Assembly (NCBI GenBank): GCA_012517965.1
Contig: JAAYTZ010000113.1
Location: 79,465 to 143,464 of the forward strand
Source of the DNA: Propionibacterium sp.
Lineage (GTDB): Bacteria; Actinomycetota; Actinomycetes; Propionibacteriales; Propionibacteriaceae
Direction of reading: 5' to 3'
Length of the DNA stretch: 64,000 bases
The position numbers and the translations under genes were made by a program. Below, one piece after another: positions 1 through 64,000 of this stretch. Each line of letters starts with the position of its first letter. The stretch's first letter is position 1. The notes under the pieces were generated by a model. That model was given only the letters and a program-made list of their open reading frames with translations. It was not told where the DNA came from and did no database searches.

Positions 1-1
1 G

Positions 2-547
2 GGGGTCATGGACGCCTTCTCGATCGCGATCTCGATCGCGCTGCAGTACGGCGTCCCGCTGGAGACCTACGTGCAGAAGTTCACCAATCTGAAGTTCGAG
101 CCGGCCGGGATGACCGACGATCCGGACCTGCGGATGGCGCAGTCGATCATCGACTACGTGTTCAAGCGGCTCGCGCTGGACTACCTGAGCTTCGACGAGC
201 GCGCCGAGCTCGGCATCTACACCGCGGCCGAGCGGGCCCGCTACGTGGCGACCGGGTCGTACCTGTCGGAGGAGGACGAGGCGCAGCTCATCGACTCGGA
301 GTCGCTGAAGAACGACGCGGCCGACAACATGCGCTTCGACGAGCGGGGCGCCAACCAGCCCGCGCTGCTGGCGGTCGAGCCGCGCATCGAGCACGGTCAC
401 GCGGCGCAGACCTCCGCCGAGCTCATGGAGCGGCTCACCGGCCAGGCCGTCGACGCGCCGTTGTGCTTCACCTGCGGCACCAAGATGCGGCCGTCGGGGT
501 CGTGCTACGTCTGCGAGGGCTGCGGGGCCACCTCCGGCTGCAGCTGA
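2..547 (+). CDS. nrdJ: Vitamin B12-dependent (class II) ribonucleotide reductase, C-terminal part, truncated by window start
   Basis: ORF open to window start; FSIAISIALQYGVPLETYVQKFTNLKFEPAGMTDDPDLRMAQSIIDYVFKRLALDYL and C-terminal Cys motif CFTCGTKMRPSGSCYVCEGCGATSGCS typical of NrdJ. Confidence 0.93.
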   Translation, partial: GVMDAFSIAISIALQYGVPLETYVQKFTNLKFEPAGMTDDPDLRMAQSIIDYVFKRLALDYLSFDERAELGIYTAAERARYVATGSYLSEEDEAQLIDSESLKNDAADNMRFDERGANQPALLAVEPRIEHGHAAQTSAELMERLTGQAVDAPLCFTCGTKMRPSGSCYVCEGCGATSGCS

Positions 548-571
548 CCGGTACGGGCCGGCGCCGGGTCG

Positions 572-1398
572 TCAGTCGAACTTCGGCACCACCAGTGCCC
601 ACCAGGTCTCCGGCCCGACGATCCCGTTGGCGGGGGGAGGAAGACGTCCTGGAAGGCCCGCACGGCGGCCTCGGTGACCGGCCCGAAGTGACCGTCCACG
701 GTCACGTCGAGCAGGCACTGGGCCGCCTTGACGGCCTCCCCGGTGTCGCCGGGGCCCACCGTGGCGATGAGTTCCGGCCAGTCGAGTTGGCCGCAGGTCG
801 TGCTGATGTACAGGGCGCGCCTGGCGAGTTGGAACTGCCGCATGGCCTCACCGCTGAGCGGGCCGTAGCTGCCGTCGGCCACGATCGTCGCCCCGTGGGC
901 GCGGAGCAGGTGCTGCACCGTCAACACCCGCCAGTTCGTCTCCTGGGTGGCGCCGACCGACACCAGCGGCCAGGCGTCGCGAACGCGCATCAGGAACGAC
1001 CAGGTCTGCAGGCCGACGATCCCGTCCTGGGTCAGACCCCAGTTGTACTGCACGGCGCGGATCTTCTCCTCGGTGGCGGGGCCGAAGACTCCGTCCACGA
1101 CGAGCGGGTCGTCGCCGGGGAACATCGGCAGCCCCAGCCGTTGCACAGCCCGCACGGCCTCACCCGAGTCGCCGGGCCCCACCTGGACCACCAGCACCGG
1201 CCAGGTGAGCGGGCCCACGACCCCGTCGTCCTCGAGGCCGGCGGCGGCCTGGACGGCCCGCACCGCCGCCTCCGTAGCCGGGCCGAACACCCCGTCCACG
1301 GCCACCGGGTGGCCGCGGTGGCGCAGCAGGTACTGGATCGCGGCCACACGGTCCGTCGTCGCGCCGCTGGCGATCGTCGACCAGGGGTACACGTTCAT
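572..1398 (-). CDS. Multi-repeat peptidoglycan-binding (PG_binding_1-like) protein; apparent 1-bp frameshift near its 3' end
   Basis: Repeated motifs DGVFGPATEAAVRAVQ / DGVVGPLTW / DGVFGPATEEKIRAVQ / DGIVGLQTW; frame-corrected C-terminus NGIVGPETWWALVVPKFD* ends at 572 (the uncorrected ORF runs to 505 and overlaps nrdJ). Confidence 0.8.
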
Positions 1399-1597
1399 GG
1401 GGTCTCCCTCGTTTCAGACGGACGCCGCCCGCCCGCTCTCCAGCACCAGTCAACACCCACGCCACCAGGGGACACGACCCCCGGCCCCGGGCGACTCCGC
1501 CGCGCGGGGGCCTCGGCCCTTCCCGCGGCGCCGGGGCCGGAGCAGGATGGAGGTGCCCGGTCGCTGCAGACCGCAGCGCCCGGCGGAAGGGGAGACC

Positions 1598-2038
1598 ATG
1601 GCCACCACCCGCCTCACCCAGGGCCCCTGCGCCTGCACCGTCACCTACGAATCCCGGCACCTCGCGTACATCACCGGCACCCGGATCCATCGGCGTCGGC
1701 GTCGGTTGTCGGTTGACTTCGTCCTGTTCCTCACGGGCTGGGAGGCCGAGGACGCCGCGGCCGCCCGCGGCGACGAGTCCCCGCCGCCGAACGACTACTA
1801 CATCGTCAACGACACCCCGACGATCCGGGAGTTCTCGGTCCAGCTCGGAATCGACGTCCACGTCGTGGTCAACCCGGACGGCACCGCCAACCCGGAGGGC
1901 TACCCGATGCCGCTGGCGGAGTGGATCGACGCGATCACCGGCCCGGACGCCGCCCTGTACCGCTCCAACGCCTACTGGCTGACGTTCACCGGTGCCGACC
2001 ACACCGTCTGTGCCATCGAGGCCCAGTGGGTGCCGTGA
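1598..2038 (+). CDS. Conserved hypothetical protein
   Basis: Start chosen at ATG with AAGGGGAG upstream; protein MATTRLTQGPCACTVTYESRHLAYITGTRI...NDYYIVNDTPTIREFSV...; longer upstream ORF is a high-GC extension. Confidence 0.6.
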   Translation: MATTRLTQGPCACTVTYESRHLAYITGTRIHRRRRRLSVDFVLFLTGWEAEDAAAARGDESPPPNDYYIVNDTPTIREFSVQLGIDVHVVVNPDGTANPEGYPMPLAEWIDAITGPDAALYRSNAYWLTFTGADHTVCAIEAQWVP

Positions 2039-2062
2039 CCGGTCGTGCGGCATGCTGGGGGA

Positions 2063-2380
2063 GTGAACTACGAGGTTGAGCCGCCCCGCGCCGAGGTCGA
2101 CGCCCGTCCCGGCCCGGCCGTGCTGGTGTTCGGCACCGACTGGTGCGGCTACTGCACCGCCGCCGAGCGCTTTATCGGGCCCGCCCTGGCCGCCCATCCG
2201 GACGTGCCCGTGCACCGCGTCGAGGACGGCAAGGGCCGCCCGCTCGGCCGGTCGTTCCGGGTCAAGCTGTGGCCCACGGTGATCTTCCTGCGCGACGGCG
2301 CCGAGGTCGCCCGCGTGGTCCGCCCGACCAGTCAGGCCCCGCTCGACGAGGCGCTGGCCCGCATCCCCGCGAGCGCCTGA
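2063..2380 (+). CDS. Thioredoxin-family protein
   Basis: VLVFGTDWCGYCTAAERFI active-site motif WCGYC plus LWPTVIFLRDGAEVARVVRP cis-Pro region. Confidence 0.85.
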   Translation: MNYEVEPPRAEVDARPGPAVLVFGTDWCGYCTAAERFIGPALAAHPDVPVHRVEDGKGRPLGRSFRVKLWPTVIFLRDGAEVARVVRPTSQAPLDEALARIPASA

Positions 2381-2384
2381 CCCG

Positions 2385-2912
2385 ATGGCCGTAGCAGCGG
2401 ACGCCCTCGCCGGCCGGGTCGCCGTCGTCACCGTTTCGTCGCGGGGTCTGGGGCTTGAGTTCGCCCGGCTGTTGGGCCGTCACGGCGCGACGGTGGTCCT
2501 CACCGCCCGCACCGCGGACGCCGTGGCCCGCGCCGTCGCGGGCCTGTCGGCCGAGGGCATCGCCGCGCACGGCGTGGCGGCCGACGTGGCGGAGCCCGCT
2601 CAGGTGGCCGCCGTCCGCGACGAAGCGCTCGGCCTCGGCGTCCTGGACATCTGGGTGAACAACGCGGGCGCGGCCGGGGTGTACGGCCCCACGGCGACGT
2701 CCGACCCCGACGTGATGCGCGTGGTGCGCACCAACATCCTGGGCACCTACCACGGGTCGCGGGCCGCCCTGCCGGTCTTCCTGGCGCAGGGCCACGGCGA
2801 CCTCGTCAACCTGTACGGACGCGGCGCGGAGGGTCCGGTGCCCCTCCAGAACGCCTACGCACGCGGCCGTCGCTTGCAGATGGCGGTCACGGTCGTCCCG
2901 CCGGCGAGCTGA
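2385..2912 (+). CDS. Truncated short-chain dehydrogenase (SDR)-like protein, possibly a pseudogene
   Basis: SDR N-terminal half (VVTVSSRGLGLEFARLLGRHGATVVLTAR...NNAG) but stops after PVPLQNAYARG without the YxxxK catalytic motif and C-terminal half. Confidence 0.65.
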   Translation: MAVAADALAGRVAVVTVSSRGLGLEFARLLGRHGATVVLTARTADAVARAVAGLSAEGIAAHGVAADVAEPAQVAAVRDEALGLGVLDIWVNNAGAAGVYGPTATSDPDVMRVVRTNILGTYHGSRAALPVFLAQGHGDLVNLYGRGAEGPVPLQNAYARGRRLQMAVTVVPPAS

Positions 2913-2946
2913 GCAGGCCGGCGGGACGATCAAGCCGGACGCACCG

Positions 2947-4596
2947 TCAGTCGAAGCAGGACCCGCCGATGAACTCGCGGATGATCGAGTTGGCGGGGAT
3001 GTACCGCTCCGAGGCCGGCCGGAAGAACCGCAGCAGCTTGAGCAGCCGACTGGCCTCGACGTAGACGGGGGAGTCGTGGTCGATGGCCTCCAGCAGGGGC
3101 TGCACGTGCGGCTGGAGGGCGTTGATCTCGTAGAGCAGCGACGAGTTGAACATCACGTCGGCGTGCTCCTGGTAGGGGAAGATGTGCTTCTCCTCGCCGG
3201 CGCGCACCGACGGCCACATGGTCAGTGTCCCCTCGGCGCTCTTGCCGCGGGTGCGGGCGTCCCGGATGATCCGGCGCAGCGTCCGGACGTCCGAGACGAA
3301 GATCGCCGTGTGGTCGTCCATGTTGAGCGGCGTGAGCGAGCTGCAGTAGACGCGGTACTTGGCTTCGGGTGGGATGTCCGGGGTCATCGCGTCGTTGAGG
3401 CCGTGGATGCCCTCGACGATCAATACCGAGCGGTCGTTCATGCGGTAGGTCCGGCCGGTGCGCACGCGCGTGCCGGCGACGAAGTCGAAGCGCACCAGTT
3501 CGATCTCTCCGCCGGCCAGCAGCGTGGTCAGGTCGGCGCTGAGGGCCGCCACGTCGAGCGCCGCGAGGGATTCGAAGTCGTAGTTGCCGTCGGCGTCGCG
3601 GGGGGTGAGTGCGTGGGGCAGGAAGTAGTCGTCGGCGGCGATCGGGAAGGGCTCGAGGCCCAGCACGCGCAGCTGGATCGACAGCCGCTTGCTGAACGTC
3701 GTCTTACCCGACGAACTGGGGCCGGCGATCAGGACGAGTTTCGTGCGGTCGATGTCGATGAGGATCGCGTCGGCGATCTGGCTGATCTTCTTCTCGTGCA
3801 GCCCCTCGGCGACGAGGATCAGGTCGCGGCCCTCGTCGACCGACAGTTTCTCGTTGAGGCCGCCGACGTTCTGGGCGCCCAGGATGTGCGCCCAGCGCTC
3901 GGTCTCCCGGAAGGTGGCCCGCAGCTTGGGGATCTCCGAGCGGGGCGGGATGCGGTCGAGGTTCTTCTTGTCGGGCAGCAGCACCAGGATGCCTCCGGCG
4001 AACGCCTGGACGTCGAACGTGCGCAGCCGTCCGAGGGAGGGGACGAGCGTGCCGAACAGGTAATCGTGGTAGCCGCGGCAACGGTAGACCGACACGTACG
4101 GCTGGTTCACCGACTGCAGCAGGCTGGTCTTGTCCGTCATGCCCTGGTCGGCGAAGGTGCGCAGCGCTTGCTCGCGGGGGACCCGGAGCCGCTCGATGGG
4201 GGCGTCGGTGGCCACCAGGTCCCGCATGTGCGCCAGCAGCCGGGCGACCTCGTCGGTGGTGACGTGCCGCCCCCCGTCCAGGGTCGCGAACACCTCGGTG
4301 TTGATGCTGTGCTCGACGACCAGCTTCCGCCCGGGGAACAGTTCGTACACGGCGAGGGCGAGCAGGTAGCAGACGCTGCGGGCGTAGATCGCGAACCCGG
4401 TGCGGTCGCTCAGCAGGATGGGGGCCACTCGGGCCGGCTCGGTCAGCAGCGTCCCGAGGTTCACGGGTTCCCCGTTGAGCACGGCGGCGACGGGCGGGCC
4501 TCCCGGACCTTCGCCCAGCACCTCGGCCACCGACGTGCCGAACGGTACCTCCTCGACTCTCCCACCGGGCAGGGTCACGGCGATCGTGGGCGGCAT
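2947..4596 (-). CDS. Nucleoside (uridine) kinase-like P-loop protein with N-terminal TGS/ThrRS-like region
   Basis: LIAGPSSSGKTTFSKRLSIQLRVLGLEPFPIAADDYF Walker A and Udk-like motifs; N-terminal PPTIAVTLPGGRVEEVPFGTSVAEVL TGS-like. Confidence 0.85.
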   Translation of the reverse strand: MPPTIAVTLPGGRVEEVPFGTSVAEVLGEGPGGPPVAAVLNGEPVNLGTLLTEPARVAPILLSDRTGFAIYARSVCYLLALAVYELFPGRKLVVEHSINTEVFATLDGGRHVTTDEVARLLAHMRDLVATDAPIERLRVPREQALRTFADQGMTDKTSLLQSVNQPYVSVYRCRGYHDYLFGTLVPSLGRLRTFDVQAFAGGILVLLPDKKNLDRIPPRSEIPKLRATFRETERWAHILGAQNVGGLNEKLSVDEGRDLILVAEGLHEKKISQIADAILIDIDRTKLVLIAGPSSSGKTTFSKRLSIQLRVLGLEPFPIAADDYFLPHALTPRDADGNYDFESLAALDVAALSADLTTLLAGGEIELVRFDFVAGTRVRTGRTYRMNDRSVLIVEGIHGLNDAMTPDIPPEAKYRVYCSSLTPLNMDDHTAIFVSDVRTLRRIIRDARTRGKSAEGTLTMWPSVRAGEEKHIFPYQEHADVMFNSSLLYEINALQPHVQPLLEAIDHDSPVYVEASRLLKLLRFFRPASERYIPANSIIREFIGGSCFD

Positions 4597-4672
4597 GGCT
4601 CCTCCAAGCGTGTGCGCAGCGTCAGGGCCAGTCTGGCCCGTCCGACCAGGCGTCGCAGCCCGCCGCGCGGTT

Positions 4673-5641
4673 TCAGCGAGGCCGGTGCCGCCGGGCCGTC
4701 TGGAGCTCGCGGGCGGCGTCCGGGCGATCGGCGGGCAACCCCAGGAACTCCCGCCAGCGCCACACCTCGCCGGCCGCCTGGATGCGGCCGGCGTTGAACG
4801 TGGCGGCCAGGCGGTCGATCCGTTTCTCCGCGTTCGAGATCCGCAGGTCGACGGGGCGGAACAGGTAGGCCCGCCCCTGCCGCTCGAGTTCCTCGAGTTC
4901 GTCCAGGGTGGCGTTGTACCGCTCGTGCCGGGTGATGAGGGCCTCGGCGACCGCGGGGTGGTCGCGGAAGTAGCGCCGGTAGAACCCGGGACGCCGCTCC
5001 GGCAGCTTGCGGTACCCGCGGGGCCGGGTGAGGACGACGAAGAACTTCGTGAACCCGTCGGCCTGCGCGGCGTCCAGCGCGATGCCCCCCGAGGTCCCCA
5101 GCGCGCCGTCCACGTAGGGTTCGCCGTCGATGATCGGCATCGGCATCAGGATCGGCATCGTCGAGGACGCCCGCACCCGCCTCATCAGCCCGGGCAGGTC
5201 GGTGAGGTCCTCGCGCCCCCAGTACACGGTCTCGCCGGTGGTGGCCTTGACCGCGCCGATCCGCACCCGGGCGGGGTTGGCGGTGAATCGTGCCCAGTCG
5301 AAGGGCAGCGCCTGCCCGGCCAGCCCCGTCTGCTCGTAGATCCATTCGGCGTTGAACAGCCCCTGGCCGCGGACGAAGGTCCGCAGGTCGCCGAAGTCCG
5401 GGTGCGCCGCCAGGTCGACGAACGACTTGCGGGCGCGCTCCGCGTCCCGGGACAGGTAGTTGCAGGTGCACGACGACCCCGCCGAGATGCCGGCGACCCA
5501 GTCGAAGTGCAACCCGTGGGCCAGCATGACGCTCAGCGCTCCCGACGAGTAGGCCGCGCGCATGCCGCCGCCCTCGAAGATCAGCGCGGTGTCGGTGATG
5601 TTGGAGGTGAGGAACTCACCCGAACCGGTCGCCTGTTCCAT
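4673..5641 (-). CDS. Patatin-like phospholipase family protein
   Basis: DTALIFEGGGMRAAYSSGAL and GISAGSSCTCNYLS (GxSxG), DGALGTSGGIALD. Confidence 0.88.
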   Translation of the reverse strand: MEQATGSGEFLTSNITDTALIFEGGGMRAAYSSGALSVMLAHGLHFDWVAGISAGSSCTCNYLSRDAERARKSFVDLAAHPDFGDLRTFVRGQGLFNAEWIYEQTGLAGQALPFDWARFTANPARVRIGAVKATTGETVYWGREDLTDLPGLMRRVRASSTMPILMPMPIIDGEPYVDGALGTSGGIALDAAQADGFTKFFVVLTRPRGYRKLPERRPGFYRRYFRDHPAVAEALITRHERYNATLDELEELERQGRAYLFRPVDLRISNAEKRIDRLAATFNAGRIQAAGEVWRWREFLGLPADRPDAARELQTARRHRPR

Positions 5642-5773
5642 GCTCCCACCGTAGCCGCGGAGGTGATCGCGGCTCGCTGTGCCCACGGGGGGCCCCACGG
5701 GCGGGGGTCCCCGGTGCACGTGTCCCCCATGGGGGAACTTCCCCCACCGCCCGGCTCGTATAAGGCTTCGAGC

Positions 5774-6172
5774 ATGACAGCCGCGTATCGGCCGGGGGGC
5801 CTGCGGTCGGACCTGTCGGGGCATTCGGACTGGGAGTGCGTCGGCGGCGTCTTCAGGGCGCTGGGCTCACCCTTGCGGGTGGGCATCGTGGTGCTGCTGG
5901 AGGAACGGCCCCGCTCGGTCACCGAACTCGTGCAGGCGCTCGACGTCTCGCAGCCACTCGTTTCTCAGCACCTCCGGGTCCTTCGCGCCGCCGGGATGGT
6001 CCGCGCGCGGCGCCAGGGCCGGGAGGTGTTCTACTCGCTGACGGACGCCGACGTGCCGGCCCTGGTCGCCAGCGCCGGCCGCCAGGTCCGCGAGCATCCA
6101 CCGGCCGGCCTGCGCCGCGTGCCGGCCCTCACGGACGGGGACGCCGCCGCGCTCCCGCCGCCCGGCGCATGA
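5774..6172 (+). CDS. ArsR-family winged-helix transcriptional regulator
   Basis: FRALGSPLRVGIVVLLEERPRSVTELVQALDVSQPLVSQHLRVLRAAGMVRARRQGREVFYSL. Confidence 0.88.
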   Translation: MTAAYRPGGLRSDLSGHSDWECVGGVFRALGSPLRVGIVVLLEERPRSVTELVQALDVSQPLVSQHLRVLRAAGMVRARRQGREVFYSLTDADVPALVASAGRQVREHPPAGLRRVPALTDGDAAALPPPGA

Positions 6173-7427
6173 GCCACACCCCCGCCCAGACGAGCAGGAC
6201 GCCCGCGGTGGACAGCGGCGCCGCCGGGTGGATCACGGTGCCCGCCTGCCACACCAGGCCGGTCCCCGCGACCAGCACCCCGTAGGCGGCCACCGCCTCC
6301 GCGGTGTCGGGCGTCGCGCCCAGCGGGGCGATGAGCCGCACCTCGAGGCGGGCGATCTGCGGCACGACGAGCACGACGACGACCAGGGTCAGCGCGGCCA
6401 CCGTCGGTTGCGCCAGCGCCACCCCGGACGCCGCGGGTGCGGCCACGCTGATCGCCAGCAGCAGCCCGGCGGCGATCGCGATGGCCCCGATGTGCCACAG
6501 GTAGACCGACATCATGAGCGCGTTGACCGCCCCGAGGAGCCACTCTAGGCGCCGCGGCACCCGGGCCAGGAGGCCGCTGGCCTCGACGAGCCCCAGCACC
6601 CCGCACTGGGCCACGGCCAGCAGCACCATGGCGATCGTCGGGGGTTGCACGTTGGCGATGGGCAGGTCGGCCAGGCCCACCGACGAGCCCGGGTAGCCGA
6701 ACCCGAACACCAGCACGGCGATGCCGGCCGCGCCGCCGGCCACGGCCGCCCAGGCCCGCCACGCCGGCCCGGTGCGGAACCAGCCGCGGTGGTAGGCGAT
6801 CCCCAGCTGGTGCACCAGCGGCCACACCAGCAGCATGTTGATGTTCCGCAGCCAGAAGAGGTCGACCGCGAACGACCAGGCGTCGACGGCGGCCGCCGCG
6901 ACGAACAGCACCGCCATCGGCCGCCAGCCCCACCGGTCGTGAGCGGCGACGGCCGCCGGCGCTGCGGCGACGATCACGAGGTAGACGCTGATGAACCACA
7001 GCAGCTGCATGAGGGCTCGGGTGCCCTCGACCGCGGCGCTCAACCAGCCGGCCCAGGCCGCCACCGAACTCGCCAGCGCGACGACCGTGACGAACAGCAG
7101 CAGCGGCCCGACCAGCCGGTGCCCCCGCCCCGCCAGGTAGGCGCCGTAGGTCGCGCCGGCGGCGCGCTGCCGGTCGATCACCAGCGCGTGGGCGTACCCG
7201 CCCGCCACGAAGAAGACCGGGATGATCATGAACGGCCAGGACAGCGCCCACCACGGCCAGTGCTCCGGCGCCCACGGGATCATGACCGGCCGTCCGTCGA
7301 CCAGCCGCACCTGGTAGAGCAGGCTGTGGAACACCACGACGATCAGCACGGACGCCGCCCGTGCGGTGTCGATGACGTGGTTGCGGGGTGGGCGGGAGGC
7401 GGCCGCGGCCGCGGGCTGAGCGCTCAT
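6129..7427 (-). CDS. Acyltransferase family (acyltransferase-3-like) membrane protein
   Basis: RNHVIDTARAASVLIVVVFHSLLYQ... WPFMIIPVFFVAGGYAHAL; about 10 hydrophobic segments. Confidence 0.8.
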   Translation of the reverse strand: MSAQPAAAAASRPPRNHVIDTARAASVLIVVVFHSLLYQVRLVDGRPVMIPWAPEHWPWWALSWPFMIIPVFFVAGGYAHALVIDRQRAAGATYGAYLAGRGHRLVGPLLLFVTVVALASSVAAWAGWLSAAVEGTRALMQLLWFISVYLVIVAAAPAAVAAHDRWGWRPMAVLFVAAAAVDAWSFAVDLFWLRNINMLLVWPLVHQLGIAYHRGWFRTGPAWRAWAAVAGGAAGIAVLVFGFGYPGSSVGLADLPIANVQPPTIAMVLLAVAQCGVLGLVEASGLLARVPRRLEWLLGAVNALMMSVYLWHIGAIAIAAGLLLAISVAAPAASGVALAQPTVAALTLVVVVLVVPQIARLEVRLIAPLGATPDTAEAVAAYGVLVAGTGLVWQAGTVIHPAAPLSTAGVLLVWAGVWLMRRAAGARRRPRP

Positions 7428-7494
7428 GACGGACGCCCATGGTAGGCGGTGGCGCGACCGACGCCCGGGGCCGCCCGCGGGCTAACCTGGCTCC

Positions 7495-8424
7495 GTGCTG
7501 CAGGCGCTCACCGGGTTCGGGACCATCTGGCTGGTCATCGGGCTCGGCTGGCTGCTGGCCCACTCCGGCATCGTGGGGTCGTCGGGTCAGGCGCTGCTCA
7601 ACCGGCTCGCGTTCGTGGCGGCGTCCCCGGCGCTGCTGTTCACGCTGGTGGCCGAGGGTTCCCTCGATCACCTCTTCTCCCGGTCGCTGATCGCCTCCGT
7701 GGCGGCGGTCGCGGCCACGATCGGGCTGTACCTGGCGCTCAACGCCTGGCGCTTCCGGCACTCCCTGGGCGGCACGACCATCGGCTGGATGTGCGCCGCC
7801 TACACCAACGCCGGCAACCTGGGCCTGCCGGTGGCGCAGCACGTCCTCGGCGACATGACCTGGATGGCGCCGATCCTCCTGCTCCAGGTGGGCCTGCTCC
7901 AGCCGTTCGCCCTGGCCAGCCTCGACATCGCGCGGGCCCGGGCCGAGGGCGTCCGGCTGTCGCCGGTGCGCTACCTGAGCCTGCCGTTCCGCAACCCGAT
8001 CACGGCCGGCATCCTGCTGGGCCTCGTCGTGAACCTCGCCCACCTGAAGCTGCCGGAGTGGCTTGCTGGGGGCATCGGGATGGTGGGCGGCATGGCCGTC
8101 CCGATGATGCTGATCGCGTTCGGAGTCTCGCTGCGGCTCGACCCGCTGCCCGGCGCCGGGCCGCACGCGTCCGAGGTGTGGACGCTGCAGGCGCTCAAGA
8201 TCCTCGTCATGCCGGCGCTCGCGATCGGCTCCGGGGCCCTGCTGGGACTGGGCCGCCCCGAACTGTTCGCGGTCGGGGTCATCGCGGCGCTGCCGACGGC
8301 CCAGAACATCTTCGTCATCTCGTCGCGCTACCACGAGTCGATGCCGGTGGCCCGCGACTGCGTGTTCTGGTCCACGATCCTGACGGTGCCGGCGATCCTC
8401 GCCCTCTCCGTCCTCCTGGGCTGA
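7495..8424 (+). CDS. AEC (auxin efflux carrier) family transporter
   Basis: Ten-TM pattern; FGTIWLVIGLGWLL, NAGNLGLPVAQHVLGD, MVGGMAVPMMLIAFGVSL. Confidence 0.85.
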   Translation: MLQALTGFGTIWLVIGLGWLLAHSGIVGSSGQALLNRLAFVAASPALLFTLVAEGSLDHLFSRSLIASVAAVAATIGLYLALNAWRFRHSLGGTTIGWMCAAYTNAGNLGLPVAQHVLGDMTWMAPILLLQVGLLQPFALASLDIARARAEGVRLSPVRYLSLPFRNPITAGILLGLVVNLAHLKLPEWLAGGIGMVGGMAVPMMLIAFGVSLRLDPLPGAGPHASEVWTLQALKILVMPALAIGSGALLGLGRPELFAVGVIAALPTAQNIFVISSRYHESMPVARDCVFWSTILTVPAILALSVLLG

Positions 8425-8456
8425 CCGGGGCGCCCACCCGGGGCTAGGTTGGCCGG

Positions 8457-9446
8457 GTGAGCAGTCCAGACGTCAACTCCGAGGTCTCCGGGTTCGACAT
8501 CGACCGCAGCAACGCCGAGGCCTGGGCGGCGTTCGCCGCGCGGCTCGCGGACGTGGTCTCGGTGATGGAGGACGATGCGGCCCTGACGATCGGCGCGGTC
8601 GCCACCGAGCACGATGGCCCGCCGCCCTTCGTCGCCTTCCGTGCGCTCCCCGGCGGCCGCATCCTCGCCGAGGCCGCCACCAACGCGCAGCTCGGCCGCT
8701 ACTTCCAGCTCACGGCCGACCAGCTGGCCGCGATGGAGGGGCTGGGCTGGCGTCCCCCCGCCTCGGACGCCTCCGGCGGCCGCCCGGCCTTCTGGGCCGA
8801 GGGCACCGAGGAGGAGGCCCACCGCCTCGCCGACCTCGCCGTCGCCGCCCTGCGCGAGGTCTACGGCATCCCGCACCCGGCGTTCCTGGCTCCCGACCAG
8901 CTGGCGGAGATCCTGACCCCGCCGGCGCCCGCCGAGCTGCCCGTCGCGGCGCCGGACGCCGGACTGCCCGCCCTCGGGGTGGCCGGGATCCCGGACTGGG
9001 CGCTCACGGCGATCCTGCCGGTGTCCCGGGAACATCTCGACCAGTTGGTGCTCGCCGAGCTCGTGGCCGAGTTCGGCCACGCGCCGGTCCGCGACGAGGC
9101 GGGCGACTTCGGCATCCGCGTCGGCTCGACGATGGTGTTCGTCCGGTCCAGCGGCGACGGCCGCGAGGTGCTCGTGTTCGCGCCTGTCGTGCACGACGTC
9201 GAGGGCCGGTCGCGGGCGATGGAGGTGCTGTCGGACCTGAACACCGAGACCCGGTTCGTGCGGTTCCTGCTGGTCCGCGACCGTGTCTTCGTGAGCCTGT
9301 CGCTGTTCGCCCGGCCGTTCGTCGCCGCCCACCTGCGCCAGGCGTTGGGAATGGTGTCGGTCACGGCCGACGCCATCGACAACGAGCTCGCGGCCAAACT
9401 CCGCGGCCGCACGACCTTCCGCGAGGAGGGCGGCGACCACGCCTGA
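8457..9446 (+). CDS. YbjN/T3SS-chaperone-like (TY-Chap type) protein
   Basis: Two-part protein; N-terminal TY-Chap-like block (ADVVSVMEDDAALTIGAV...YFQLTADQLAAMEGLGWRPP) and C-terminal YbjN-like block (VEGRSRAMEVLSDLNTETRFVRFLLVRDRVFVSLSLFARPF). Confidence 0.65.
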   Translation: MSSPDVNSEVSGFDIDRSNAEAWAAFAARLADVVSVMEDDAALTIGAVATEHDGPPPFVAFRALPGGRILAEAATNAQLGRYFQLTADQLAAMEGLGWRPPASDASGGRPAFWAEGTEEEAHRLADLAVAALREVYGIPHPAFLAPDQLAEILTPPAPAELPVAAPDAGLPALGVAGIPDWALTAILPVSREHLDQLVLAELVAEFGHAPVRDEAGDFGIRVGSTMVFVRSSGDGREVLVFAPVVHDVEGRSRAMEVLSDLNTETRFVRFLLVRDRVFVSLSLFARPFVAAHLRQALGMVSVTADAIDNELAAKLRGRTTFREEGGDHA

Positions 9447-9524
9447 CAGATCCCACGCGACAAGCGGCGTCACCCCGGACGCGACACGGCCCGGCGGACG
9501 CCGGGTCCCGCTAACCTAACCCCC

Positions 9525-9968
9525 ATGGGTCAGGGGCCGGGGGACGCGACGACGGGCCACCTGTGGGCCATCGATCCCGACGAGTGCCGGCGGCTGCTCG
9601 CGGACGCCGGCGTCGGTCGGGTGTGCTGGCAGGCCGGCCCCGGACTGACGGTGCTGCCGGTCGCCTACGGCGTCCACGACGACGGACGCCTCGGGTTCCG
9701 AGCTGCGGACGGCTCGATCCTGGCCGCGCTCGCCGCCGCCGGGCCGGTCGACGTGGCGTTCGAGGTGGACGACCTCGACGCCGCCACTCTCACCGGTTGG
9801 AGCGTGCTGGTCCGGGGGTCGGCGACGGCCTGGCGCGGCGAGTTCCCCGCCGGCCTGTGCCGGCCCTGGGCGCCCGGCGAGCGGAGTACCGGCGTCCAGA
9901 TCACCCCGCAGAGCTACTCGGGCCGCATCGTCTCCGGCGACGACGGCCAGCAAGGAGAAGGAACATGA
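9525..9968 (+). CDS. Pyridoxamine 5'-phosphate oxidase-like flavin-binding family protein
   Basis: ECRRLLADAGVGRVCWQAGPGLTVLPVAYGVHDDGRLGFRAADGS typical of the split-barrel PNPOx-like family. Confidence 0.8.
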   Translation: MGQGPGDATTGHLWAIDPDECRRLLADAGVGRVCWQAGPGLTVLPVAYGVHDDGRLGFRAADGSILAALAAAGPVDVAFEVDDLDAATLTGWSVLVRGSATAWRGEFPAGLCRPWAPGERSTGVQITPQSYSGRIVSGDDGQQGEGT

Positions 9969-10855
9969 CCACCACCGGACCCACGGTTCGCATCGTCGTG
10001 GGCTGTGACGGCTCCGACGACGCGCGGGCGGCCCTTCGGTTCGCCGCCGCCGAGGCGATCAGTCGCGACGGCGTCCTCCACCTGGTGAACGCGATCGACG
10101 ACACCGTCCTCAACAGCGCCTGGGGGATCGTCTTCGATGTGGAGGCCGTCCGGCAGGGGGGTCTGGATCTGCTGCAGCAGGCCCGCGAGGAGGCGCAGGC
10201 GCTGGGCGTGCCGGCCGAGCGCATCGAGGCCGACTGTCTGGTCGGGCAGCCGGCGGCGGTGCTGTCGCGGCTGTCCGAGACCTCGTCGCTGGTCATCGTC
10301 GGCCGGCGCGCCGAGTCCGGCGAGCACTCGATGTTCGTCGGCTCGACCGCGGTCGGGCTGGCCGGCACCGCCACCTGCCCGGTGGTCGTGGTCTCGGAGT
10401 TGAACCGGCCCGACGACGCCCCCCGGCACGTCATCGGTGTCGGCCTCGATCCTGGCGCGCCCTGCCGGCTCGCCGTTGAGTGGGCCGTCAAGCGGGCCAA
10501 GCGGCTCGGGTCGCGGGTCGTGGCGATGAGCGTGGTGAAGCCGCCGGCCGCGGGCCTGTTCCGGAGCGTGGGCCGTACCGGGCCCACCGACGACGAGAAG
10601 ACCCGGCTGTTCGCGAGCATCCGGGGGCAGGTCGAGGCGACGGTGGCCGCCGTCACCGCCGAGGTGCCCGGCGTCGACATCGACCTGCAGTTCCGGTACG
10701 GCAGCCCGACCGACGAGCTGATCGAGCTGTCCCGGCAGGTCGACCTGCTGATCGTGGGCGTCCACCCGTCGTTCCCCACCTACTCGGTGGGGGGCAAGGT
10801 GCGCGCCCTGATGACGCACTCGGCGTGCCCGCTGGGCCTGATCCGCTACAAGTAG
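9965..10855 (+). CDS. Universal stress protein, two Usp domains
   Basis: VRIVVGCDGSDDARAALRFAAAEA and second domain HVIGVGLDPGAPCRLAVEWAVKRAKRLGSRVVAMSV; start overlaps upstream stop. Confidence 0.87.
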   Translation: MTTTGPTVRIVVGCDGSDDARAALRFAAAEAISRDGVLHLVNAIDDTVLNSAWGIVFDVEAVRQGGLDLLQQAREEAQALGVPAERIEADCLVGQPAAVLSRLSETSSLVIVGRRAESGEHSMFVGSTAVGLAGTATCPVVVVSELNRPDDAPRHVIGVGLDPGAPCRLAVEWAVKRAKRLGSRVVAMSVVKPPAAGLFRSVGRTGPTDDEKTRLFASIRGQVEATVAAVTAEVPGVDIDLQFRYGSPTDELIELSRQVDLLIVGVHPSFPTYSVGGKVRALMTHSACPLGLIRYK

Positions 10856-10891
10856 GCCGCCGCCGCGGCGGCACCGGGCCGGCTCGGTAGA

Positions 10892-13800
10892 GTGGGCGGG
10901 CCCATGCAGCCGCCCTACCGCCTCGAGTTCCCCGACAGCCTGCCCATCAGCGGGGCCGTCGAGGAGATCCGGCGCGCCCTGGCCGAGCACCAGGTGATCG
11001 TGGTGGCCGGCGAGACCGGCTCGGGCAAGACCACCCAGCTCCCCAAGATCTGCCTGGCCGCGGGCCGCCGCCGCATCGCGCACACCCAGCCGCGCCGGCT
11101 GGCGGCCCGCACCGTCGCCGACCGGATCGCCGAGGAACTGGGCGTCGAACTGGGCACCGTCGTCGGCTACCAGGTGCGGTTCACCCGCCAGGCGACCCGG
11201 CGCACCGCCGTCAAGCTGATGACCGACGGCATCCTGTTGGCCGAGATCTCCCACGACCGGGACCTGCGCGCCTACGACACGATCATCATCGACGAGGCAC
11301 ACGAGCGCAGCCTCAACATCGACTTCCTGCTCGGCTACCTCAAGCAGCTGCTGCCGCGGCGTCCCGACCTGAAGGTCATCGTCACGTCGGCGACCATCGA
11401 CACCGCCCGGTTCAGCGCCCACTTCGGCGACGCCCCCGTCGTCGAGGTGTCCGGCCGCACGTACCCGGTCGAGATCCGCTACCAGCCGCTGGACGACCCC
11501 GACGCCGACCTGATCGACGGCATCACCGCCGCGGTGACCGACCTCCACGCCCGCGGCGACGGCGACATCCTGGTGTTCCTCTCCGGCGAGCGCGAGATCC
11601 GGGACGCCGCCGACGCCCTGACCGCCCGGGCCACCGCCGGCCACGGCGCGCTGCGGTCGCTGGAGGTGCTGCCCCTGTACGCGCGCCTGTCGGCCGCCGA
11701 ACAGCACCGGGTGTTCGCGCCGCACGCCGGCGTCCGGGTCGTGCTGGCGACAAACGTCGCCGAGACGTCGCTGACGGTCCCCGGCATCCGCTATGTCGTC
11801 GACCCCGGCTTCGCGCGCATCTCGCGCTACTCGGCGCGCACGAAGGTGCAGCGGCTGCCCATCGAGCCGATCTCACAGGCGTCGGCGAATCAGCGGGCCG
11901 GCCGCTGCGGACGCCTCGGGCCCGGCGTGTGCATCCGGCTGTACTCGGAGGAGGATTTCGCCGCGCGCCCGGAGTTCACCGAGCCCGAGATCCTGCGCAC
12001 CAACCTGGCCTCGGTGATCCTGCAGATGGCCGACGCCCGGCTGGGGTCGATCGAGGATTTCCCGTTCGTCGAGCGCCCCGACGGCAACCAGGTGCGCGAC
12101 GGGCTGCGGCTGCTCACCGAGCTGGGTGCGCTGGAGTCCCCCCGGGGGCGGCGCGAGGGGGAGGCGGTGCGGCTCACGCCCGTCGGCCGCCTGCTGGCCC
12201 GGCTGCCGGTCGACCCGAGGCTGGGCCGGATGCTCGTCGAGGCCGCCGAGCGCGGCGTCCTGAAGGACGCCACCGCCGTCGTCGCCGGGCTGGCGATCCC
12301 CGACGTGCGCGAGCGCCCCGCGGACCATCAGCAGGAGGCGGACGCGCTGCACCGGCGGTTCTGGGCGCCGCTGGACGCCGGGGCCGCCGACGCGCGGGGC
12401 GACGCCTCCGACATCGCCGCCCTGCTGCGGCTGTGGAAGTACCTGCGCGTGAGCCGGCGCGAGCTCTCCGGCAACGCGTTCCGGCGGCGGTGCCGCGACG
12501 AGTACCTGAACTTCCAGCGGGTCCGCGAGTGGCAGGACCTCACCACCCAACTGCGCGAGGTGTGCAAGGAGCTGGGCCTCGGCGCGGGCCACCCGCAGGC
12601 CACCACCACGGACTGGGACGCCCTGCACACCGCGGTCCTGGCGGGGCTGCTGTCCCATGTCGGGCTGATCGACGTCCGCTCCCGGACGCCGGCGGCCGGG
12701 CAGCAGCGGCGCGGGCGGCGTCCGATCGCCGAGTACCTGGGGGCCCGGGGCACCCGGTTCGCGATCCAGCCCGGGTCGGCGGCCGCCAAGGCTGAGCCGC
12801 CGCTGGTGATGGCGGTCGAGCTGGTCGAGACCTCCCGGCTGTGGGCCCGGACGGTCGCCCCCATTGAGGCCGAGTGGGTCGAACAGGTCGGCGGCCACCT
12901 GCTCAAGCGCACCTACTCGGAGCCGCGCTGGTCGGCGGCCGGCGGCCAGGCGGTGGCGACGGAGAAGGTGTCGCTGCTCGGGGTGCCGATCGTGGCGGAC
13001 CGGGTCGTCTCCTACGGCCGGATCGACCCGGTCGCGGCCCGGGCGATCTTCCTGCAGTCGGCGCTGGTCGAGGGGCAGTGGCGCACCCGGCACCACTTCT
13101 TCGCCCGCAACGAGCGGGTGCGCCGCGAGGCCGAGGAACTCGAGGAGCGCGCCCGCACCCGCGGCCTCGTCGACGACCGTGCCATCTACGCCTTCTACGA
13201 CGAGCGGATCCCGGCCGGTATCACGACCGTGGCGCACTTCGACCGCTGGTGGCGCGACAAGCGCCGGACCGACGACCGGTACCTCGACCTCACCCTCGAC
13301 GACGTGACGTCGGCCGCGGCCGAGGAGGTGGACGCCGGCGGGTTCCCCGATGTCTGGACCGTCGGCGGGGCGGACCTGCCGGTCAGCTACACCTTCGACC
13401 CGGGCGAGCGGCGCGACGGCGTCACCGTCGACGTGGACGTGTCGCTCCTCAACCAGGTCGATCCCGTCCCCTTCACCTGGCAGGTGCCGGGGCTGCGCCA
13501 CGAGCTGGCCACCGAGCTGATCCGGCACCTGCCGAAGGCGAAGCGGGTCAACTTCGTGCCCGCCCCCGACTGGGGACGCCGCGTCCTCGACTTCCTCGCC
13601 GACCGTCCCGAACTGGCCGGCCTCCCGTTCCCGGACGCCGCGGCCCGCGCCCTCACCACCCTGTCCGGGGTGCCGGTGGCGGGGACGGACTTCGACCTGG
13701 ACTCCTTGCCGCCGCACCTGCGCGTCACCTACGTCGTCAGCGACGCCACGCGCCGGCCTGCCGAGCAGGAACTCGGCCACGGCAAGGACTTCGAGGCGTT

Positions 13801-14743
13801 GCGCAAGGCGTTCGCCCCCACCCTCAACCGGCGGCTCAACGCGGCCGCGACCGGCGTCACCCACCCGGGCGCCACCTCCTGGCAGTTCGGCGAGCTGCCG
13901 CGCACGGTCGAGTTGGCGGCCGGCCCCACGCCGCTCCTCGGCTACCCGGCGCTGGTCGACCAGACCTCCAGCGTCGGCGTGCGCATCGCGAACACGGCCG
14001 AGCGGGCCGCCCGCTGGCAGGCGCTGGGCCTGCGGCGACTCGTCACCCTCGTCTCGCCCGACCCGACCCGTTCGGTGTTCGCCCACATGAGCAACGACAC
14101 CCGGATCGCGCTGTCCGCCGGTCCGTCAGGCGGCCTGGCCGACCTGATGGCGGACGCCCGGCTGCGGGCCACCGGGGACCTCATCGCGAAGGCCGGAGTC
14201 GACCCCGCGGCGGTGCGCGACGCGGCGTCCTTCACGCGGCTGGTGGACGCCGTGCGGCCCGAGGCCGCCCCCACGATGCAGCGGATCGTCACGCAGGCGG
14301 GGCGCATCCTGCGGCGCCACCAGGCCGTGCTGCGGGAGCTCGCGCGCCGCCCGGCCTCGGAGAGCACGGCCGACGTGCGCGCCCAGCTCGACAACCTGGT
14401 CTTCCCGGACTTCATCGCCGCCACCCCCGAGCCGCACTTCACCGCGCTGGAGCGCTACCTGCACGCGATCGAGGTGCGCATCGCGGGCTGGGACTCGGCG
14501 CCGGCGCGCGAGGCGGCCGGCCTCGACGTCATCACGGCCCTCGAGGACGCCTACGCCGCGGCCGTCGCCCGCTACGAGGTCGGCGAGCTGCCTGCGGCCG
14601 CGGCCGAGGTGGGCTGGCTGCTGGAGGAGCTGCGCGTGAGCCTGTTCGCGCAGTCGCTCGGAACCGCGGTGCCCGTCTCGGCCAAGCGGGTCCGCAGCGC
14701 GATCCAGGCCCTGTCCGGCCCGGGCTCCGGCCCCCGGGCATAG
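10892..14743 (+). CDS. hrpA: ATP-dependent RNA helicase HrpA (DEAH box)
   Basis: VVAGETGSGKTTQLPKICL, IIIDEAHERSLNIDFLLGYLK, VTSATIDTARFS; 1283 aa. Confidence 0.95.
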   Translation: MGGPMQPPYRLEFPDSLPISGAVEEIRRALAEHQVIVVAGETGSGKTTQLPKICLAAGRRRIAHTQPRRLAARTVADRIAEELGVELGTVVGYQVRFTRQATRRTAVKLMTDGILLAEISHDRDLRAYDTIIIDEAHERSLNIDFLLGYLKQLLPRRPDLKVIVTSATIDTARFSAHFGDAPVVEVSGRTYPVEIRYQPLDDPDADLIDGITAAVTDLHARGDGDILVFLSGEREIRDAADALTARATAGHGALRSLEVLPLYARLSAAEQHRVFAPHAGVRVVLATNVAETSLTVPGIRYVVDPGFARISRYSARTKVQRLPIEPISQASANQRAGRCGRLGPGVCIRLYSEEDFAARPEFTEPEILRTNLASVILQMADARLGSIEDFPFVERPDGNQVRDGLRLLTELGALESPRGRREGEAVRLTPVGRLLARLPVDPRLGRMLVEAAERGVLKDATAVVAGLAIPDVRERPADHQQEADALHRRFWAPLDAGAADARGDASDIAALLRLWKYLRVSRRELSGNAFRRRCRDEYLNFQRVREWQDLTTQLREVCKELGLGAGHPQATTTDWDALHTAVLAGLLSHVGLIDVRSRTPAAGQQRRGRRPIAEYLGARGTRFAIQPGSAAAKAEPPLVMAVELVETSRLWARTVAPIEAEWVEQVGGHLLKRTYSEPRWSAAGGQAVATEKVSLLGVPIVADRVVSYGRIDPVAARAIFLQSALVEGQWRTRHHFFARNERVRREAEELEERARTRGLVDDRAIYAFYDERIPAGITTVAHFDRWWRDKRRTDDRYLDLTLDDVTSAAAEEVDAGGFPDVWTVGGADLPVSYTFDPGERRDGVTVDVDVSLLNQVDPVPFTWQVPGLRHELATELIRHLPKAKRVNFVPAPDWGRRVLDFLADRPELAGLPFPDAAARALTTLSGVPVAGTDFDLDSLPPHLRVTYVVSDATRRPAEQELGHGKDFEALRKAFAPTLNRRLNAAATGVTHPGATSWQFGELPRTVELAAGPTPLLGYPALVDQTSSVGVRIANTAERAARWQALGLRRLVTLVSPDPTRSVFAHMSNDTRIALSAGPSGGLADLMADARLRATGDLIAKAGVDPAAVRDAASFTRLVDAVRPEAAPTMQRIVTQAGRILRRHQAVLRELARRPASESTADVRAQLDNLVFPDFIAATPEPHFTALERYLHAIEVRIAGWDSAPAREAAGLDVITALEDAYAAAVARYEVGELPAAAAEVGWLLEELRVSLFAQSLGTAVPVSAKRVRSAIQALSGPGSGPRA

Positions 14744-14744
14744 A

Positions 14745-15647
14745 GTGGCGAACGTGCTGGATCCGCGTTCGCTCTACACCTTCTCCCCGGAGGCCTGGGC
14801 CAGTGTGCAGGGGCGCGGGGCGGTCCTGCTGCACCTGCTGGAGGGCTACGTGGACGCCGGAGGGGTCAGCCGCGTGCTGTCGGAGCAGATCCTGGACAAC
14901 TGCGCCCACACGACGGTCGTCGAGTTCGACGTCGACCAGCTGCACGACTACCGGGCGCGGCGGCCCGCCATGACGTTCGACTCTTCTCGCTGGGTGGGGG
15001 CGACGATGCCCGCCCTCGCGATCCACCGGGTCACCGACCGTGCCGGCGTCGACTTCCTGCTCCTGAGCGGCCCGGAGCCCGACAGCCAGTGGGGGCGGGC
15101 CATCGAGGCGATCCTCACGGTGGCGCAGGGGCTGGGGGTGGGGCAGCTCGTCACGGCGTCCGGGGTGCCGATGGGCGTCCCGCACTCCCGCCCGCTGCTG
15201 GTCACCACGCACGGAACCAGCGACGACCTGGTGAGCGCCAACCCGGTGTTCATCGACCGCGTCACGGTCCCGGGCAGCTTCTCGGCACTGCTGGAACTCC
15301 GGGCGGGGGAGCAGGGGCTGGCGGCCCGCGGGTTCGTCGTGCACGTGCCGCACTACCTCGCCCAGGGCACCTTCGTGCCCGCGGCGCTGCGGGCCGCCGA
15401 ACTCATCGGGGACGCCGTCGGCCTCGACCTGCCGCTCGACGACCTCGCCGACACCGCGGAGGCGACCATGGAGGCGCTGCGCGGCGAGGTGGAGGGCGAT
15501 CCGGAGCTGGGCGAGCTCGTCGCCTCCCTCGAGCGGGGCTACGACGAGCTCCAGGCCAAGGGGAACGCGGTGCCGACGATGGAGGAGATCAGCCGGGCCG
15601 TCGAGCGGTTCCTGGCCGAACAGGACGAGGGGCGGGGGGACGCCTGA
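14745..15647 (+). CDS. PAC2 family (proteasome assembly chaperone-like) protein
   Basis: VLLHLLEGYVDAGGVSRVLSEQIL...FDVDQLHDYRARRPAMTFD ... GVPMGVPHSRPLLVTTHGT. Confidence 0.85.
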   Translation: MANVLDPRSLYTFSPEAWASVQGRGAVLLHLLEGYVDAGGVSRVLSEQILDNCAHTTVVEFDVDQLHDYRARRPAMTFDSSRWVGATMPALAIHRVTDRAGVDFLLLSGPEPDSQWGRAIEAILTVAQGLGVGQLVTASGVPMGVPHSRPLLVTTHGTSDDLVSANPVFIDRVTVPGSFSALLELRAGEQGLAARGFVVHVPHYLAQGTFVPAALRAAELIGDAVGLDLPLDDLADTAEATMEALRGEVEGDPELGELVASLERGYDELQAKGNAVPTMEEISRAVERFLAEQDEGRGDA

Positions 15648-16534
15648 TGCCACACCGGATCGACGACCTCATGGCCCTGCTGGAACTCGAACGGGTCAAC
15701 GACCTGGAGTTCGTGGGTCGGCACCCCGAGACCCGGTTCCAGCGCTCGTTCGGCGGGCAGGTCATGGCCCAGTGCCTGGAGGCCGCCTACCGGACCATGA
15801 CCGATGAGCGTCTGTGCCACTCGCTCTCGGGCTACTTCCTGCGCCCCGGGTCGACCGACGCCCCCATCACCTACCGGGTCTTCTCGACGCGGGACGGCCG
15901 CGGCTTCTCGACGCGTCGGGTCGTGGCGGAGCAGGGGGGGCGCGAGCTCTTCGTGATGGCGAGCTCGTTCAAGACCGCGGAGGCCGGGCTGGAGCACCAG
16001 ATCGCGCCCTACTCGCCGCCCGCCCCGCCCGAGCGCTGCCGGCCCCTGGCGGACGTGCTCGCCCGCGACGCCACCACCCGCGAGCGGTGGCTCAAGGAGT
16101 GGGGTGCGCTCGACGTCCGCTACGTCGAGTCGTCCCGGGACAACCCCATCCTGGAGAACGCCCGCCTCATGGTGTGGGTGCGGACCGTCGGGCAGCTGGG
16201 CGACGACCCGCGGCTCCACCAGGAGGTGCTGGCCTACCTGTCCGACCTGACCCTGCTGCCGTCGGCAACGGTCCCACACGACGTGGACCTCTACAGCGAC
16301 CGCATGCAGATGGCCACGATCAACCACTCGATGTGGTTCCACCGCCCGATCCGGGCGGACGGCTGGGTGCTGTACGACCAGGTGTCGCCGTCGGCGTCCA
16401 ACGGGCTGGGCTTCTCGTTCGGCCGGCTCTACGCGGGCGGCGTCCTGGGCGCGTCCTGCGCCCAGGAGGGCCTCATCCGGCTGCTGTCCCCCGAGGACGC
16501 CGCCAGCAACCACGCCATCTGGGTGCGCCGCTGA
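15647..16534 (+). CDS. tesB: Acyl-CoA thioesterase II
   Basis: LELERVNDLEFVGRHPETRFQRSFGGQVMAQCLEAAYRTM; HSLSGYFLRPGSTDAPITY; ATGA overlap with the PAC2 gene. Confidence 0.92.
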   Translation: MPHRIDDLMALLELERVNDLEFVGRHPETRFQRSFGGQVMAQCLEAAYRTMTDERLCHSLSGYFLRPGSTDAPITYRVFSTRDGRGFSTRRVVAEQGGRELFVMASSFKTAEAGLEHQIAPYSPPAPPERCRPLADVLARDATTRERWLKEWGALDVRYVESSRDNPILENARLMVWVRTVGQLGDDPRLHQEVLAYLSDLTLLPSATVPHDVDLYSDRMQMATINHSMWFHRPIRADGWVLYDQVSPSASNGLGFSFGRLYAGGVLGASCAQEGLIRLLSPEDAASNHAIWVRR

Positions 16535-16546
16535 GCGCCCGCGGCC

Positions 16547-17500
16547 TCAGGCCGCCAGGTGGCCCTGATCGCGGAGCTTCGCGATCGCGTGCCGCTCGAT
16601 CTGGCGGACCCGCTCGGCGGTGATCCCCCAGACCGCGGCGATGTCGGCCAGCTTGGCCTGACGCCCGTCGAGGAGGCCGTAGCGGCGGCGCACGACGTCG
16701 GCCGAGCGGTCGTCGAGGCTGTCGAGCATCTGGTCCAGTCGCTGCCGGTCGACGGCGTCCAACACCATCTCGTCGGGGCCGGGGGAGGTGTCCCGGGCCA
16801 GCAGGTCGCCGAGCGCCGTGTCGCCGTCCTCCTCCACCGGGGCGTCCAGGCTGACGTGCTCCCGGGAGAGCCGCATCAGATCGACGACCACCTCGACCTC
16901 GTGACCGAGCTCCTCGGCGATCTCGGCGACGTCGGGTTCGCGGCCGAGCTTGCGCTCAAGCGCACGGCGCACCGCCGAGATCTGGTTGATCTGCTCGGCG
17001 ACGTGTACGGGCAGGCGGACGATGCGGCCTTGCTGCGCGATGCCGCGCGAGATCGACTGCCGCACCCACCACGTCGCATAGGTGGAGAACTTGAAGCCCT
17101 TCATGAAGTCGAACTTCTCGACCGCCCGGATCAGCCCGGTGTTCCCCTCCTGGACCAGGTCGAGCAGGGGCATCTGGGCCCGGCCGTACTTGCGGGCCAC
17201 GCTGACCACCAACCGGAGGTTCGCCGTGATGAAGCGGTCGAGCGCCAGCTCGCCAATGCGCGCCAGCTCCGCCAACTCCGCGCGGGTGGCCTGAACGGAC
17301 CCCGGACCGCGCTCCGAGTCGGTGACCGTGCCGTCGAGGATCGCCTGGGCGAAGAGGCCGGCCTCGATGTCGCGGGCCAGCTGGACCTCCTCCTCAGCGG
17401 TCAGCAGCGGGGTCTTGGCGATGCCATCCAGGTAGAGTCCGACCGCGTCCTTGCCGTCGATGCCGTCGTTCGCTCGGGTCCGATGTGCATTCGGGATCAT
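16547..17500 (-). CDS. sigB: Sigma-70 family group 2 RNA polymerase sigma factor (SigB-like)
   Basis: [78 protein letters not shown]; region 4 HTH. Confidence 0.9.
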   Translation of the reverse strand: MIPNAHRTRANDGIDGKDAVGLYLDGIAKTPLLTAEEEVQLARDIEAGLFAQAILDGTVTDSERGPGSVQATRAELAELARIGELALDRFITANLRLVVSVARKYGRAQMPLLDLVQEGNTGLIRAVEKFDFMKGFKFSTYATWWVRQSISRGIAQQGRIVRLPVHVAEQINQISAVRRALERKLGREPDVAEIAEELGHEVEVVVDLMRLSREHVSLDAPVEEDGDTALGDLLARDTSPGPDEMVLDAVDRQRLDQMLDSLDDRSADVVRRRYGLLDGRQAKLADIAAVWGITAERVRQIERHAIAKLRDQGHLAA

Positions 17501-17710
17501 GGGGGTCCTTTCGGTCGTACGCCCCAGTACAACGCTCCGGGCAGACGATTTGTTCGGTGCCCGCCCCCAACGAACCCTGAGACCACCCCTGAGGGGGACC
17601 ACCAGCGGCCCGGCCGGACGAAAAATCTGGCGCGTCCGGGGGCCGAGGCGTCCATTTCTGGGTGTTGGCTGAGCGTTCCCTGTCGACAGATTGTGCGGAC
17701 GCTGTGTCGC

Positions 17711-19837
17711 TCAGGCGATCAGGGACATGATCCAGGCCAACTGGAAGGCGCGTTCGCGCCAGGCCCGGTACCGGCCCGACACCCCTCCGTGCCCGGCCAC
17801 CATCTCGGTCTTGAGCAGGATGTCGGCCGCGTCGTTGGTCGCCAGGTCGCGCAGCTTCGCCACCCACTTGGCCGGCTCGGTCACCTCCACCCGGGTGTCG
17901 TTCAGGCTGGTCGTGACCAACAGGGCCGGGTAGCGCTGCCGGGTGACGTTGTCGTAGGGCGAGTAGGACTTCATGTAGGCGTACACCTCGCGGTCGTGCA
18001 ACGGATCGCCCCACTCCTCCCACTCGGTCACCGTCAGCGGCAGGTCGGGGTTGAGCGTGGTTGTGAGGGCGTCCACGAACGGCACCATCGCATGGATCCC
18101 GCGGAACAGTTCGGGGGCCAGGTTCGCCACCGCCCCCATGAGCAGGCCGCCGGCCGAGCCGCCCTCCGCGACGAGCCGGTCGGGGCGGGTGTAGGCGTGG
18201 TCCACGAGGGCCCGGGCGCAGGCGATGAAGTCGGTGAAGGTCGTCGCCTTCCGGCCGAGTTTGCCGGCGTCGTACCAGGGGCGTCCCAGTTCGCCGCCGC
18301 CGCGGACGTGGGCGATGGCGTAGACGAAGCCCTCGTCCAACAGCGACAGCCGCGCGACACTGAAGAACGGGCTCGTCGAGATCTCGTAGGCCCCGTAGCC
18401 GTAGAGGACGCAGGGGGCCGTCCCGTCGGCGGGGGTGTCGCGGCGCCGCACGATCGACACCGGCACCCGGACGCCGTCGGCGGCGGTCGCCCACAGGCGC
18501 TCCTGGATGTGGTCGGCCGGGCGATAAGGGCCCCGCTCGGGATGGTCGAGCACCGGGGTGGTTTTGAGCAGCCGGCGCTCGCCGGTGACCAGCGAGTACT
18601 CGAACAGCGACGGCGGGGTCACCATCGACTCGTACACGAACCGGAAGCGGTCGGAGTCGACGTCGGGGTCGGCGTCGGCGTCCACGTCGTAGAGCGGCTC
18701 GTCGAAGGCGAGCTCCGCCCAGGCGCCCGGCGCGCCGTCCGCGGCCAACGGCAGCACCGCGACGCCGGCCAGCCCCTCGGTGCGATGGGTGACGACCAGG
18801 GCGCGCCGATAGGCCGTGACCGAGTTGAGGCGGCGGTCGTCGCGCCCCGGCACCAGGGGCGTCCAGTCGTCGGCGGTGGTGCTGTCCAGCGGCGCCCGGG
18901 CGAGGGCGAACTGCGGGTGATCGGCGTTGTGCACGATGTAGAGCGCGTCGGGGCCCACCTCGACCGAGTACTCGACGCCCTCCCGGCGCGGCGCGACGCA
19001 GCGGGGCGGCGCCTCCGGCTCGGCCGTCGGGATCAGGTGGGTCTCGCTGGTCAGCTTGGAGCCGACCTCGATGAGGGCGTAGGCGTAGTCGCGGGAGCCG
19101 TCGACCCACACCCAGAAGCGGTCGTCTGGTTCGTGAAACACGAGGGTGTCGGCCGCGCCGGGCGTCCAGAGCCGACGACGCCACACCTCGTGTGGACGCC
19201 AGGCCTCGTCGACGCGCACGTAGAACAGCCACTCGTCCCCGAGCCAGGTGCCCCCCGCGGCGACCCCGGTCACGGGCCCGTCGACGAGGGCGCCGGTGGC
19301 GAGGTCCTTCACGTAGAGGTCGTAACGTTCGTCGCCGGCGGTGTCCACGGAGTAGGCGAGCAGCCGGCCCGACGGCGACACCTCGGACCAGCCCAGTGCC
19401 AGGTACTCGTGCCCCTCGGCGAGTTGTTGCAGGTCCAGCAGCACTTGCTCGTCGGGCCGGGGATCGGTGACGTCCGGGATCGCGTCGCGGTCGACGGCCG
19501 GCAGGCGGCAGTGCCGGGGGTAGTCCAGGCCCTCGGTGCTCCGGCTGTAGTACCAGAAGGAGTCCCCGCCACGGTGGGTGACGAACAGCGGCACCGACAG
19601 GTCGGTCTGTTGGGTGCGCGCCGCGATGTCTGCGTACAGTCGCTCGCGCAGGGGCGCCTGACCGGCGGTGACCGCCTCGGTGAAGGCGTTCTCGGCCTCC
19701 AGATAGGCCACCAGACGCGGGTCGGTCTTGTCCGACATCCAGTGATAGGGGTCGGTCACGTGGTCGCCGTGGAAGCTGCGCGTGTACGGGATCCGGGGCG
19801 CGTCCGGCGGGGTCGGGACGGCGGCGGGTTCGGTCAT
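17711..19837 (-). CDS. S9-family prolyl oligopeptidase / oligopeptidase B
   Basis: DPYHWMSDKTDPRLVAYLEAENAF; VAEGGSAGGLLMGAVANLAPELF catalytic Ser; GHGGVSGRY catalytic His. Confidence 0.92.
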   Translation of the reverse strand: MTEPAAVPTPPDAPRIPYTRSFHGDHVTDPYHWMSDKTDPRLVAYLEAENAFTEAVTAGQAPLRERLYADIAARTQQTDLSVPLFVTHRGGDSFWYYSRSTEGLDYPRHCRLPAVDRDAIPDVTDPRPDEQVLLDLQQLAEGHEYLALGWSEVSPSGRLLAYSVDTAGDERYDLYVKDLATGALVDGPVTGVAAGGTWLGDEWLFYVRVDEAWRPHEVWRRRLWTPGAADTLVFHEPDDRFWVWVDGSRDYAYALIEVGSKLTSETHLIPTAEPEAPPRCVAPRREGVEYSVEVGPDALYIVHNADHPQFALARAPLDSTTADDWTPLVPGRDDRRLNSVTAYRRALVVTHRTEGLAGVAVLPLAADGAPGAWAELAFDEPLYDVDADADPDVDSDRFRFVYESMVTPPSLFEYSLVTGERRLLKTTPVLDHPERGPYRPADHIQERLWATAADGVRVPVSIVRRRDTPADGTAPCVLYGYGAYEISTSPFFSVARLSLLDEGFVYAIAHVRGGGELGRPWYDAGKLGRKATTFTDFIACARALVDHAYTRPDRLVAEGGSAGGLLMGAVANLAPELFRGIHAMVPFVDALTTTLNPDLPLTVTEWEEWGDPLHDREVYAYMKSYSPYDNVTRQRYPALLVTTSLNDTRVEVTEPAKWVAKLRDLATNDAADILLKTEMVAGHGGVSGRYRAWRERAFQLAWIMSLIA

Positions 19838-19987
19838 GCGGGTCTCCTCGATCGGTCGCTCACGGCACCCTACTGGCCCTTCCGCGCTTGGGTTCTGGGC
19901 GGTGGCGTGCCAGAATGTGTCGTCGCGCGGTCTTGACACGTCCCGTGTCTGCTGCGCCCTCAAGCACTTCCGATCGAGAGGCTGCCC

Positions 19988-21478
19988 GTGACTCCTCCAC
20001 GCACCGCTGCGAAGAACACCCCCGCCCCAGACGCGGAGGAGCCGAAAACCCGGGCGCCCCGGAGGAAGGCCGCGGTGAGCGAGGAGGAGGGGGCAACGCC
20101 GAAGCCCGTCCGCCGCCCGCGTGCCACCGGGGCGACCGGTGACGCCGGGGCGTCCGCCGCTCCCGCCAGGCCGACCCGGACCCGCAAGGCCGCCGAGGAG
20201 GTGCCGGCGCCCGTGGCCGCCCCGGTGCCGGACGAGGATCTCGACCTGGACGTCGTCGACCTCGAGGCCGACGTGGAACCCGACCTCGTCGAGGTCGAAC
20301 TGGATGTGGAGGTCATCGAGGACGAGGACGACCTCACCGTCGAGGACGTGGCCACCGGCAAGGTCGAGGCGGTCAAGTTCCAGCGCGAGGGCGACGACGT
20401 GGTACTCACGGTGGGCGGCACGAAGCGGAGCCTCGACGAGGTCGACGAGGGATCGTTCGACACCAGCGAGGCGGAGAAGGACGAGAAGGCGATCACCTCG
20501 GAGGACGAAGGCTTCGTCGTGAGCGACGCGGACGACACCGACGAGCCCGAGCAGCAGGTCATGGCGGCCGGTGCGACCGCCGACCCGGTCAAGGACTACC
20601 TCAAGCAGATCGGCAAGGTGGCGCTCCTCAACGCCGAGCAGGAGGTGTCGCTGGCCAAGCGCATCGAGGCCGGGCTGTTCGCCGACGAGAAGTTGACGGC
20701 GGGGGAGGTCGCGCCCAGCGACCTGGACGACTACGAGTGGATCGCCGAGGACGGACGCCGCGCCAAGAACCACCTCCTCGAGGCCAACCTGCGCCTGGTG
20801 GTCTCCCTCGCGAAGCGGTACACCGGCCGGGGCATGCTCTTCCTCGACCTGATCCAGGAAGGGAACCTCGGTCTGATCCGCGCCGTCGAGAAGTTCGACT
20901 ACACCAAGGGCTACAAGTTCTCGACCTACGCGACGTGGTGGATCAAGCAGGCGATCACCCGCGCCATGGCCGACCAGGCGCGCACCATCCGCATCCCGGT
21001 GCACATGGTCGAGGTCATCAACAAGTTGGCGCGGGTGCAGCGGCAGATGCTGCAGGACCTGGGGCGCGAGCCCACGCCCGAGGAGCTCGCCAAGGAACTC
21101 GACATGACGCCCGAGAAGGTCATCGAGGTGCAGAAGTACGGCCGCGAGCCGATCTCGCTGCACACCCCGCTGGGCGAGGACGGCGACTCGGAGTTCGGCG
21201 ACCTGATCGAGGACTCCGAGGCGGTCGTGCCCGCCGAGGCCGTGAACTTCACGCTCCTGCAGGAGCAGTTGCACGACGTCCTCGACACCCTGTCGGAGCG
21301 CGAGGCCGGCGTCGTGTCCATGCGGTTCGGGCTTACCGATGGCCAGCCGAAGACTCTCGACGAGATCGGCAAGGTCTACGGGGTGACCCGGGAGCGGATC
21401 CGGCAGATCGAGTCCAAGACCATGAGCAAGCTCCGCCACCCGTCGAGGTCTCAGGTGTTGCGCGATTACCTCGACTGA
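19988..21478 (+). CDS. rpoD: Principal sigma factor RpoD/HrdB (SigA)
   Basis: Acidic N-terminal extension; [81 protein letters not shown]-terminal [15 protein letters not shown]. Confidence 0.96.
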
Positions 21479-21501
21479 CGACGCCGACGGCTGACGCGAC
21501 T

Positions 21502-21528
21502 GGGCCGGCCCCCCGCGGGGGCCGGCCC
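21502..21528. terminator. Hairpin terminator after rpoD (possibly bidirectional)
   Basis: GGGCCGGCCCCC-CGC-GGGGGCCGGCCC, 12-bp perfect stem between convergent genes. Confidence 0.7.
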
Positions 21529-21557
21529 TGTCGCGTTGCGGGTGCGGGCGCCGGTGC

Positions 21558-22184
21558 TCAGGCGGCCTTGGCCTGAATGGCGCGCTTGATCAGGTCGACG
21601 ATGGTGTCGGTGTCCAGGCCGACGCCGTTGAGGACCAGGTCGTAGTAGTCGTTGTCACGGGGGTCGAAGCGGTAGGTGCGCATCGACATGTCGGCGCGGA
21701 ACTCGTCCTCGATCTCCTGGCGCTTGGCGGCGCGCTCGACCGAGATGCCCGAGAGGGCGGCCGCCCGCTCGATGCGCTTCTGCCTCGGGCCGTCCAGCTT
21801 GACGTGGAGCGTGTTGGGCCGGTTCTGGAGCAGGAACTGGCCGTTGCGGCCCAGGATGATGCCGCCCTCGGCGGCCTCCTGGGCGACGATGGCGGTGTTC
21901 TCCTCAGCGAGCTGGCTGTAGGAGCGCTCCTCGGCGGCCAGCGTCGGGCTGGGGTCGCTGGTCTCGCTCGGGAAGGCGCGCGCGAACCCGCGCATCATCT
22001 GGGCGACGATGCCCTGCTTCTCGCGGCTCTGCACCGACTCCTCGATCTCCTCGGAGCTGAAGGCCTGCTTGTGCACCTTGAGCCCGAGTTCCTCGGACAG
22101 CTTGGTGGCCACCTCCTGCATGTTCGCTCCGTAGGTCTCCCACAGGGTGATCACGAGGGGGAGGTTGCTGCGGGTTTCGCTCAT
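21558..22184 (-). CDS. Cytidylate kinase-like family protein
   Basis: LPLVITLWETYGANMQEVATKLSEELGLKVHKQAFSSEEIEES...GIILGRNGQFLLQNRPNTLHVKLDGPRQKRIERAA. Confidence 0.8.
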   Translation of the reverse strand: MSETRSNLPLVITLWETYGANMQEVATKLSEELGLKVHKQAFSSEEIEESVQSREKQGIVAQMMRGFARAFPSETSDPSPTLAAEERSYSQLAEENTAIVAQEAAEGGIILGRNGQFLLQNRPNTLHVKLDGPRQKRIERAAALSGISVERAAKRQEIEDEFRADMSMRTYRFDPRDNDYYDLVLNGVGLDTDTIVDLIKRAIQAKAA

Positions 22185-22291
22185 TGAGTGCTCCTCGGTT
22201 ATTAATCTCGGGACGGCTTGGACAGCACGATAGCGAAGCGGGGCCTCTCGGCAACCAGTGGCCAGCAGTTGCACGACTAGACTCGGGAATC

Positions 22292-22855
22292 GTGTCCGAG
22301 CCGACTTCCACACCCCTCCCCCGTAGCCAACGGCGGGTCGTGCCGTTCCGGATCCGGGAGGCCCGCCTCTCCGATCTGGACGCTGCCGCCCGCGTCCGCG
22401 CCGCCTGCTGGCGGGAGTCGTTCACGGGCCTGGTCCCGGACGAGGTGCTCGCGAACGCGGACGCCTGGGCGCCGCGGGTCGCCGAGGCGTGGGCGTCGTC
22501 CATGCTGGAACGGGGGGCGTCCTACTGGCTGGCGGTCGACGAACACGGGCAGATCGTGGGCGTCGCGCACGCGGACGCCGCCTTCGAACCGGACGCCCCC
22601 GCCCCCCTCGAACTGAAGACCCTGTACCTGCTCGACCGGGCGAAGGGGTCCGGGGTGGCCGCGGCCCTGGTGCACCGCGCGATCGGCGACGAGGTTCCGG
22701 CCTACCTGTGGGTGATCGAGGGCAACGAGCGAGCGATCGGGTTCTACGAGCGGATCGGCTTCCGCCGCGACGGTGCGGTGCGGGCCATCCGCCCGGGCTG
22801 GCCGGGCGGCCGGCAGGTCAGGATGGTCCGGCGTCCGGCCGTCGACCCCGACTGA
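22292..22855 (+). CDS. GNAT family N-acetyltransferase
   Basis: FRIREARLSDLDAAARVRAACWRESFTGLVPDEVL; LYLLDRAKGSGVAAALVHRAI; IGFYERIGFRRDG. Confidence 0.88.
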   Translation: MSEPTSTPLPRSQRRVVPFRIREARLSDLDAAARVRAACWRESFTGLVPDEVLANADAWAPRVAEAWASSMLERGASYWLAVDEHGQIVGVAHADAAFEPDAPAPLELKTLYLLDRAKGSGVAAALVHRAIGDEVPAYLWVIEGNERAIGFYERIGFRRDGAVRAIRPGWPGGRQVRMVRRPAVDPD

Positions 22856-22906
22856 GCCGACGCCGCCGCGACACTCCGGGCCCCCCGGTGGCCTAGGGTC
22901 GGAGCC

Positions 22907-24251
22907 ATGGCGCTCAGCGTGTTCGATCTGTTCAAGATCGGGATCGGCCCGTCCTCCTCCCACACGGTGGGCCCGATGAAGGCGGCCGCCCGGTTCCTGG
23001 ACGCCCTCGGGCCGCGCCTGCCCATGGTCGGGCGGCTCAAGGTCGGGCTCTACGGCTCATTGGGCGCCACCGGGGCCGGCCACGCCTCGGACGCGGCCGT
23101 CGTCCTGGGGCTGCTGGGGGAGGACCCCCGAACCGTCGACACCCGCACCGCTCCCGCGCGCGTCGCGGCCGTCCGCGACCGGGAGGAACTGCTGGTGGCG
23201 GGGACGCATCCGGTGCGGTTCCTGAAGGCCGACCTGAAGCTCTACAAGCGCCGTACGCTGCCCGGGCACCCCAACGGGCTGGTCTTCACGGCCTTCGACG
23301 CGGCCGGCGCGGTGATGGAGGAACGCACCTACTACTCGATCGGCGGCGGTTTCGTCCTCGAGGCCGGCGCGCCCACCACCGGGGTGGACGAGCGGCCGGT
23401 GCCGCACCCGTTCGCGACCGCGGACGAGCTGGTCGCCCTCACCACCGAGACCGGCAAGTCGATCGCCCGCCTGACCTGGGAGAACGAACTGGCTCTGCGG
23501 CCCGAGGAGCAGGTGCGTGCCGGCCTCCAGGAGATCTGGCAGGTGATGAACGCCGGCATCGAGGCGGGGATGAACACCGAGGGAATCCTGCCCGGCGGCC
23601 TACGGGTGCCGCGGCGTGCCCCCCGGCTGTACTCCCAGCTGCAGGTCGGACGACCCCAGGCCGACCCCCTCGCGGCGCTCGACTGGGTGACGCTGTATGC
23701 GATGGCGGTGAGCGAGGAGAACGCCGCCGGCGGTCGGGTGGTCACCGCTCCGACGAACGGCGCCGCCGGGGTCATCCCCGCCGTGCTGCGCTACTACCGC
23801 GACTGGGTCCCGGGCGCCAACGAGGTGGGGGTGAACCGGTTCCTGCTCACCGCGGGCGCGATCGGGCAGCTCCTCAAGGCCAACGCGTCCATCTCGGGCG
23901 CCGAGGTGGGCTGCCAGGGCGAGGTCGGCTCGGCCTGTTCGATGGCCGCCGCGGCGCTGTGCGGCCTGCTCGGCGGCACCCCCCGCCAGGTCGAGAACGC
24001 GGCCGAGATCGCCCTGGAGCACAACCTCGGGTTGACCTGTGATCCCGTCGCCGGCCTCGTCCAGATCCCGTGCATCGAGCGCAACGCGATCGCGGCCGTG
24101 AAGGCGTTGGCGGCGGCCCGGACGGCCCTGCACGGCGACGGAACCCACCTGGTCACCTTCGACGCGGTGATGCACACCATGCTCGACACCGGCCGGGACA
24201 TGATGCTCAAGTACAAGGAGACGGCCCGGGGCGGTTTGGCCGTCAACGTGG

Positions 24252-24262
<11 letters not shown>
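22907..24262 (+). CDS. sdaA: L-serine ammonia-lyase
   Basis: [60 protein letters not shown]. Confidence 0.95.
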
Positions 24263-24914
<652 letters not shown>

Positions 24915-24948
24915 CCGGGCAGCGTAGCCGCGCCGCCCGCCGGGAGCG

Positions 24949-25470
24949 TCAGGACGCCGCGGCGCGGAAGGCCGCCAGCAGCCGGTCGGAGAACAGCACG
25001 AACCGGACCAGGTCGATGCCCGGTCCGGGGTGCGCCCGCACGGCGGCGACCGCGACGTCGGCGACCTGGCCGGCGTCCCAGCCGTAGATCCCCGCGCCGA
25101 TCGCGGGGATGGCGACGGACCGCGCCCCGAGGTCGGCCGCCACGTCCAGCGACCGCGTGAAGGCGGACGCGAGCAGCGCCGGGTCGGTCTGCCCGGCGTG
25201 CCGGTTGGGTCCGACGGCGTGGATGACCCAGCGGCTCGGAAGGCCGAAGGCGCTCGTCGCGACGGCGTCCCCGACCGGCAGGCCCTCCGGGTACCGCTCG
25301 CGGCGCAACGCCCGGCAGGCCTCGAGCAAACCGGGCCCGGCCGCGCGATGGATGGCACCGTCCACCCCGCCGCCGCCCAGCAGCGAGGAGTTGGCGGCGT
25401 TGACGATCGCGTCCACGGTCTGGGTGGTGATGTCGCCCAGGACGGTCTCGATGCGTGGCATGACGCTCAT
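24949..25470 (-). CDS. Macro-domain protein (O-acetyl-ADP-ribose deacetylase-like)
   Basis: IETVLGDITTQTVDAIVNAANSSLLGGGGVDGAIHRAAGPGLLEACR; SVAIPAIGAGIYGW. Confidence 0.92.
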   Translation of the reverse strand: MSVMPRIETVLGDITTQTVDAIVNAANSSLLGGGGVDGAIHRAAGPGLLEACRALRRERYPEGLPVGDAVATSAFGLPSRWVIHAVGPNRHAGQTDPALLASAFTRSLDVAADLGARSVAIPAIGAGIYGWDAGQVADVAVAAVRAHPGPGIDLVRFVLFSDRLLAAFRAAAS

Positions 25471-25520
25471 CCTGGCCGATCGGCCGGGGCACGTCACGGA
25501 GGGCGGGCTAGGGTCGGGTC

Positions 25521-26507
25521 GTGCTGACCGTTCCCGTCTCCGTGCTCGACCTGTCGTTCGTCGCCCAGGGCCAGTCCACCGCGGACGCCCTGTCCGCAAC
25601 CCTGGACCTCGCCCGGGCGGCCGACCGGCTGGGCTGCGTGCGGTTCTGGACCGCCGAGCACCACAACATGGGCTCGGTCGCCGCCACCAGCCCGGGGGTG
25701 CTCATCGCCGCGCTGGGGGCGGCGACCACCCGGATCCGCGTCGGATCGGGTGGGGTGATGCTGCCCAACCACAGCCCCTACGTGGTGGCCGAGCAGTTCG
25801 CGGTCCTCGAGGCCCTCTACCCGGGCCGCGTCGACCTCGGCATCGGGCGCGCCCCGGGCACGGACCCGCTCACGGCCTGGGCGCTTCGGCGCGGGCTGGA
25901 ACGCGACGGCGTCGACGACTTCGCCGAGCACGTCCAGCTGATCCGGGCGTGGCTCAGCCCACAGGGTGTCCAGGCCGGCAACGGGCGGGAGTTGGCGGTG
26001 ACCCCGCACGCCACCAGCTACCCGGAGGTGTGGCTGCTCGGCTCCTCGGACTTTTCGGCGCGTCTGGCCGGACGCCTCGGCCTGCGGTACGCCTACGCCG
26101 GGCACTTCGGCGAACTGGACCCCGCGGCCGTCGTGGAGCTCTACCGGCGGGGGTTCGAGCCGTCGGCCGAACTGGCGCAGCCGTTCGCGTCGGTGTGCGT
26201 GTCGGCGATCACCGCGCCGACCGACGCGGAAGCGCAGTTCCTCGCGGGCCCGGCCCGGCACCGCTGGCTCGGCCTGCGGCAGGGCCGCCGAGAGCCGTTG
26301 GTCGCTCCGGAGGAGGCGGCCCGGCTCCTGGGGCCCGGGGCGCACAGGCTGGCCGGCGTCAACCACGTCGGCACGCCGGACGCGGTGGCGTCCGCGATCA
26401 ACGCCCTGGTGGAGCGGGCCGGCGCCGACGAGATCATGATCGCCGGCGCGACGTACGACGTCGCCACCCGGATCGACACGCTGCGCTCCCTCACCGGCGC
26501 GGCCTGA
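25521..26507 (+). CDS. LLM-class (luciferase-like) flavin-dependent oxidoreductase
   Basis: VSVLDLSFVAQGQSTADALSATLDLARAADRLGCVRFWTAEHHNMGSVAATSPGVLIAALGAATTRIRVGSGGVMLPNHSPYVVAEQFAVLEALYPGRVDLGIGRAPGTD. Confidence 0.93.
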   Translation: MLTVPVSVLDLSFVAQGQSTADALSATLDLARAADRLGCVRFWTAEHHNMGSVAATSPGVLIAALGAATTRIRVGSGGVMLPNHSPYVVAEQFAVLEALYPGRVDLGIGRAPGTDPLTAWALRRGLERDGVDDFAEHVQLIRAWLSPQGVQAGNGRELAVTPHATSYPEVWLLGSSDFSARLAGRLGLRYAYAGHFGELDPAAVVELYRRGFEPSAELAQPFASVCVSAITAPTDAEAQFLAGPARHRWLGLRQGRREPLVAPEEAARLLGPGAHRLAGVNHVGTPDAVASAINALVERAGADEIMIAGATYDVATRIDTLRSLTGAA

Positions 26508-26550
26508 GCCGCCGGGCCACTTCGTTCCCGCGTCCCGTGCGGACGAGAGC

Positions 26551-26580
26551 AGGGCCCCGGACCGAGCGGTCCGGGGCCCT
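26551..26580. terminator. Bidirectional hairpin terminator between convergent genes
   Basis: AGGGCCCCGGACC-GAGC-GGTCCGGGGCCCT, 13-bp perfect stem. Confidence 0.8.
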
Positions 26581-26606
26581 GAAGGGGTCTGGGGCGGGGG
26601 GTCTGC

Positions 26607-26795
26607 TCAGGCGAGGCGGCTCGTCTCGTCCTGGATGTTGAGGGCGACCTGCCGCAGCTTGTCCTGGTGAGCCCGCGCGTGGTGGGCGCAGAACAGCAGC
26701 TCGCCACCCGAGGGAAGCGTGACCCGGAGGTACGCCTGAGCGCCGCAGCGATCGCAGCGATCGGCGACGGTGAGAGGTTCGGCGACGGTGATCAT
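26607..26795 (-). CDS. DUF7455-like small Cys-rich actinobacterial protein
   Basis: MITVAEPLTVADRCDRCGAQAYLRVTLPSGGELLFCAHHARAHQDKLRQVALNIQDETSRLA; next to parE, as commonly seen in actinobacteria. Confidence 0.8.
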   Translation of the reverse strand: MITVAEPLTVADRCDRCGAQAYLRVTLPSGGELLFCAHHARAHQDKLRQVALNIQDETSRLA

Positions 26796-27007
26796 GGCGG
26801 TTCCTTCCTGGGTGCGGGCCGGCGGTTTCTTGCACTGGTCTGCATCTGGTCAACACGGTCTGGGTGCCGTTCATTCCCGCATCCGGCTCGACCCTAACCG
26901 CCGGCACCGACACTCCGGCACCCATCCCGGGGGACGTCCGGGAAAACTCGGGGGCGCCCGGGGGCGGGCTGCGCGGTGGTGTCGGTGCGGCCCGCTACGC
27001 TCGCCGC

Positions 27008-29095
27008 GTGACCACGTCGACCAAACCGAGGGCGGAAAGCCGCGATTACGAGGCGCGGCATTTGATGGTGCTGGAGGGGCTCGAGGCGGTCCGGAAGCGG
27101 CCCGCCATGTACATCGGCTCCACCGACACCAAAGGCCTCATGCACTGCCTCTGGGAGATCATCGACAACTCCGTGGATGAGGCCCTGGCCGGGTATGGCG
27201 ACCTCATCACCGTGAGCCTGAACGCGGACGGGTCGATCTCGGTGGCCGACGTCGGTCGTGGCATGCCGGTGGACACCGAGCCGCGCACCGGCCTCAGCGG
27301 CGTCGAGGTCATCTTCACCAAGCTCCACGCCGGCGGGAAGTTCGGCTCCGGCTCGTACACCGCGGCCGGGGGGCTGCACGGCGTGGGGGCGTCCGTGGTG
27401 AACGCCCTCAGCGCGCGGCTCGACGTCGAGGTGGACCGCAACGGTGCCACATGGGCCGCCAGCTTCCGCCGCGGCGTCCCCGGGGTCTTCGCCGGGGAGG
27501 GGCCCGATGCCCCGTTCACCCCCCAGCCGGGGCTGCGCAAGGTCGGGCGGGTCGCCCGCGGCGTCACGGGCACGCGGCAGCGCTATTGGCCCGACCGGCA
27601 GATCTTCCTCAAGGACGCCAAGCTGTCGATGTCGCAGCTCGTCGCCCGAGCCCGCCAGACGGCGTTCCTGGTGCCCGGCCTCACCCTCGACATCACCGAC
27701 GCCCGGACGCCGGACGGCGGCCATGAACGGTTCCAGTTCCGCGGCGGCATCTCCGAGTTCTGCGAGTTCCTCTCCGTCGACCCCGCGGTCACCGACGTGC
27801 TGCGCCTGACGGGCTCCGACACCTTCACCGAGACGGTGCCCGTGCTCGACGAGAACGGCGCCATGACCCCGACCGACGTCGAACGCACCCTCGACATCGA
27901 CATCGCGCTGAGGTGGGGCACCGGCTACGAGACCAGGGTGCAGTCGTTCGTCAACATCGTGGCCACCCCCAAGGGGGGCACCCACGTGGCCGGCTTCGAA
28001 CGCGGCCTCGTCCGGGCTTTCGCGAAGGGCCTCGAGGGCACCCGGCTGCTCAAGGCGTCCGAGGAGGTGGTGAAGGAGGACATCCTGGAGGGCCTGACCG
28101 CGGTCATCACGGTGCGGCTGCCCGAACCTCAGTTCGAGGGCCAGACCAAGGAGGTGCTGGGCACCCCGCCGGTCGCCCGCCTGGTCGCCCGGCTGGTCGA
28201 GCAGCAGCTCACCGACTTCCTCACCACCACGCGGGCGGCCCTGCGCCCCCAGGCGCGGGCGCTGATGGAGAAGGTCGTCGGCGCGTCCCGCACCCGGGTC
28301 GCCGCCCGCGCCCACCGCGAGAACCAGCGCCGGAAGAACGCGCTCGAGTCGTCGTCGCTGCCGGCCAAGCTGTCCGACTGCCGGTCCACCGACGTCGACC
28401 GCACGGAGCTGTTCATCGTCGAAGGCGACTCGGCGCTGGGAACCGCCAAACACGCCCGCAACTCCGAGTTCCAGGCGCTGCTGCCGATCCGCGGCAAGAT
28501 CCTCAACGTCCAGAAGGCCTCGGTCGGCGACATGCTGAAGAACGCCGAGTGCGCGGCGATCATCCAGGTCGTCGGGGCGGGCTCGGGCCGCACCTTCGAC
28601 GTGGACGCCGCCCGCTACGGCAAGGTCATCTTCATGGCCGACGCCGACTCCGACGGCGCCCACATCCGTTGCCTGCTGACCACCCTGTTCTTCAAGTACA
28701 TGCGGCCCCTGATCGAGGCGGGGCGGGTCTACACGGCCGTGCCGCCGTTGCACCGCTTCGAACTCGTCAACCCGCGGAAGGGGCAGGAGAAGTTCATCTA
28801 CACGTACTCGGACGCCGAGTACGCTCGGAAGCTCGCGGAACTGACCAAGAAGGGCATCGCCTTCAAGGAGCCGCAGCGCTACAAGGGTCTCGGCGAGATG
28901 GACGCCGACCAACTGGCCGACACCACCATGAACCCCCGTCACCGCACCCTGCGCCGGATCACGCTCGGGGAGGCCGAGGCGCTGGAGGAGGCGACCGCGA
29001 CGTTCGAGAAGCTGATGGGCAACGACGTCGCGCCGCGCAAGGAGTTCATCATCGAGGGGGCTTACACCCTGGACGCCCAACGCATCGACGCCTGA
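27008..29095 (+). CDS. parE: DNA topoisomerase IV subunit B (GyrB/ParE family)
   Basis: EARHLMVLEGLEAVRKRPAMYIGSTDTKGLMHCLWEIIDNSVDEALAGY; GGLHGVGASVVNALS; LFIVEGDSALGTAKHARNSEFQALLPIRGKILNVQKAS. Confidence 0.94.
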   Translation: MTTSTKPRAESRDYEARHLMVLEGLEAVRKRPAMYIGSTDTKGLMHCLWEIIDNSVDEALAGYGDLITVSLNADGSISVADVGRGMPVDTEPRTGLSGVEVIFTKLHAGGKFGSGSYTAAGGLHGVGASVVNALSARLDVEVDRNGATWAASFRRGVPGVFAGEGPDAPFTPQPGLRKVGRVARGVTGTRQRYWPDRQIFLKDAKLSMSQLVARARQTAFLVPGLTLDITDARTPDGGHERFQFRGGISEFCEFLSVDPAVTDVLRLTGSDTFTETVPVLDENGAMTPTDVERTLDIDIALRWGTGYETRVQSFVNIVATPKGGTHVAGFERGLVRAFAKGLEGTRLLKASEEVVKEDILEGLTAVITVRLPEPQFEGQTKEVLGTPPVARLVARLVEQQLTDFLTTTRAALRPQARALMEKVVGASRTRVAARAHRENQRRKNALESSSLPAKLSDCRSTDVDRTELFIVEGDSALGTAKHARNSEFQALLPIRGKILNVQKASVGDMLKNAECAAIIQVVGAGSGRTFDVDAARYGKVIFMADADSDGAHIRCLLTTLFFKYMRPLIEAGRVYTAVPPLHRFELVNPRKGQEKFIYTYSDAEYARKLAELTKKGIAFKEPQRYKGLGEMDADQLADTTMNPRHRTLRRITLGEAEALEEATATFEKLMGNDVAPRKEFIIEGAYTLDAQRIDA

Positions 29096-29116
29096 CCCCG
29101 ATGTAGGTTGTCGCCC

Positions 29117-29611
29117 GTGACGAGATCCTTCGACGATCTGTTGGCCGCCAACCGACGCTACGGCAAGACCGCCCCGCGCGGCTTCGATGGAATCGCCCAC
29201 GAGGGCGTCCTCATCCTGACGTGCATGGACTCGCGCCTGGAACCGCTGGAGATGGTGGGCCTCCGGGTGGGGGAGGCCAAGATCCTGCGGACCCCGGGCG
29301 GTCGGCTCACCCCGGACGCCCTGGCCGGCATGGTGATGGGGGTCCACAAGCTCGCGGTCGACCGCATCCTGATCGTGCCGCACACCAAGTGCGCCGCGGC
29401 GTCCATGACCGAGGAGCAGATGGCCGACGCCATCACGGCGGCGGCCGGGGTGGACGCCCACGGCTTCCACTTCGGTGTCGACCCCGACCAGATGGCACGG
29501 CTGCGGGAGGACGTGGAGACCGTGCGCAACCACCCGCTGGTCGGCCCGTTCGCCGAGGTGGCCGGCTTCCTCTACGACGTCGAGACGGGGCTGCTGGACC
29601 GCAAGGTCTGA
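29117..29611 (+). CDS. Beta-class carbonic anhydrase family protein
   Basis: LLAANRRYGKTAP...VLILTCMDSRLEPLEMVGLRVGEAKILRTPGGRLTPDAL; IVPHTKCAAASM (CMDSR, HTxC). Confidence 0.9.
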   Translation: MTRSFDDLLAANRRYGKTAPRGFDGIAHEGVLILTCMDSRLEPLEMVGLRVGEAKILRTPGGRLTPDALAGMVMGVHKLAVDRILIVPHTKCAAASMTEEQMADAITAAAGVDAHGFHFGVDPDQMARLREDVETVRNHPLVGPFAEVAGFLYDVETGLLDRKV

Positions 29612-29632
29612 GCGGCGCCGGCGGGCGAACGC

Positions 29633-29650
29633 GACCGGGCCTTGGCCCGG

Positions 29651-29652
<2 letters not shown>
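29633..29652. terminator. Hairpin between convergent carbonic anhydrase and parC genes
   Basis: GACCGGGCC-TT-GGCCCGGTC, 9-bp perfect stem overlapping the parC stop. Confidence 0.55.
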
Positions 29653-32146
<2,494 letters not shown>

Positions 32147-32259
32147 GCTTGCTCACTCCTCATCGGGCGCCGACTGCGCGTGGCACATTCTGCCGCGTCG
32201 GCGGCGACCCGGACGCCCCGACAGGCCGGTCTTCCGGCCCCGTCCGAGCCGGGCCGGGT

Positions 32260-34218
32260 TCAGATCGTCAGGACGCGGTCGCCGCGGAACGGGCCCACCG
32301 CGGCCCGGACGGCGGGCGCCAGGTGGGCGGGGACGATGACGACGGCCCGCGGGCGGGCGGTCAGGATGCGAGCCGAATCGCGTGGCACGTCGAGCACGAT
32401 CTCGGCCCCCTGCCCGGCCCGGTCCGGCAGCAGGGTGCGCAGCACGCTCGACTGGTCGGAGTCCCAGTTCTGGCCGCAGCCGATGACCCACACGCCGACC
32501 CGGACGGCGTCCTCGTGGTTCGTGCCGGGGGTCAGCAGGTAGTACTCGCCGGGGCGCCCGTCGATCACGGCGCAGGCCGCCCGCAGCGCCTGCGCGAGGC
32601 CCGCGCGCCGGTCGGGGCCGGTGGAGGCGAGGTCGCGCCGCACCGCTCCCCCGGGCGACAGCGGCAAGGCGCCGAGGGGCACCGGGGAACCCACCGCGAA
32701 CAGCAGCGCGACCGTGGCCGCGGCGGTGAGCGCGACCCGTGCCGAGCGCCACCGAGGGGCGGCCGCGTCGGCGATCGTCGCCGCGGCGACGAGCCCGATG
32801 GTTCCGGCGACGACGGTGGTGGCGCAGAGCACCTTGATGCCGTAGTAGCGGGGCCCGCCGACCCGGGCGTACTCGTAGCCCAGCATCCCGCCCGCCAGGG
32901 CCAGGGCCACCGCCGACACCAGCGCCAGGGCCGCCACCGAGGCCAGTTCGGCGCGAGAGGCGGCCGAGGTCCGGCGGCCGGCCAGCCACCCGGCCACGAG
33001 GGGCAGGAGCAGGCCGGCCAGCGCGAACACGATCGGCCAGCCCAGCGAGCTCGTCCGGATCGCGCCGCCCAACAGCAGGAACCGGTCGATGGCCGCCCCG
33101 AGGGTCTGCGTGGCGCCGGTGCCCTCCCCGGCGAGCCCGGCGGCGGGGGACTGGTGGGTCAGCAGGGCCAGCGCCGGCACCGGGAGGGCCGCGGGGGCGG
33201 TTCGGATCAGCCGGAGCAGGGTGCCGGGCTCGGCCCGCCGGGCCACCCAGACGGCGAGGGGCACCGGCGCCAGGAACGCCAGCAGGATCGTCCACGTGCC
33301 GAAGACGCCCGCGACGGCGGCGCCGAACAGCAGCCAGTGCCCCACGTCGGCGTCCCGCCGCCAGGTGAGCACGAGCAAGGCGGCCGCGGTCGCGAGCCCG
33401 GCGGCCACCAGGAACCCGCCGAACCCGTAGTAGGGCACCTGGGCGGTGTCCTCGACCTGCAGGAACAGCGTGGTTAGCCCGGCGAGCGCCGGTGCGAGCA
33501 GCAGGGGCCGGCGGCGGAAGACGGGGGCCGCGCAGGCGAGCGCCGCCGCCATCAGCAGCGTCAGGGCCACGACCACGACCGAGGCGTGCCCGTAGGCGGC
33601 GAACTCCGCGGCGAGGGGGGCGGAGCGACCGATCCCCACCTCCATCAGGGCGGCCACGCCGGCGTGGTACCCCCGGGGGTAGCCCCCGAACGCGCCGGCG
33701 AAGGCCTCGGTGGGTGAGCGCAGTTGCTCGACCATGGCGAAGTGCCCGGCGTGGTCCCAGCCCAGCATCATCCGCACCAGCACATGGTCGGCGTCCCCGG
33801 CCCAGGGCAGGAACCACCACCCGAGGAGCAGGCCGAACCCGGCGACGGCGGCCTCGGGCGCACCGATCCGGGGGAGGGCGGCCCGCAGGGCGTCCGCCGG
33901 GTCGGAGCGCAGCGCCAGCCGGACCAACAGGACGACCGCCCCGAGCACCCAGACGGTGGCCACCCGGGGCGGGAAGGCGTCCGGCCAGGGGACCGCGTAC
34001 GAGAACTGGGCGGCGACGAGCCCGAGCAGCAGCAGCTGCCCCAGCCGGGCGGCCCCGGTCGCGTGGAGCGGAAGCACGGCCAGCACCACCAGCGCGGCCA
34101 GCGGGGTCGCGACGAGCGGCGCCGCGACCCCCAACGCCACCAGCGAGAACGCGAGGGCGCCGAGCCCGGCCCGCGTGCGGGCGGCTGCGGGGTGAACCTG
34201 GGCGGAGGTGGCGGCCAC
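32260..34218 (-). CDS. Large polytopic membrane protein, GT-C glycosyltransferase-like
   Basis: More than 10 hydrophobic segments; first large loop contains MMLGWDHAGHFAMVEQL; GTG start. Confidence 0.6.
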   Translation of the reverse strand: MAATSAQVHPAAARTRAGLGALAFSLVALGVAAPLVATPLAALVVLAVLPLHATGAARLGQLLLLGLVAAQFSYAVPWPDAFPPRVATVWVLGAVVLLVRLALRSDPADALRAALPRIGAPEAAVAGFGLLLGWWFLPWAGDADHVLVRMMLGWDHAGHFAMVEQLRSPTEAFAGAFGGYPRGYHAGVAALMEVGIGRSAPLAAEFAAYGHASVVVVALTLLMAAALACAAPVFRRRPLLLAPALAGLTTLFLQVEDTAQVPYYGFGGFLVAAGLATAAALLVLTWRRDADVGHWLLFGAAVAGVFGTWTILLAFLAPVPLAVWVARRAEPGTLLRLIRTAPAALPVPALALLTHQSPAAGLAGEGTGATQTLGAAIDRFLLLGGAIRTSSLGWPIVFALAGLLLPLVAGWLAGRRTSAASRAELASVAALALVSAVALALAGGMLGYEYARVGGPRYYGIKVLCATTVVAGTIGLVAAATIADAAAPRWRSARVALTAAATVALLFAVGSPVPLGALPLSPGGAVRRDLASTGPDRRAGLAQALRAACAVIDGRPGEYYLLTPGTNHEDAVRVGVWVIGCGQNWDSDQSSVLRTLLPDRAGQGAEIVLDVPRDSARILTARPRAVVIVPAHLAPAVRAAVGPFRGDRVLTI

Positions 34219-34220
34219 GG

Positions 34221-35264
34221 CTACCGGGTCACGATGCCCAGGTCGCGCAGCTTCATCAGGAGGCCGCGCCCGTCGGGAGCCTGGATGATCGGCGTGCCCG
34301 GATGGCGCCTCCGCCGCGAGGGCTCGATGGGCTCCAGGGTGCCGTGCGCGAGGAACTGCTCGGTGGGGTTGAGTCTGCGGATCAGGACCGCCCGCACCCG
34401 CTCGGGGTCCGATTCGGCGAACTCCCCGTAGATCTCGGGGTCGTGCTGGCCGTCGTCGCCGACGAGGAGCCAACGGATCCGGGGGAAGTCCGTCGCCAGT
34501 TGCAGCAGGGCGGAGCGCTTGTGCTGCTGGCCGGAGCGGAACCAGCCGGTGTTCGTGGGGCCCCAGTCGGTCAGCAGCATCGGCCCGTCCGGGAACCGGT
34601 GCCGCTGCAGGAACCTGCGCAGGAACGCCTGCGTGTTCCACGCGCCGGTCGAGAGGTACACCAGCGGCGCGTTCGGGTGAGCCGCCAGCAACTCCCGGAA
34701 CATGGCGGCCATGCCCGGGACCGCCTGGCGGGCGGCCTCCGTGCGGAAGAACGAGTTCCAGGCCGCGATGAGCGGCCGCGGCAGCATCGTGGAGATCACC
34801 GTGTCGTCGAGGTCGCTGATGATCCCGAACGTCTCCGCGTTGGGCACGACGAGCACCGAGGCCGGGAACTCGCGGCCCCCCGGCAGCGCGATGGTCGCCG
34901 TCCGCCAGCCGGGCGGCTCGCCGTGGTCCCGGAGCCGATGGTCGATGTAGCCGCCGCGATCGGTGGAGCCGGTGACGGTGGCGTCCCCGAACCGGATGGT
35001 GTACCGCGCGTGCACGGTGGCCGCCGTGATGAAGTTGCGCCAGCCCCGCCGATTGAGGAACTCCTCGGCGGCCTGGCCCAGCTGGGTGTCGCTCCAGCGC
35101 GGTGAGAGCACGACCCGGCCGAGCAGGCGGGCGCCGTCCTCGGTGCCGTAGCCGGTGTAGGGGATGACCCGCTCGGTCCAGCCGAGCAACCGGAACAGCC
35201 ACTCGGCGCGCCGGTCGAGCCACAGTTCGACGCGGGCCGCGATGAAGGGCCGGTTGCTGCTCAC
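34221..35264 (-). CDS. App1-family (DUF2183) phosphatidate phosphatase domain protein
   Basis: ETFGIISDLDDTVISTMLPRPLIAAWNSFF; APLVYLSTGAWNTQAFLRRFLQRHRFPDGPMLLTDWGPT; RIRWLLVGDDGQHDPEIYGEFA. Confidence 0.9.
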   Translation of the reverse strand: MSSNRPFIAARVELWLDRRAEWLFRLLGWTERVIPYTGYGTEDGARLLGRVVLSPRWSDTQLGQAAEEFLNRRGWRNFITAATVHARYTIRFGDATVTGSTDRGGYIDHRLRDHGEPPGWRTATIALPGGREFPASVLVVPNAETFGIISDLDDTVISTMLPRPLIAAWNSFFRTEAARQAVPGMAAMFRELLAAHPNAPLVYLSTGAWNTQAFLRRFLQRHRFPDGPMLLTDWGPTNTGWFRSGQQHKRSALLQLATDFPRIRWLLVGDDGQHDPEIYGEFAESDPERVRAVLIRRLNPTEQFLAHGTLEPIEPSRRRRHPGTPIIQAPDGRGLLMKLRDLGIVTR

Positions 35265-35352
35265 GGCGCACACCCTACCGGCGCGCCTCCGGGGGGACCC
35301 GTCAGGCCCGGGGCGTGCCGGCGGCGTCCGCGGCTCGTGGGAGGATGGGGCA

Positions 35353-35913
35353 ATGACCACCGGCACGTTGCCCAAAACCCTCAAGGACGCGATCGTCTCC
35401 TGCGGCTTCTTCCCCGACGTCATCACGACGACGTTGGCCCGCGCCCTGGGCGGGGAAGAGGTCCGGTCCTCGGTGGTCCACCACGAGGCCACGTTCGACC
35501 GGGACGAGTTCCACCGCCACGTCACGGTGCTCCTGCTGACCCCGCGCCGGCTGCTCGTCAGCCACACCGACGACGGGGAGGCGGGCGCCCCGCAGGCGAT
35601 GTCGACCCTGGAGAGCATCCCGCTGCGCTCGATCCGCTCGGTGGCCTTGACGAACGTGGTGCCGGACCCGGCGCGCTTCGCGCGCGGCCAGGCCGTCGCC
35701 GAGGTGTGGCTGAGCGTCGGCTGGGGCGCGCTGCGCCGGGTGGAGATCGTCCCGGCCAACTGCGGCGATCCCCACTGCGAGGCCGATCACGGCTACGACG
35801 CCCAGAACATCGACGACGACCTCACGGTTCGGATGAGCACGGCCGCCGACGGCGAGGAGACGGTCCGCCGGCTCATCGACTTCGCGACCGCGCTGCAGCT
35901 GGCGGTCGCCTGA
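35353..35913 (+). CDS. DUF5998 family protein
   Basis: LPKTLKDAIVSCGFFPDVITTTLARALGGEEVRSSVVHHEATFDRDEFHRHVTVLLLTPRRLLVSHTDD. Confidence 0.82.
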   Translation: MTTGTLPKTLKDAIVSCGFFPDVITTTLARALGGEEVRSSVVHHEATFDRDEFHRHVTVLLLTPRRLLVSHTDDGEAGAPQAMSTLESIPLRSIRSVALTNVVPDPARFARGQAVAEVWLSVGWGALRRVEIVPANCGDPHCEADHGYDAQNIDDDLTVRMSTAADGEETVRRLIDFATALQLAVA

Positions 35914-35916
35914 CCC

Positions 35917-37029
35917 ATGGCCGCGCCCACCCTGCCCCGCTACGACGAGGCCGCGCTCAGCGACCTGGTGCCCAGCGTGGCCGCCCACCTCGGGCTCCCC
36001 GGCGAGGACGTCCTGGGGTTGCCGGACGCCGACCGGTACGTCCTGCTCCTCGTCGACGGCCTGGGGACGGCCCAGCTCGCGGAAGCGGCGGCCGCGGCCC
36101 CCTACCTGGCCGGCCTGCTCGGTGGCGGCCGCGCGCTCACCAGCGTCGTGCCGTCCACCACCGCCACCGCGCTGACGTCCCTCGGCACCGGCCTGCCGCC
36201 CGGGCAGCACGGCCTCGCGGGCTTCACGTTCCGCAACCCCTTCACCGGGGGCCTGCTGAACTCGCTGGCCTGGGAGCCCGGCCTGTCGGGACTCGATCTC
36301 CAGCCGCGGCTGACCGCCTACGAGCGACTGGCGCGCGCGGGCGTCCAGATCTCCACCGCCTTGCCCGCCCACTTCGCCGGGACCGGCCTCACCGAGGCCG
36401 GGCTGCGGGGCGGCCGCTTCCTCGGGGTCACCGACGAGTCCGCCCTGGAGCGGCGCGTGCACCAGATCGTGGACGCCGCGACGGCGGGTCCGCGCACCCT
36501 CGTCTACGCCTACGAGCGGTCCCTGGACCACGAGGGCCACGGCCACGGGTGGCGCAGTCCCCAGTGGACGGCCGCCCTGAGTTGGACCGACGACCTGGCG
36601 GCCCGCCTGCGCGCCGCGCTCCCCGACGATGTCCGGCTCCTGGTCACCGCCGACCACGGGATGGTCGACGTGCCGGCGGCCGCCCGGCTGGTCGTGGAGG
36701 ATGAGCCGGACCTGGCGGCCGAACTCGACCTGCTGGCCGGCGAGGGGCGTCTGCGGCACCTCTACACCGCCCGGCCGGCTGCGGTGGCGGCGCGGTGGCG
36801 CGCCGGGCTGGGGGAGCGCGCCTGGGTCAGAACCCGCGCCGAGGCGGTGGAGGAGGGCTGGTTCGGGTGGCTCGCCCCCCACCTCGCCGACCGGTTCGGC
36901 GACGTGCTGGTCGCCCTCCGCGACGACCACGCCGTGATGAGCCGCACCTTCCCGCGCGAGCTCGGCCTGATCGGCATGCACGGGTCGCTGACCGCGGCGG
37001 AGATGAACGTCCCCCTGTTGGTGGACTGA
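35917..37029 (+). CDS. Alkaline phosphatase superfamily / nucleotide pyrophosphatase-like protein
   Basis: DRYVLLLVDGLGTAQL; VVPSTTATALTSLGTGLPPGQHGLAGFTFRNP; LLVTADHGMVDVP; GMHGSLTAAEMNVPLL. Confidence 0.9.
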   Translation: MAAPTLPRYDEAALSDLVPSVAAHLGLPGEDVLGLPDADRYVLLLVDGLGTAQLAEAAAAAPYLAGLLGGGRALTSVVPSTTATALTSLGTGLPPGQHGLAGFTFRNPFTGGLLNSLAWEPGLSGLDLQPRLTAYERLARAGVQISTALPAHFAGTGLTEAGLRGGRFLGVTDESALERRVHQIVDAATAGPRTLVYAYERSLDHEGHGHGWRSPQWTAALSWTDDLAARLRAALPDDVRLLVTADHGMVDVPAAARLVVEDEPDLAAELDLLAGEGRLRHLYTARPAAVAARWRAGLGERAWVRTRAEAVEEGWFGWLAPHLADRFGDVLVALRDDHAVMSRTFPRELGLIGMHGSLTAAEMNVPLLVD

Positions 37030-37031
37030 CG

Positions 37032-37682
37032 ATGGCCGAGCTCACGTTCTTCACGGGCCCGATGAACTGCGGCAAGTCGACGCTCGCCCTCCAGATCGAC
37101 TACACCGAGGCCAGTGCCGGACGCCGCGGCGTCCGGTTCACCTGCCAGGACCGGGCCGGGCAGTCCACGATCTCGTCCCGCATCGGCCTGGCCGAGGCGG
37201 CCCTGGAGGCCCACCCGCACCTCGACTTCTGGGACTTCGTCACCGCGGGCCTCACGTCCGGGCGCCGGATCGACTACCTGATCTGCGACGAGGCCCAGTT
37301 TTACGAACCCGCCCAGATCGACCAGCTCGCCCGCATCGTCGACGACCTGGGCGTCGACGTTTACTGCTTCGGGATCCTGCACGACTTCCGCACCGAGATG
37401 TTCCCGGGCTCGGCCCGGCTGGTGGAGCTGAGCGACCGCATCGAGTGGCTGCAGGCGCGCCCCCGTTGCTGGTGCGGGGCGCCGGCGACCCACAACGCCC
37501 GCACGGTGGGGGGTGTGATGGTCACCGAGGGCAGTCAGGTGGTCGTCGGCGACACGGCCCCCGGGGCGGAGGTCGCGTACGAGGTCCTGTGCCGCAAGCA
37601 TCACCGCCGGCGCGAGACGGCCTGGGTCGGGGGGATGGACCTCACCCCCGAGCCGCTGCCGTTCGACGAGGGCGACGTCTGA
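37032..37682 (+). CDS. tdk: Thymidine kinase
   Basis: AELTFFTGPMNCGKSTLALQIDY; IDYLICDEAQFYEPAQIDQLARIVDDLGVDVYCFGILHDFRTEMFPGSARL. Confidence 0.93.
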   Translation: MAELTFFTGPMNCGKSTLALQIDYTEASAGRRGVRFTCQDRAGQSTISSRIGLAEAALEAHPHLDFWDFVTAGLTSGRRIDYLICDEAQFYEPAQIDQLARIVDDLGVDVYCFGILHDFRTEMFPGSARLVELSDRIEWLQARPRCWCGAPATHNARTVGGVMVTEGSQVVVGDTAPGAEVAYEVLCRKHHRRRETAWVGGMDLTPEPLPFDEGDV

Positions 37683-37719
37683 GCGAGCCCCGCTCTGCCG
37701 GGGAGGGGGCTCTGCGAGG

Positions 37720-38820
37720 TCAGGGCTTCTGCGGGCCCTGACGTGGCGAGCCGAACATGATCTCGTCCCAGCTCGGGACCGACGCCCGCTTGTTGCGGGG
37801 TTTGCGGCGCGCGGCGGGCGGCTCCCCCTCCACGAGGGAGGGCTGCTCGGGCTCGCGGGGGGTGGTCCGGCGGCGCTGGGGGGTGGGCGAGGCGTCGTCG
37901 GTCGGGGCCTCCGCCTCGGTCGCGTCCGTCGACTCGGTGTCGGCCGTCGGGGGCTCGTCCAGCATCGGCACGGGCACGGTGGGTTCGGCGCCCGCGGCGT
38001 CCGTCGACGGGGCGGGGGCGGCGTCCGGCCGCACCGCCAGGACGTCCTCGGGCACGTAGAGCGGTTCGACCCGGGCTCCTTCCGGGAGGTCGGGGGTGTC
38101 GGCGGACGGGGCGCCCACGGCGTCGGCGACGACCGGGCCGTTCGCCTCGGGTCGGATGAGACCGGAGTAGATCTTGACCGAGTCCTCGTCGAAGCTGGCC
38201 AGCATGTCGTAGAGCGCATCGAGGTGCGGGTCGTCGCCGGTCACGAGGTCGTAGACCCCGTCGATCTCGGCGAGGGCCGCCTCGGTGTAGGCGTCGTTGA
38301 GCTCGTCGGAGTCGTCGGGGGGGCCGGCGGCGTCGGCCACGGCCCGGACCAGGGCCAACTCATCGTCCTCCGCGGGGGTGGGAGCTTGGCGTTCGTCGGC
38401 GCCGGTCTCGCCGATCATCCAGCGGGCGTCGTCGTTGTCCGCCACCGAGAAGCGGCCGTTGACGTCGTAGACGAAGGCACCCTCGTGCGTGCGCCCGTTG
38501 TGCTCGAAGGTCGCGCGGACCCGCCAGCGTCGGGCACCGAGCAGGTAGGCGTCCCAGGACACCCGGTCGGGGTCGATGCCGTGGCTCATCAGGTGCTCGG
38601 TCGTGGCGGTGCGCAGCGCCCGGTTCGAGGAGGACTCGCCTCGCCGCCGGACGGGGTTCGCCTGCGCGAGGCCCGCGACGTGCTCGCGCTCGGCGATGAC
38701 CGGCGCGGCGAACGCGTCGATGCGCTCGACGGGGACCCCGGCGGCGCGCGCCACATCCTCGACCGACTCCCCGGCCCGGATCCGGGCCTGGATGTCTCGC
38801 GGTCTCAGGGCACTCTCCAT
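37720..38820 (-). CDS. sepH: SepH-like septation protein (DUF3071), N-terminally short
   Basis: ESALRPRDIQARIRAGESVEDVARAAGVPVERIDAFAAPVIAEREHVAGLAQANPVRR HTH region; proline-rich C-terminal tail. Confidence 0.85.
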   Translation of the reverse strand: MESALRPRDIQARIRAGESVEDVARAAGVPVERIDAFAAPVIAEREHVAGLAQANPVRRRGESSSNRALRTATTEHLMSHGIDPDRVSWDAYLLGARRWRVRATFEHNGRTHEGAFVYDVNGRFSVADNDDARWMIGETGADERQAPTPAEDDELALVRAVADAAGPPDDSDELNDAYTEAALAEIDGVYDLVTGDDPHLDALYDMLASFDEDSVKIYSGLIRPEANGPVVADAVGAPSADTPDLPEGARVEPLYVPEDVLAVRPDAAPAPSTDAAGAEPTVPVPMLDEPPTADTESTDATEAEAPTDDASPTPQRRRTTPREPEQPSLVEGEPPAARRKPRNKRASVPSWDEIMFGSPRQGPQKP

Positions 38821-39003
38821 CGGATTCTCCAGTGGTCACGGCGTGGGAACAGGGTGCTTGCTGCTGGGTAACCTACCGTGTCCGTCCAGGGGGTCGCCTC
38901 GCCGTCCCCGCCGCCGGTGGCCGATCACGGCAACGCACGATCCCACTTGGCCGGGTGTGATATGTATGCGGCGAGTTTGAACGGTGACGACAGGGAAGGG
39001 ACC

Positions 39004-39300
39004 ATGGCCACCGACTACGACGCCCCTCGCAAGACCGACGAGGAGAACGAAGACAGCCTGGAGGAGCTTAAGACCAGGCGCAACGACAAGAACTCGGGCA
39101 AGGTCGACGAGGACGAGGTCGAGGCTGCCGAGACGTTCGAACTGCCGGGCGCCGACCTTTCGCACGAGGAACTCACAGTGCGGGTGCTGCCCCGCCAGGC
39201 CGACGAGTTCACCTGCGCCTCCTGCTTCCTGGTGAAGCACCGCAGCCAGATCGCCCAGGAGAAGGACGGGCAGTACTACTGCGTGGACTGCGCGGGCTGA
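39004..39300 (+). CDS. DUF4193 family protein
   Basis: MATDYDAPRKTDEENEDSLEELKTRRNDKNSGKVDEDEVEAAETFELPGADLSHEELTVRVLPRQADEFTCASCFLVKHRSQIA. Confidence 0.93.
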   Translation: MATDYDAPRKTDEENEDSLEELKTRRNDKNSGKVDEDEVEAAETFELPGADLSHEELTVRVLPRQADEFTCASCFLVKHRSQIAQEKDGQYYCVDCAG

Positions 39301-39315
39301 ACCCGGCCAAGGTGG

Positions 39316-39350
39316 CGAGGGGCGGCGTCCGGATCGGACGCCGCCCCTCG
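39316..39350. terminator. Very strong bidirectional hairpin terminator
   Basis: CGAGGGGCGGCGTCCG-GAT-CGGACGCCGCCCCTCG, 16-bp perfect stem between convergent DUF4193 and DUF4235 genes. Confidence 0.8.
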
Positions 39351-39371
39351 GCCGTCTGCTCGGCCGACGGC

Positions 39372-39668
39372 TCAGAAGCGCACGCTGACGGTGCGCATCG
39401 AACGGGCCGACTCCTCACCGCTGAACTTGAGCCACCGCTGGGCCGCGAACCTGTTGGCGGCCACCCCCAGGAGACCGATCCCCACGGCGTTGGCGAGCAC
39501 CCAGGCGAAGGCCTTCGCCTGGGGCACCGCCGGATCGTTCACCTGCGGCGGCTCCTCCCCGGTGATGGTGGTCCACGCCAGCTCGACGACCTTGTGGGCG
39601 ACGACGGCCGTCAGCGCTGCGACGCCGCCCGAGTAGGCGTTGAACATCAGGTTGCGGGTGACGCTCAT
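39372..39668 (-). CDS. DUF4235 family membrane protein
   Basis: NLMFNAYSGGVAALTAVVAHKVVELAWTTITGEEPPQVNDPAVPQAKAFAWVLANAVGIGLLGVAANRFAAQRW. Confidence 0.85.
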   Translation of the reverse strand: MSVTRNLMFNAYSGGVAALTAVVAHKVVELAWTTITGEEPPQVNDPAVPQAKAFAWVLANAVGIGLLGVAANRFAAQRWLKFSGEESARSMRTVSVRF

Positions 39669-39764
39669 GGGCACTCCAGTAGGTCGGGGAGTCCGTCCGG
39701 CGGCCGCCGGGGGCGCTGACCATCCTAGGCCGCCGTCATGGGCGGCGCGCTAGGGTGGGGACCC

Positions 39765-40262
39765 GTGACTGCGACCAGCGACCCTGCCGCGGCCGGGGGC
39801 CCGGTGTACGAAGAGCGGCTCACCGCACCGGCGTCCTACTGGGTGATCGGGCTCGTGGTGGGGGTCAGCACCGCGACCGCCGTGGGCTTCTACCTGGGGC
39901 CCTGGGTCGCCGTGGCCGCCGGCATCGCGGTGGCCGGCGGGCTGGTGTTCGCGTTGCTCGCCCTCGGTCACGTCCGCATCGTCGTCGACGACCGCGGGCT
40001 GGCGGTGGGGGCGGCCCTGCTCGAGTGGCCCTACCAGGGCGAGGCGGTCGCGCTCGACCCGGCGGCGGCCCGGGACCGGTTGGGCGCCGGCGCCGACGCC
40101 CGCGCCTTCGTGGTGGCCCGGCCCTACCTCCCCTCCGCCGTGCTGGTCCCGGTGGTGGACGCCGCCGACCCGCACCCCTACTGGCTCGTCTCCTCGCGCA
40201 ATCCGCGGCGGCTCGCGGCGGCGCTGGCGGCGGGACGCGCCGCGGGGGTGGAGCGCCGGTGA
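39765..40262 (+). CDS. DUF3093 family membrane protein
   Basis: YEERLTAPASYWVIGLVVGVSTATAVGFYLGPWVAV...HVRIVVDDRGLAVGAALLEWPYQGEAVALD; immediately upstream of dut. Confidence 0.85.
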   Translation: MTATSDPAAAGGPVYEERLTAPASYWVIGLVVGVSTATAVGFYLGPWVAVAAGIAVAGGLVFALLALGHVRIVVDDRGLAVGAALLEWPYQGEAVALDPAAARDRLGAGADARAFVVARPYLPSAVLVPVVDAADPHPYWLVSSRNPRRLAAALAAGRAAGVERR

Positions 40263-40756
40263 CGGAGTCGGAGCCCGTCGTCCTCGTGCTTCGATTGGAC
40301 GCCGACCTGCCCCTGCCGCGCTACGCCCATCCGGGCGACGCCGGGGCCGACCTCTGCGCGCGGGAGACGGTCGTGCTCGCGCCCGGCGAACGGGCCCTCG
40401 TGCCGACGGGGATCGCCCTGGCGCTGCCCGACGGCTGGGCCGCGTTCGTGCACCCCCGTTCGGGGCTCGCCGCCCGCGACGGCATCACGATCGTGAACGC
40501 GCCCGGCACCGTGGACGCCGGCTACCGGGGCGAGATCATGGTGTGCCTCTTGAACACCGACCGGCACCGGACCGTCACCCTGGAACGCGGCGATCTGATC
40601 GCCCAGGTCGTCTTCCAACGGGTAGGACGGGCCTCGTTCGTCGAGGTGCCGGCGCTACCCTCAAGCGCACGAAGCGCCGACGGACATGGCTCCACCGGGG
40701 GGGTCAGCCGGTGGCGGACGGCCCCGGAAGCCGCGATCGAGGAGAAGAGCCAGTGA
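40259..40756 (+). CDS. dut: dUTP diphosphatase
   Basis: LPLPRYAHPGDAGADLCARETVVLAPGERALVPTGIALALPDGWAAFVHPRSGLAARDGITIVNAPGTVDAGYRGEIMVCLLNTD. Confidence 0.95.
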   Translation: MTESEPVVLVLRLDADLPLPRYAHPGDAGADLCARETVVLAPGERALVPTGIALALPDGWAAFVHPRSGLAARDGITIVNAPGTVDAGYRGEIMVCLLNTDRHRTVTLERGDLIAQVVFQRVGRASFVEVPALPSSARSADGHGSTGGVSRWRTAPEAAIEEKSQ

Positions 40757-41538
40757 TCTTTGGACGCAGGAACCGCACCCCCCAGCCAACCGCGGAGGTC
40801 GCCGCGGAGGCGGACGAGGTCGCCCCGGCCGACCTCGACGTCGAGGCGGCGGACGCGGAGGCGCTCCAGGACGCCGAAGCAGACCTCGACGAGGGCGACG
40901 ACCTCGACGAGGACGACGACCGCGGCGAGGACGACGAGGACGACGACCTCGAGGAGGACGAGGACGACGACTTCCGGGCCGACGGGCCCTTCGACGCCTC
41001 GGAGGTCGACCTCGCCGGGGACGACGTGGCTCGCCTCGAGCTGGGCGTGCTGACGTTGACCCCCTTCGAGGGGATGAGCCTGCAGTTCCAGGGCGACCCT
41101 TCCTCGGGCACCGTGTACTCGGCGCTCGTCATGTTCGAGAACTCCGGGCTTCAACTGGAGGTCTTCGCGGCCCCGACCACGAGCGGCCTCGCCGCCGAAC
41201 TCCGCGAGGACACGATCGAGGAGGCGCAGCAGGCCGGCGGCAGCGCTGAGGTCACGATCGGCCCGTTCGGCAAGGAGATCAAGCGCGTGCTGCCGATGGA
41301 GGGGCCGGAGGGGGAGCAGCTCTTCCACGTGTCCCGCATCTGGCTGGTGGACGGCCCGCGCTGGCTGCTGCGGGGCACTCTGATGGGTCAGGCGTCGCTG
41401 GTCGAGGGCGAGGCGCCGCCGGCCGACGTCTTCGTCGAGTTCTTCCGCAACATCGTCGTGCACCGCGACGACGCCCCGCGGGTTCCGGGTGAGTTGTTGA
41501 CCCTGACCCTCCCGGAGTTGCCCGGGGTGGCGGGCTGA
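40753..41538 (+). CDS. DUF3710 family protein with long acidic N-terminal region
   Basis: DGPFDASEVDLAGDDVARLELGVLTLTPFEGMSLQFQ...GPEGEQLFHVSRIWLVDGPRWLLRGTLMG; overlaps dut stop. Confidence 0.88.
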   Translation: MIFGRRNRTPQPTAEVAAEADEVAPADLDVEAADAEALQDAEADLDEGDDLDEDDDRGEDDEDDDLEEDEDDDFRADGPFDASEVDLAGDDVARLELGVLTLTPFEGMSLQFQGDPSSGTVYSALVMFENSGLQLEVFAAPTTSGLAAELREDTIEEAQQAGGSAEVTIGPFGKEIKRVLPMEGPEGEQLFHVSRIWLVDGPRWLLRGTLMGQASLVEGEAPPADVFVEFFRNIVVHRDDAPRVPGELLTLTLPELPGVAG

Positions 41539-41540
41539 CC

Positions 41541-41891
41541 ATGGCCGGCCTGCGCGCGTGGTGGCGCAACCGACACTCGCCCGAGCCCGGCGGCTGGGAG
41601 GACCGTCGGCGGGCCGACGAGCGGGCCACGCCCGATCGGATCGCCGACTGCGCCGACCGGCAGTTGGTCCGCCTCCGCGGCACCATCGAGTCGTTGACGG
41701 TGCAGCCCCGCGAGACCGCGAACTGGCTGGAGGCCAGCCTGGTGGACGGCACCGGCACCGTGACGCTGATCTGGATGGGCCGGCACGAGATCCCGGGCAT
41801 CGAGGTGGGCCGGGACATGAGCGTCGAGGGAAGGATCTCGATCGTCGACGGCGAACGCCGGATCTACAACCCCTACTACACCCTCCGCTGA
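41541..41891 (+). CDS. OB-fold nucleic-acid-binding protein
   Basis: VRLRGTIESLTVQPRETANWLEASLVDGTGTVTLIWMGRHEIPGIEVGRDMSVEGRISIVDGERRIYNPYY. Confidence 0.85.
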   Translation: MAGLRAWWRNRHSPEPGGWEDRRRADERATPDRIADCADRQLVRLRGTIESLTVQPRETANWLEASLVDGTGTVTLIWMGRHEIPGIEVGRDMSVEGRISIVDGERRIYNPYYTLR

Positions 41892-41926
41892 GCCGGACGC
41901 CGGCCCGCCGGTTCGCCGCCCGCCGC

Positions 41927-42613
41927 CTATTCGCCCTCGACCGGCGCGCGCCGCACGCTGGGGGCCAGGTACCGGGCGAGGTCGAGTTCGTGGGTGGCGT
42001 CCCCGACGAACAGCAGTTCGTCCCCGCCCTCGACGGTGCCGTCCCGTTGGGGGGCGCCGGCCTGGCCGCCGCGGATGACGGCCACCAGGACGAAGTCGCC
42101 CGGAAGGGCGAGGTCGGCGATGCGCTGCCCGACCCGGGGACTGTCGTACGGCAGGGTCATCTCGACCAGGTTCGCGTGGCCGCCCCGGAAGCTGAAGAGG
42201 CGGACGAGGTCGCCGACCGTGACGGCCTCCTCGACCAGCGCACTCATCAGGCGCGGGGTCGACACCGCGACATCCACGCCCCAGACGTCGTCGAACATCC
42301 ACTCGTTGCTGGGGTGGTTGACCCGGGCCACCGTGCGCGGCACGGAGAACTCGGTCTTGGCCAGCAGGGAGTGCACGAGGTTGGCCTTGTCGTCGCCGGT
42401 GGCGGCGATGGCCACGTCGCACTGGTCGATCCGGGCCTCCTCCAGGGAGTCGACCTCGCAGGCGTCCGCGAGCAGCCAGTCGGCGCCGGGCACGCTCTCG
42501 GTCTTGATGGCGGCGGGGTCGCGGTCGATCAGGAGCACCTTGTGGCCGTTGGCCAGCAGTTCGCGGGCGATGGAGCGGCCCACGTTGCCGGCGCCGGCGA
42601 TGGCTACGCGCAT
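41927..42613 (-). CDS. TrkA-type potassium uptake regulatory protein (CeoC-like)
   Basis: MRVAIAGAGNVGRSIARELLANGHKVLLIDRDPAAI; TrkA-N plus TrkA-C domains. Confidence 0.92.
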   Translation of the reverse strand: MRVAIAGAGNVGRSIARELLANGHKVLLIDRDPAAIKTESVPGADWLLADACEVDSLEEARIDQCDVAIAATGDDKANLVHSLLAKTEFSVPRTVARVNHPSNEWMFDDVWGVDVAVSTPRLMSALVEEAVTVGDLVRLFSFRGGHANLVEMTLPYDSPRVGQRIADLALPGDFVLVAVIRGGQAGAPQRDGTVEGGDELLFVGDATHELDLARYLAPSVRRAPVEGE

Positions 42614-42627
42614 GGTTCCTCGGCTCC

Positions 42628-43290
42628 TCAGTGCTTGGCCGGCGGGCTGCCGAGCAGTTCCTCGATGGTCGCCACGTCCTCGTTGGCGCAGGCGGCGTAG
42701 ACGAGATCGCCGTCCTGCAGGATCGTCGCGGCGTCCGGCACGATGCCCTTGCCGAACCGCAGCAGGAACGGGATGGGGGCGCGGATCACCCCCTGGATGT
42801 CGCCGATCCGGCGGCCGACCCAGCCGACGTGGGTCGACACCTGGATCAGCCGGACGGCGCCCGACGGGTCGCGCCACTGCGGTTCCGAACCCTCGGGCAG
42901 CAGCCTGCGCAGCACCTGGTCGGCCGCCCACCGGACGGTCGCCACCGACGGGATGCCGAGCCGCTCGTACACCTCGGCGCGGCCCTGGTCGTAGATGCGG
43001 GCCACGACGTTCGCGATCCCGTAGGTCTCGCGGACCACGCGCGCGGCCAGGATGTTGGAGTTGTCGCCGCTGGAGACGGCCGCGAAGCCGTCGGCGTCCC
43101 GGATGCCGGCCGTCTCGAGGACGCGCCGGTCGAAGCCCACGCCGCGCACGGTCTTGCCGCGGAAGGTCGGGCCCAGCCGCCGGAAGGCGTCCGGATCGAG
43201 GTCGATGACGGCGACCGTGTGGCCGCGACGCTCCAGGCTCCGGGCGAGCGACGAGCCGACCCGGCCACAGCCCATGATGACGACGTGCAA
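42628..43290 (-). CDS. TrkA-type potassium uptake regulatory protein (CeoB-like)
   Basis: LHVVIMGCGRVGSSLARSLERRGHTVAVIDLDPDAFRRLGPTFRGKTVRGVGFDRRVLETAGI; TTG start. Confidence 0.92.
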   Translation of the reverse strand: MHVVIMGCGRVGSSLARSLERRGHTVAVIDLDPDAFRRLGPTFRGKTVRGVGFDRRVLETAGIRDADGFAAVSSGDNSNILAARVVRETYGIANVVARIYDQGRAEVYERLGIPSVATVRWAADQVLRRLLPEGSEPQWRDPSGAVRLIQVSTHVGWVGRRIGDIQGVIRAPIPFLLRFGKGIVPDAATILQDGDLVYAACANEDVATIEELLGSPPAKH

Positions 43291-43354
43291 CGAGGTGCCT
43301 TTCGAGACGGGCGCCGGCCGGAGGGCGCCGACCGGCGGGGTAGAGTCTAACGCC

Positions 43355-44548
43355 GTGCATGACGGCGACGCTCCGCTCCGCCGACCGGCCCGCACCACGG
43401 ACGCCGACGCGGGGCCGCGCGTGGGCGACGAGGTGACCGTTCCGATCGGGCCCGTGGCCCACGGCGGCCACTGGGTCGCCCGACACGACGGCCGGGTGAT
43501 CTTCGTCCGGGGCGCGCTGACCGGCGAACGGGTGCGCGTCCGGATCACGGCCGTGGCCGCCCGTCATCTGTTCGGGGACGCCGTCGAGGTGCTGGAGCCC
43601 GCCGGCGAGCGGGTCGACCCGCCGTGCCCGATCGCGGCCCGGTGCGGCGGCTGCGACTTCCAGCACGTCGCCCCCGATCACCAGGCAGAGCTCAAGCGGC
43701 GGGTCGTGGCCGAGCAGCTGCGCCGGTTGGCCGGGTTCGAGTGGGCCGGGGACGTCGAGTCGGTGCCTCCGCTGCTCGGCTGGCGCACCCGGGTGCGCTA
43801 TCACGCCGGGCCCGAGGGCTGGGGCATGCACCCGCCCCGCTCGCACGCCGTGACCCCCCTGCCCCCGCAGGGCTGCCTGATCGCGGGGCTCGGGCTGGGG
43901 CGTCCGCCCGCCCCGCCGGCGCCCGGCGTCGACCAGGTGCGGGGAGTCTCCGCCGCCGACGGCGTCCGATGGCTGCTGGGCGACGAGGACGCCGTCGTGC
44001 GGGAGCGCGCGGACGGCCACGACTATGAGGTGCGTGGGGACGGCTTCTGGCAGGTCCCCCCCCCCCCCCGCGCCGCCGACACCCTGGTGGACGCCGTCCT
44101 CGCCGGCCTGCGGCCCCGGGCGGGGGAGCGGGCCTTCGATCTCTACTGCGGCGTCGGCCTCTTCGCGGGGGCGCTCGCGCGCCGCGGCGTCCGGGTGACG
44201 GGGGTCGAGGGCGACCGGGCCGCGGTGGCCCTCGCCCGGCGCAACGTCCCGGAGGCCCGCTTCCACGCGGGCTCCGTCGACCGGGTGCTGGCGCGGCTGC
44301 CCGACCGGGTCGATCTGGTGGTGCTGGACCCGCCGCGCGCAGGCGCCGGCGCCCGGGTCCTGGACGCCGTGCTCCGGCGGCGTCCCCGGGCGGTCGCGTA
44401 CGTGGCCTGCGACCCGGCGGCGCTGGGCCGGGACCTGGGGCGGGCGCGCGCGCAGGGCTGGCGGGTGGCAGGGGTGCGGGCGTTCGACCTGTTCGGGATG
44501 ACCCATCACGTCGAGTGCGTCGCCGTGCTGGAAGCTGGGCCCGCGTGA
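43355..44548 (+). CDS. TRAM-domain class I SAM-dependent RNA (uracil-C5) methyltransferase
   Basis: VTVPIGPVAHGGHWVARHDGRVIFVRGALTGERVRVRI TRAM; CPIAARCGGCDFQHVAPDHQAELKRRVVAEQL; FDLYCGVGLFAGALA; VVLDPPRAGAG; AYVACDPAALGRDL. Confidence 0.93.
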   Translation: MHDGDAPLRRPARTTDADAGPRVGDEVTVPIGPVAHGGHWVARHDGRVIFVRGALTGERVRVRITAVAARHLFGDAVEVLEPAGERVDPPCPIAARCGGCDFQHVAPDHQAELKRRVVAEQLRRLAGFEWAGDVESVPPLLGWRTRVRYHAGPEGWGMHPPRSHAVTPLPPQGCLIAGLGLGRPPAPPAPGVDQVRGVSAADGVRWLLGDEDAVVRERADGHDYEVRGDGFWQVPPPPRAADTLVDAVLAGLRPRAGERAFDLYCGVGLFAGALARRGVRVTGVEGDRAAVALARRNVPEARFHAGSVDRVLARLPDRVDLVVLDPPRAGAGARVLDAVLRRRPRAVAYVACDPAALGRDLGRARAQGWRVAGVRAFDLFGMTHHVECVAVLEAGPA

Positions 44549-44763
44549 GTAGGGTGCCGCCGCAGCCGCGCTGCCCCGTCCGGCCCGGCGAATACTGCAC
44601 GCTGTGCCAGATGGGGGTCACCGGACCGGCCGACTGCGGCCTGGTGTACCTGGTCTTCGACGACACGGACTTCGACGACGCGGACTTCGACTCAACCACC
44701 CCGGACGGGGAGGACCGGGCCAAAATGGGGGAACAGCAGCCGAAGTCACCGGACCAGGGGTAG
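44545..44763 (+). CDS. Small conserved actinobacterial protein (DUF6767-like)
   Basis: [43 protein letters not shown] start overlapping the upstream stop. Confidence 0.6.
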
Positions 44764-44765
44764 TA

Positions 44766-44779
44766 TCTCGACGTCGAGA
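44766..44779. promoter_or_regulatory. Perfect 14-bp palindrome in the acnA leader, putative operator
   Basis: TCTCGACGTCGAGA located 33 bp upstream of the acnA ATG. Confidence 0.5.
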
Positions 44780-44812
44780 CAATCCCGTCAGGACGAACCA
44801 GGAGTGGACCGC

Positions 44813-47488
<2,676 letters not shown>

Positions 47489-47499
47489 CCATGCGAGGC

Positions 47500-47534
47500 G
47501 CGAGGGGTCCCGGCCACCCGCCGGGGCCCCTCGC
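47500..47534 (+). terminator. Hairpin terminator after acnA
   Basis: GCGAGGGGTCCCGG-ccacccg-CCGGGGCCCCTCGC, 14-bp stem with one G-U pair. Confidence 0.7.
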
Positions 47535-47582
47535 CGCGTGCGGGACGCGCCCTAGCATGGCGGGCAGCCGAAGGAGGACGCA

Positions 47583-48089
47583 GTGGGACGGAAGCGGGCC
47601 GAACGGCCCCTGGCGGCGCGGCCGGCCGACGCGGAGCCGCGGGGCGACGCGCCCGTCGGCGGCGCTCGGGTCGCCTGGGCCCAGCTCGCCGGCCTGCTGG
47701 CGCTCGTGGTCGCCGGGCTCGGGTTCGCGGTGAGCGACGTGGTCCAGGCCGCACGGTGCGACAGCGACGACGTGACCTGCACGCTCGGCACCTACCTGGT
47801 GGGCACGCTCGTCAGCGCCGTGGCGGGTCTCGCGATCGTCGCCCGGGTGTTCCGGTTGGGCTGGGAGTGGGCGCTCGTGGTCGCGTCGGTCGTCCTCGCC
47901 CTGCCCCTGCTGTTGGACCTGGCCGGGAACTGGGCGTGGCTCGCGGCCGCACTCGCGCCGACGCTGGGCGCACTGCTCACCCTGGACGGGCGGCAGCGGC
48001 CCCGCTGGCGTCCGGTTGCGATCGGGGTCGGCTGCGGGCTGGCTCTGGCCGTCGTGGCGCTGTGGACGTTCTTCCCACCCGGGGGTTGA
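47583..48089 (+). CDS. Hypothetical membrane protein (about 4 TM)
   Basis: GTG start; hydrophobic segments WAQLAGLLALVVAGLGFAV, YLVGTLVSAVAGLAIVA, WALVVASVVLALPLLLDLAGNW. Confidence 0.6.
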   Translation: MGRKRAERPLAARPADAEPRGDAPVGGARVAWAQLAGLLALVVAGLGFAVSDVVQAARCDSDDVTCTLGTYLVGTLVSAVAGLAIVARVFRLGWEWALVVASVVLALPLLLDLAGNWAWLAAALAPTLGALLTLDGRQRPRWRPVAIGVGCGLALAVVALWTFFPPGG

Positions 48090-48114
48090 ATCTATCGAAC
48101 ACCTGTTCTAATCT
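48086..48114 (+). promoter_or_regulatory. Putative LexA-controlled promoter with SOS box in the -35/-10 spacer
   Basis: TTGAAT (48086-48091), 17-bp spacer, TAATCT (48109-48114); SOS-like box TCGAACACCTGTTCTA at 48095-48110. Confidence 0.7.
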
Positions 48115-48143
48115 GTGGCCCTGGACGAGCTCCGGGAGGTGCC

Positions 48144-48560
48144 ATGCAGACAACCGGCCGTCTCCACCCGGCCGACGCGGTGGAGAACCAGACCACGCTC
48201 TACGTTCCGCCGGGCTGGCCGGCCGCGGTGCGCCCGCCCGGCGCCCCCGACTGGGAACGCACGGCCGTTGCCTTCCTGCTCGACTGCTGCCCGCCCGACT
48301 TCCGGCGGTACCCGGTGCTGCGCCGCCACCCGGTGATCCTCGCCCGGTTCGCCGCCGCAGCGGTGGCGGCCCAGGGGCAGGCCTGTCGGGCGGGGCTGGG
48401 CACCTGCCGGGCCGACCTGGCCGGCTTCGTCCCCCCGGACGCCGTCGAGGCAGCCACGGCGGCCTGGCAGGAACAGGAAGCGGCCCTGCGGCGTACCGCC
48501 CGGGAGGTGGCGTTGGTCGAGGGGGCGCTGCGGGGCCGGGTCTACGTGCGCAAGCTCTGA
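48144..48560 (+). CDS. Conserved actinobacterial protein of unknown function, putatively SOS-regulated
   Basis: ATG with GGGAGG RBS; DWERTAVAFLLDCCPPDFRRYPVLRRHPVILARFAAAAVAAQ...VALVEGALRGRVYVRKL. Confidence 0.75.
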   Translation: MQTTGRLHPADAVENQTTLYVPPGWPAAVRPPGAPDWERTAVAFLLDCCPPDFRRYPVLRRHPVILARFAAAAVAAQGQACRAGLGTCRADLAGFVPPDAVEAATAAWQEQEAALRRTAREVALVEGALRGRVYVRKL

Positions 48561-48628
48561 CCTCGGAGCCTGCGCGCGGGCCCGGCCCGCCGCAGGGCGG
48601 GCTGGGGGCCGCCGGGTAGAGTGGCGGC

Positions 48629-50566
48629 ATGTCCGTGCTGGAGAGGATCAGCGACCCGCGAGACCTACGGGACCTCGGTCCGCGCGACCTGGAGGCCCTC
48701 GCCGCGGAGATCCGCACGTTCCTGATCCGTCAGGTGAGCCGCACCGGCGGACATCTCGGCCCGAACCTGGGCGTCGTCGAACTCACCATCGCGCTGCATC
48801 GGGTGTTCGACTCGCCCCGCGACCCGATCGTCTTCGACACGGGTCACCAGAGCTACGTCCACAAGATCCTGACCGGACGCCGCGACGCCTTCCCGCAGCT
48901 GCGGCAGCGCGGTGGCCTGTCGGGTTACCCGTCGCGCGCCGAGTCCGAGCATGACTGGGTCGAGAACAGCCACGCTTCGACGTCGCTGTCGTGGGCCGAG
49001 GGCCTCGCCCGGGCCTTCCAGCTGCGGGGGGAGGACCGCACGGTCGTCGCGGTCATCGGCGACGGCGCCCTGACCGGCGGCATGGCCTGGGAGGCGCTGA
49101 ACAACATCGCCATCCAGCCCGACCTGCGCCTCGTGGTCGTCGTGAACGACAACGGCCGCAGCTACACCCCCACGGTGGGCGGCCTGGCCACCCACCTCCA
49201 GGGGTTGCGCACCGACCGCCGCTACGAGCAGGCGCTCAAGGCGATCAAGGAGAGCGTGCGGGCGGCGCCGCTGGTGGGCGGCCCCGTCTACGGGCTGATG
49301 CACGGGCTCAAGGCGGGCGTCAAGGACGTGCTGGCCCCCCAGGGGTTGTTCGCGGACCTCGGGCTGAAGTACCTCGGCCCGATCCCCGGTCATCAGTTGT
49401 CCCAGCTGGAGGGCGCGCTGGAGTCGGCGCGGAACTTCGGAGGGCCGGTGATCGTCCACGTCATCACCGAGAAGGGGAAGGGGTACGGGCCCGCGGAACG
49501 CCACGACGAGGACCGTTTCCACGCCGTCAGCAAGATCGACGAGGTCACGGGGGAGCCGCTCGCGTCGGCCGCGGCGCGGCCCACCTGGACGAAGTCCTTC
49601 GCCGACCACCTGGTTCGGTTGGGCCGGCGGCGTCCCGACGTGGTGGCGATCACGGCCGCGATGCTGCACCCGACGGGGCTGGGGCCGTTCGCCTCCGCCT
49701 TCCCCGACCGCGTGTTCGACGTCGGGATCGCCGAGCAGCACGCGGTGACCTTCGCCGCGGGGCTCGCCCGGGGCGGGCTGCACCCGATCGTGGCCCTGTA
49801 CGCCACCTTCCTGAACCGCGCCTTCGACCAGGTGCTGATGGATGTCGCGCTGCACCGGCTGGGGGTCACCCTCGTCTTGGATCGGGCTGGGCTCACCGGC
49901 CCGGACGGCGCCAGCCACAACGGGATGTGGGACCACTCGATCCTGGGCCTGGTGCCGGGCCTACGTCTCGCCGCCCCCCGGGACGAGCCCCGGCTCGCCG
50001 AGGCGCTGGAGACCGCGACGTCGATCGACGACGCCCCCTCCGTGATCCGGTTCAGCAAGGAGACCGTCCCCGCCCCCCTGCCCGCGGTGCGGCGCCACGG
50101 CAGCGTCGACGTGCTGACGGACGCCCCCGGCGCCCGCGTGCTCGTGGTCGGCTACGGCCAGTTCGCCGGGCTCGCGGTCGAGGTGGGCCAGCGGGTCGCC
50201 GATCAGGGGATCCCGGTGACCGTCGTCGACCCCGTCTGGGCGCTGCCCGTCAGCGCGGACCTCGTCGACCTGTGCGCCGCGCACGAGTTCGTCGTCACGC
50301 TCGAGGACAGCGGCGTCGTGGGCGGCCTGGGGGCCCGGCTCGCTCAGGAACTGCGCGACCGCGACCTCCGGACGCCGGTGCACAACCTGGGCATTCCGCA
50401 GCGCTTCCTGCCCCACGCCTCGCGTCGCGAGCTGTTGGAGGAGCTCGGCCTGGTGCCCCAGGACGTGGCCCGGGCGGTCGTCGAGCGGGTGGCGGCCGCC
50501 GATGCCGCGACGCCCGGGCTGCCCGCGCCGGTGGCGGCGCCCGGGGAGCGGGCCGCCGAGCGCTGA
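48629..50566 (+). CDS. dxs: 1-deoxy-D-xylulose-5-phosphate synthase
   Basis: [99 protein letters not shown]. Confidence 0.97.
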
Positions 50567-50593
50567 GCGGTGCCCGTGGTGCCGCGGGCGGTC

Positions 50594-51871
50594 TCAGCCC
50601 AGCAGGGGGGAGACCACCGGGACGACGTGGGCGCGCTGCCATGGGCGCGCGAGCCGCTCGGCGAGGAACGCATCCACCGACTCCGGCGAGGGATCGGCGG
50701 GTGGCTCCCAGGCGAGCCGGCGGAGGGCGTCCGGCGCGATCAGGTTCTCCACGGGCAGCTGCAGCGTCTCGGCCAGGTGCAGCGTGGCGGGGCGGAGCCG
50801 GTTCCAGCGCGCGAACGCCTCCGGGAACCGCCGGCCCCAGGTGCGGGGCGGCGGGGGACCCTCCGGGGTGACGGACGCCGCCGGCCAGTCGGCGCGGTCG
50901 AGCGCCGCGGCCTGCTGCAGCGCCTCGACGAACTCCCGTTCGAAGCGGGCGGCGAGCCGCCAGCCGAACCCCCGGACCTCGCGCAGGTCGTCCCTGGTGA
51001 GCGTGATCGACCCGCCGCGGGGGACCCGGGCCGCCAGCTCGATGATCGCGGCGTCCGGCAGGACCCGGCCGGGGGCCCGGTCGATCCGGCGGGCGATCTC
51101 GTCGCGGGCCTCCCACAGGGCCCGCACGACGGCGAGTTGCCCCCGGTAGCGCAGCTCGTGGACGCCGGAGGTGCGGCGCCACGGCTCGTCGCGGCGCGAC
51201 GGCGGGTCGGCGGCGTGCCGGACCAGGAAGTCGAACTCCTGCCGAGCCCACTCCTCCTTGCCGGCCCGCTCCAGTTCGGCCGCCACCCACTCGCGCAGGT
51301 CGGCGAGGAGCTCCACGTCGAGGGCCGCGTAGCTGAGCCACTCGGTGGGCAGCGGCCGTTTGGACCAGTCGGCCGCGGAGTGCTCCTTCGCCAGCGTCGT
51401 GCCCAGCGCCCGCTCGGTCAGCGAGGTCAGCGAGACCCTGGGGAAGCCGAGCAGCCGGCCGGCCAGCTCCGTATCGAAGAGGCGGCGCGGCAGCAGCTTG
51501 ACCTCGGCCAGGCAGGGTAGATCCTGTTGGGCGGCGTGGATCACCCACTCGACGTGGGCGAGGGCCTCGGCCGGCCCGGAGAGGTCGGCTCGGTCGGCGT
51601 CCCCCTCGAAGGCGACCGGGTCGACGAGCACGGTGCCGGCCCCGGCGCGCCGCAACTGGATGAGGTAGGCCTTGGCCGAGTAGCGGAAGCTCTGGGCGCG
51701 CTCGGTGTCGACGGCGAGCGGGCCGTGGCCGGCGGCCAGGGCGGCCACGGCCTCGGCGAGCGCGGCGGGGGTGTCGACGATCGGGGGGACGCCGTCGGCC
51801 GGCGCGGCGAGCAGTCGGGGTGCGGACGCCGCCGGGGCCTCGTCGGGCGCCTCGGGCGTGGTCGCGGTCAC
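50594..51871 (-). CDS. rnd: Ribonuclease D / HRDC-domain protein
   Basis: GHGPLAVDTERAQSFRYSAKAYLIQLRRAGAGTVLVDP; VIHAAQQDLPCLAEV; LPTEWLSYAALDVELLADLREWV; GTG start overlapping the DUF3000 stop. Confidence 0.9.
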   Translation of the reverse strand: MTATTPEAPDEAPAASAPRLLAAPADGVPPIVDTPAALAEAVAALAAGHGPLAVDTERAQSFRYSAKAYLIQLRRAGAGTVLVDPVAFEGDADRADLSGPAEALAHVEWVIHAAQQDLPCLAEVKLLPRRLFDTELAGRLLGFPRVSLTSLTERALGTTLAKEHSAADWSKRPLPTEWLSYAALDVELLADLREWVAAELERAGKEEWARQEFDFLVRHAADPPSRRDEPWRRTSGVHELRYRGQLAVVRALWEARDEIARRIDRAPGRVLPDAAIIELAARVPRGGSITLTRDDLREVRGFGWRLAARFEREFVEALQQAAALDRADWPAASVTPEGPPPPRTWGRRFPEAFARWNRLRPATLHLAETLQLPVENLIAPDALRRLAWEPPADPSPESVDAFLAERLARPWQRAHVVPVVSPLLG

Positions 51872-52461
51872 CGGCGTCGCCTCCCCGGGCGCCGCGCCGG
51901 GAGGGGGACGACGCCCGGCGGCAGCAGGGGCAGGCCGGACACCATGCACAGGAGGTCCTGCCACGCCTGGGCGTGGGCGACGATGTCCGAGCCCGCGGCG
52001 ACGATCGGCGTCCAGGAGGCGCGGATCTCCACCTCGGCGCGGTGCGGGTCGCCCGCCATCGAGCCGAACGACTCCGAGGAGACGGCGGTCACCGTCCCCG
52101 ACGCGGCGGTGTGCGAAGCCTGATGGCGCTCCAGCGCGTCGACGAGCCAGGACCACCCCACCTCGCGGAGCAGCGGATCGGCGCCCATCTCGGCGTCCAC
52201 CTCCGCGCGCGCGTAGGTGACGCAGCGGAACGTGCCGTCCCACGCGGGGTTGCCGTCCGGGTCGTACAACAGCACGAGCCGCCCGCGGCCCAGGTCGGCG
52301 TCGCCGGACTCGACGTCGGCCTCCAGGGCCAGCGCGTACGGCGCGATGCGCTGGGGGGCCGGGATCTCCTCGACCACCAGTTCGGGACGCCACGGCATCG
52401 ACAGCACCGCGGCGGCGGCGTCGTCGAAGAGCCGGGAAACGGGATGTCTGGTGGCGCCCAC
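51868..52461 (-). CDS. DUF3000 family protein
   Basis: FDDAAAAVLSMPWRPELVVEEIPAPQRIAPYALALEADV...LGRGRLVLLYDPDGNPAWDGTFRCVTYARAEVDAEMGADPLL. Confidence 0.9.
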   Translation of the reverse strand: MGATRHPVSRLFDDAAAAVLSMPWRPELVVEEIPAPQRIAPYALALEADVESGDADLGRGRLVLLYDPDGNPAWDGTFRCVTYARAEVDAEMGADPLLREVGWSWLVDALERHQASHTAASGTVTAVSSESFGSMAGDPHRAEVEIRASWTPIVAAGSDIVAHAQAWQDLLCMVSGLPLLPPGVVPLPARRPGRRRR

Positions 52462-52535
52462 GGTGCCAGGCTAGCCAGCGGAGCCGACAACGCCGCCGGG
52501 GCGCGCCGGGTGCCGCGCCCCCCACGGACCGGACG

Positions 52536-52955
52536 TCAGCCGGCCGGCCGGTGGACGAGGCAGATCGAGTTGATGCAGTAGCGCTGGTCGGTGGGGGTGT
52601 CGTAGCCCTCGCCGGTGAACACGTGGCCCAGGTGGCTGTCGCAGGACGCGCAGCGCACCTCGACGCGGGGGCGTCCGGGCAGCGAGTGATCGGTGAGGTA
52701 GCGCACCCGGTCGGCGGCCGCGGGCGCGTAGAACGACGGCCAGCCGCAGTGCGACGCGAACTTCTCGGTGCTGGTGAACAGTTCGGCCCCGCAGGCCCGG
52801 CAGGCGTAGGTGCCGGGCTCGGAGAAGTGCTCGTACTCTCCGGTGCCGGGGCGTTCGGTGGCCCCCTCACGCAGCACCTGGTACTCGAACGGCGTCAGTC
52901 TGGCCCGCCACTCCTGGGGCGTCAGCCGTACCCGCGGGATGAAGTCGTCGGTCAC
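52536..52955 (-). CDS. msrB: Peptide-methionine (R)-S-oxide reductase
   Basis: TPFEYQVLREGATERPGTGEYEHFSEPGTYACRACGAELFTSTEKFASHCGWPSFY; VRCASCDSHLGHVF; RYCINSICL. Confidence 0.95.
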   Translation of the reverse strand: MTDDFIPRVRLTPQEWRARLTPFEYQVLREGATERPGTGEYEHFSEPGTYACRACGAELFTSTEKFASHCGWPSFYAPAAADRVRYLTDHSLPGRPRVEVRCASCDSHLGHVFTGEGYDTPTDQRYCINSICLVHRPAG

Positions 52956-53061
52956 GTCCCCATCCTGCCCGGCCCGAGCGGCCGACCCAAGGGCGGCCGC
53001 ACCGGCAGCGTCCGGCCTGGGGTGCTTGGCCCGGTGGGACCCGATGCAGCAGACTGCCCGC

Positions 53062-53934
53062 ATGGGGAACAACCGAACCAAGCACGCAGAATCGCCGTTG
53101 TCGGAGCTGCTTCGGGCGCCGCGGGGCTCCGTCGACCTCCGCGCGATCGACACCAACGACGCGCCCGGCTATCCGGGTGATGGCAAGGAGGACGCCGACG
53201 AGCAGCGGGAGAGCCTGGAGCCCGAGCTGGACGACCTGCAGGAGCGGCTCTACGCCCAGGGGAAGGTGAACCCCGAGACCGCGCCCCGCCTGCTGCTGAT
53301 CCTGCAGGGGCTCGACACGTCGGGCAAGGGCGGCGCGATCCGGCACGCGGTCGGCATGGTCGACCCCCAGGGCATCAAGCTCACGGCCTTCAAGGCGCCC
53401 ACGGAGGAAGAGCGGGCGCACCACTTCCTGTGGCGGATCGAGCGGGCGCTGCCGGGGGTCGGGATGATCGGCGTCTTCGACCGGTCGCACTACGAGGACG
53501 TCCTGATCGGGCGGGTCGAGAACCTCGCGCCGCCCGACGTGATCGAGCGGCGCTACGACGAGATCAACGCGTTCGAGGCGGGCCTCGTCGAGCAGGGGTA
53601 CGTCCTCGTGAAGTGCCTGCTGCACATCTCGGCCGACGAGCAGAAGGCCCGGCTCCAGGAGCGGCTGGACAAACCCGACAAGCACTGGAAGTACAACCCC
53701 GGCGACCTGGGTACCCGAGCGAAGTGGGACGCCTACCTGGACGCGTTCAACGTCGCCCTCGAACGCTGCAACCCCGACAGCGCGCCGTGGTACGTGATCC
53801 CGGCGGACAAGAAGTGGTACCGGGACTGGGCCGTCACCGAACTGCTGCGCGAAAAGCTGGCCGCCCTGCGGCTGGAGTGGCCGAAGGCCGAGTTCGACGT
53901 CGAGGAGGAGAAGCGGAGGCTGGCCGAGACCTGA
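53062..53934 (+). CDS. PPK2-family polyphosphate kinase
   Basis: RLLLILQGLDTSGKGGAIRHAVGMVDPQGIKLTAFKAPTEEE; MIGVFDRSHYEDVLIGRV; DKHWKYNPGDLGTRAKWDAYLDAFNVAL. Confidence 0.95.
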   Translation: MGNNRTKHAESPLSELLRAPRGSVDLRAIDTNDAPGYPGDGKEDADEQRESLEPELDDLQERLYAQGKVNPETAPRLLLILQGLDTSGKGGAIRHAVGMVDPQGIKLTAFKAPTEEERAHHFLWRIERALPGVGMIGVFDRSHYEDVLIGRVENLAPPDVIERRYDEINAFEAGLVEQGYVLVKCLLHISADEQKARLQERLDKPDKHWKYNPGDLGTRAKWDAYLDAFNVALERCNPDSAPWYVIPADKKWYRDWAVTELLREKLAALRLEWPKAEFDVEEEKRRLAET

Positions 53935-53944
53935 GCCGGAGCTG

Positions 53945-54754
53945 TCAGGCCGTCTCCCAGGCGAAGTCGTCGTCCTCGTCGAACACCGGGTCGAAGGCGG
54001 TGTGCCGCTGCTCGAAGTCGAGGAGGTCCATGGCGGCGAAGGCGTAGCGGGCGACCACCAGCTCGGTGACCTCCTGGCAGGGGCCGATCGGTTCGGACAC
54101 GGCCACGGCCCCGCAGCGCAGCGCCTGCTCGGCCTGGGCATGGTAGGCGGCGTCCGAGGTGAGGAAGAACGACCCCACCGCGATGTGCCGGCGGCCCTGG
54201 GAGCGCAACCCCTGGATGGCCTGCGCGACCGAGGGGCCCGTGCCGTCGGCGACGGCGGTGAGGCAGGGCAGCCGGTGGTGCGTCGACCACTGGCGGGCCC
54301 GGCGGGCGAGGAGGGCCGATCCCCGCACGTCGCCACTGGACGCCGCGCTGAGGACGAGCCCGTCCAGTTCGAGGACCCGGGCGGCGGCGAGCGCGGCCCG
54401 CAGCCGCTCGTCGAGGATCGTGAGGAGGTTGAGTTCGGGGCCGACGGGGCGCGACGCGATGAAGTTCATGTCGCGGTGGCGCTCGCGCAGCGAGACGACC
54501 AGGTCGGTGATGGCGGTGTCGACCTCGACGGCGTGGGCCAACTCCAACGGGACGAACACGACCTCGGCCACACCGGCCGCGGCGAGCTCCTCGACGACCT
54601 GGCCGGGGGCGGGCGGGAACCGGTCGAGGAAGGCTGCGCGGACCGCGAGTTCGGGCCGCAGTTCCCTGAGCCCGGCGCACAGACAGTGCGTCACTTGGGC
54701 CACGCGGGGATCGCCGCTTCCAGGCGCGATCATGACCAGCGCGGGTGCGGACAT
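53945..54754 (-). CDS. CbiX/SirB-type sirohydrochlorin chelatase-like protein
   Basis: MSAPALVMIAPGSGDPRVAQVTHCLCAGLRELRPELAVRAAFLDRFPPAPGQVVEELAAAGVAEVVFVPLELAHAVEVDTAITD; second repeat-like half. Confidence 0.75.
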   Translation of the reverse strand: MSAPALVMIAPGSGDPRVAQVTHCLCAGLRELRPELAVRAAFLDRFPPAPGQVVEELAAAGVAEVVFVPLELAHAVEVDTAITDLVVSLRERHRDMNFIASRPVGPELNLLTILDERLRAALAAARVLELDGLVLSAASSGDVRGSALLARRARQWSTHHRLPCLTAVADGTGPSVAQAIQGLRSQGRRHIAVGSFFLTSDAAYHAQAEQALRCGAVAVSEPIGPCQEVTELVVARYAFAAMDLLDFEQRHTAFDPVFDEDDDFAWETA

Positions 54755-54861
54755 GGCGCTCCTACCTTCCAAAGTCGCCTCGGATGTTCGGCGCCGTTGC
54801 CGCTTGTTATTGTGAATCCAATCCGTTACCAGCCCGTGATGCAAATCCTCAGCCCATAATC

Positions 54862-54877
54862 TGAGATTGCAGTCTCA
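54862..54877. promoter_or_regulatory. Near-palindromic putative operator in AT-richer divergent intergenic region
   Basis: TGAGATTGCAGTCTCA (16 bp, one mismatched pair) between the CbiX-like and G6PD-like starts. Confidence 0.4.
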
Positions 54878-54980
54878 CTATCCAGACAAATCGGGTCCGA
54901 GGTGGCACCCGACGGCAAGCGGCCCCGGCGGCGGAGCGCGGCCTTTAGGCTCAGTCGCAGCGCGACTGGAAGGGTCCGAC

Positions 54981-56366
54981 GTGAGCACGCAACGACAGAT
55001 CTTGGTGGTGCTGGGGGCGTCCGGGAATCTCACGACCCGACTTCTGCTCCCGGGGCTCGGCATGCTGCTGGCCGGCGACACCGGTCGGCAGGTCGAGGTC
55101 TGGGGCGTCGGCCGCGAGCCGATCGCCCCGGGGGCCTGGGCGGCCAAGGTGGCCAACGCGCTCGTCCGCGGCGGCTGTAGCGAGGAGCGGGCCGCGGAGG
55201 TGGCGGGGGCCGCGCGCTACCTGACCCTCGACGTGACCGACCCCGACGACCTCCGCGGCCTGATCGCCGATCTCCCCGACCGGGACCACGCCGTGCTCTA
55301 CTTCGCGCTTCCCCCGCGGGTCACCGAGGCCGTCTGCCAGCGGCTCAGCGAGATCGACGCCGCGGACGGCCTCGGGGGGCTCCGCCTCGCGCTCGAGAAG
55401 CCCTTTGGCGAGAACCTCGCCGACGCCCGCTCCCTGAACGCACTGGTCTCGGGTTTCCGCAGCGACGAGCAGGTCTTCAGGGTCGACCACTTCCTCGGCG
55501 ACTCCCAGGTGCTGAACCTGCTGGCGCTGCGCTTCGCCAACCGCCTGTTCGAGCCGATCTGGACCGCGGCCCACGTCGAACGCATCGACATCGTCGCCGA
55601 CGAGACGATCGCGCTGGAGGGGCGGGCCGGCTACTACGACGGCGCCGGTGCTCTGGTGGCCATGCTGCAGAGCCACCTGCTGCTGGTCCTGGCCCTCGTG
55701 ACCATGGAGGAGCCCGCTCAACTCGAACCGAGGATCGTGCACGACCTGATGCTGCACGTGCTGAGCGTGACGCGCGTGCGGGACGACGACCCGGTGCGGT
55801 CGTCGCGTCGCGCCCGCTACACGGCCGGTACCAGCAACGGACGCCCCGTCCCCAGTTACGCCGAGGAGGAAGGGGTGGACCCGGCGCGGCAGACGGAGAC
55901 CCTGGCCGAACTCGACCTGACGATCGCCAGTCGGCGGTGGTCCGGGGTCCCCATCCGACTCCGCAGCGGCAAGGCGCTCGCCGGCGAGGTGCGGCAGGTG
56001 GTCCTGACCCTCAAGCCGGTGGAGTTCGCTCCCCACGGGATGGGGGGCTACCCGCCCGCGAACGTGCTGACCATCGACCTCACCCCCGACGAGATCAGCG
56101 TGCAGATCGTGACGAACCAGGGCGGCGGGCACTTCCGGCTCGGCACGGTCGAGTTGCAGGCGGCGGTGGGGGAGAGGGCCCTGGCGCCCTATTCCGAGGT
56201 GCTGGCGGCGATCCTGGACGACAATCCGCTCATCTCGGTCCGCGGGGACCTGGCCGAGGAGTGCTGGCGGATCTGCGACCCCGTCCTGGAGGCCTGGCGG
56301 GACCATCGGGTGCCGCTGGACGAGTACCCGGCCGGCGGTGACGGCCCCGAGGGGTGGCCGCGGTAG
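54981..56366 (+). CDS. Glucose-6-phosphate dehydrogenase-like protein (divergent paralog)
   Basis: QILVVLGASGNLTTRLLLPGLGMLL; LRLALEKPFGENLADARSLNALV; FRVDHFLGDSQVLNLLALRFANRLFEPIW; VPIRLRSGKAL. Confidence 0.88.
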   Translation: MSTQRQILVVLGASGNLTTRLLLPGLGMLLAGDTGRQVEVWGVGREPIAPGAWAAKVANALVRGGCSEERAAEVAGAARYLTLDVTDPDDLRGLIADLPDRDHAVLYFALPPRVTEAVCQRLSEIDAADGLGGLRLALEKPFGENLADARSLNALVSGFRSDEQVFRVDHFLGDSQVLNLLALRFANRLFEPIWTAAHVERIDIVADETIALEGRAGYYDGAGALVAMLQSHLLLVLALVTMEEPAQLEPRIVHDLMLHVLSVTRVRDDDPVRSSRRARYTAGTSNGRPVPSYAEEEGVDPARQTETLAELDLTIASRRWSGVPIRLRSGKALAGEVRQVVLTLKPVEFAPHGMGGYPPANVLTIDLTPDEISVQIVTNQGGGHFRLGTVELQAAVGERALAPYSEVLAAILDDNPLISVRGDLAEECWRICDPVLEAWRDHRVPLDEYPAGGDGPEGWPR

Positions 56367-56737
56367 GCCGGACGCCGCCGGCCGGCCCGCCTACTGCCCG
56401 GGTTCCCGGTCAGCCAGCCGACGCTTCCTGCAGCATCAGCGGAAAGGCGTCGCGGCTACTAGGTGGCCAAGGAACAGGTCGAGTTGGTGGGCGAATGCGA
56501 GTCGAGGCCGTTGCCGCGGGCCGGGTTCGGGGACGGGGTCAGCGGGGGGCCGGCGAGGAAGCGAACGATGTAGGGCACGGGGTGATGGTGAGTTCGAACA
56601 TGAGGCGATGGTTGAGTTGACGCTGGACGCCTGACCCATCCCTGCCTCGTCGTCACTGGCGGCGTCCGCGACACCGCCCCCGAGTCCTCCGGGGGCCGAC
56701 ACAGCTGCCACCACCCCCACGCCGCTGCCACGATCGC

Positions 56738-56777
56738 GGCAGCCCCGACACAATCACGGCAGCCCCGACACAATCAC
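56738..56777. repeat. Two tandem copies of a 20-bp unit
   Basis: (GGCAGCCCCGACACAATCAC)x2 in the gene-poor junction region. Confidence 0.8.
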
Positions 56778-57358
56778 TCTCCGGCACGCGGCCACCAAGG
56801 TCGACCGAGCCGTCGCCTCGTTGCCCAAGTGGGCGCGACCTACCCCAGCCCCCTCGCTCCCCGCGACACCAGCAGCGTCGCTGGGCGGCCCCGTGGCGAC
56901 GAAGCACCGGCCGGTTGCGCGTCGCGTCCACGGAGTGTCTGTACCGTCGGTCCGGCACCAGCGCATCACGGCCCACTCCCGGCCCCGTCGCGGCTTGCTC
57001 TAGCCTGTTGGCCACCAGCCTCCCGCTTCGGCGCGCGACTCATCCGAGTGCGCGCTGAAGGTCGCGGCTTCTTGGGCAGAGCCGGCGCTCTCGACTTCGG
57101 CGGCCTCGTGTTTGTCGGAGAGTCCAGGGCCAGGGAGTCAGGTTCACCAGTCACTGACACGGTGGGGTATCCCGCTGTCGGTGCATCGTGCGAGAGTGGC
57201 CACATGAGGACGCGACCGCGCGAGGGGCTCACCCAATAGTGCCGCGCCGGTCTCGCCCATCGCCGTCGTCTTCGCGCGGATCGGCAGCGCACCCGCCGCG
57301 AGCTCCGCGCCGAGGCCTCCCGCTGGAACGCCGGCGGCCAGTCCTGACCGCGCGAGGG

Positions 57359-59478
57359 GTGGCTACGCTGACCGCGGAGGGGGTCGTCCTCCGGGACGGA
57401 GCGATCGTGGGAGAGCACAGCGCCACGGACTGGCGCGACGTCTACGACAACCTCAAGGGCCCGGTGGCCGTGGGAGTGGTCGTGGCGGCGCTGGCGGCGG
57501 GCCTGGTCGGCTGGCGGCTGACCGATCCCACGCTCGACTGGGCTGATCTCGTCTACTCCACGTTGGCGCTGTTCGCCATCAGTTTCTCGCACCCGGGACC
57601 GGTGCATCCGCTGCTGAACGTGGCGCGGTTCCTGGCCGTGGCGGTGGTCTACTGGGCAGCCGTGAGCGTGGCGTACCGCGTCATCAGCCGGCGGTCGCCG
57701 ACGCGACGGGCTGCCCGGTTGAAGCGTCACGTGGTGGTGGTCGGCGACTCGGTGGAGGCGCGCACCATCGCGACGAAGTACCGAGCCGCGGGCCACGAGG
57801 TCGCGGTGGTGGGGGCTCTGGCCGCCGAGGACGCCGACCAGCTGACCCGACACTCGGTGGCCGTTGTGCCGTCGGCGTCCGACAAGGAACTGCGGGCCAT
57901 CCTGAACCACGCCGACCGGGTCGTTGTGGTCGGCGGCGCCGAGGCGAGGGCCGCCGAACTCGCCGAACGGGTCGAGCGGATCAGGGGCACCTGCACGCAC
58001 CCGCCGGCCGCGACCGTGCTGTTCGACCATCGCGAGTTCGCCGCCCAGTGGGCTCGTAGCCACCACCAGGTGACGCTGTGCCGGTCCACCCAGCTGGCGA
58101 TCGCGCTCCTGCGCTCGCACCCCCCGTTCCAGGAGGACGCCATGGTGCCGCCGCCGATCGTCATCGGCGAGGGGGAGACCGCGGCGGAGATCGCGCGTCG
58201 CGTCGTGATCGGCTGGCAGCAGCCCGGCGAGCGCATCACGGTGCACTGCCTCGGCCGGGACGCCGCGTGGGCGGACGCCGCGCGCGCCAGCCTGCACCAC
58301 CGTGCCGGCCTGGACCACCGTGCCGATCTGAGGTTCGTGCAGGTTCCCCCTACGCGGGCGCCGCGACGGAGGCGGTCAAGACCGTCGTCGCCGGCTGGCG
58401 GCCTCCAGAGCCTCCCGATCGCTTCACGGTGGCGGGTCCGACGGTGTACGTGACGTACCCCGACGTCGCCGTGACGGTGGCCGTCACCAGCGCGGTCGCC
58501 GAGGCTGTCGAGAACGCCCGGGTCATCGGCCTGGTCGACAACGACGGCACCTGGCTGGACACCGTCACCCCGTCGGCGGCTCGGTTGGTGTCTCGCCGTG
58601 CGCTGTTGGCCGAGCCGGCGACGCTGGAGTTGGATCCGCGCCGCCTGCTGGCCGCTGAGATCGTCGCGGACGCCGCCCGTTGGCCCGGTGACGTTCCCGG
58701 CGCCCTCGGCCGGGTGCGCCGGGGAGCCCCGCAGACGGCCGCGCTCGAGGAGCAGGACGCCTCCGTGCGGGCGGCAGTGCAGGCGGTGGCCGAGAACGCG
58801 GAGAAGATCCTGGCCGCGGGCGGCGTCCGGCTCGAACAACGAGGCTGGGCGGCCGACCCGGTCGTGCTCCTGGCCCCGCACCAACTCGCTGCCGTGGAGC
58901 GGGCCCTGGCGTCGGCACTCGGCGTCGCCGGTGCCGACACCGACCGGGAGGCCCGGCTCCGGCGGCTGGAGTTGGCGGCCCGGCTGCCCGTCCTGGCCGC
59001 GCGGGCGGGGTGGACGCCCACGTCGGCCGAAGGCTCCGTGCCGGTCCTCACGACCGAGGACCTGCAGCAGTTGGCGGTGCTGGCGCACGGTGGCTACCAG
59101 GTGGTGTCGCGGGCGACCGACAACGCGACCGAATCGGTGAACTTCGGCAGGGAGTGGGCCGAACTCAGCGAGGTGGACCAGCGCTCCAACATCGCCCAGG
59201 TGGCCGACATTCCGGTCAAACTCGCGACCCTCGGGCTCACGTGGCGGCCCGCCGAGTTGCCGACGGTGGTGGCGTTCACCCCCGACCAGGTGGACTGGCT
59301 CGCCGAGATCGAGCACCGGCGGTGGGCGTACTTCCAGTACCGCAACGGACGCCCCGGGCACGAGTGGAACGTCCCTTGGTCGGAGTTGGGGGTCCGGCAG
59401 GAGTACGACCGCAGCGCTGTCCGGTTGATCCCGGCGCTGCTCGCCTCGGTGGGTCTGGAGATCGTTCCCCTCGGCTGA
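57359..59478 (+). CDS. 2TM - TrkA-N-like Rossmann - C-terminal RyR domain protein; apparent 1-bp frameshift near 58346-58350
   Basis: Frame 2: two TM segments, LKRHVVVVGDSVEARTIATKYRAAGHEVAVVGAL; frame 1 continues YAGAATEAVKTVVAGW... and ends with RyR-like VDWLAEIEHRRWAYFQYRNGRPGHEWNVPWSELGVRQEYDRSAVRLIPALLASVGL. Start codon uncertain. Confidence 0.65.
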
Positions 59479-59531
59479 GCGGCGCTCACCGCGTCCAGTT
59501 AACCCGTCCGCGCCTCACCCGCGGGGCCACC

Positions 59532-62500
59532 TCAGCGCGAGCCGCGGCCGACCAGGACGCGCGCAGCGCGGGCCAGGGCGTCCGCGTGGGTGCCGCCCTC
59601 CGGGCGGAGCGACTGCAGCCGCCGGACGGCCTCCCGGTGGGCGGACTCGTCGCCGGTCACGCGCGCCCGGACCGCGGCGAACAGGCCCAACGCGGCCCGT
59701 GTCTCCACCGAACTCCGGCCGGGGTCGAGGGCGGTGCGGAGGGCGGCCAGGGCGTCCAACTGCTCGGTCGGGGTGAACGGCGCGTCGGCGAAGTCCTCGT
59801 CCAGGTCGTCCAGGGTGGCGATCCACTGTGCGGTGGAGTCGTCGTCCGACGGCAGCAGTTCGGTTTCGTTCTCCACGGCGAGGTCGTGGAGCAACTGCCA
59901 CAGCGAGGGCGCGACCGGGCTCCAGTCGGGACGGTGCTCGCGGCGTCGGAGCAGGTCGACGAGGCGCAGGAGCGGCGCGACCCGTCCGAATCGTCTGCTG
60001 ACCTCGGCGGCGGCCAGGATCGCCAGACCGAGCACGGCCTGGATCGTCTCGGCGCCCTCGGGGGTCGGGAGGTGGGTGTCGTCCAGCCAGGTGGCCGCGT
60101 GGTCGATCCAGCCGGTCGGATCGGACGAAGCGGAGGGGGTGTGCTCGTCCGACGGCTGCGGCCAGCGCGCCCACTCGAACACGAACGAGCCTCCGCTGTG
60201 CAAGAGCACGTCGGCGCCCAGGATCGCCGGCGCGCGCGGGTCGCTCACGGCCGGAACGCCGTACTGGGCGGCGGAGGCGTGCTGCTGGCACGCCTGCAGG
60301 AGGCCGGCGTACTGCACGCGGGCGAGGAGGCGCTCTTCGGCGACGGTCAGATCGTCCGGGACCAGCACCGAGAGCGTGTCGAGGTGGCTGATGACCTCCT
60401 CGAAGACGGGGACCAGGGTCGCGGCGAGCGCGGCGTCCTCGGGGGTGTCCACCTCCTCCGACATCTGGGAACCGACGATGGCTCCCATCAGGCGCACGGC
60501 GAGCGACCAGAGCCGAAGGGCGTCCGGCTCGCCGGACAGTTGCCCGAAGAGCACCCGCGCTCGGTCGACGAGCGACCGCAGGACGCCCCGGCTCACCTGC
60601 TCGCCGAGCGCGTGGCGGATCGCTGCGCGAGCGAGGGCGGAGGTGAGGTCGCGGGCGTCGGATTGCGGTCCCGCCGGCAGGTCGGCTCCGTCGGCCGCAG
60701 CCAGCCACGCGCCGGCGAGAGCGAGTTCGTCCGCCGTCACCACCCCGGTCCCTGTCGCGGTGCGCTGCGCCGCCCGAATCATGGCCCACGTGGCCGTGAG
60801 GTTGCCGCGCGCCACGTGCTGTCCCTCCTCGGGCCATTCGAGGAAGTCGGCGGGGGCGTCCGCCAGTGTCGCTCTGGGCGGGACATCGGACACCGCTCGG
60901 ACCCACTCGGCTGCCGAAGCCAGCAGATGGGGCGCCTGGCCGTACCGCAGGGCGGCGGTGGCGTGCAGCCCTCGCAGCGTCGCCTCGGAGACGCCCGCCT
61001 TGGTGACGCCGCCGGCCCCCCGCTCGAGGAGGTCGAGGATCTGGTCGAGCAGGGCGGACCGGCGCGTCGCCGGTGAGCTGGGCACCAGGCCGGTGAGCAG
61101 ACCGCCGGCGAGCGTGAGCTGCCGCTCGGCGGTGTCGGCGGCGGCGCAGAGCTCGGCCACGGCCGCCTCCACGTCGGGTGCGCCCACCAACGCGATGAGG
61201 CCCGCCGCCGCCCCGCGGTCGGTGCACAGGGCGGGGTCGGCCAACGCGACGACGAAGTCGCGGTGGGCGCCGACCAGGAGGAGTTGCCGCAGCAACTCCC
61301 CCTCGCGGACCGCGTCGTCGACGGGCAGGTCGATCAGGTGCCGGATGAGCCGAACCCGTCCGCCCAGAACGGCGTCGCCCCCGACCTCCTCGCCGGCCTG
61401 TCGCACGAACCGACGCAGCGCCACCGCGGTGGCGTGATCGGCGGCGCTCCAGTCGCGGCCCGGACGGAGCGCGCCACCCAGGGCGCTCCGCAGCAGGGAC
61501 AGTTGCAGGGGGGAGGTGCCGCGCTCGCCCAGAGCGCAGAGGGCGAGCATGTCCTCGTCGCGCAACGGCGTCTCGGAGACGGCGAGGGCGAGGATCACGG
61601 GGGCCACGTCCTCGACATCGACCAGTTCGAGCACCCGCTCGAGGTGCTCGGTGCGAAGGCCGTCCAGCGTCGGCGGCAGGCGCCGGGCCACGCCGTTCAG
61701 CAGGTCGCGCAGCCGGCGCTCGGGGTCGGCGGTGTCGCCCGGCTCCAACTGGCGGTAGGAGTCGGCCATGAGCGTGAGCATCAGGTCGGTGGCCAGCGCC
61801 AGCCAGCCGGGCTGTCGGTTGCCGCGAACCAACGCCGACACCAACTCGGGGGTCAGGGTCTTGTGGGCGGCTTCGGTCCGTCGGGTGACGAGTTCCCTCG
61901 CGGCCCCGACCGACAGGGGTTCGAGCCGGATCCACCGGGTGCGCGGGCGGGCCTCCAGCATCAGTTCGACGAGTGAGTCCCCGCGGACCCCCAGGAAGAA
62001 GACCACCCGGTCGTTGAGGGCGTGGGGTAACCAGGTCAGGTCGGGCAGTGGCTGGGACTGCTCCAGACGGTCGAGCCCGTCGACGATGACGACGACCCGC
62101 TCGCCCGGCCGGTAGGAGTTCAGGAGGTACAGCCAGGCGGACAGGACGTCGGCCACCGACAGGTCCGCGGGGCTCCGGCGCCCGAGCACCTCCGTGGCCA
62201 GATCGGGCCGCAACTGCGCCATGAGCAGCAGCAGGACGACCTCGAGCCGTTTGCTGAGTTCGGTGATCCCGACCTGCACCGTCGCGCGGCGCGCCGTGAT
62301 CCCGGCCCACTCGTGGAGGGTGTCGGCCTTGATGCGTTCGACCTCGGCCAGGAAGGCGCTGACACCGGCACCGTCCTCGCCGGTGACGACGATGGTGTCG
62401 GCGCCGGAGCTCCGTCGGCGGTCCCAGAGCGGGTGTTTCGGGTCGTCGCCGATCAACGACGAGGGACGGAGGAAGCCGAGTTCGCGGGTGACCTCGGCCA

Positions 62501-63305
62501 GCGGAAGCTCGCGGCCGATCAGCGCTCCCCGCGCGGTTTCGGCGACGACTCGCTGGGCGTCGAGTTCGACATCGAACCACCGGCGGCCGGCGAGCCTGGT
62601 CAGCACCCGGTCCAGTTGGCCCAGAACGGCGTCGACGGCGACCGCGACGAACTCCTCGGACGCCAGGCACTCGTGCACGGCGTCCCAGTGCGCCTCGTAC
62701 GACCGCACGTCACATCCAAGGTCCCGCAGGTGCCCGGCCAGGGCCTCGACGCGGCGGGCCTCCTCCGGTGTCGAGCGGGCCGGCGCGGCGGCGTCCGGCG
62801 GGGTCGGGACGCCGACTGCGCGGCGCAGGATGACCGGGGGGACACCGTCGGCGCGGGCCGCCTCGGCGGCGGTCAGCAATTCGATGGCCGTCACCGACAG
62901 CGGTTGGTCGATGCCGTGCGTGGCGGCCAGAGGCTGGAGTCCCTGGCGCGCGGTATACGGGACGATCCAGCCGTACCGCTCACCCAGGAGGCCGAGGAAC
63001 AGCGGGCGGCAACGACGCACCTCGTCCGTACAGGTCAGCAGGATCTGGCGCTCCCGGGACTCGGCGCTGTCGGACTCATCGGTGTGGATGCCCCAGCGCA
63101 GGTCGACGGGGTAGATCGTGGTGCGCCACTCGCCCCGCGCACGCAGGCGGGCGTTGACCTCGGGGACGACCACGTTGTTGAGGAGGTCGCGTTCCCGGTC
63201 CATGTCCCGGAACGTCGACGCGATGAACAGCGGCAGGCGACGGGCCTTGGTGGGGTCGAGCCCCGAGAAGGACGAGAACCCCGGTGATCCGTCCTGCCCC
63301 GCCAT
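59532..63305 (-). CDS. DUF4062 - STAND/NACHT-like P-loop - long helical (repeat-like) C-terminus protein, 1257 aa
   Basis: N-terminal RRLPLFIASTFRDMDRERDLLNNVVVPEVNARLRARGEWRTTIYPVDLRWGI...ILLTCTDEVRRCRPLFLGLLGERYGWIV (DUF4062); TIVVTGEDGAGVSAFLAEV (P-loop-like) and ERVVVIVDGLDRLEQSQ (Walker B); GGAGG RBS before ATG. Confidence 0.85.
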   Translation of the reverse strand: MAGQDGSPGFSSFSGLDPTKARRLPLFIASTFRDMDRERDLLNNVVVPEVNARLRARGEWRTTIYPVDLRWGIHTDESDSAESRERQILLTCTDEVRRCRPLFLGLLGERYGWIVPYTARQGLQPLAATHGIDQPLSVTAIELLTAAEAARADGVPPVILRRAVGVPTPPDAAAPARSTPEEARRVEALAGHLRDLGCDVRSYEAHWDAVHECLASEEFVAVAVDAVLGQLDRVLTRLAGRRWFDVELDAQRVVAETARGALIGRELPLAEVTRELGFLRPSSLIGDDPKHPLWDRRRSSGADTIVVTGEDGAGVSAFLAEVERIKADTLHEWAGITARRATVQVGITELSKRLEVVLLLLMAQLRPDLATEVLGRRSPADLSVADVLSAWLYLLNSYRPGERVVVIVDGLDRLEQSQPLPDLTWLPHALNDRVVFFLGVRGDSLVELMLEARPRTRWIRLEPLSVGAARELVTRRTEAAHKTLTPELVSALVRGNRQPGWLALATDLMLTLMADSYRQLEPGDTADPERRLRDLLNGVARRLPPTLDGLRTEHLERVLELVDVEDVAPVILALAVSETPLRDEDMLALCALGERGTSPLQLSLLRSALGGALRPGRDWSAADHATAVALRRFVRQAGEEVGGDAVLGGRVRLIRHLIDLPVDDAVREGELLRQLLLVGAHRDFVVALADPALCTDRGAAAGLIALVGAPDVEAAVAELCAAADTAERQLTLAGGLLTGLVPSSPATRRSALLDQILDLLERGAGGVTKAGVSEATLRGLHATAALRYGQAPHLLASAAEWVRAVSDVPPRATLADAPADFLEWPEEGQHVARGNLTATWAMIRAAQRTATGTGVVTADELALAGAWLAAADGADLPAGPQSDARDLTSALARAAIRHALGEQVSRGVLRSLVDRARVLFGQLSGEPDALRLWSLAVRLMGAIVGSQMSEEVDTPEDAALAATLVPVFEEVISHLDTLSVLVPDDLTVAEERLLARVQYAGLLQACQQHASAAQYGVPAVSDPRAPAILGADVLLHSGGSFVFEWARWPQPSDEHTPSASSDPTGWIDHAATWLDDTHLPTPEGAETIQAVLGLAILAAAEVSRRFGRVAPLLRLVDLLRRREHRPDWSPVAPSLWQLLHDLAVENETELLPSDDDSTAQWIATLDDLDEDFADAPFTPTEQLDALAALRTALDPGRSSVETRAALGLFAAVRARVTGDESAHREAVRRLQSLRPEGGTHADALARAARVLVGRGSR

Positions 63306-63650
63306 GTGGCCTCCTTCGGTCTGATGGCGCGGCGCCATGGCCCGTCCCAGTTGAGAGCCCGCGGCAGCCCTCGTGGCCCAGTGGCGTCCGGGGGCGGCGT
63401 GGGGGCCGCATCGCTCATTGAACAGGTCGTGTCGACTGTCGGTGTTCGGTCTCATCCGTGCCCGACCGGCTGGCCGCTTCGGGGTGACAGCCGGTCCGAA
63501 CCGTCGCCCCGAGACGCTGGGACGATCCCGGACAGTTAGTGGACATCCTCGCCACGAAGGACTGGACGCGACCGGGGCCGCGCTCGGTCGTTGCTAGGGT
63601 GCTCGCGGCCCACCAGCCCGAACGTGACGTTCCGGCACCGGGTGCGGCCC

Positions 63651-63872
63651 ATGGTGGGGGGGACCAAGGTGAACACGGCGTGGTGTCGTTCGTGCGGTGC
63701 GCCGCAGCCGACGCAGGCGGGGCCCTGCGCCGCGTGCGGAGTCGACCTGTCGGTCGAGGCGCCACCCGACTGGCCCATCGGGCTGGTGTACGAAGCCCGG
63801 GGCACCCTCGGGTTGCTGAAGAAGTACGGCGTCTGCGTCGGGTTCGACGGCGACTCGCTCCTAGATGAGTAA
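63651..63872 (+). CDS. Small zinc-ribbon protein
   Basis: AWCRSCGAPQPTQAGPCAACGVDLSVEAPPDWPIGLVYEARGTLGLLKKYGVCVGFDGDSLLDE, two CxxC pairs. Confidence 0.55.
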   Translation: MVGGTKVNTAWCRSCGAPQPTQAGPCAACGVDLSVEAPPDWPIGLVYEARGTLGLLKKYGVCVGFDGDSLLDE

Positions 63873-63962
63873 GTCCAAGGGTTCGCGGCGTGGCCGCTGT
63901 TAATCCTGGGCGAGGGTCTCCAGCATCGGAGTTGCGACCCAACTTCGAACCGGGAGGTTCTC

Positions 63963-64000
63963 GTGGACTCCGATCTGGAAACCCTCGCCACCGCACTGTA
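63963..64000 (+). mobile_element. Start of a putative IS982-family-like transposase, truncated by window end
   Basis: GGGAGG RBS then GTG; VDSDLETLATAL resembles N-termini of actinobacterial IS982-type transposases (VDTDLDTLATALYV...); only 12 codons visible. Confidence 0.4.

Follow-up and report, generated by a model that had tools for sequence, protein, structure and literature searches.

A conserved family of small helical proteins behind a LexA-box promoter: a probable SOS regulon member in Propionibacterium and its relatives

A gene for a 138-aa protein in a 64,000-nucleotide stretch of Propionibacterium sp. DNA (the window, meaning the whole stretch that was analysed) lies behind a promoter carrying a LexA box that is conserved upstream of most of its named orthologues. 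As judged from these sequences, the gene is almost certainly LexA-repressed and damage-induced, and its small, predicted helical product very probably takes part in the DNA-damage response, as a protein not studied before. The LexA/SOS system is an already known kind of system, which the gene joins as a further member; what is new is the protein family, which is unnamed and for which no structural relative was found.

The locus and its promoter

Actinobacterial LexA boxes approximate TCGAAC-N4-GTTCGA. The features of the locus are listed below by window position; all lie on the forward (+) strand.

44804..47488 (+): presumed aconitase, conserved upstream neighbour (by similarity)
47583..48089 (+): 168-aa membrane-protein-like ORF directly upstream of the 138-aa gene (from the ORF list)
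48086..48091 (+): -35-like hexamer TTGAAT (read from the sequence)
48095..48110 (+): LexA box TCGAACACCTGTTCTA, one mismatch to TCGAACN4GTTCGA (sequence and orthologue conservation)
48109..48114 (+): -10-like hexamer TAATCT, partly created by the box mismatch
48132..48140 (+): RBS-like purine-rich stretch around GGGAGGT, 5' of the ATG (sequence)
48144..48560 (+): conserved 138-aa protein, predicted all-helical, of no known family (ORF, alignment, AlphaFold)
48629..50566 (+): presumed dxs, conserved downstream neighbour, at most a possible part of the SOS unit (by similarity)

An earlier note on this DNA had described a TTGAAT-17 bp-TAATCT promoter before a 138-aa ORF, with a box ending 33 bp before the ATG and differing from the consensus at one base of its right arm. 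Every coordinate checks to the base: the spacer between the hexamers covers 48092-48108, the box lies 33 bp from the ATG at 48144 and the ORF stops at 48560. The further claim that the box fills the spacer is right for most of its length, but the box ends on the TA with which the -10 hexamer begins, and the one-mismatch box therefore lies over both spacer and -10. The mismatch is a single G>T change (TTCGA>TTCTA), and with this overlap it is that change which creates the TAATCT -10. The same right-end change was found in two relatives from Enemella and one from the window's own genus (L039, L018/L056, L017). The arrangement seen most often in the orthologues is different: a TAGAAT-like hexamer whose last base is the first T of the box. 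A simple promoter scan called no sigma-70 site at 48086-48114, because it demands stricter hexamers. The stop codon of the 168-aa upstream ORF overlaps the -35 hexamer, and an ORF resembling it was seen at seven of the 80 named loci described below.

Five sites in the window have at most one mismatch to the LexA pattern, and about 30 such boxes occur genome-wide, compared to three for a reversed control pattern; a one-mismatch box by itself is not rare. Of the five, the site at 48095-48110 alone lies outside predicted ORFs, and it is placed on a promoter. The genome encodes a cognate LexA (C45:72282, PF01726), as do most of the relatives (PF01726 found in 57 of 58 genomes compared), and carries similar boxes at known targets. 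Its recA box, TCGAACACGTGTTCGG, likewise has one mismatch and the dnaE2 unit has a perfect box, which places the box at 48095-48110 within the range of known targets.

Several further LexA-like sites were noticed. The perfect box at C51:47970 (L232:1471) precedes a gene of the DUF6504 family followed by the DnaE2-like gene; DUF6504 is patchily distributed among the relatives (33/58). A link of the 138-aa protein to the DnaE2 mutasome via DUF6504 was considered and dropped, as family f2 has DUF6504 without the gene and several f3 genomes show the reverse. Outside the window, three boxes with one, two and no mismatches (C45:75739-75807; L231:3740-3808) precede a small ORF that probably has a single membrane segment. 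This ORF lies about 3.3 kb from lexA, next to a ribonucleotide-reductase-like gene, and is a candidate SOS division inhibitor in the position of DivS/ChiZ. Within the window, a one-mismatch site (28122-28137) lies far inside a GyrB/ParE-like ORF (26864-29095); parE is named among the LexA targets of Streptomyces venezuelae (PMC9380542).

Conservation of the LexA box

Orthologues were compared at 80 named loci from Propionibacteriaceae, Nocardioidaceae, Geodermatophilaceae, Frankiales MAGs and others, a box being counted when it had at most two mismatches. Such a box was present within 200 bp upstream in 63 of the 80, compared to 2.6% for 240-bp stretches drawn at random from these loci. Within 350 bp the count rose to 65, whereas five control palindromes gave 0-1 of 80 in the same test; the region downstream of the gene contained a box in 6/80. 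Conservation upstream of orthologues had been set beforehand by the earlier note as the check on its proposal of LexA repression. The check was passed, and the repression reading is supported both by the 65 orthologues and by whole family groups that carry the box.

These groups emerged from a class-wide sample, in which families bear f-codes without taxon names. A box with 0-2 mismatches was found in all members of f1/f3 (17/17) and f20 (22/22) and in three of five in f36, and in no other family of the sample, including the 18 genomes of f22. Matching contigs and near-identical proteins among the named loci indicate that f1/f3 correspond to the Propionibacteriales families Propionibacteriaceae and Nocardioidaceae, while f22 appears to be Streptomyces-like and f20 Streptosporangiales-like; related copies with a one- or two-mismatch box also occur in Nonomuraea records. 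On this distribution LexA control is lineage-specific, and the gene is not an SOS-only gene everywhere, because it is older and usually stands beside dxs.

The protein family

The search of the genome collection gave 460 relatives, of which 80 were kept. In the Actinomycetes sample the family occurs in 123 of 296 genomes (about four in ten), as a rule with one copy per genome. On a tree of 121 members, which rests on a short alignment and leaves many forks open, the box label changes at least six times, at least three of these changes being forced by well-supported branches; this points to LexA control having been gained or lost several times.

The f22 homologues (L140-L147 and others) form a long, well-supported branch with neither box nor dxs neighbour, and several of their loci show a conserved hairpin-like palindrome upstream (GGCGGCCCCGGTC...GACCGGGGCCGCC). 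Two genomes of one family gave no match to the LexA DNA-binding domain (G015) or weak ones only (G024); both also lack the 138-aa gene, as do six LexA-bearing relatives from the same family.

In the family alignment W25, P26, L45 and L66 are essentially invariant, and strong conservation is also seen at D47, P50, R54, R89, R120, V125, A128 and L129 and in a C-terminal R/K-L. The AlphaFold model, built with 121 sequences (pLDDT 91.9, pTM 0.80), is all-helical, with helices at 37-48, 51-55, 57-61, 63-92 and 98-129; the layout predicted with high confidence is a proline/tryptophan-rich N-terminal segment, short helices and a long two-helix hairpin. With a GRAVY of -0.08 and no long hydrophobic segment evident in the sequence, the product, about 14 kDa in size, is probably soluble. 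No catalytic motif or signature was recognised in the 138 residues.

The earlier note could assign no function to the protein, and this holds for what proves to be a conserved family, unnamed in Pfam, NCBIfam, PHROGs and PADLOC. Searches of Pfam and NCBIfam with the window protein and alignment members returned only stray matches, including three to ThcOx in a Pfam scan of the 121 members (best E 7e-4); the window protein had no match in PADLOC and no meaningful one in PHROGs. A match to PspM (Rv2743c, NCBIfam NF047839; E 3e-4, 20.7 bits against a curated cut-off of 80) was dropped as an identity since only one of 28 family members matches, and it probably reflects a chance likeness of Ala-rich helices. 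Structure comparison covered the PDB and viral models: sequence profiles found nothing in the PDB beyond generic helical hairpins, as did Foldseek with two models against the PDB and viral structures (best E about 1). No phage record encodes the protein. Four plasmid records do, on large replicons, one of them annotated as 'hypothetical protein', and no description of the gene was found in open-licence papers.

Genomic neighbourhood

By sequence similarity, we take the ORF at 48629..50566 to be dxs (1-deoxy-D-xylulose-5-phosphate synthase) and that at 44804..47488 to be an aconitase gene. In 71 of the 80 named loci a dxs gene follows on the same strand, at a median gap of about 60 bp, with RNase D past it; aconitase is near the gene in about half of them, mostly upstream. 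In the window the gap to dxs is 68 bp, and a simple scan found no terminator in it. The gene and the box can be separated from these neighbours. In f20 the gene stands away from dxs and retains its box in 22 of 22 cases, while in f12, f17, f28 and f37 it stands beside dxs and has no box; as the box follows the gene without dxs and is missing from many dxs-adjacent copies, it goes with the small gene and not with dxs. In f37 the aconitase stop codon is followed almost directly by the gene, with no damage promoter seen, which suggests that it is expressed there without a damage signal and that its product is tolerated without damage.

A possible second damage-type promoter in relatives lacking the box

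The published PafBC/RecA-NDp consensus is tTGTCRgtg-8nt-TAnnnT (PMC5656591). Among 94 upstream regions lacking the LexA box, eight contain TGTC[AG]-N11-[TC]ANNNT before the gene, compared to 0.28 expected, where C at the first -10 base was allowed after inspecting the sequences; with a strict TA the counts are one of 94 (0.08 expected) and two of 104 box-bearing regions. The element sits 31-53 bases before the matched start and has the spacing of 11 of the published consensus (PMC5656591), while other spacings gave 0-2 matches in the 94 regions. Tandem WYL-domain genes about 1 kb apart, arranged like pafB-pafC and presumably encoding PafBC, were found in all ten genomes checked, namely nine from families with PafBC-like sites plus the window's own; the window's own promoter showed no PafBC-like element. 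A few box-lacking lineages thus apparently place the gene under a PafBC-like promoter. Outside the three box-bearing family groups, no damage-type promoter was seen in most families, including the 18 Streptomyces-like genomes, and because of this the damage link is not universal.

Proposed role and alternative explanations

We regard it as reasonably probable, taken as a whole, that the gene is a LexA-repressed member of the SOS regulon whose product acts as an accessory factor in damage tolerance. LexA bound at 48095-48110 would block RNA polymerase on the TTGAAT/TAATCT promoter; after DNA damage, LexA cleavage triggered by the RecA filament would free it. The product would then help the cell to tolerate or repair the damage, possibly through contacts of its invariant Trp-Pro and conserved Arg residues with some protein or nucleoprotein in the replication or recombination machinery. 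The idea of a soluble accessory factor that serves damage tolerance or repair through protein contact is drawn from the regulation only and is put forward tentatively. In other lineages damage control would be exerted via LexA or, apparently, PafBC, and basal presence is apparently tolerated where the gene lies directly behind aconitase. We see about an even chance that this is a previously undescribed actinobacterial damage-response family with a new helical fold, ancestrally next to aconitase-dxs: a core damage-tolerance protein that came independently under LexA in several lineages and under PafBC in others, its regulation being recruited repeatedly.

The main alternative role is that of an SOS-induced division inhibitor: as a soluble actinobacterial equivalent of SulA, the protein would bind the divisome and hold division back until the DNA is repaired. 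Division inhibition is a frequent role of small LexA-controlled proteins of no known family (SulA, YneA, SosA, DivS, ChiZ), and no relative of SulA is known to us from this group. However, the protein lacks the evident long hydrophobic segment of the Gram-positive inhibitors, a strong inhibitor would be harmful in the promoter-less position behind aconitase in f37, the Streptomyces-like genomes retain the gene without a LexA box, and the same genome offers a better candidate in the three-box membrane-protein-like ORF near lexA. The f37 placement, the lack of an evident membrane segment and that better candidate make division inhibition an unlikely role. Another kind of SOS-linked effector, acting for example in abortive infection, cell death or prophage biology instead of repair, appears less probable still. 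Prophages and defence systems do contribute many SOS genes. A prophage cluster is also among the LexA targets given for S. venezuelae (PMC9380542). Against such a role stand the phage and defence searches above, the fixed chromosomal neighbourhood and the usual single copy per genome.

Two further explanations concern the box itself. It could be real but serve the downstream dxs, by a transcript running through the small gene, in which case damage would raise isoprenoid synthesis (carotenoids, quinones, lipid carriers). The frequent same-strand dxs and the short gap with no terminator called in the window fit this, but the 22 f20 genes that keep the box without a nearby dxs and the many dxs-adjacent copies without a box make it highly improbable. 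Lastly, one-mismatch boxes elsewhere in the genome and inside window genes would allow for a chance match without LexA control; that the box is conserved in three distinct parts of the protein tree leaves this only the slimmest probability.

Comparison with known regulons and significance

SOS regulons serve as a standard list of what a cell needs under DNA damage. The locus shares with known members of the LexA regulon a TCGAACN4GTTCGA-type operator placed on the promoter near the start codon, with one mismatch as in the recA box of this genome. The actinobacterial regulon (recA, lexA, dnaE2, ruvCA) has been mapped by ChIP-seq in S. venezuelae, and the gene is not recognisable among the targets of Table 1 of that study (PMC9380542). 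As the Streptomyces-like orthologues carry no box, a Streptomyces study would be expected to miss it. Like the SOS division inhibitors (SulA, YneA, SosA, DivS, ChiZ), the protein is small, LexA-controlled by all appearances and lineage-restricted. It differs from them in having no evident membrane segment and in standing promoter-less behind aconitase in some lineages, and no Pfam, NCBIfam or PDB match, by sequence or fold, connects it to a known division inhibitor. The RecA-independent PafBC regulon of mycobacteria resembles some of the box-lacking orthologues in the spacing of the RecA-NDp consensus, but the -10 of these putative sites is usually CANNNT and not TANNNT.

Outside a few model species SOS regulons are little mapped. 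In the family described here the LexA box is retained throughout whole lineages and, in some others, apparently replaced by a different DNA-damage promoter, which would make the family a concrete candidate for a missing factor in the damage tolerance of Nocardioides, Propionibacteriaceae, Geodermatophilaceae and Nonomuraea-like bacteria.
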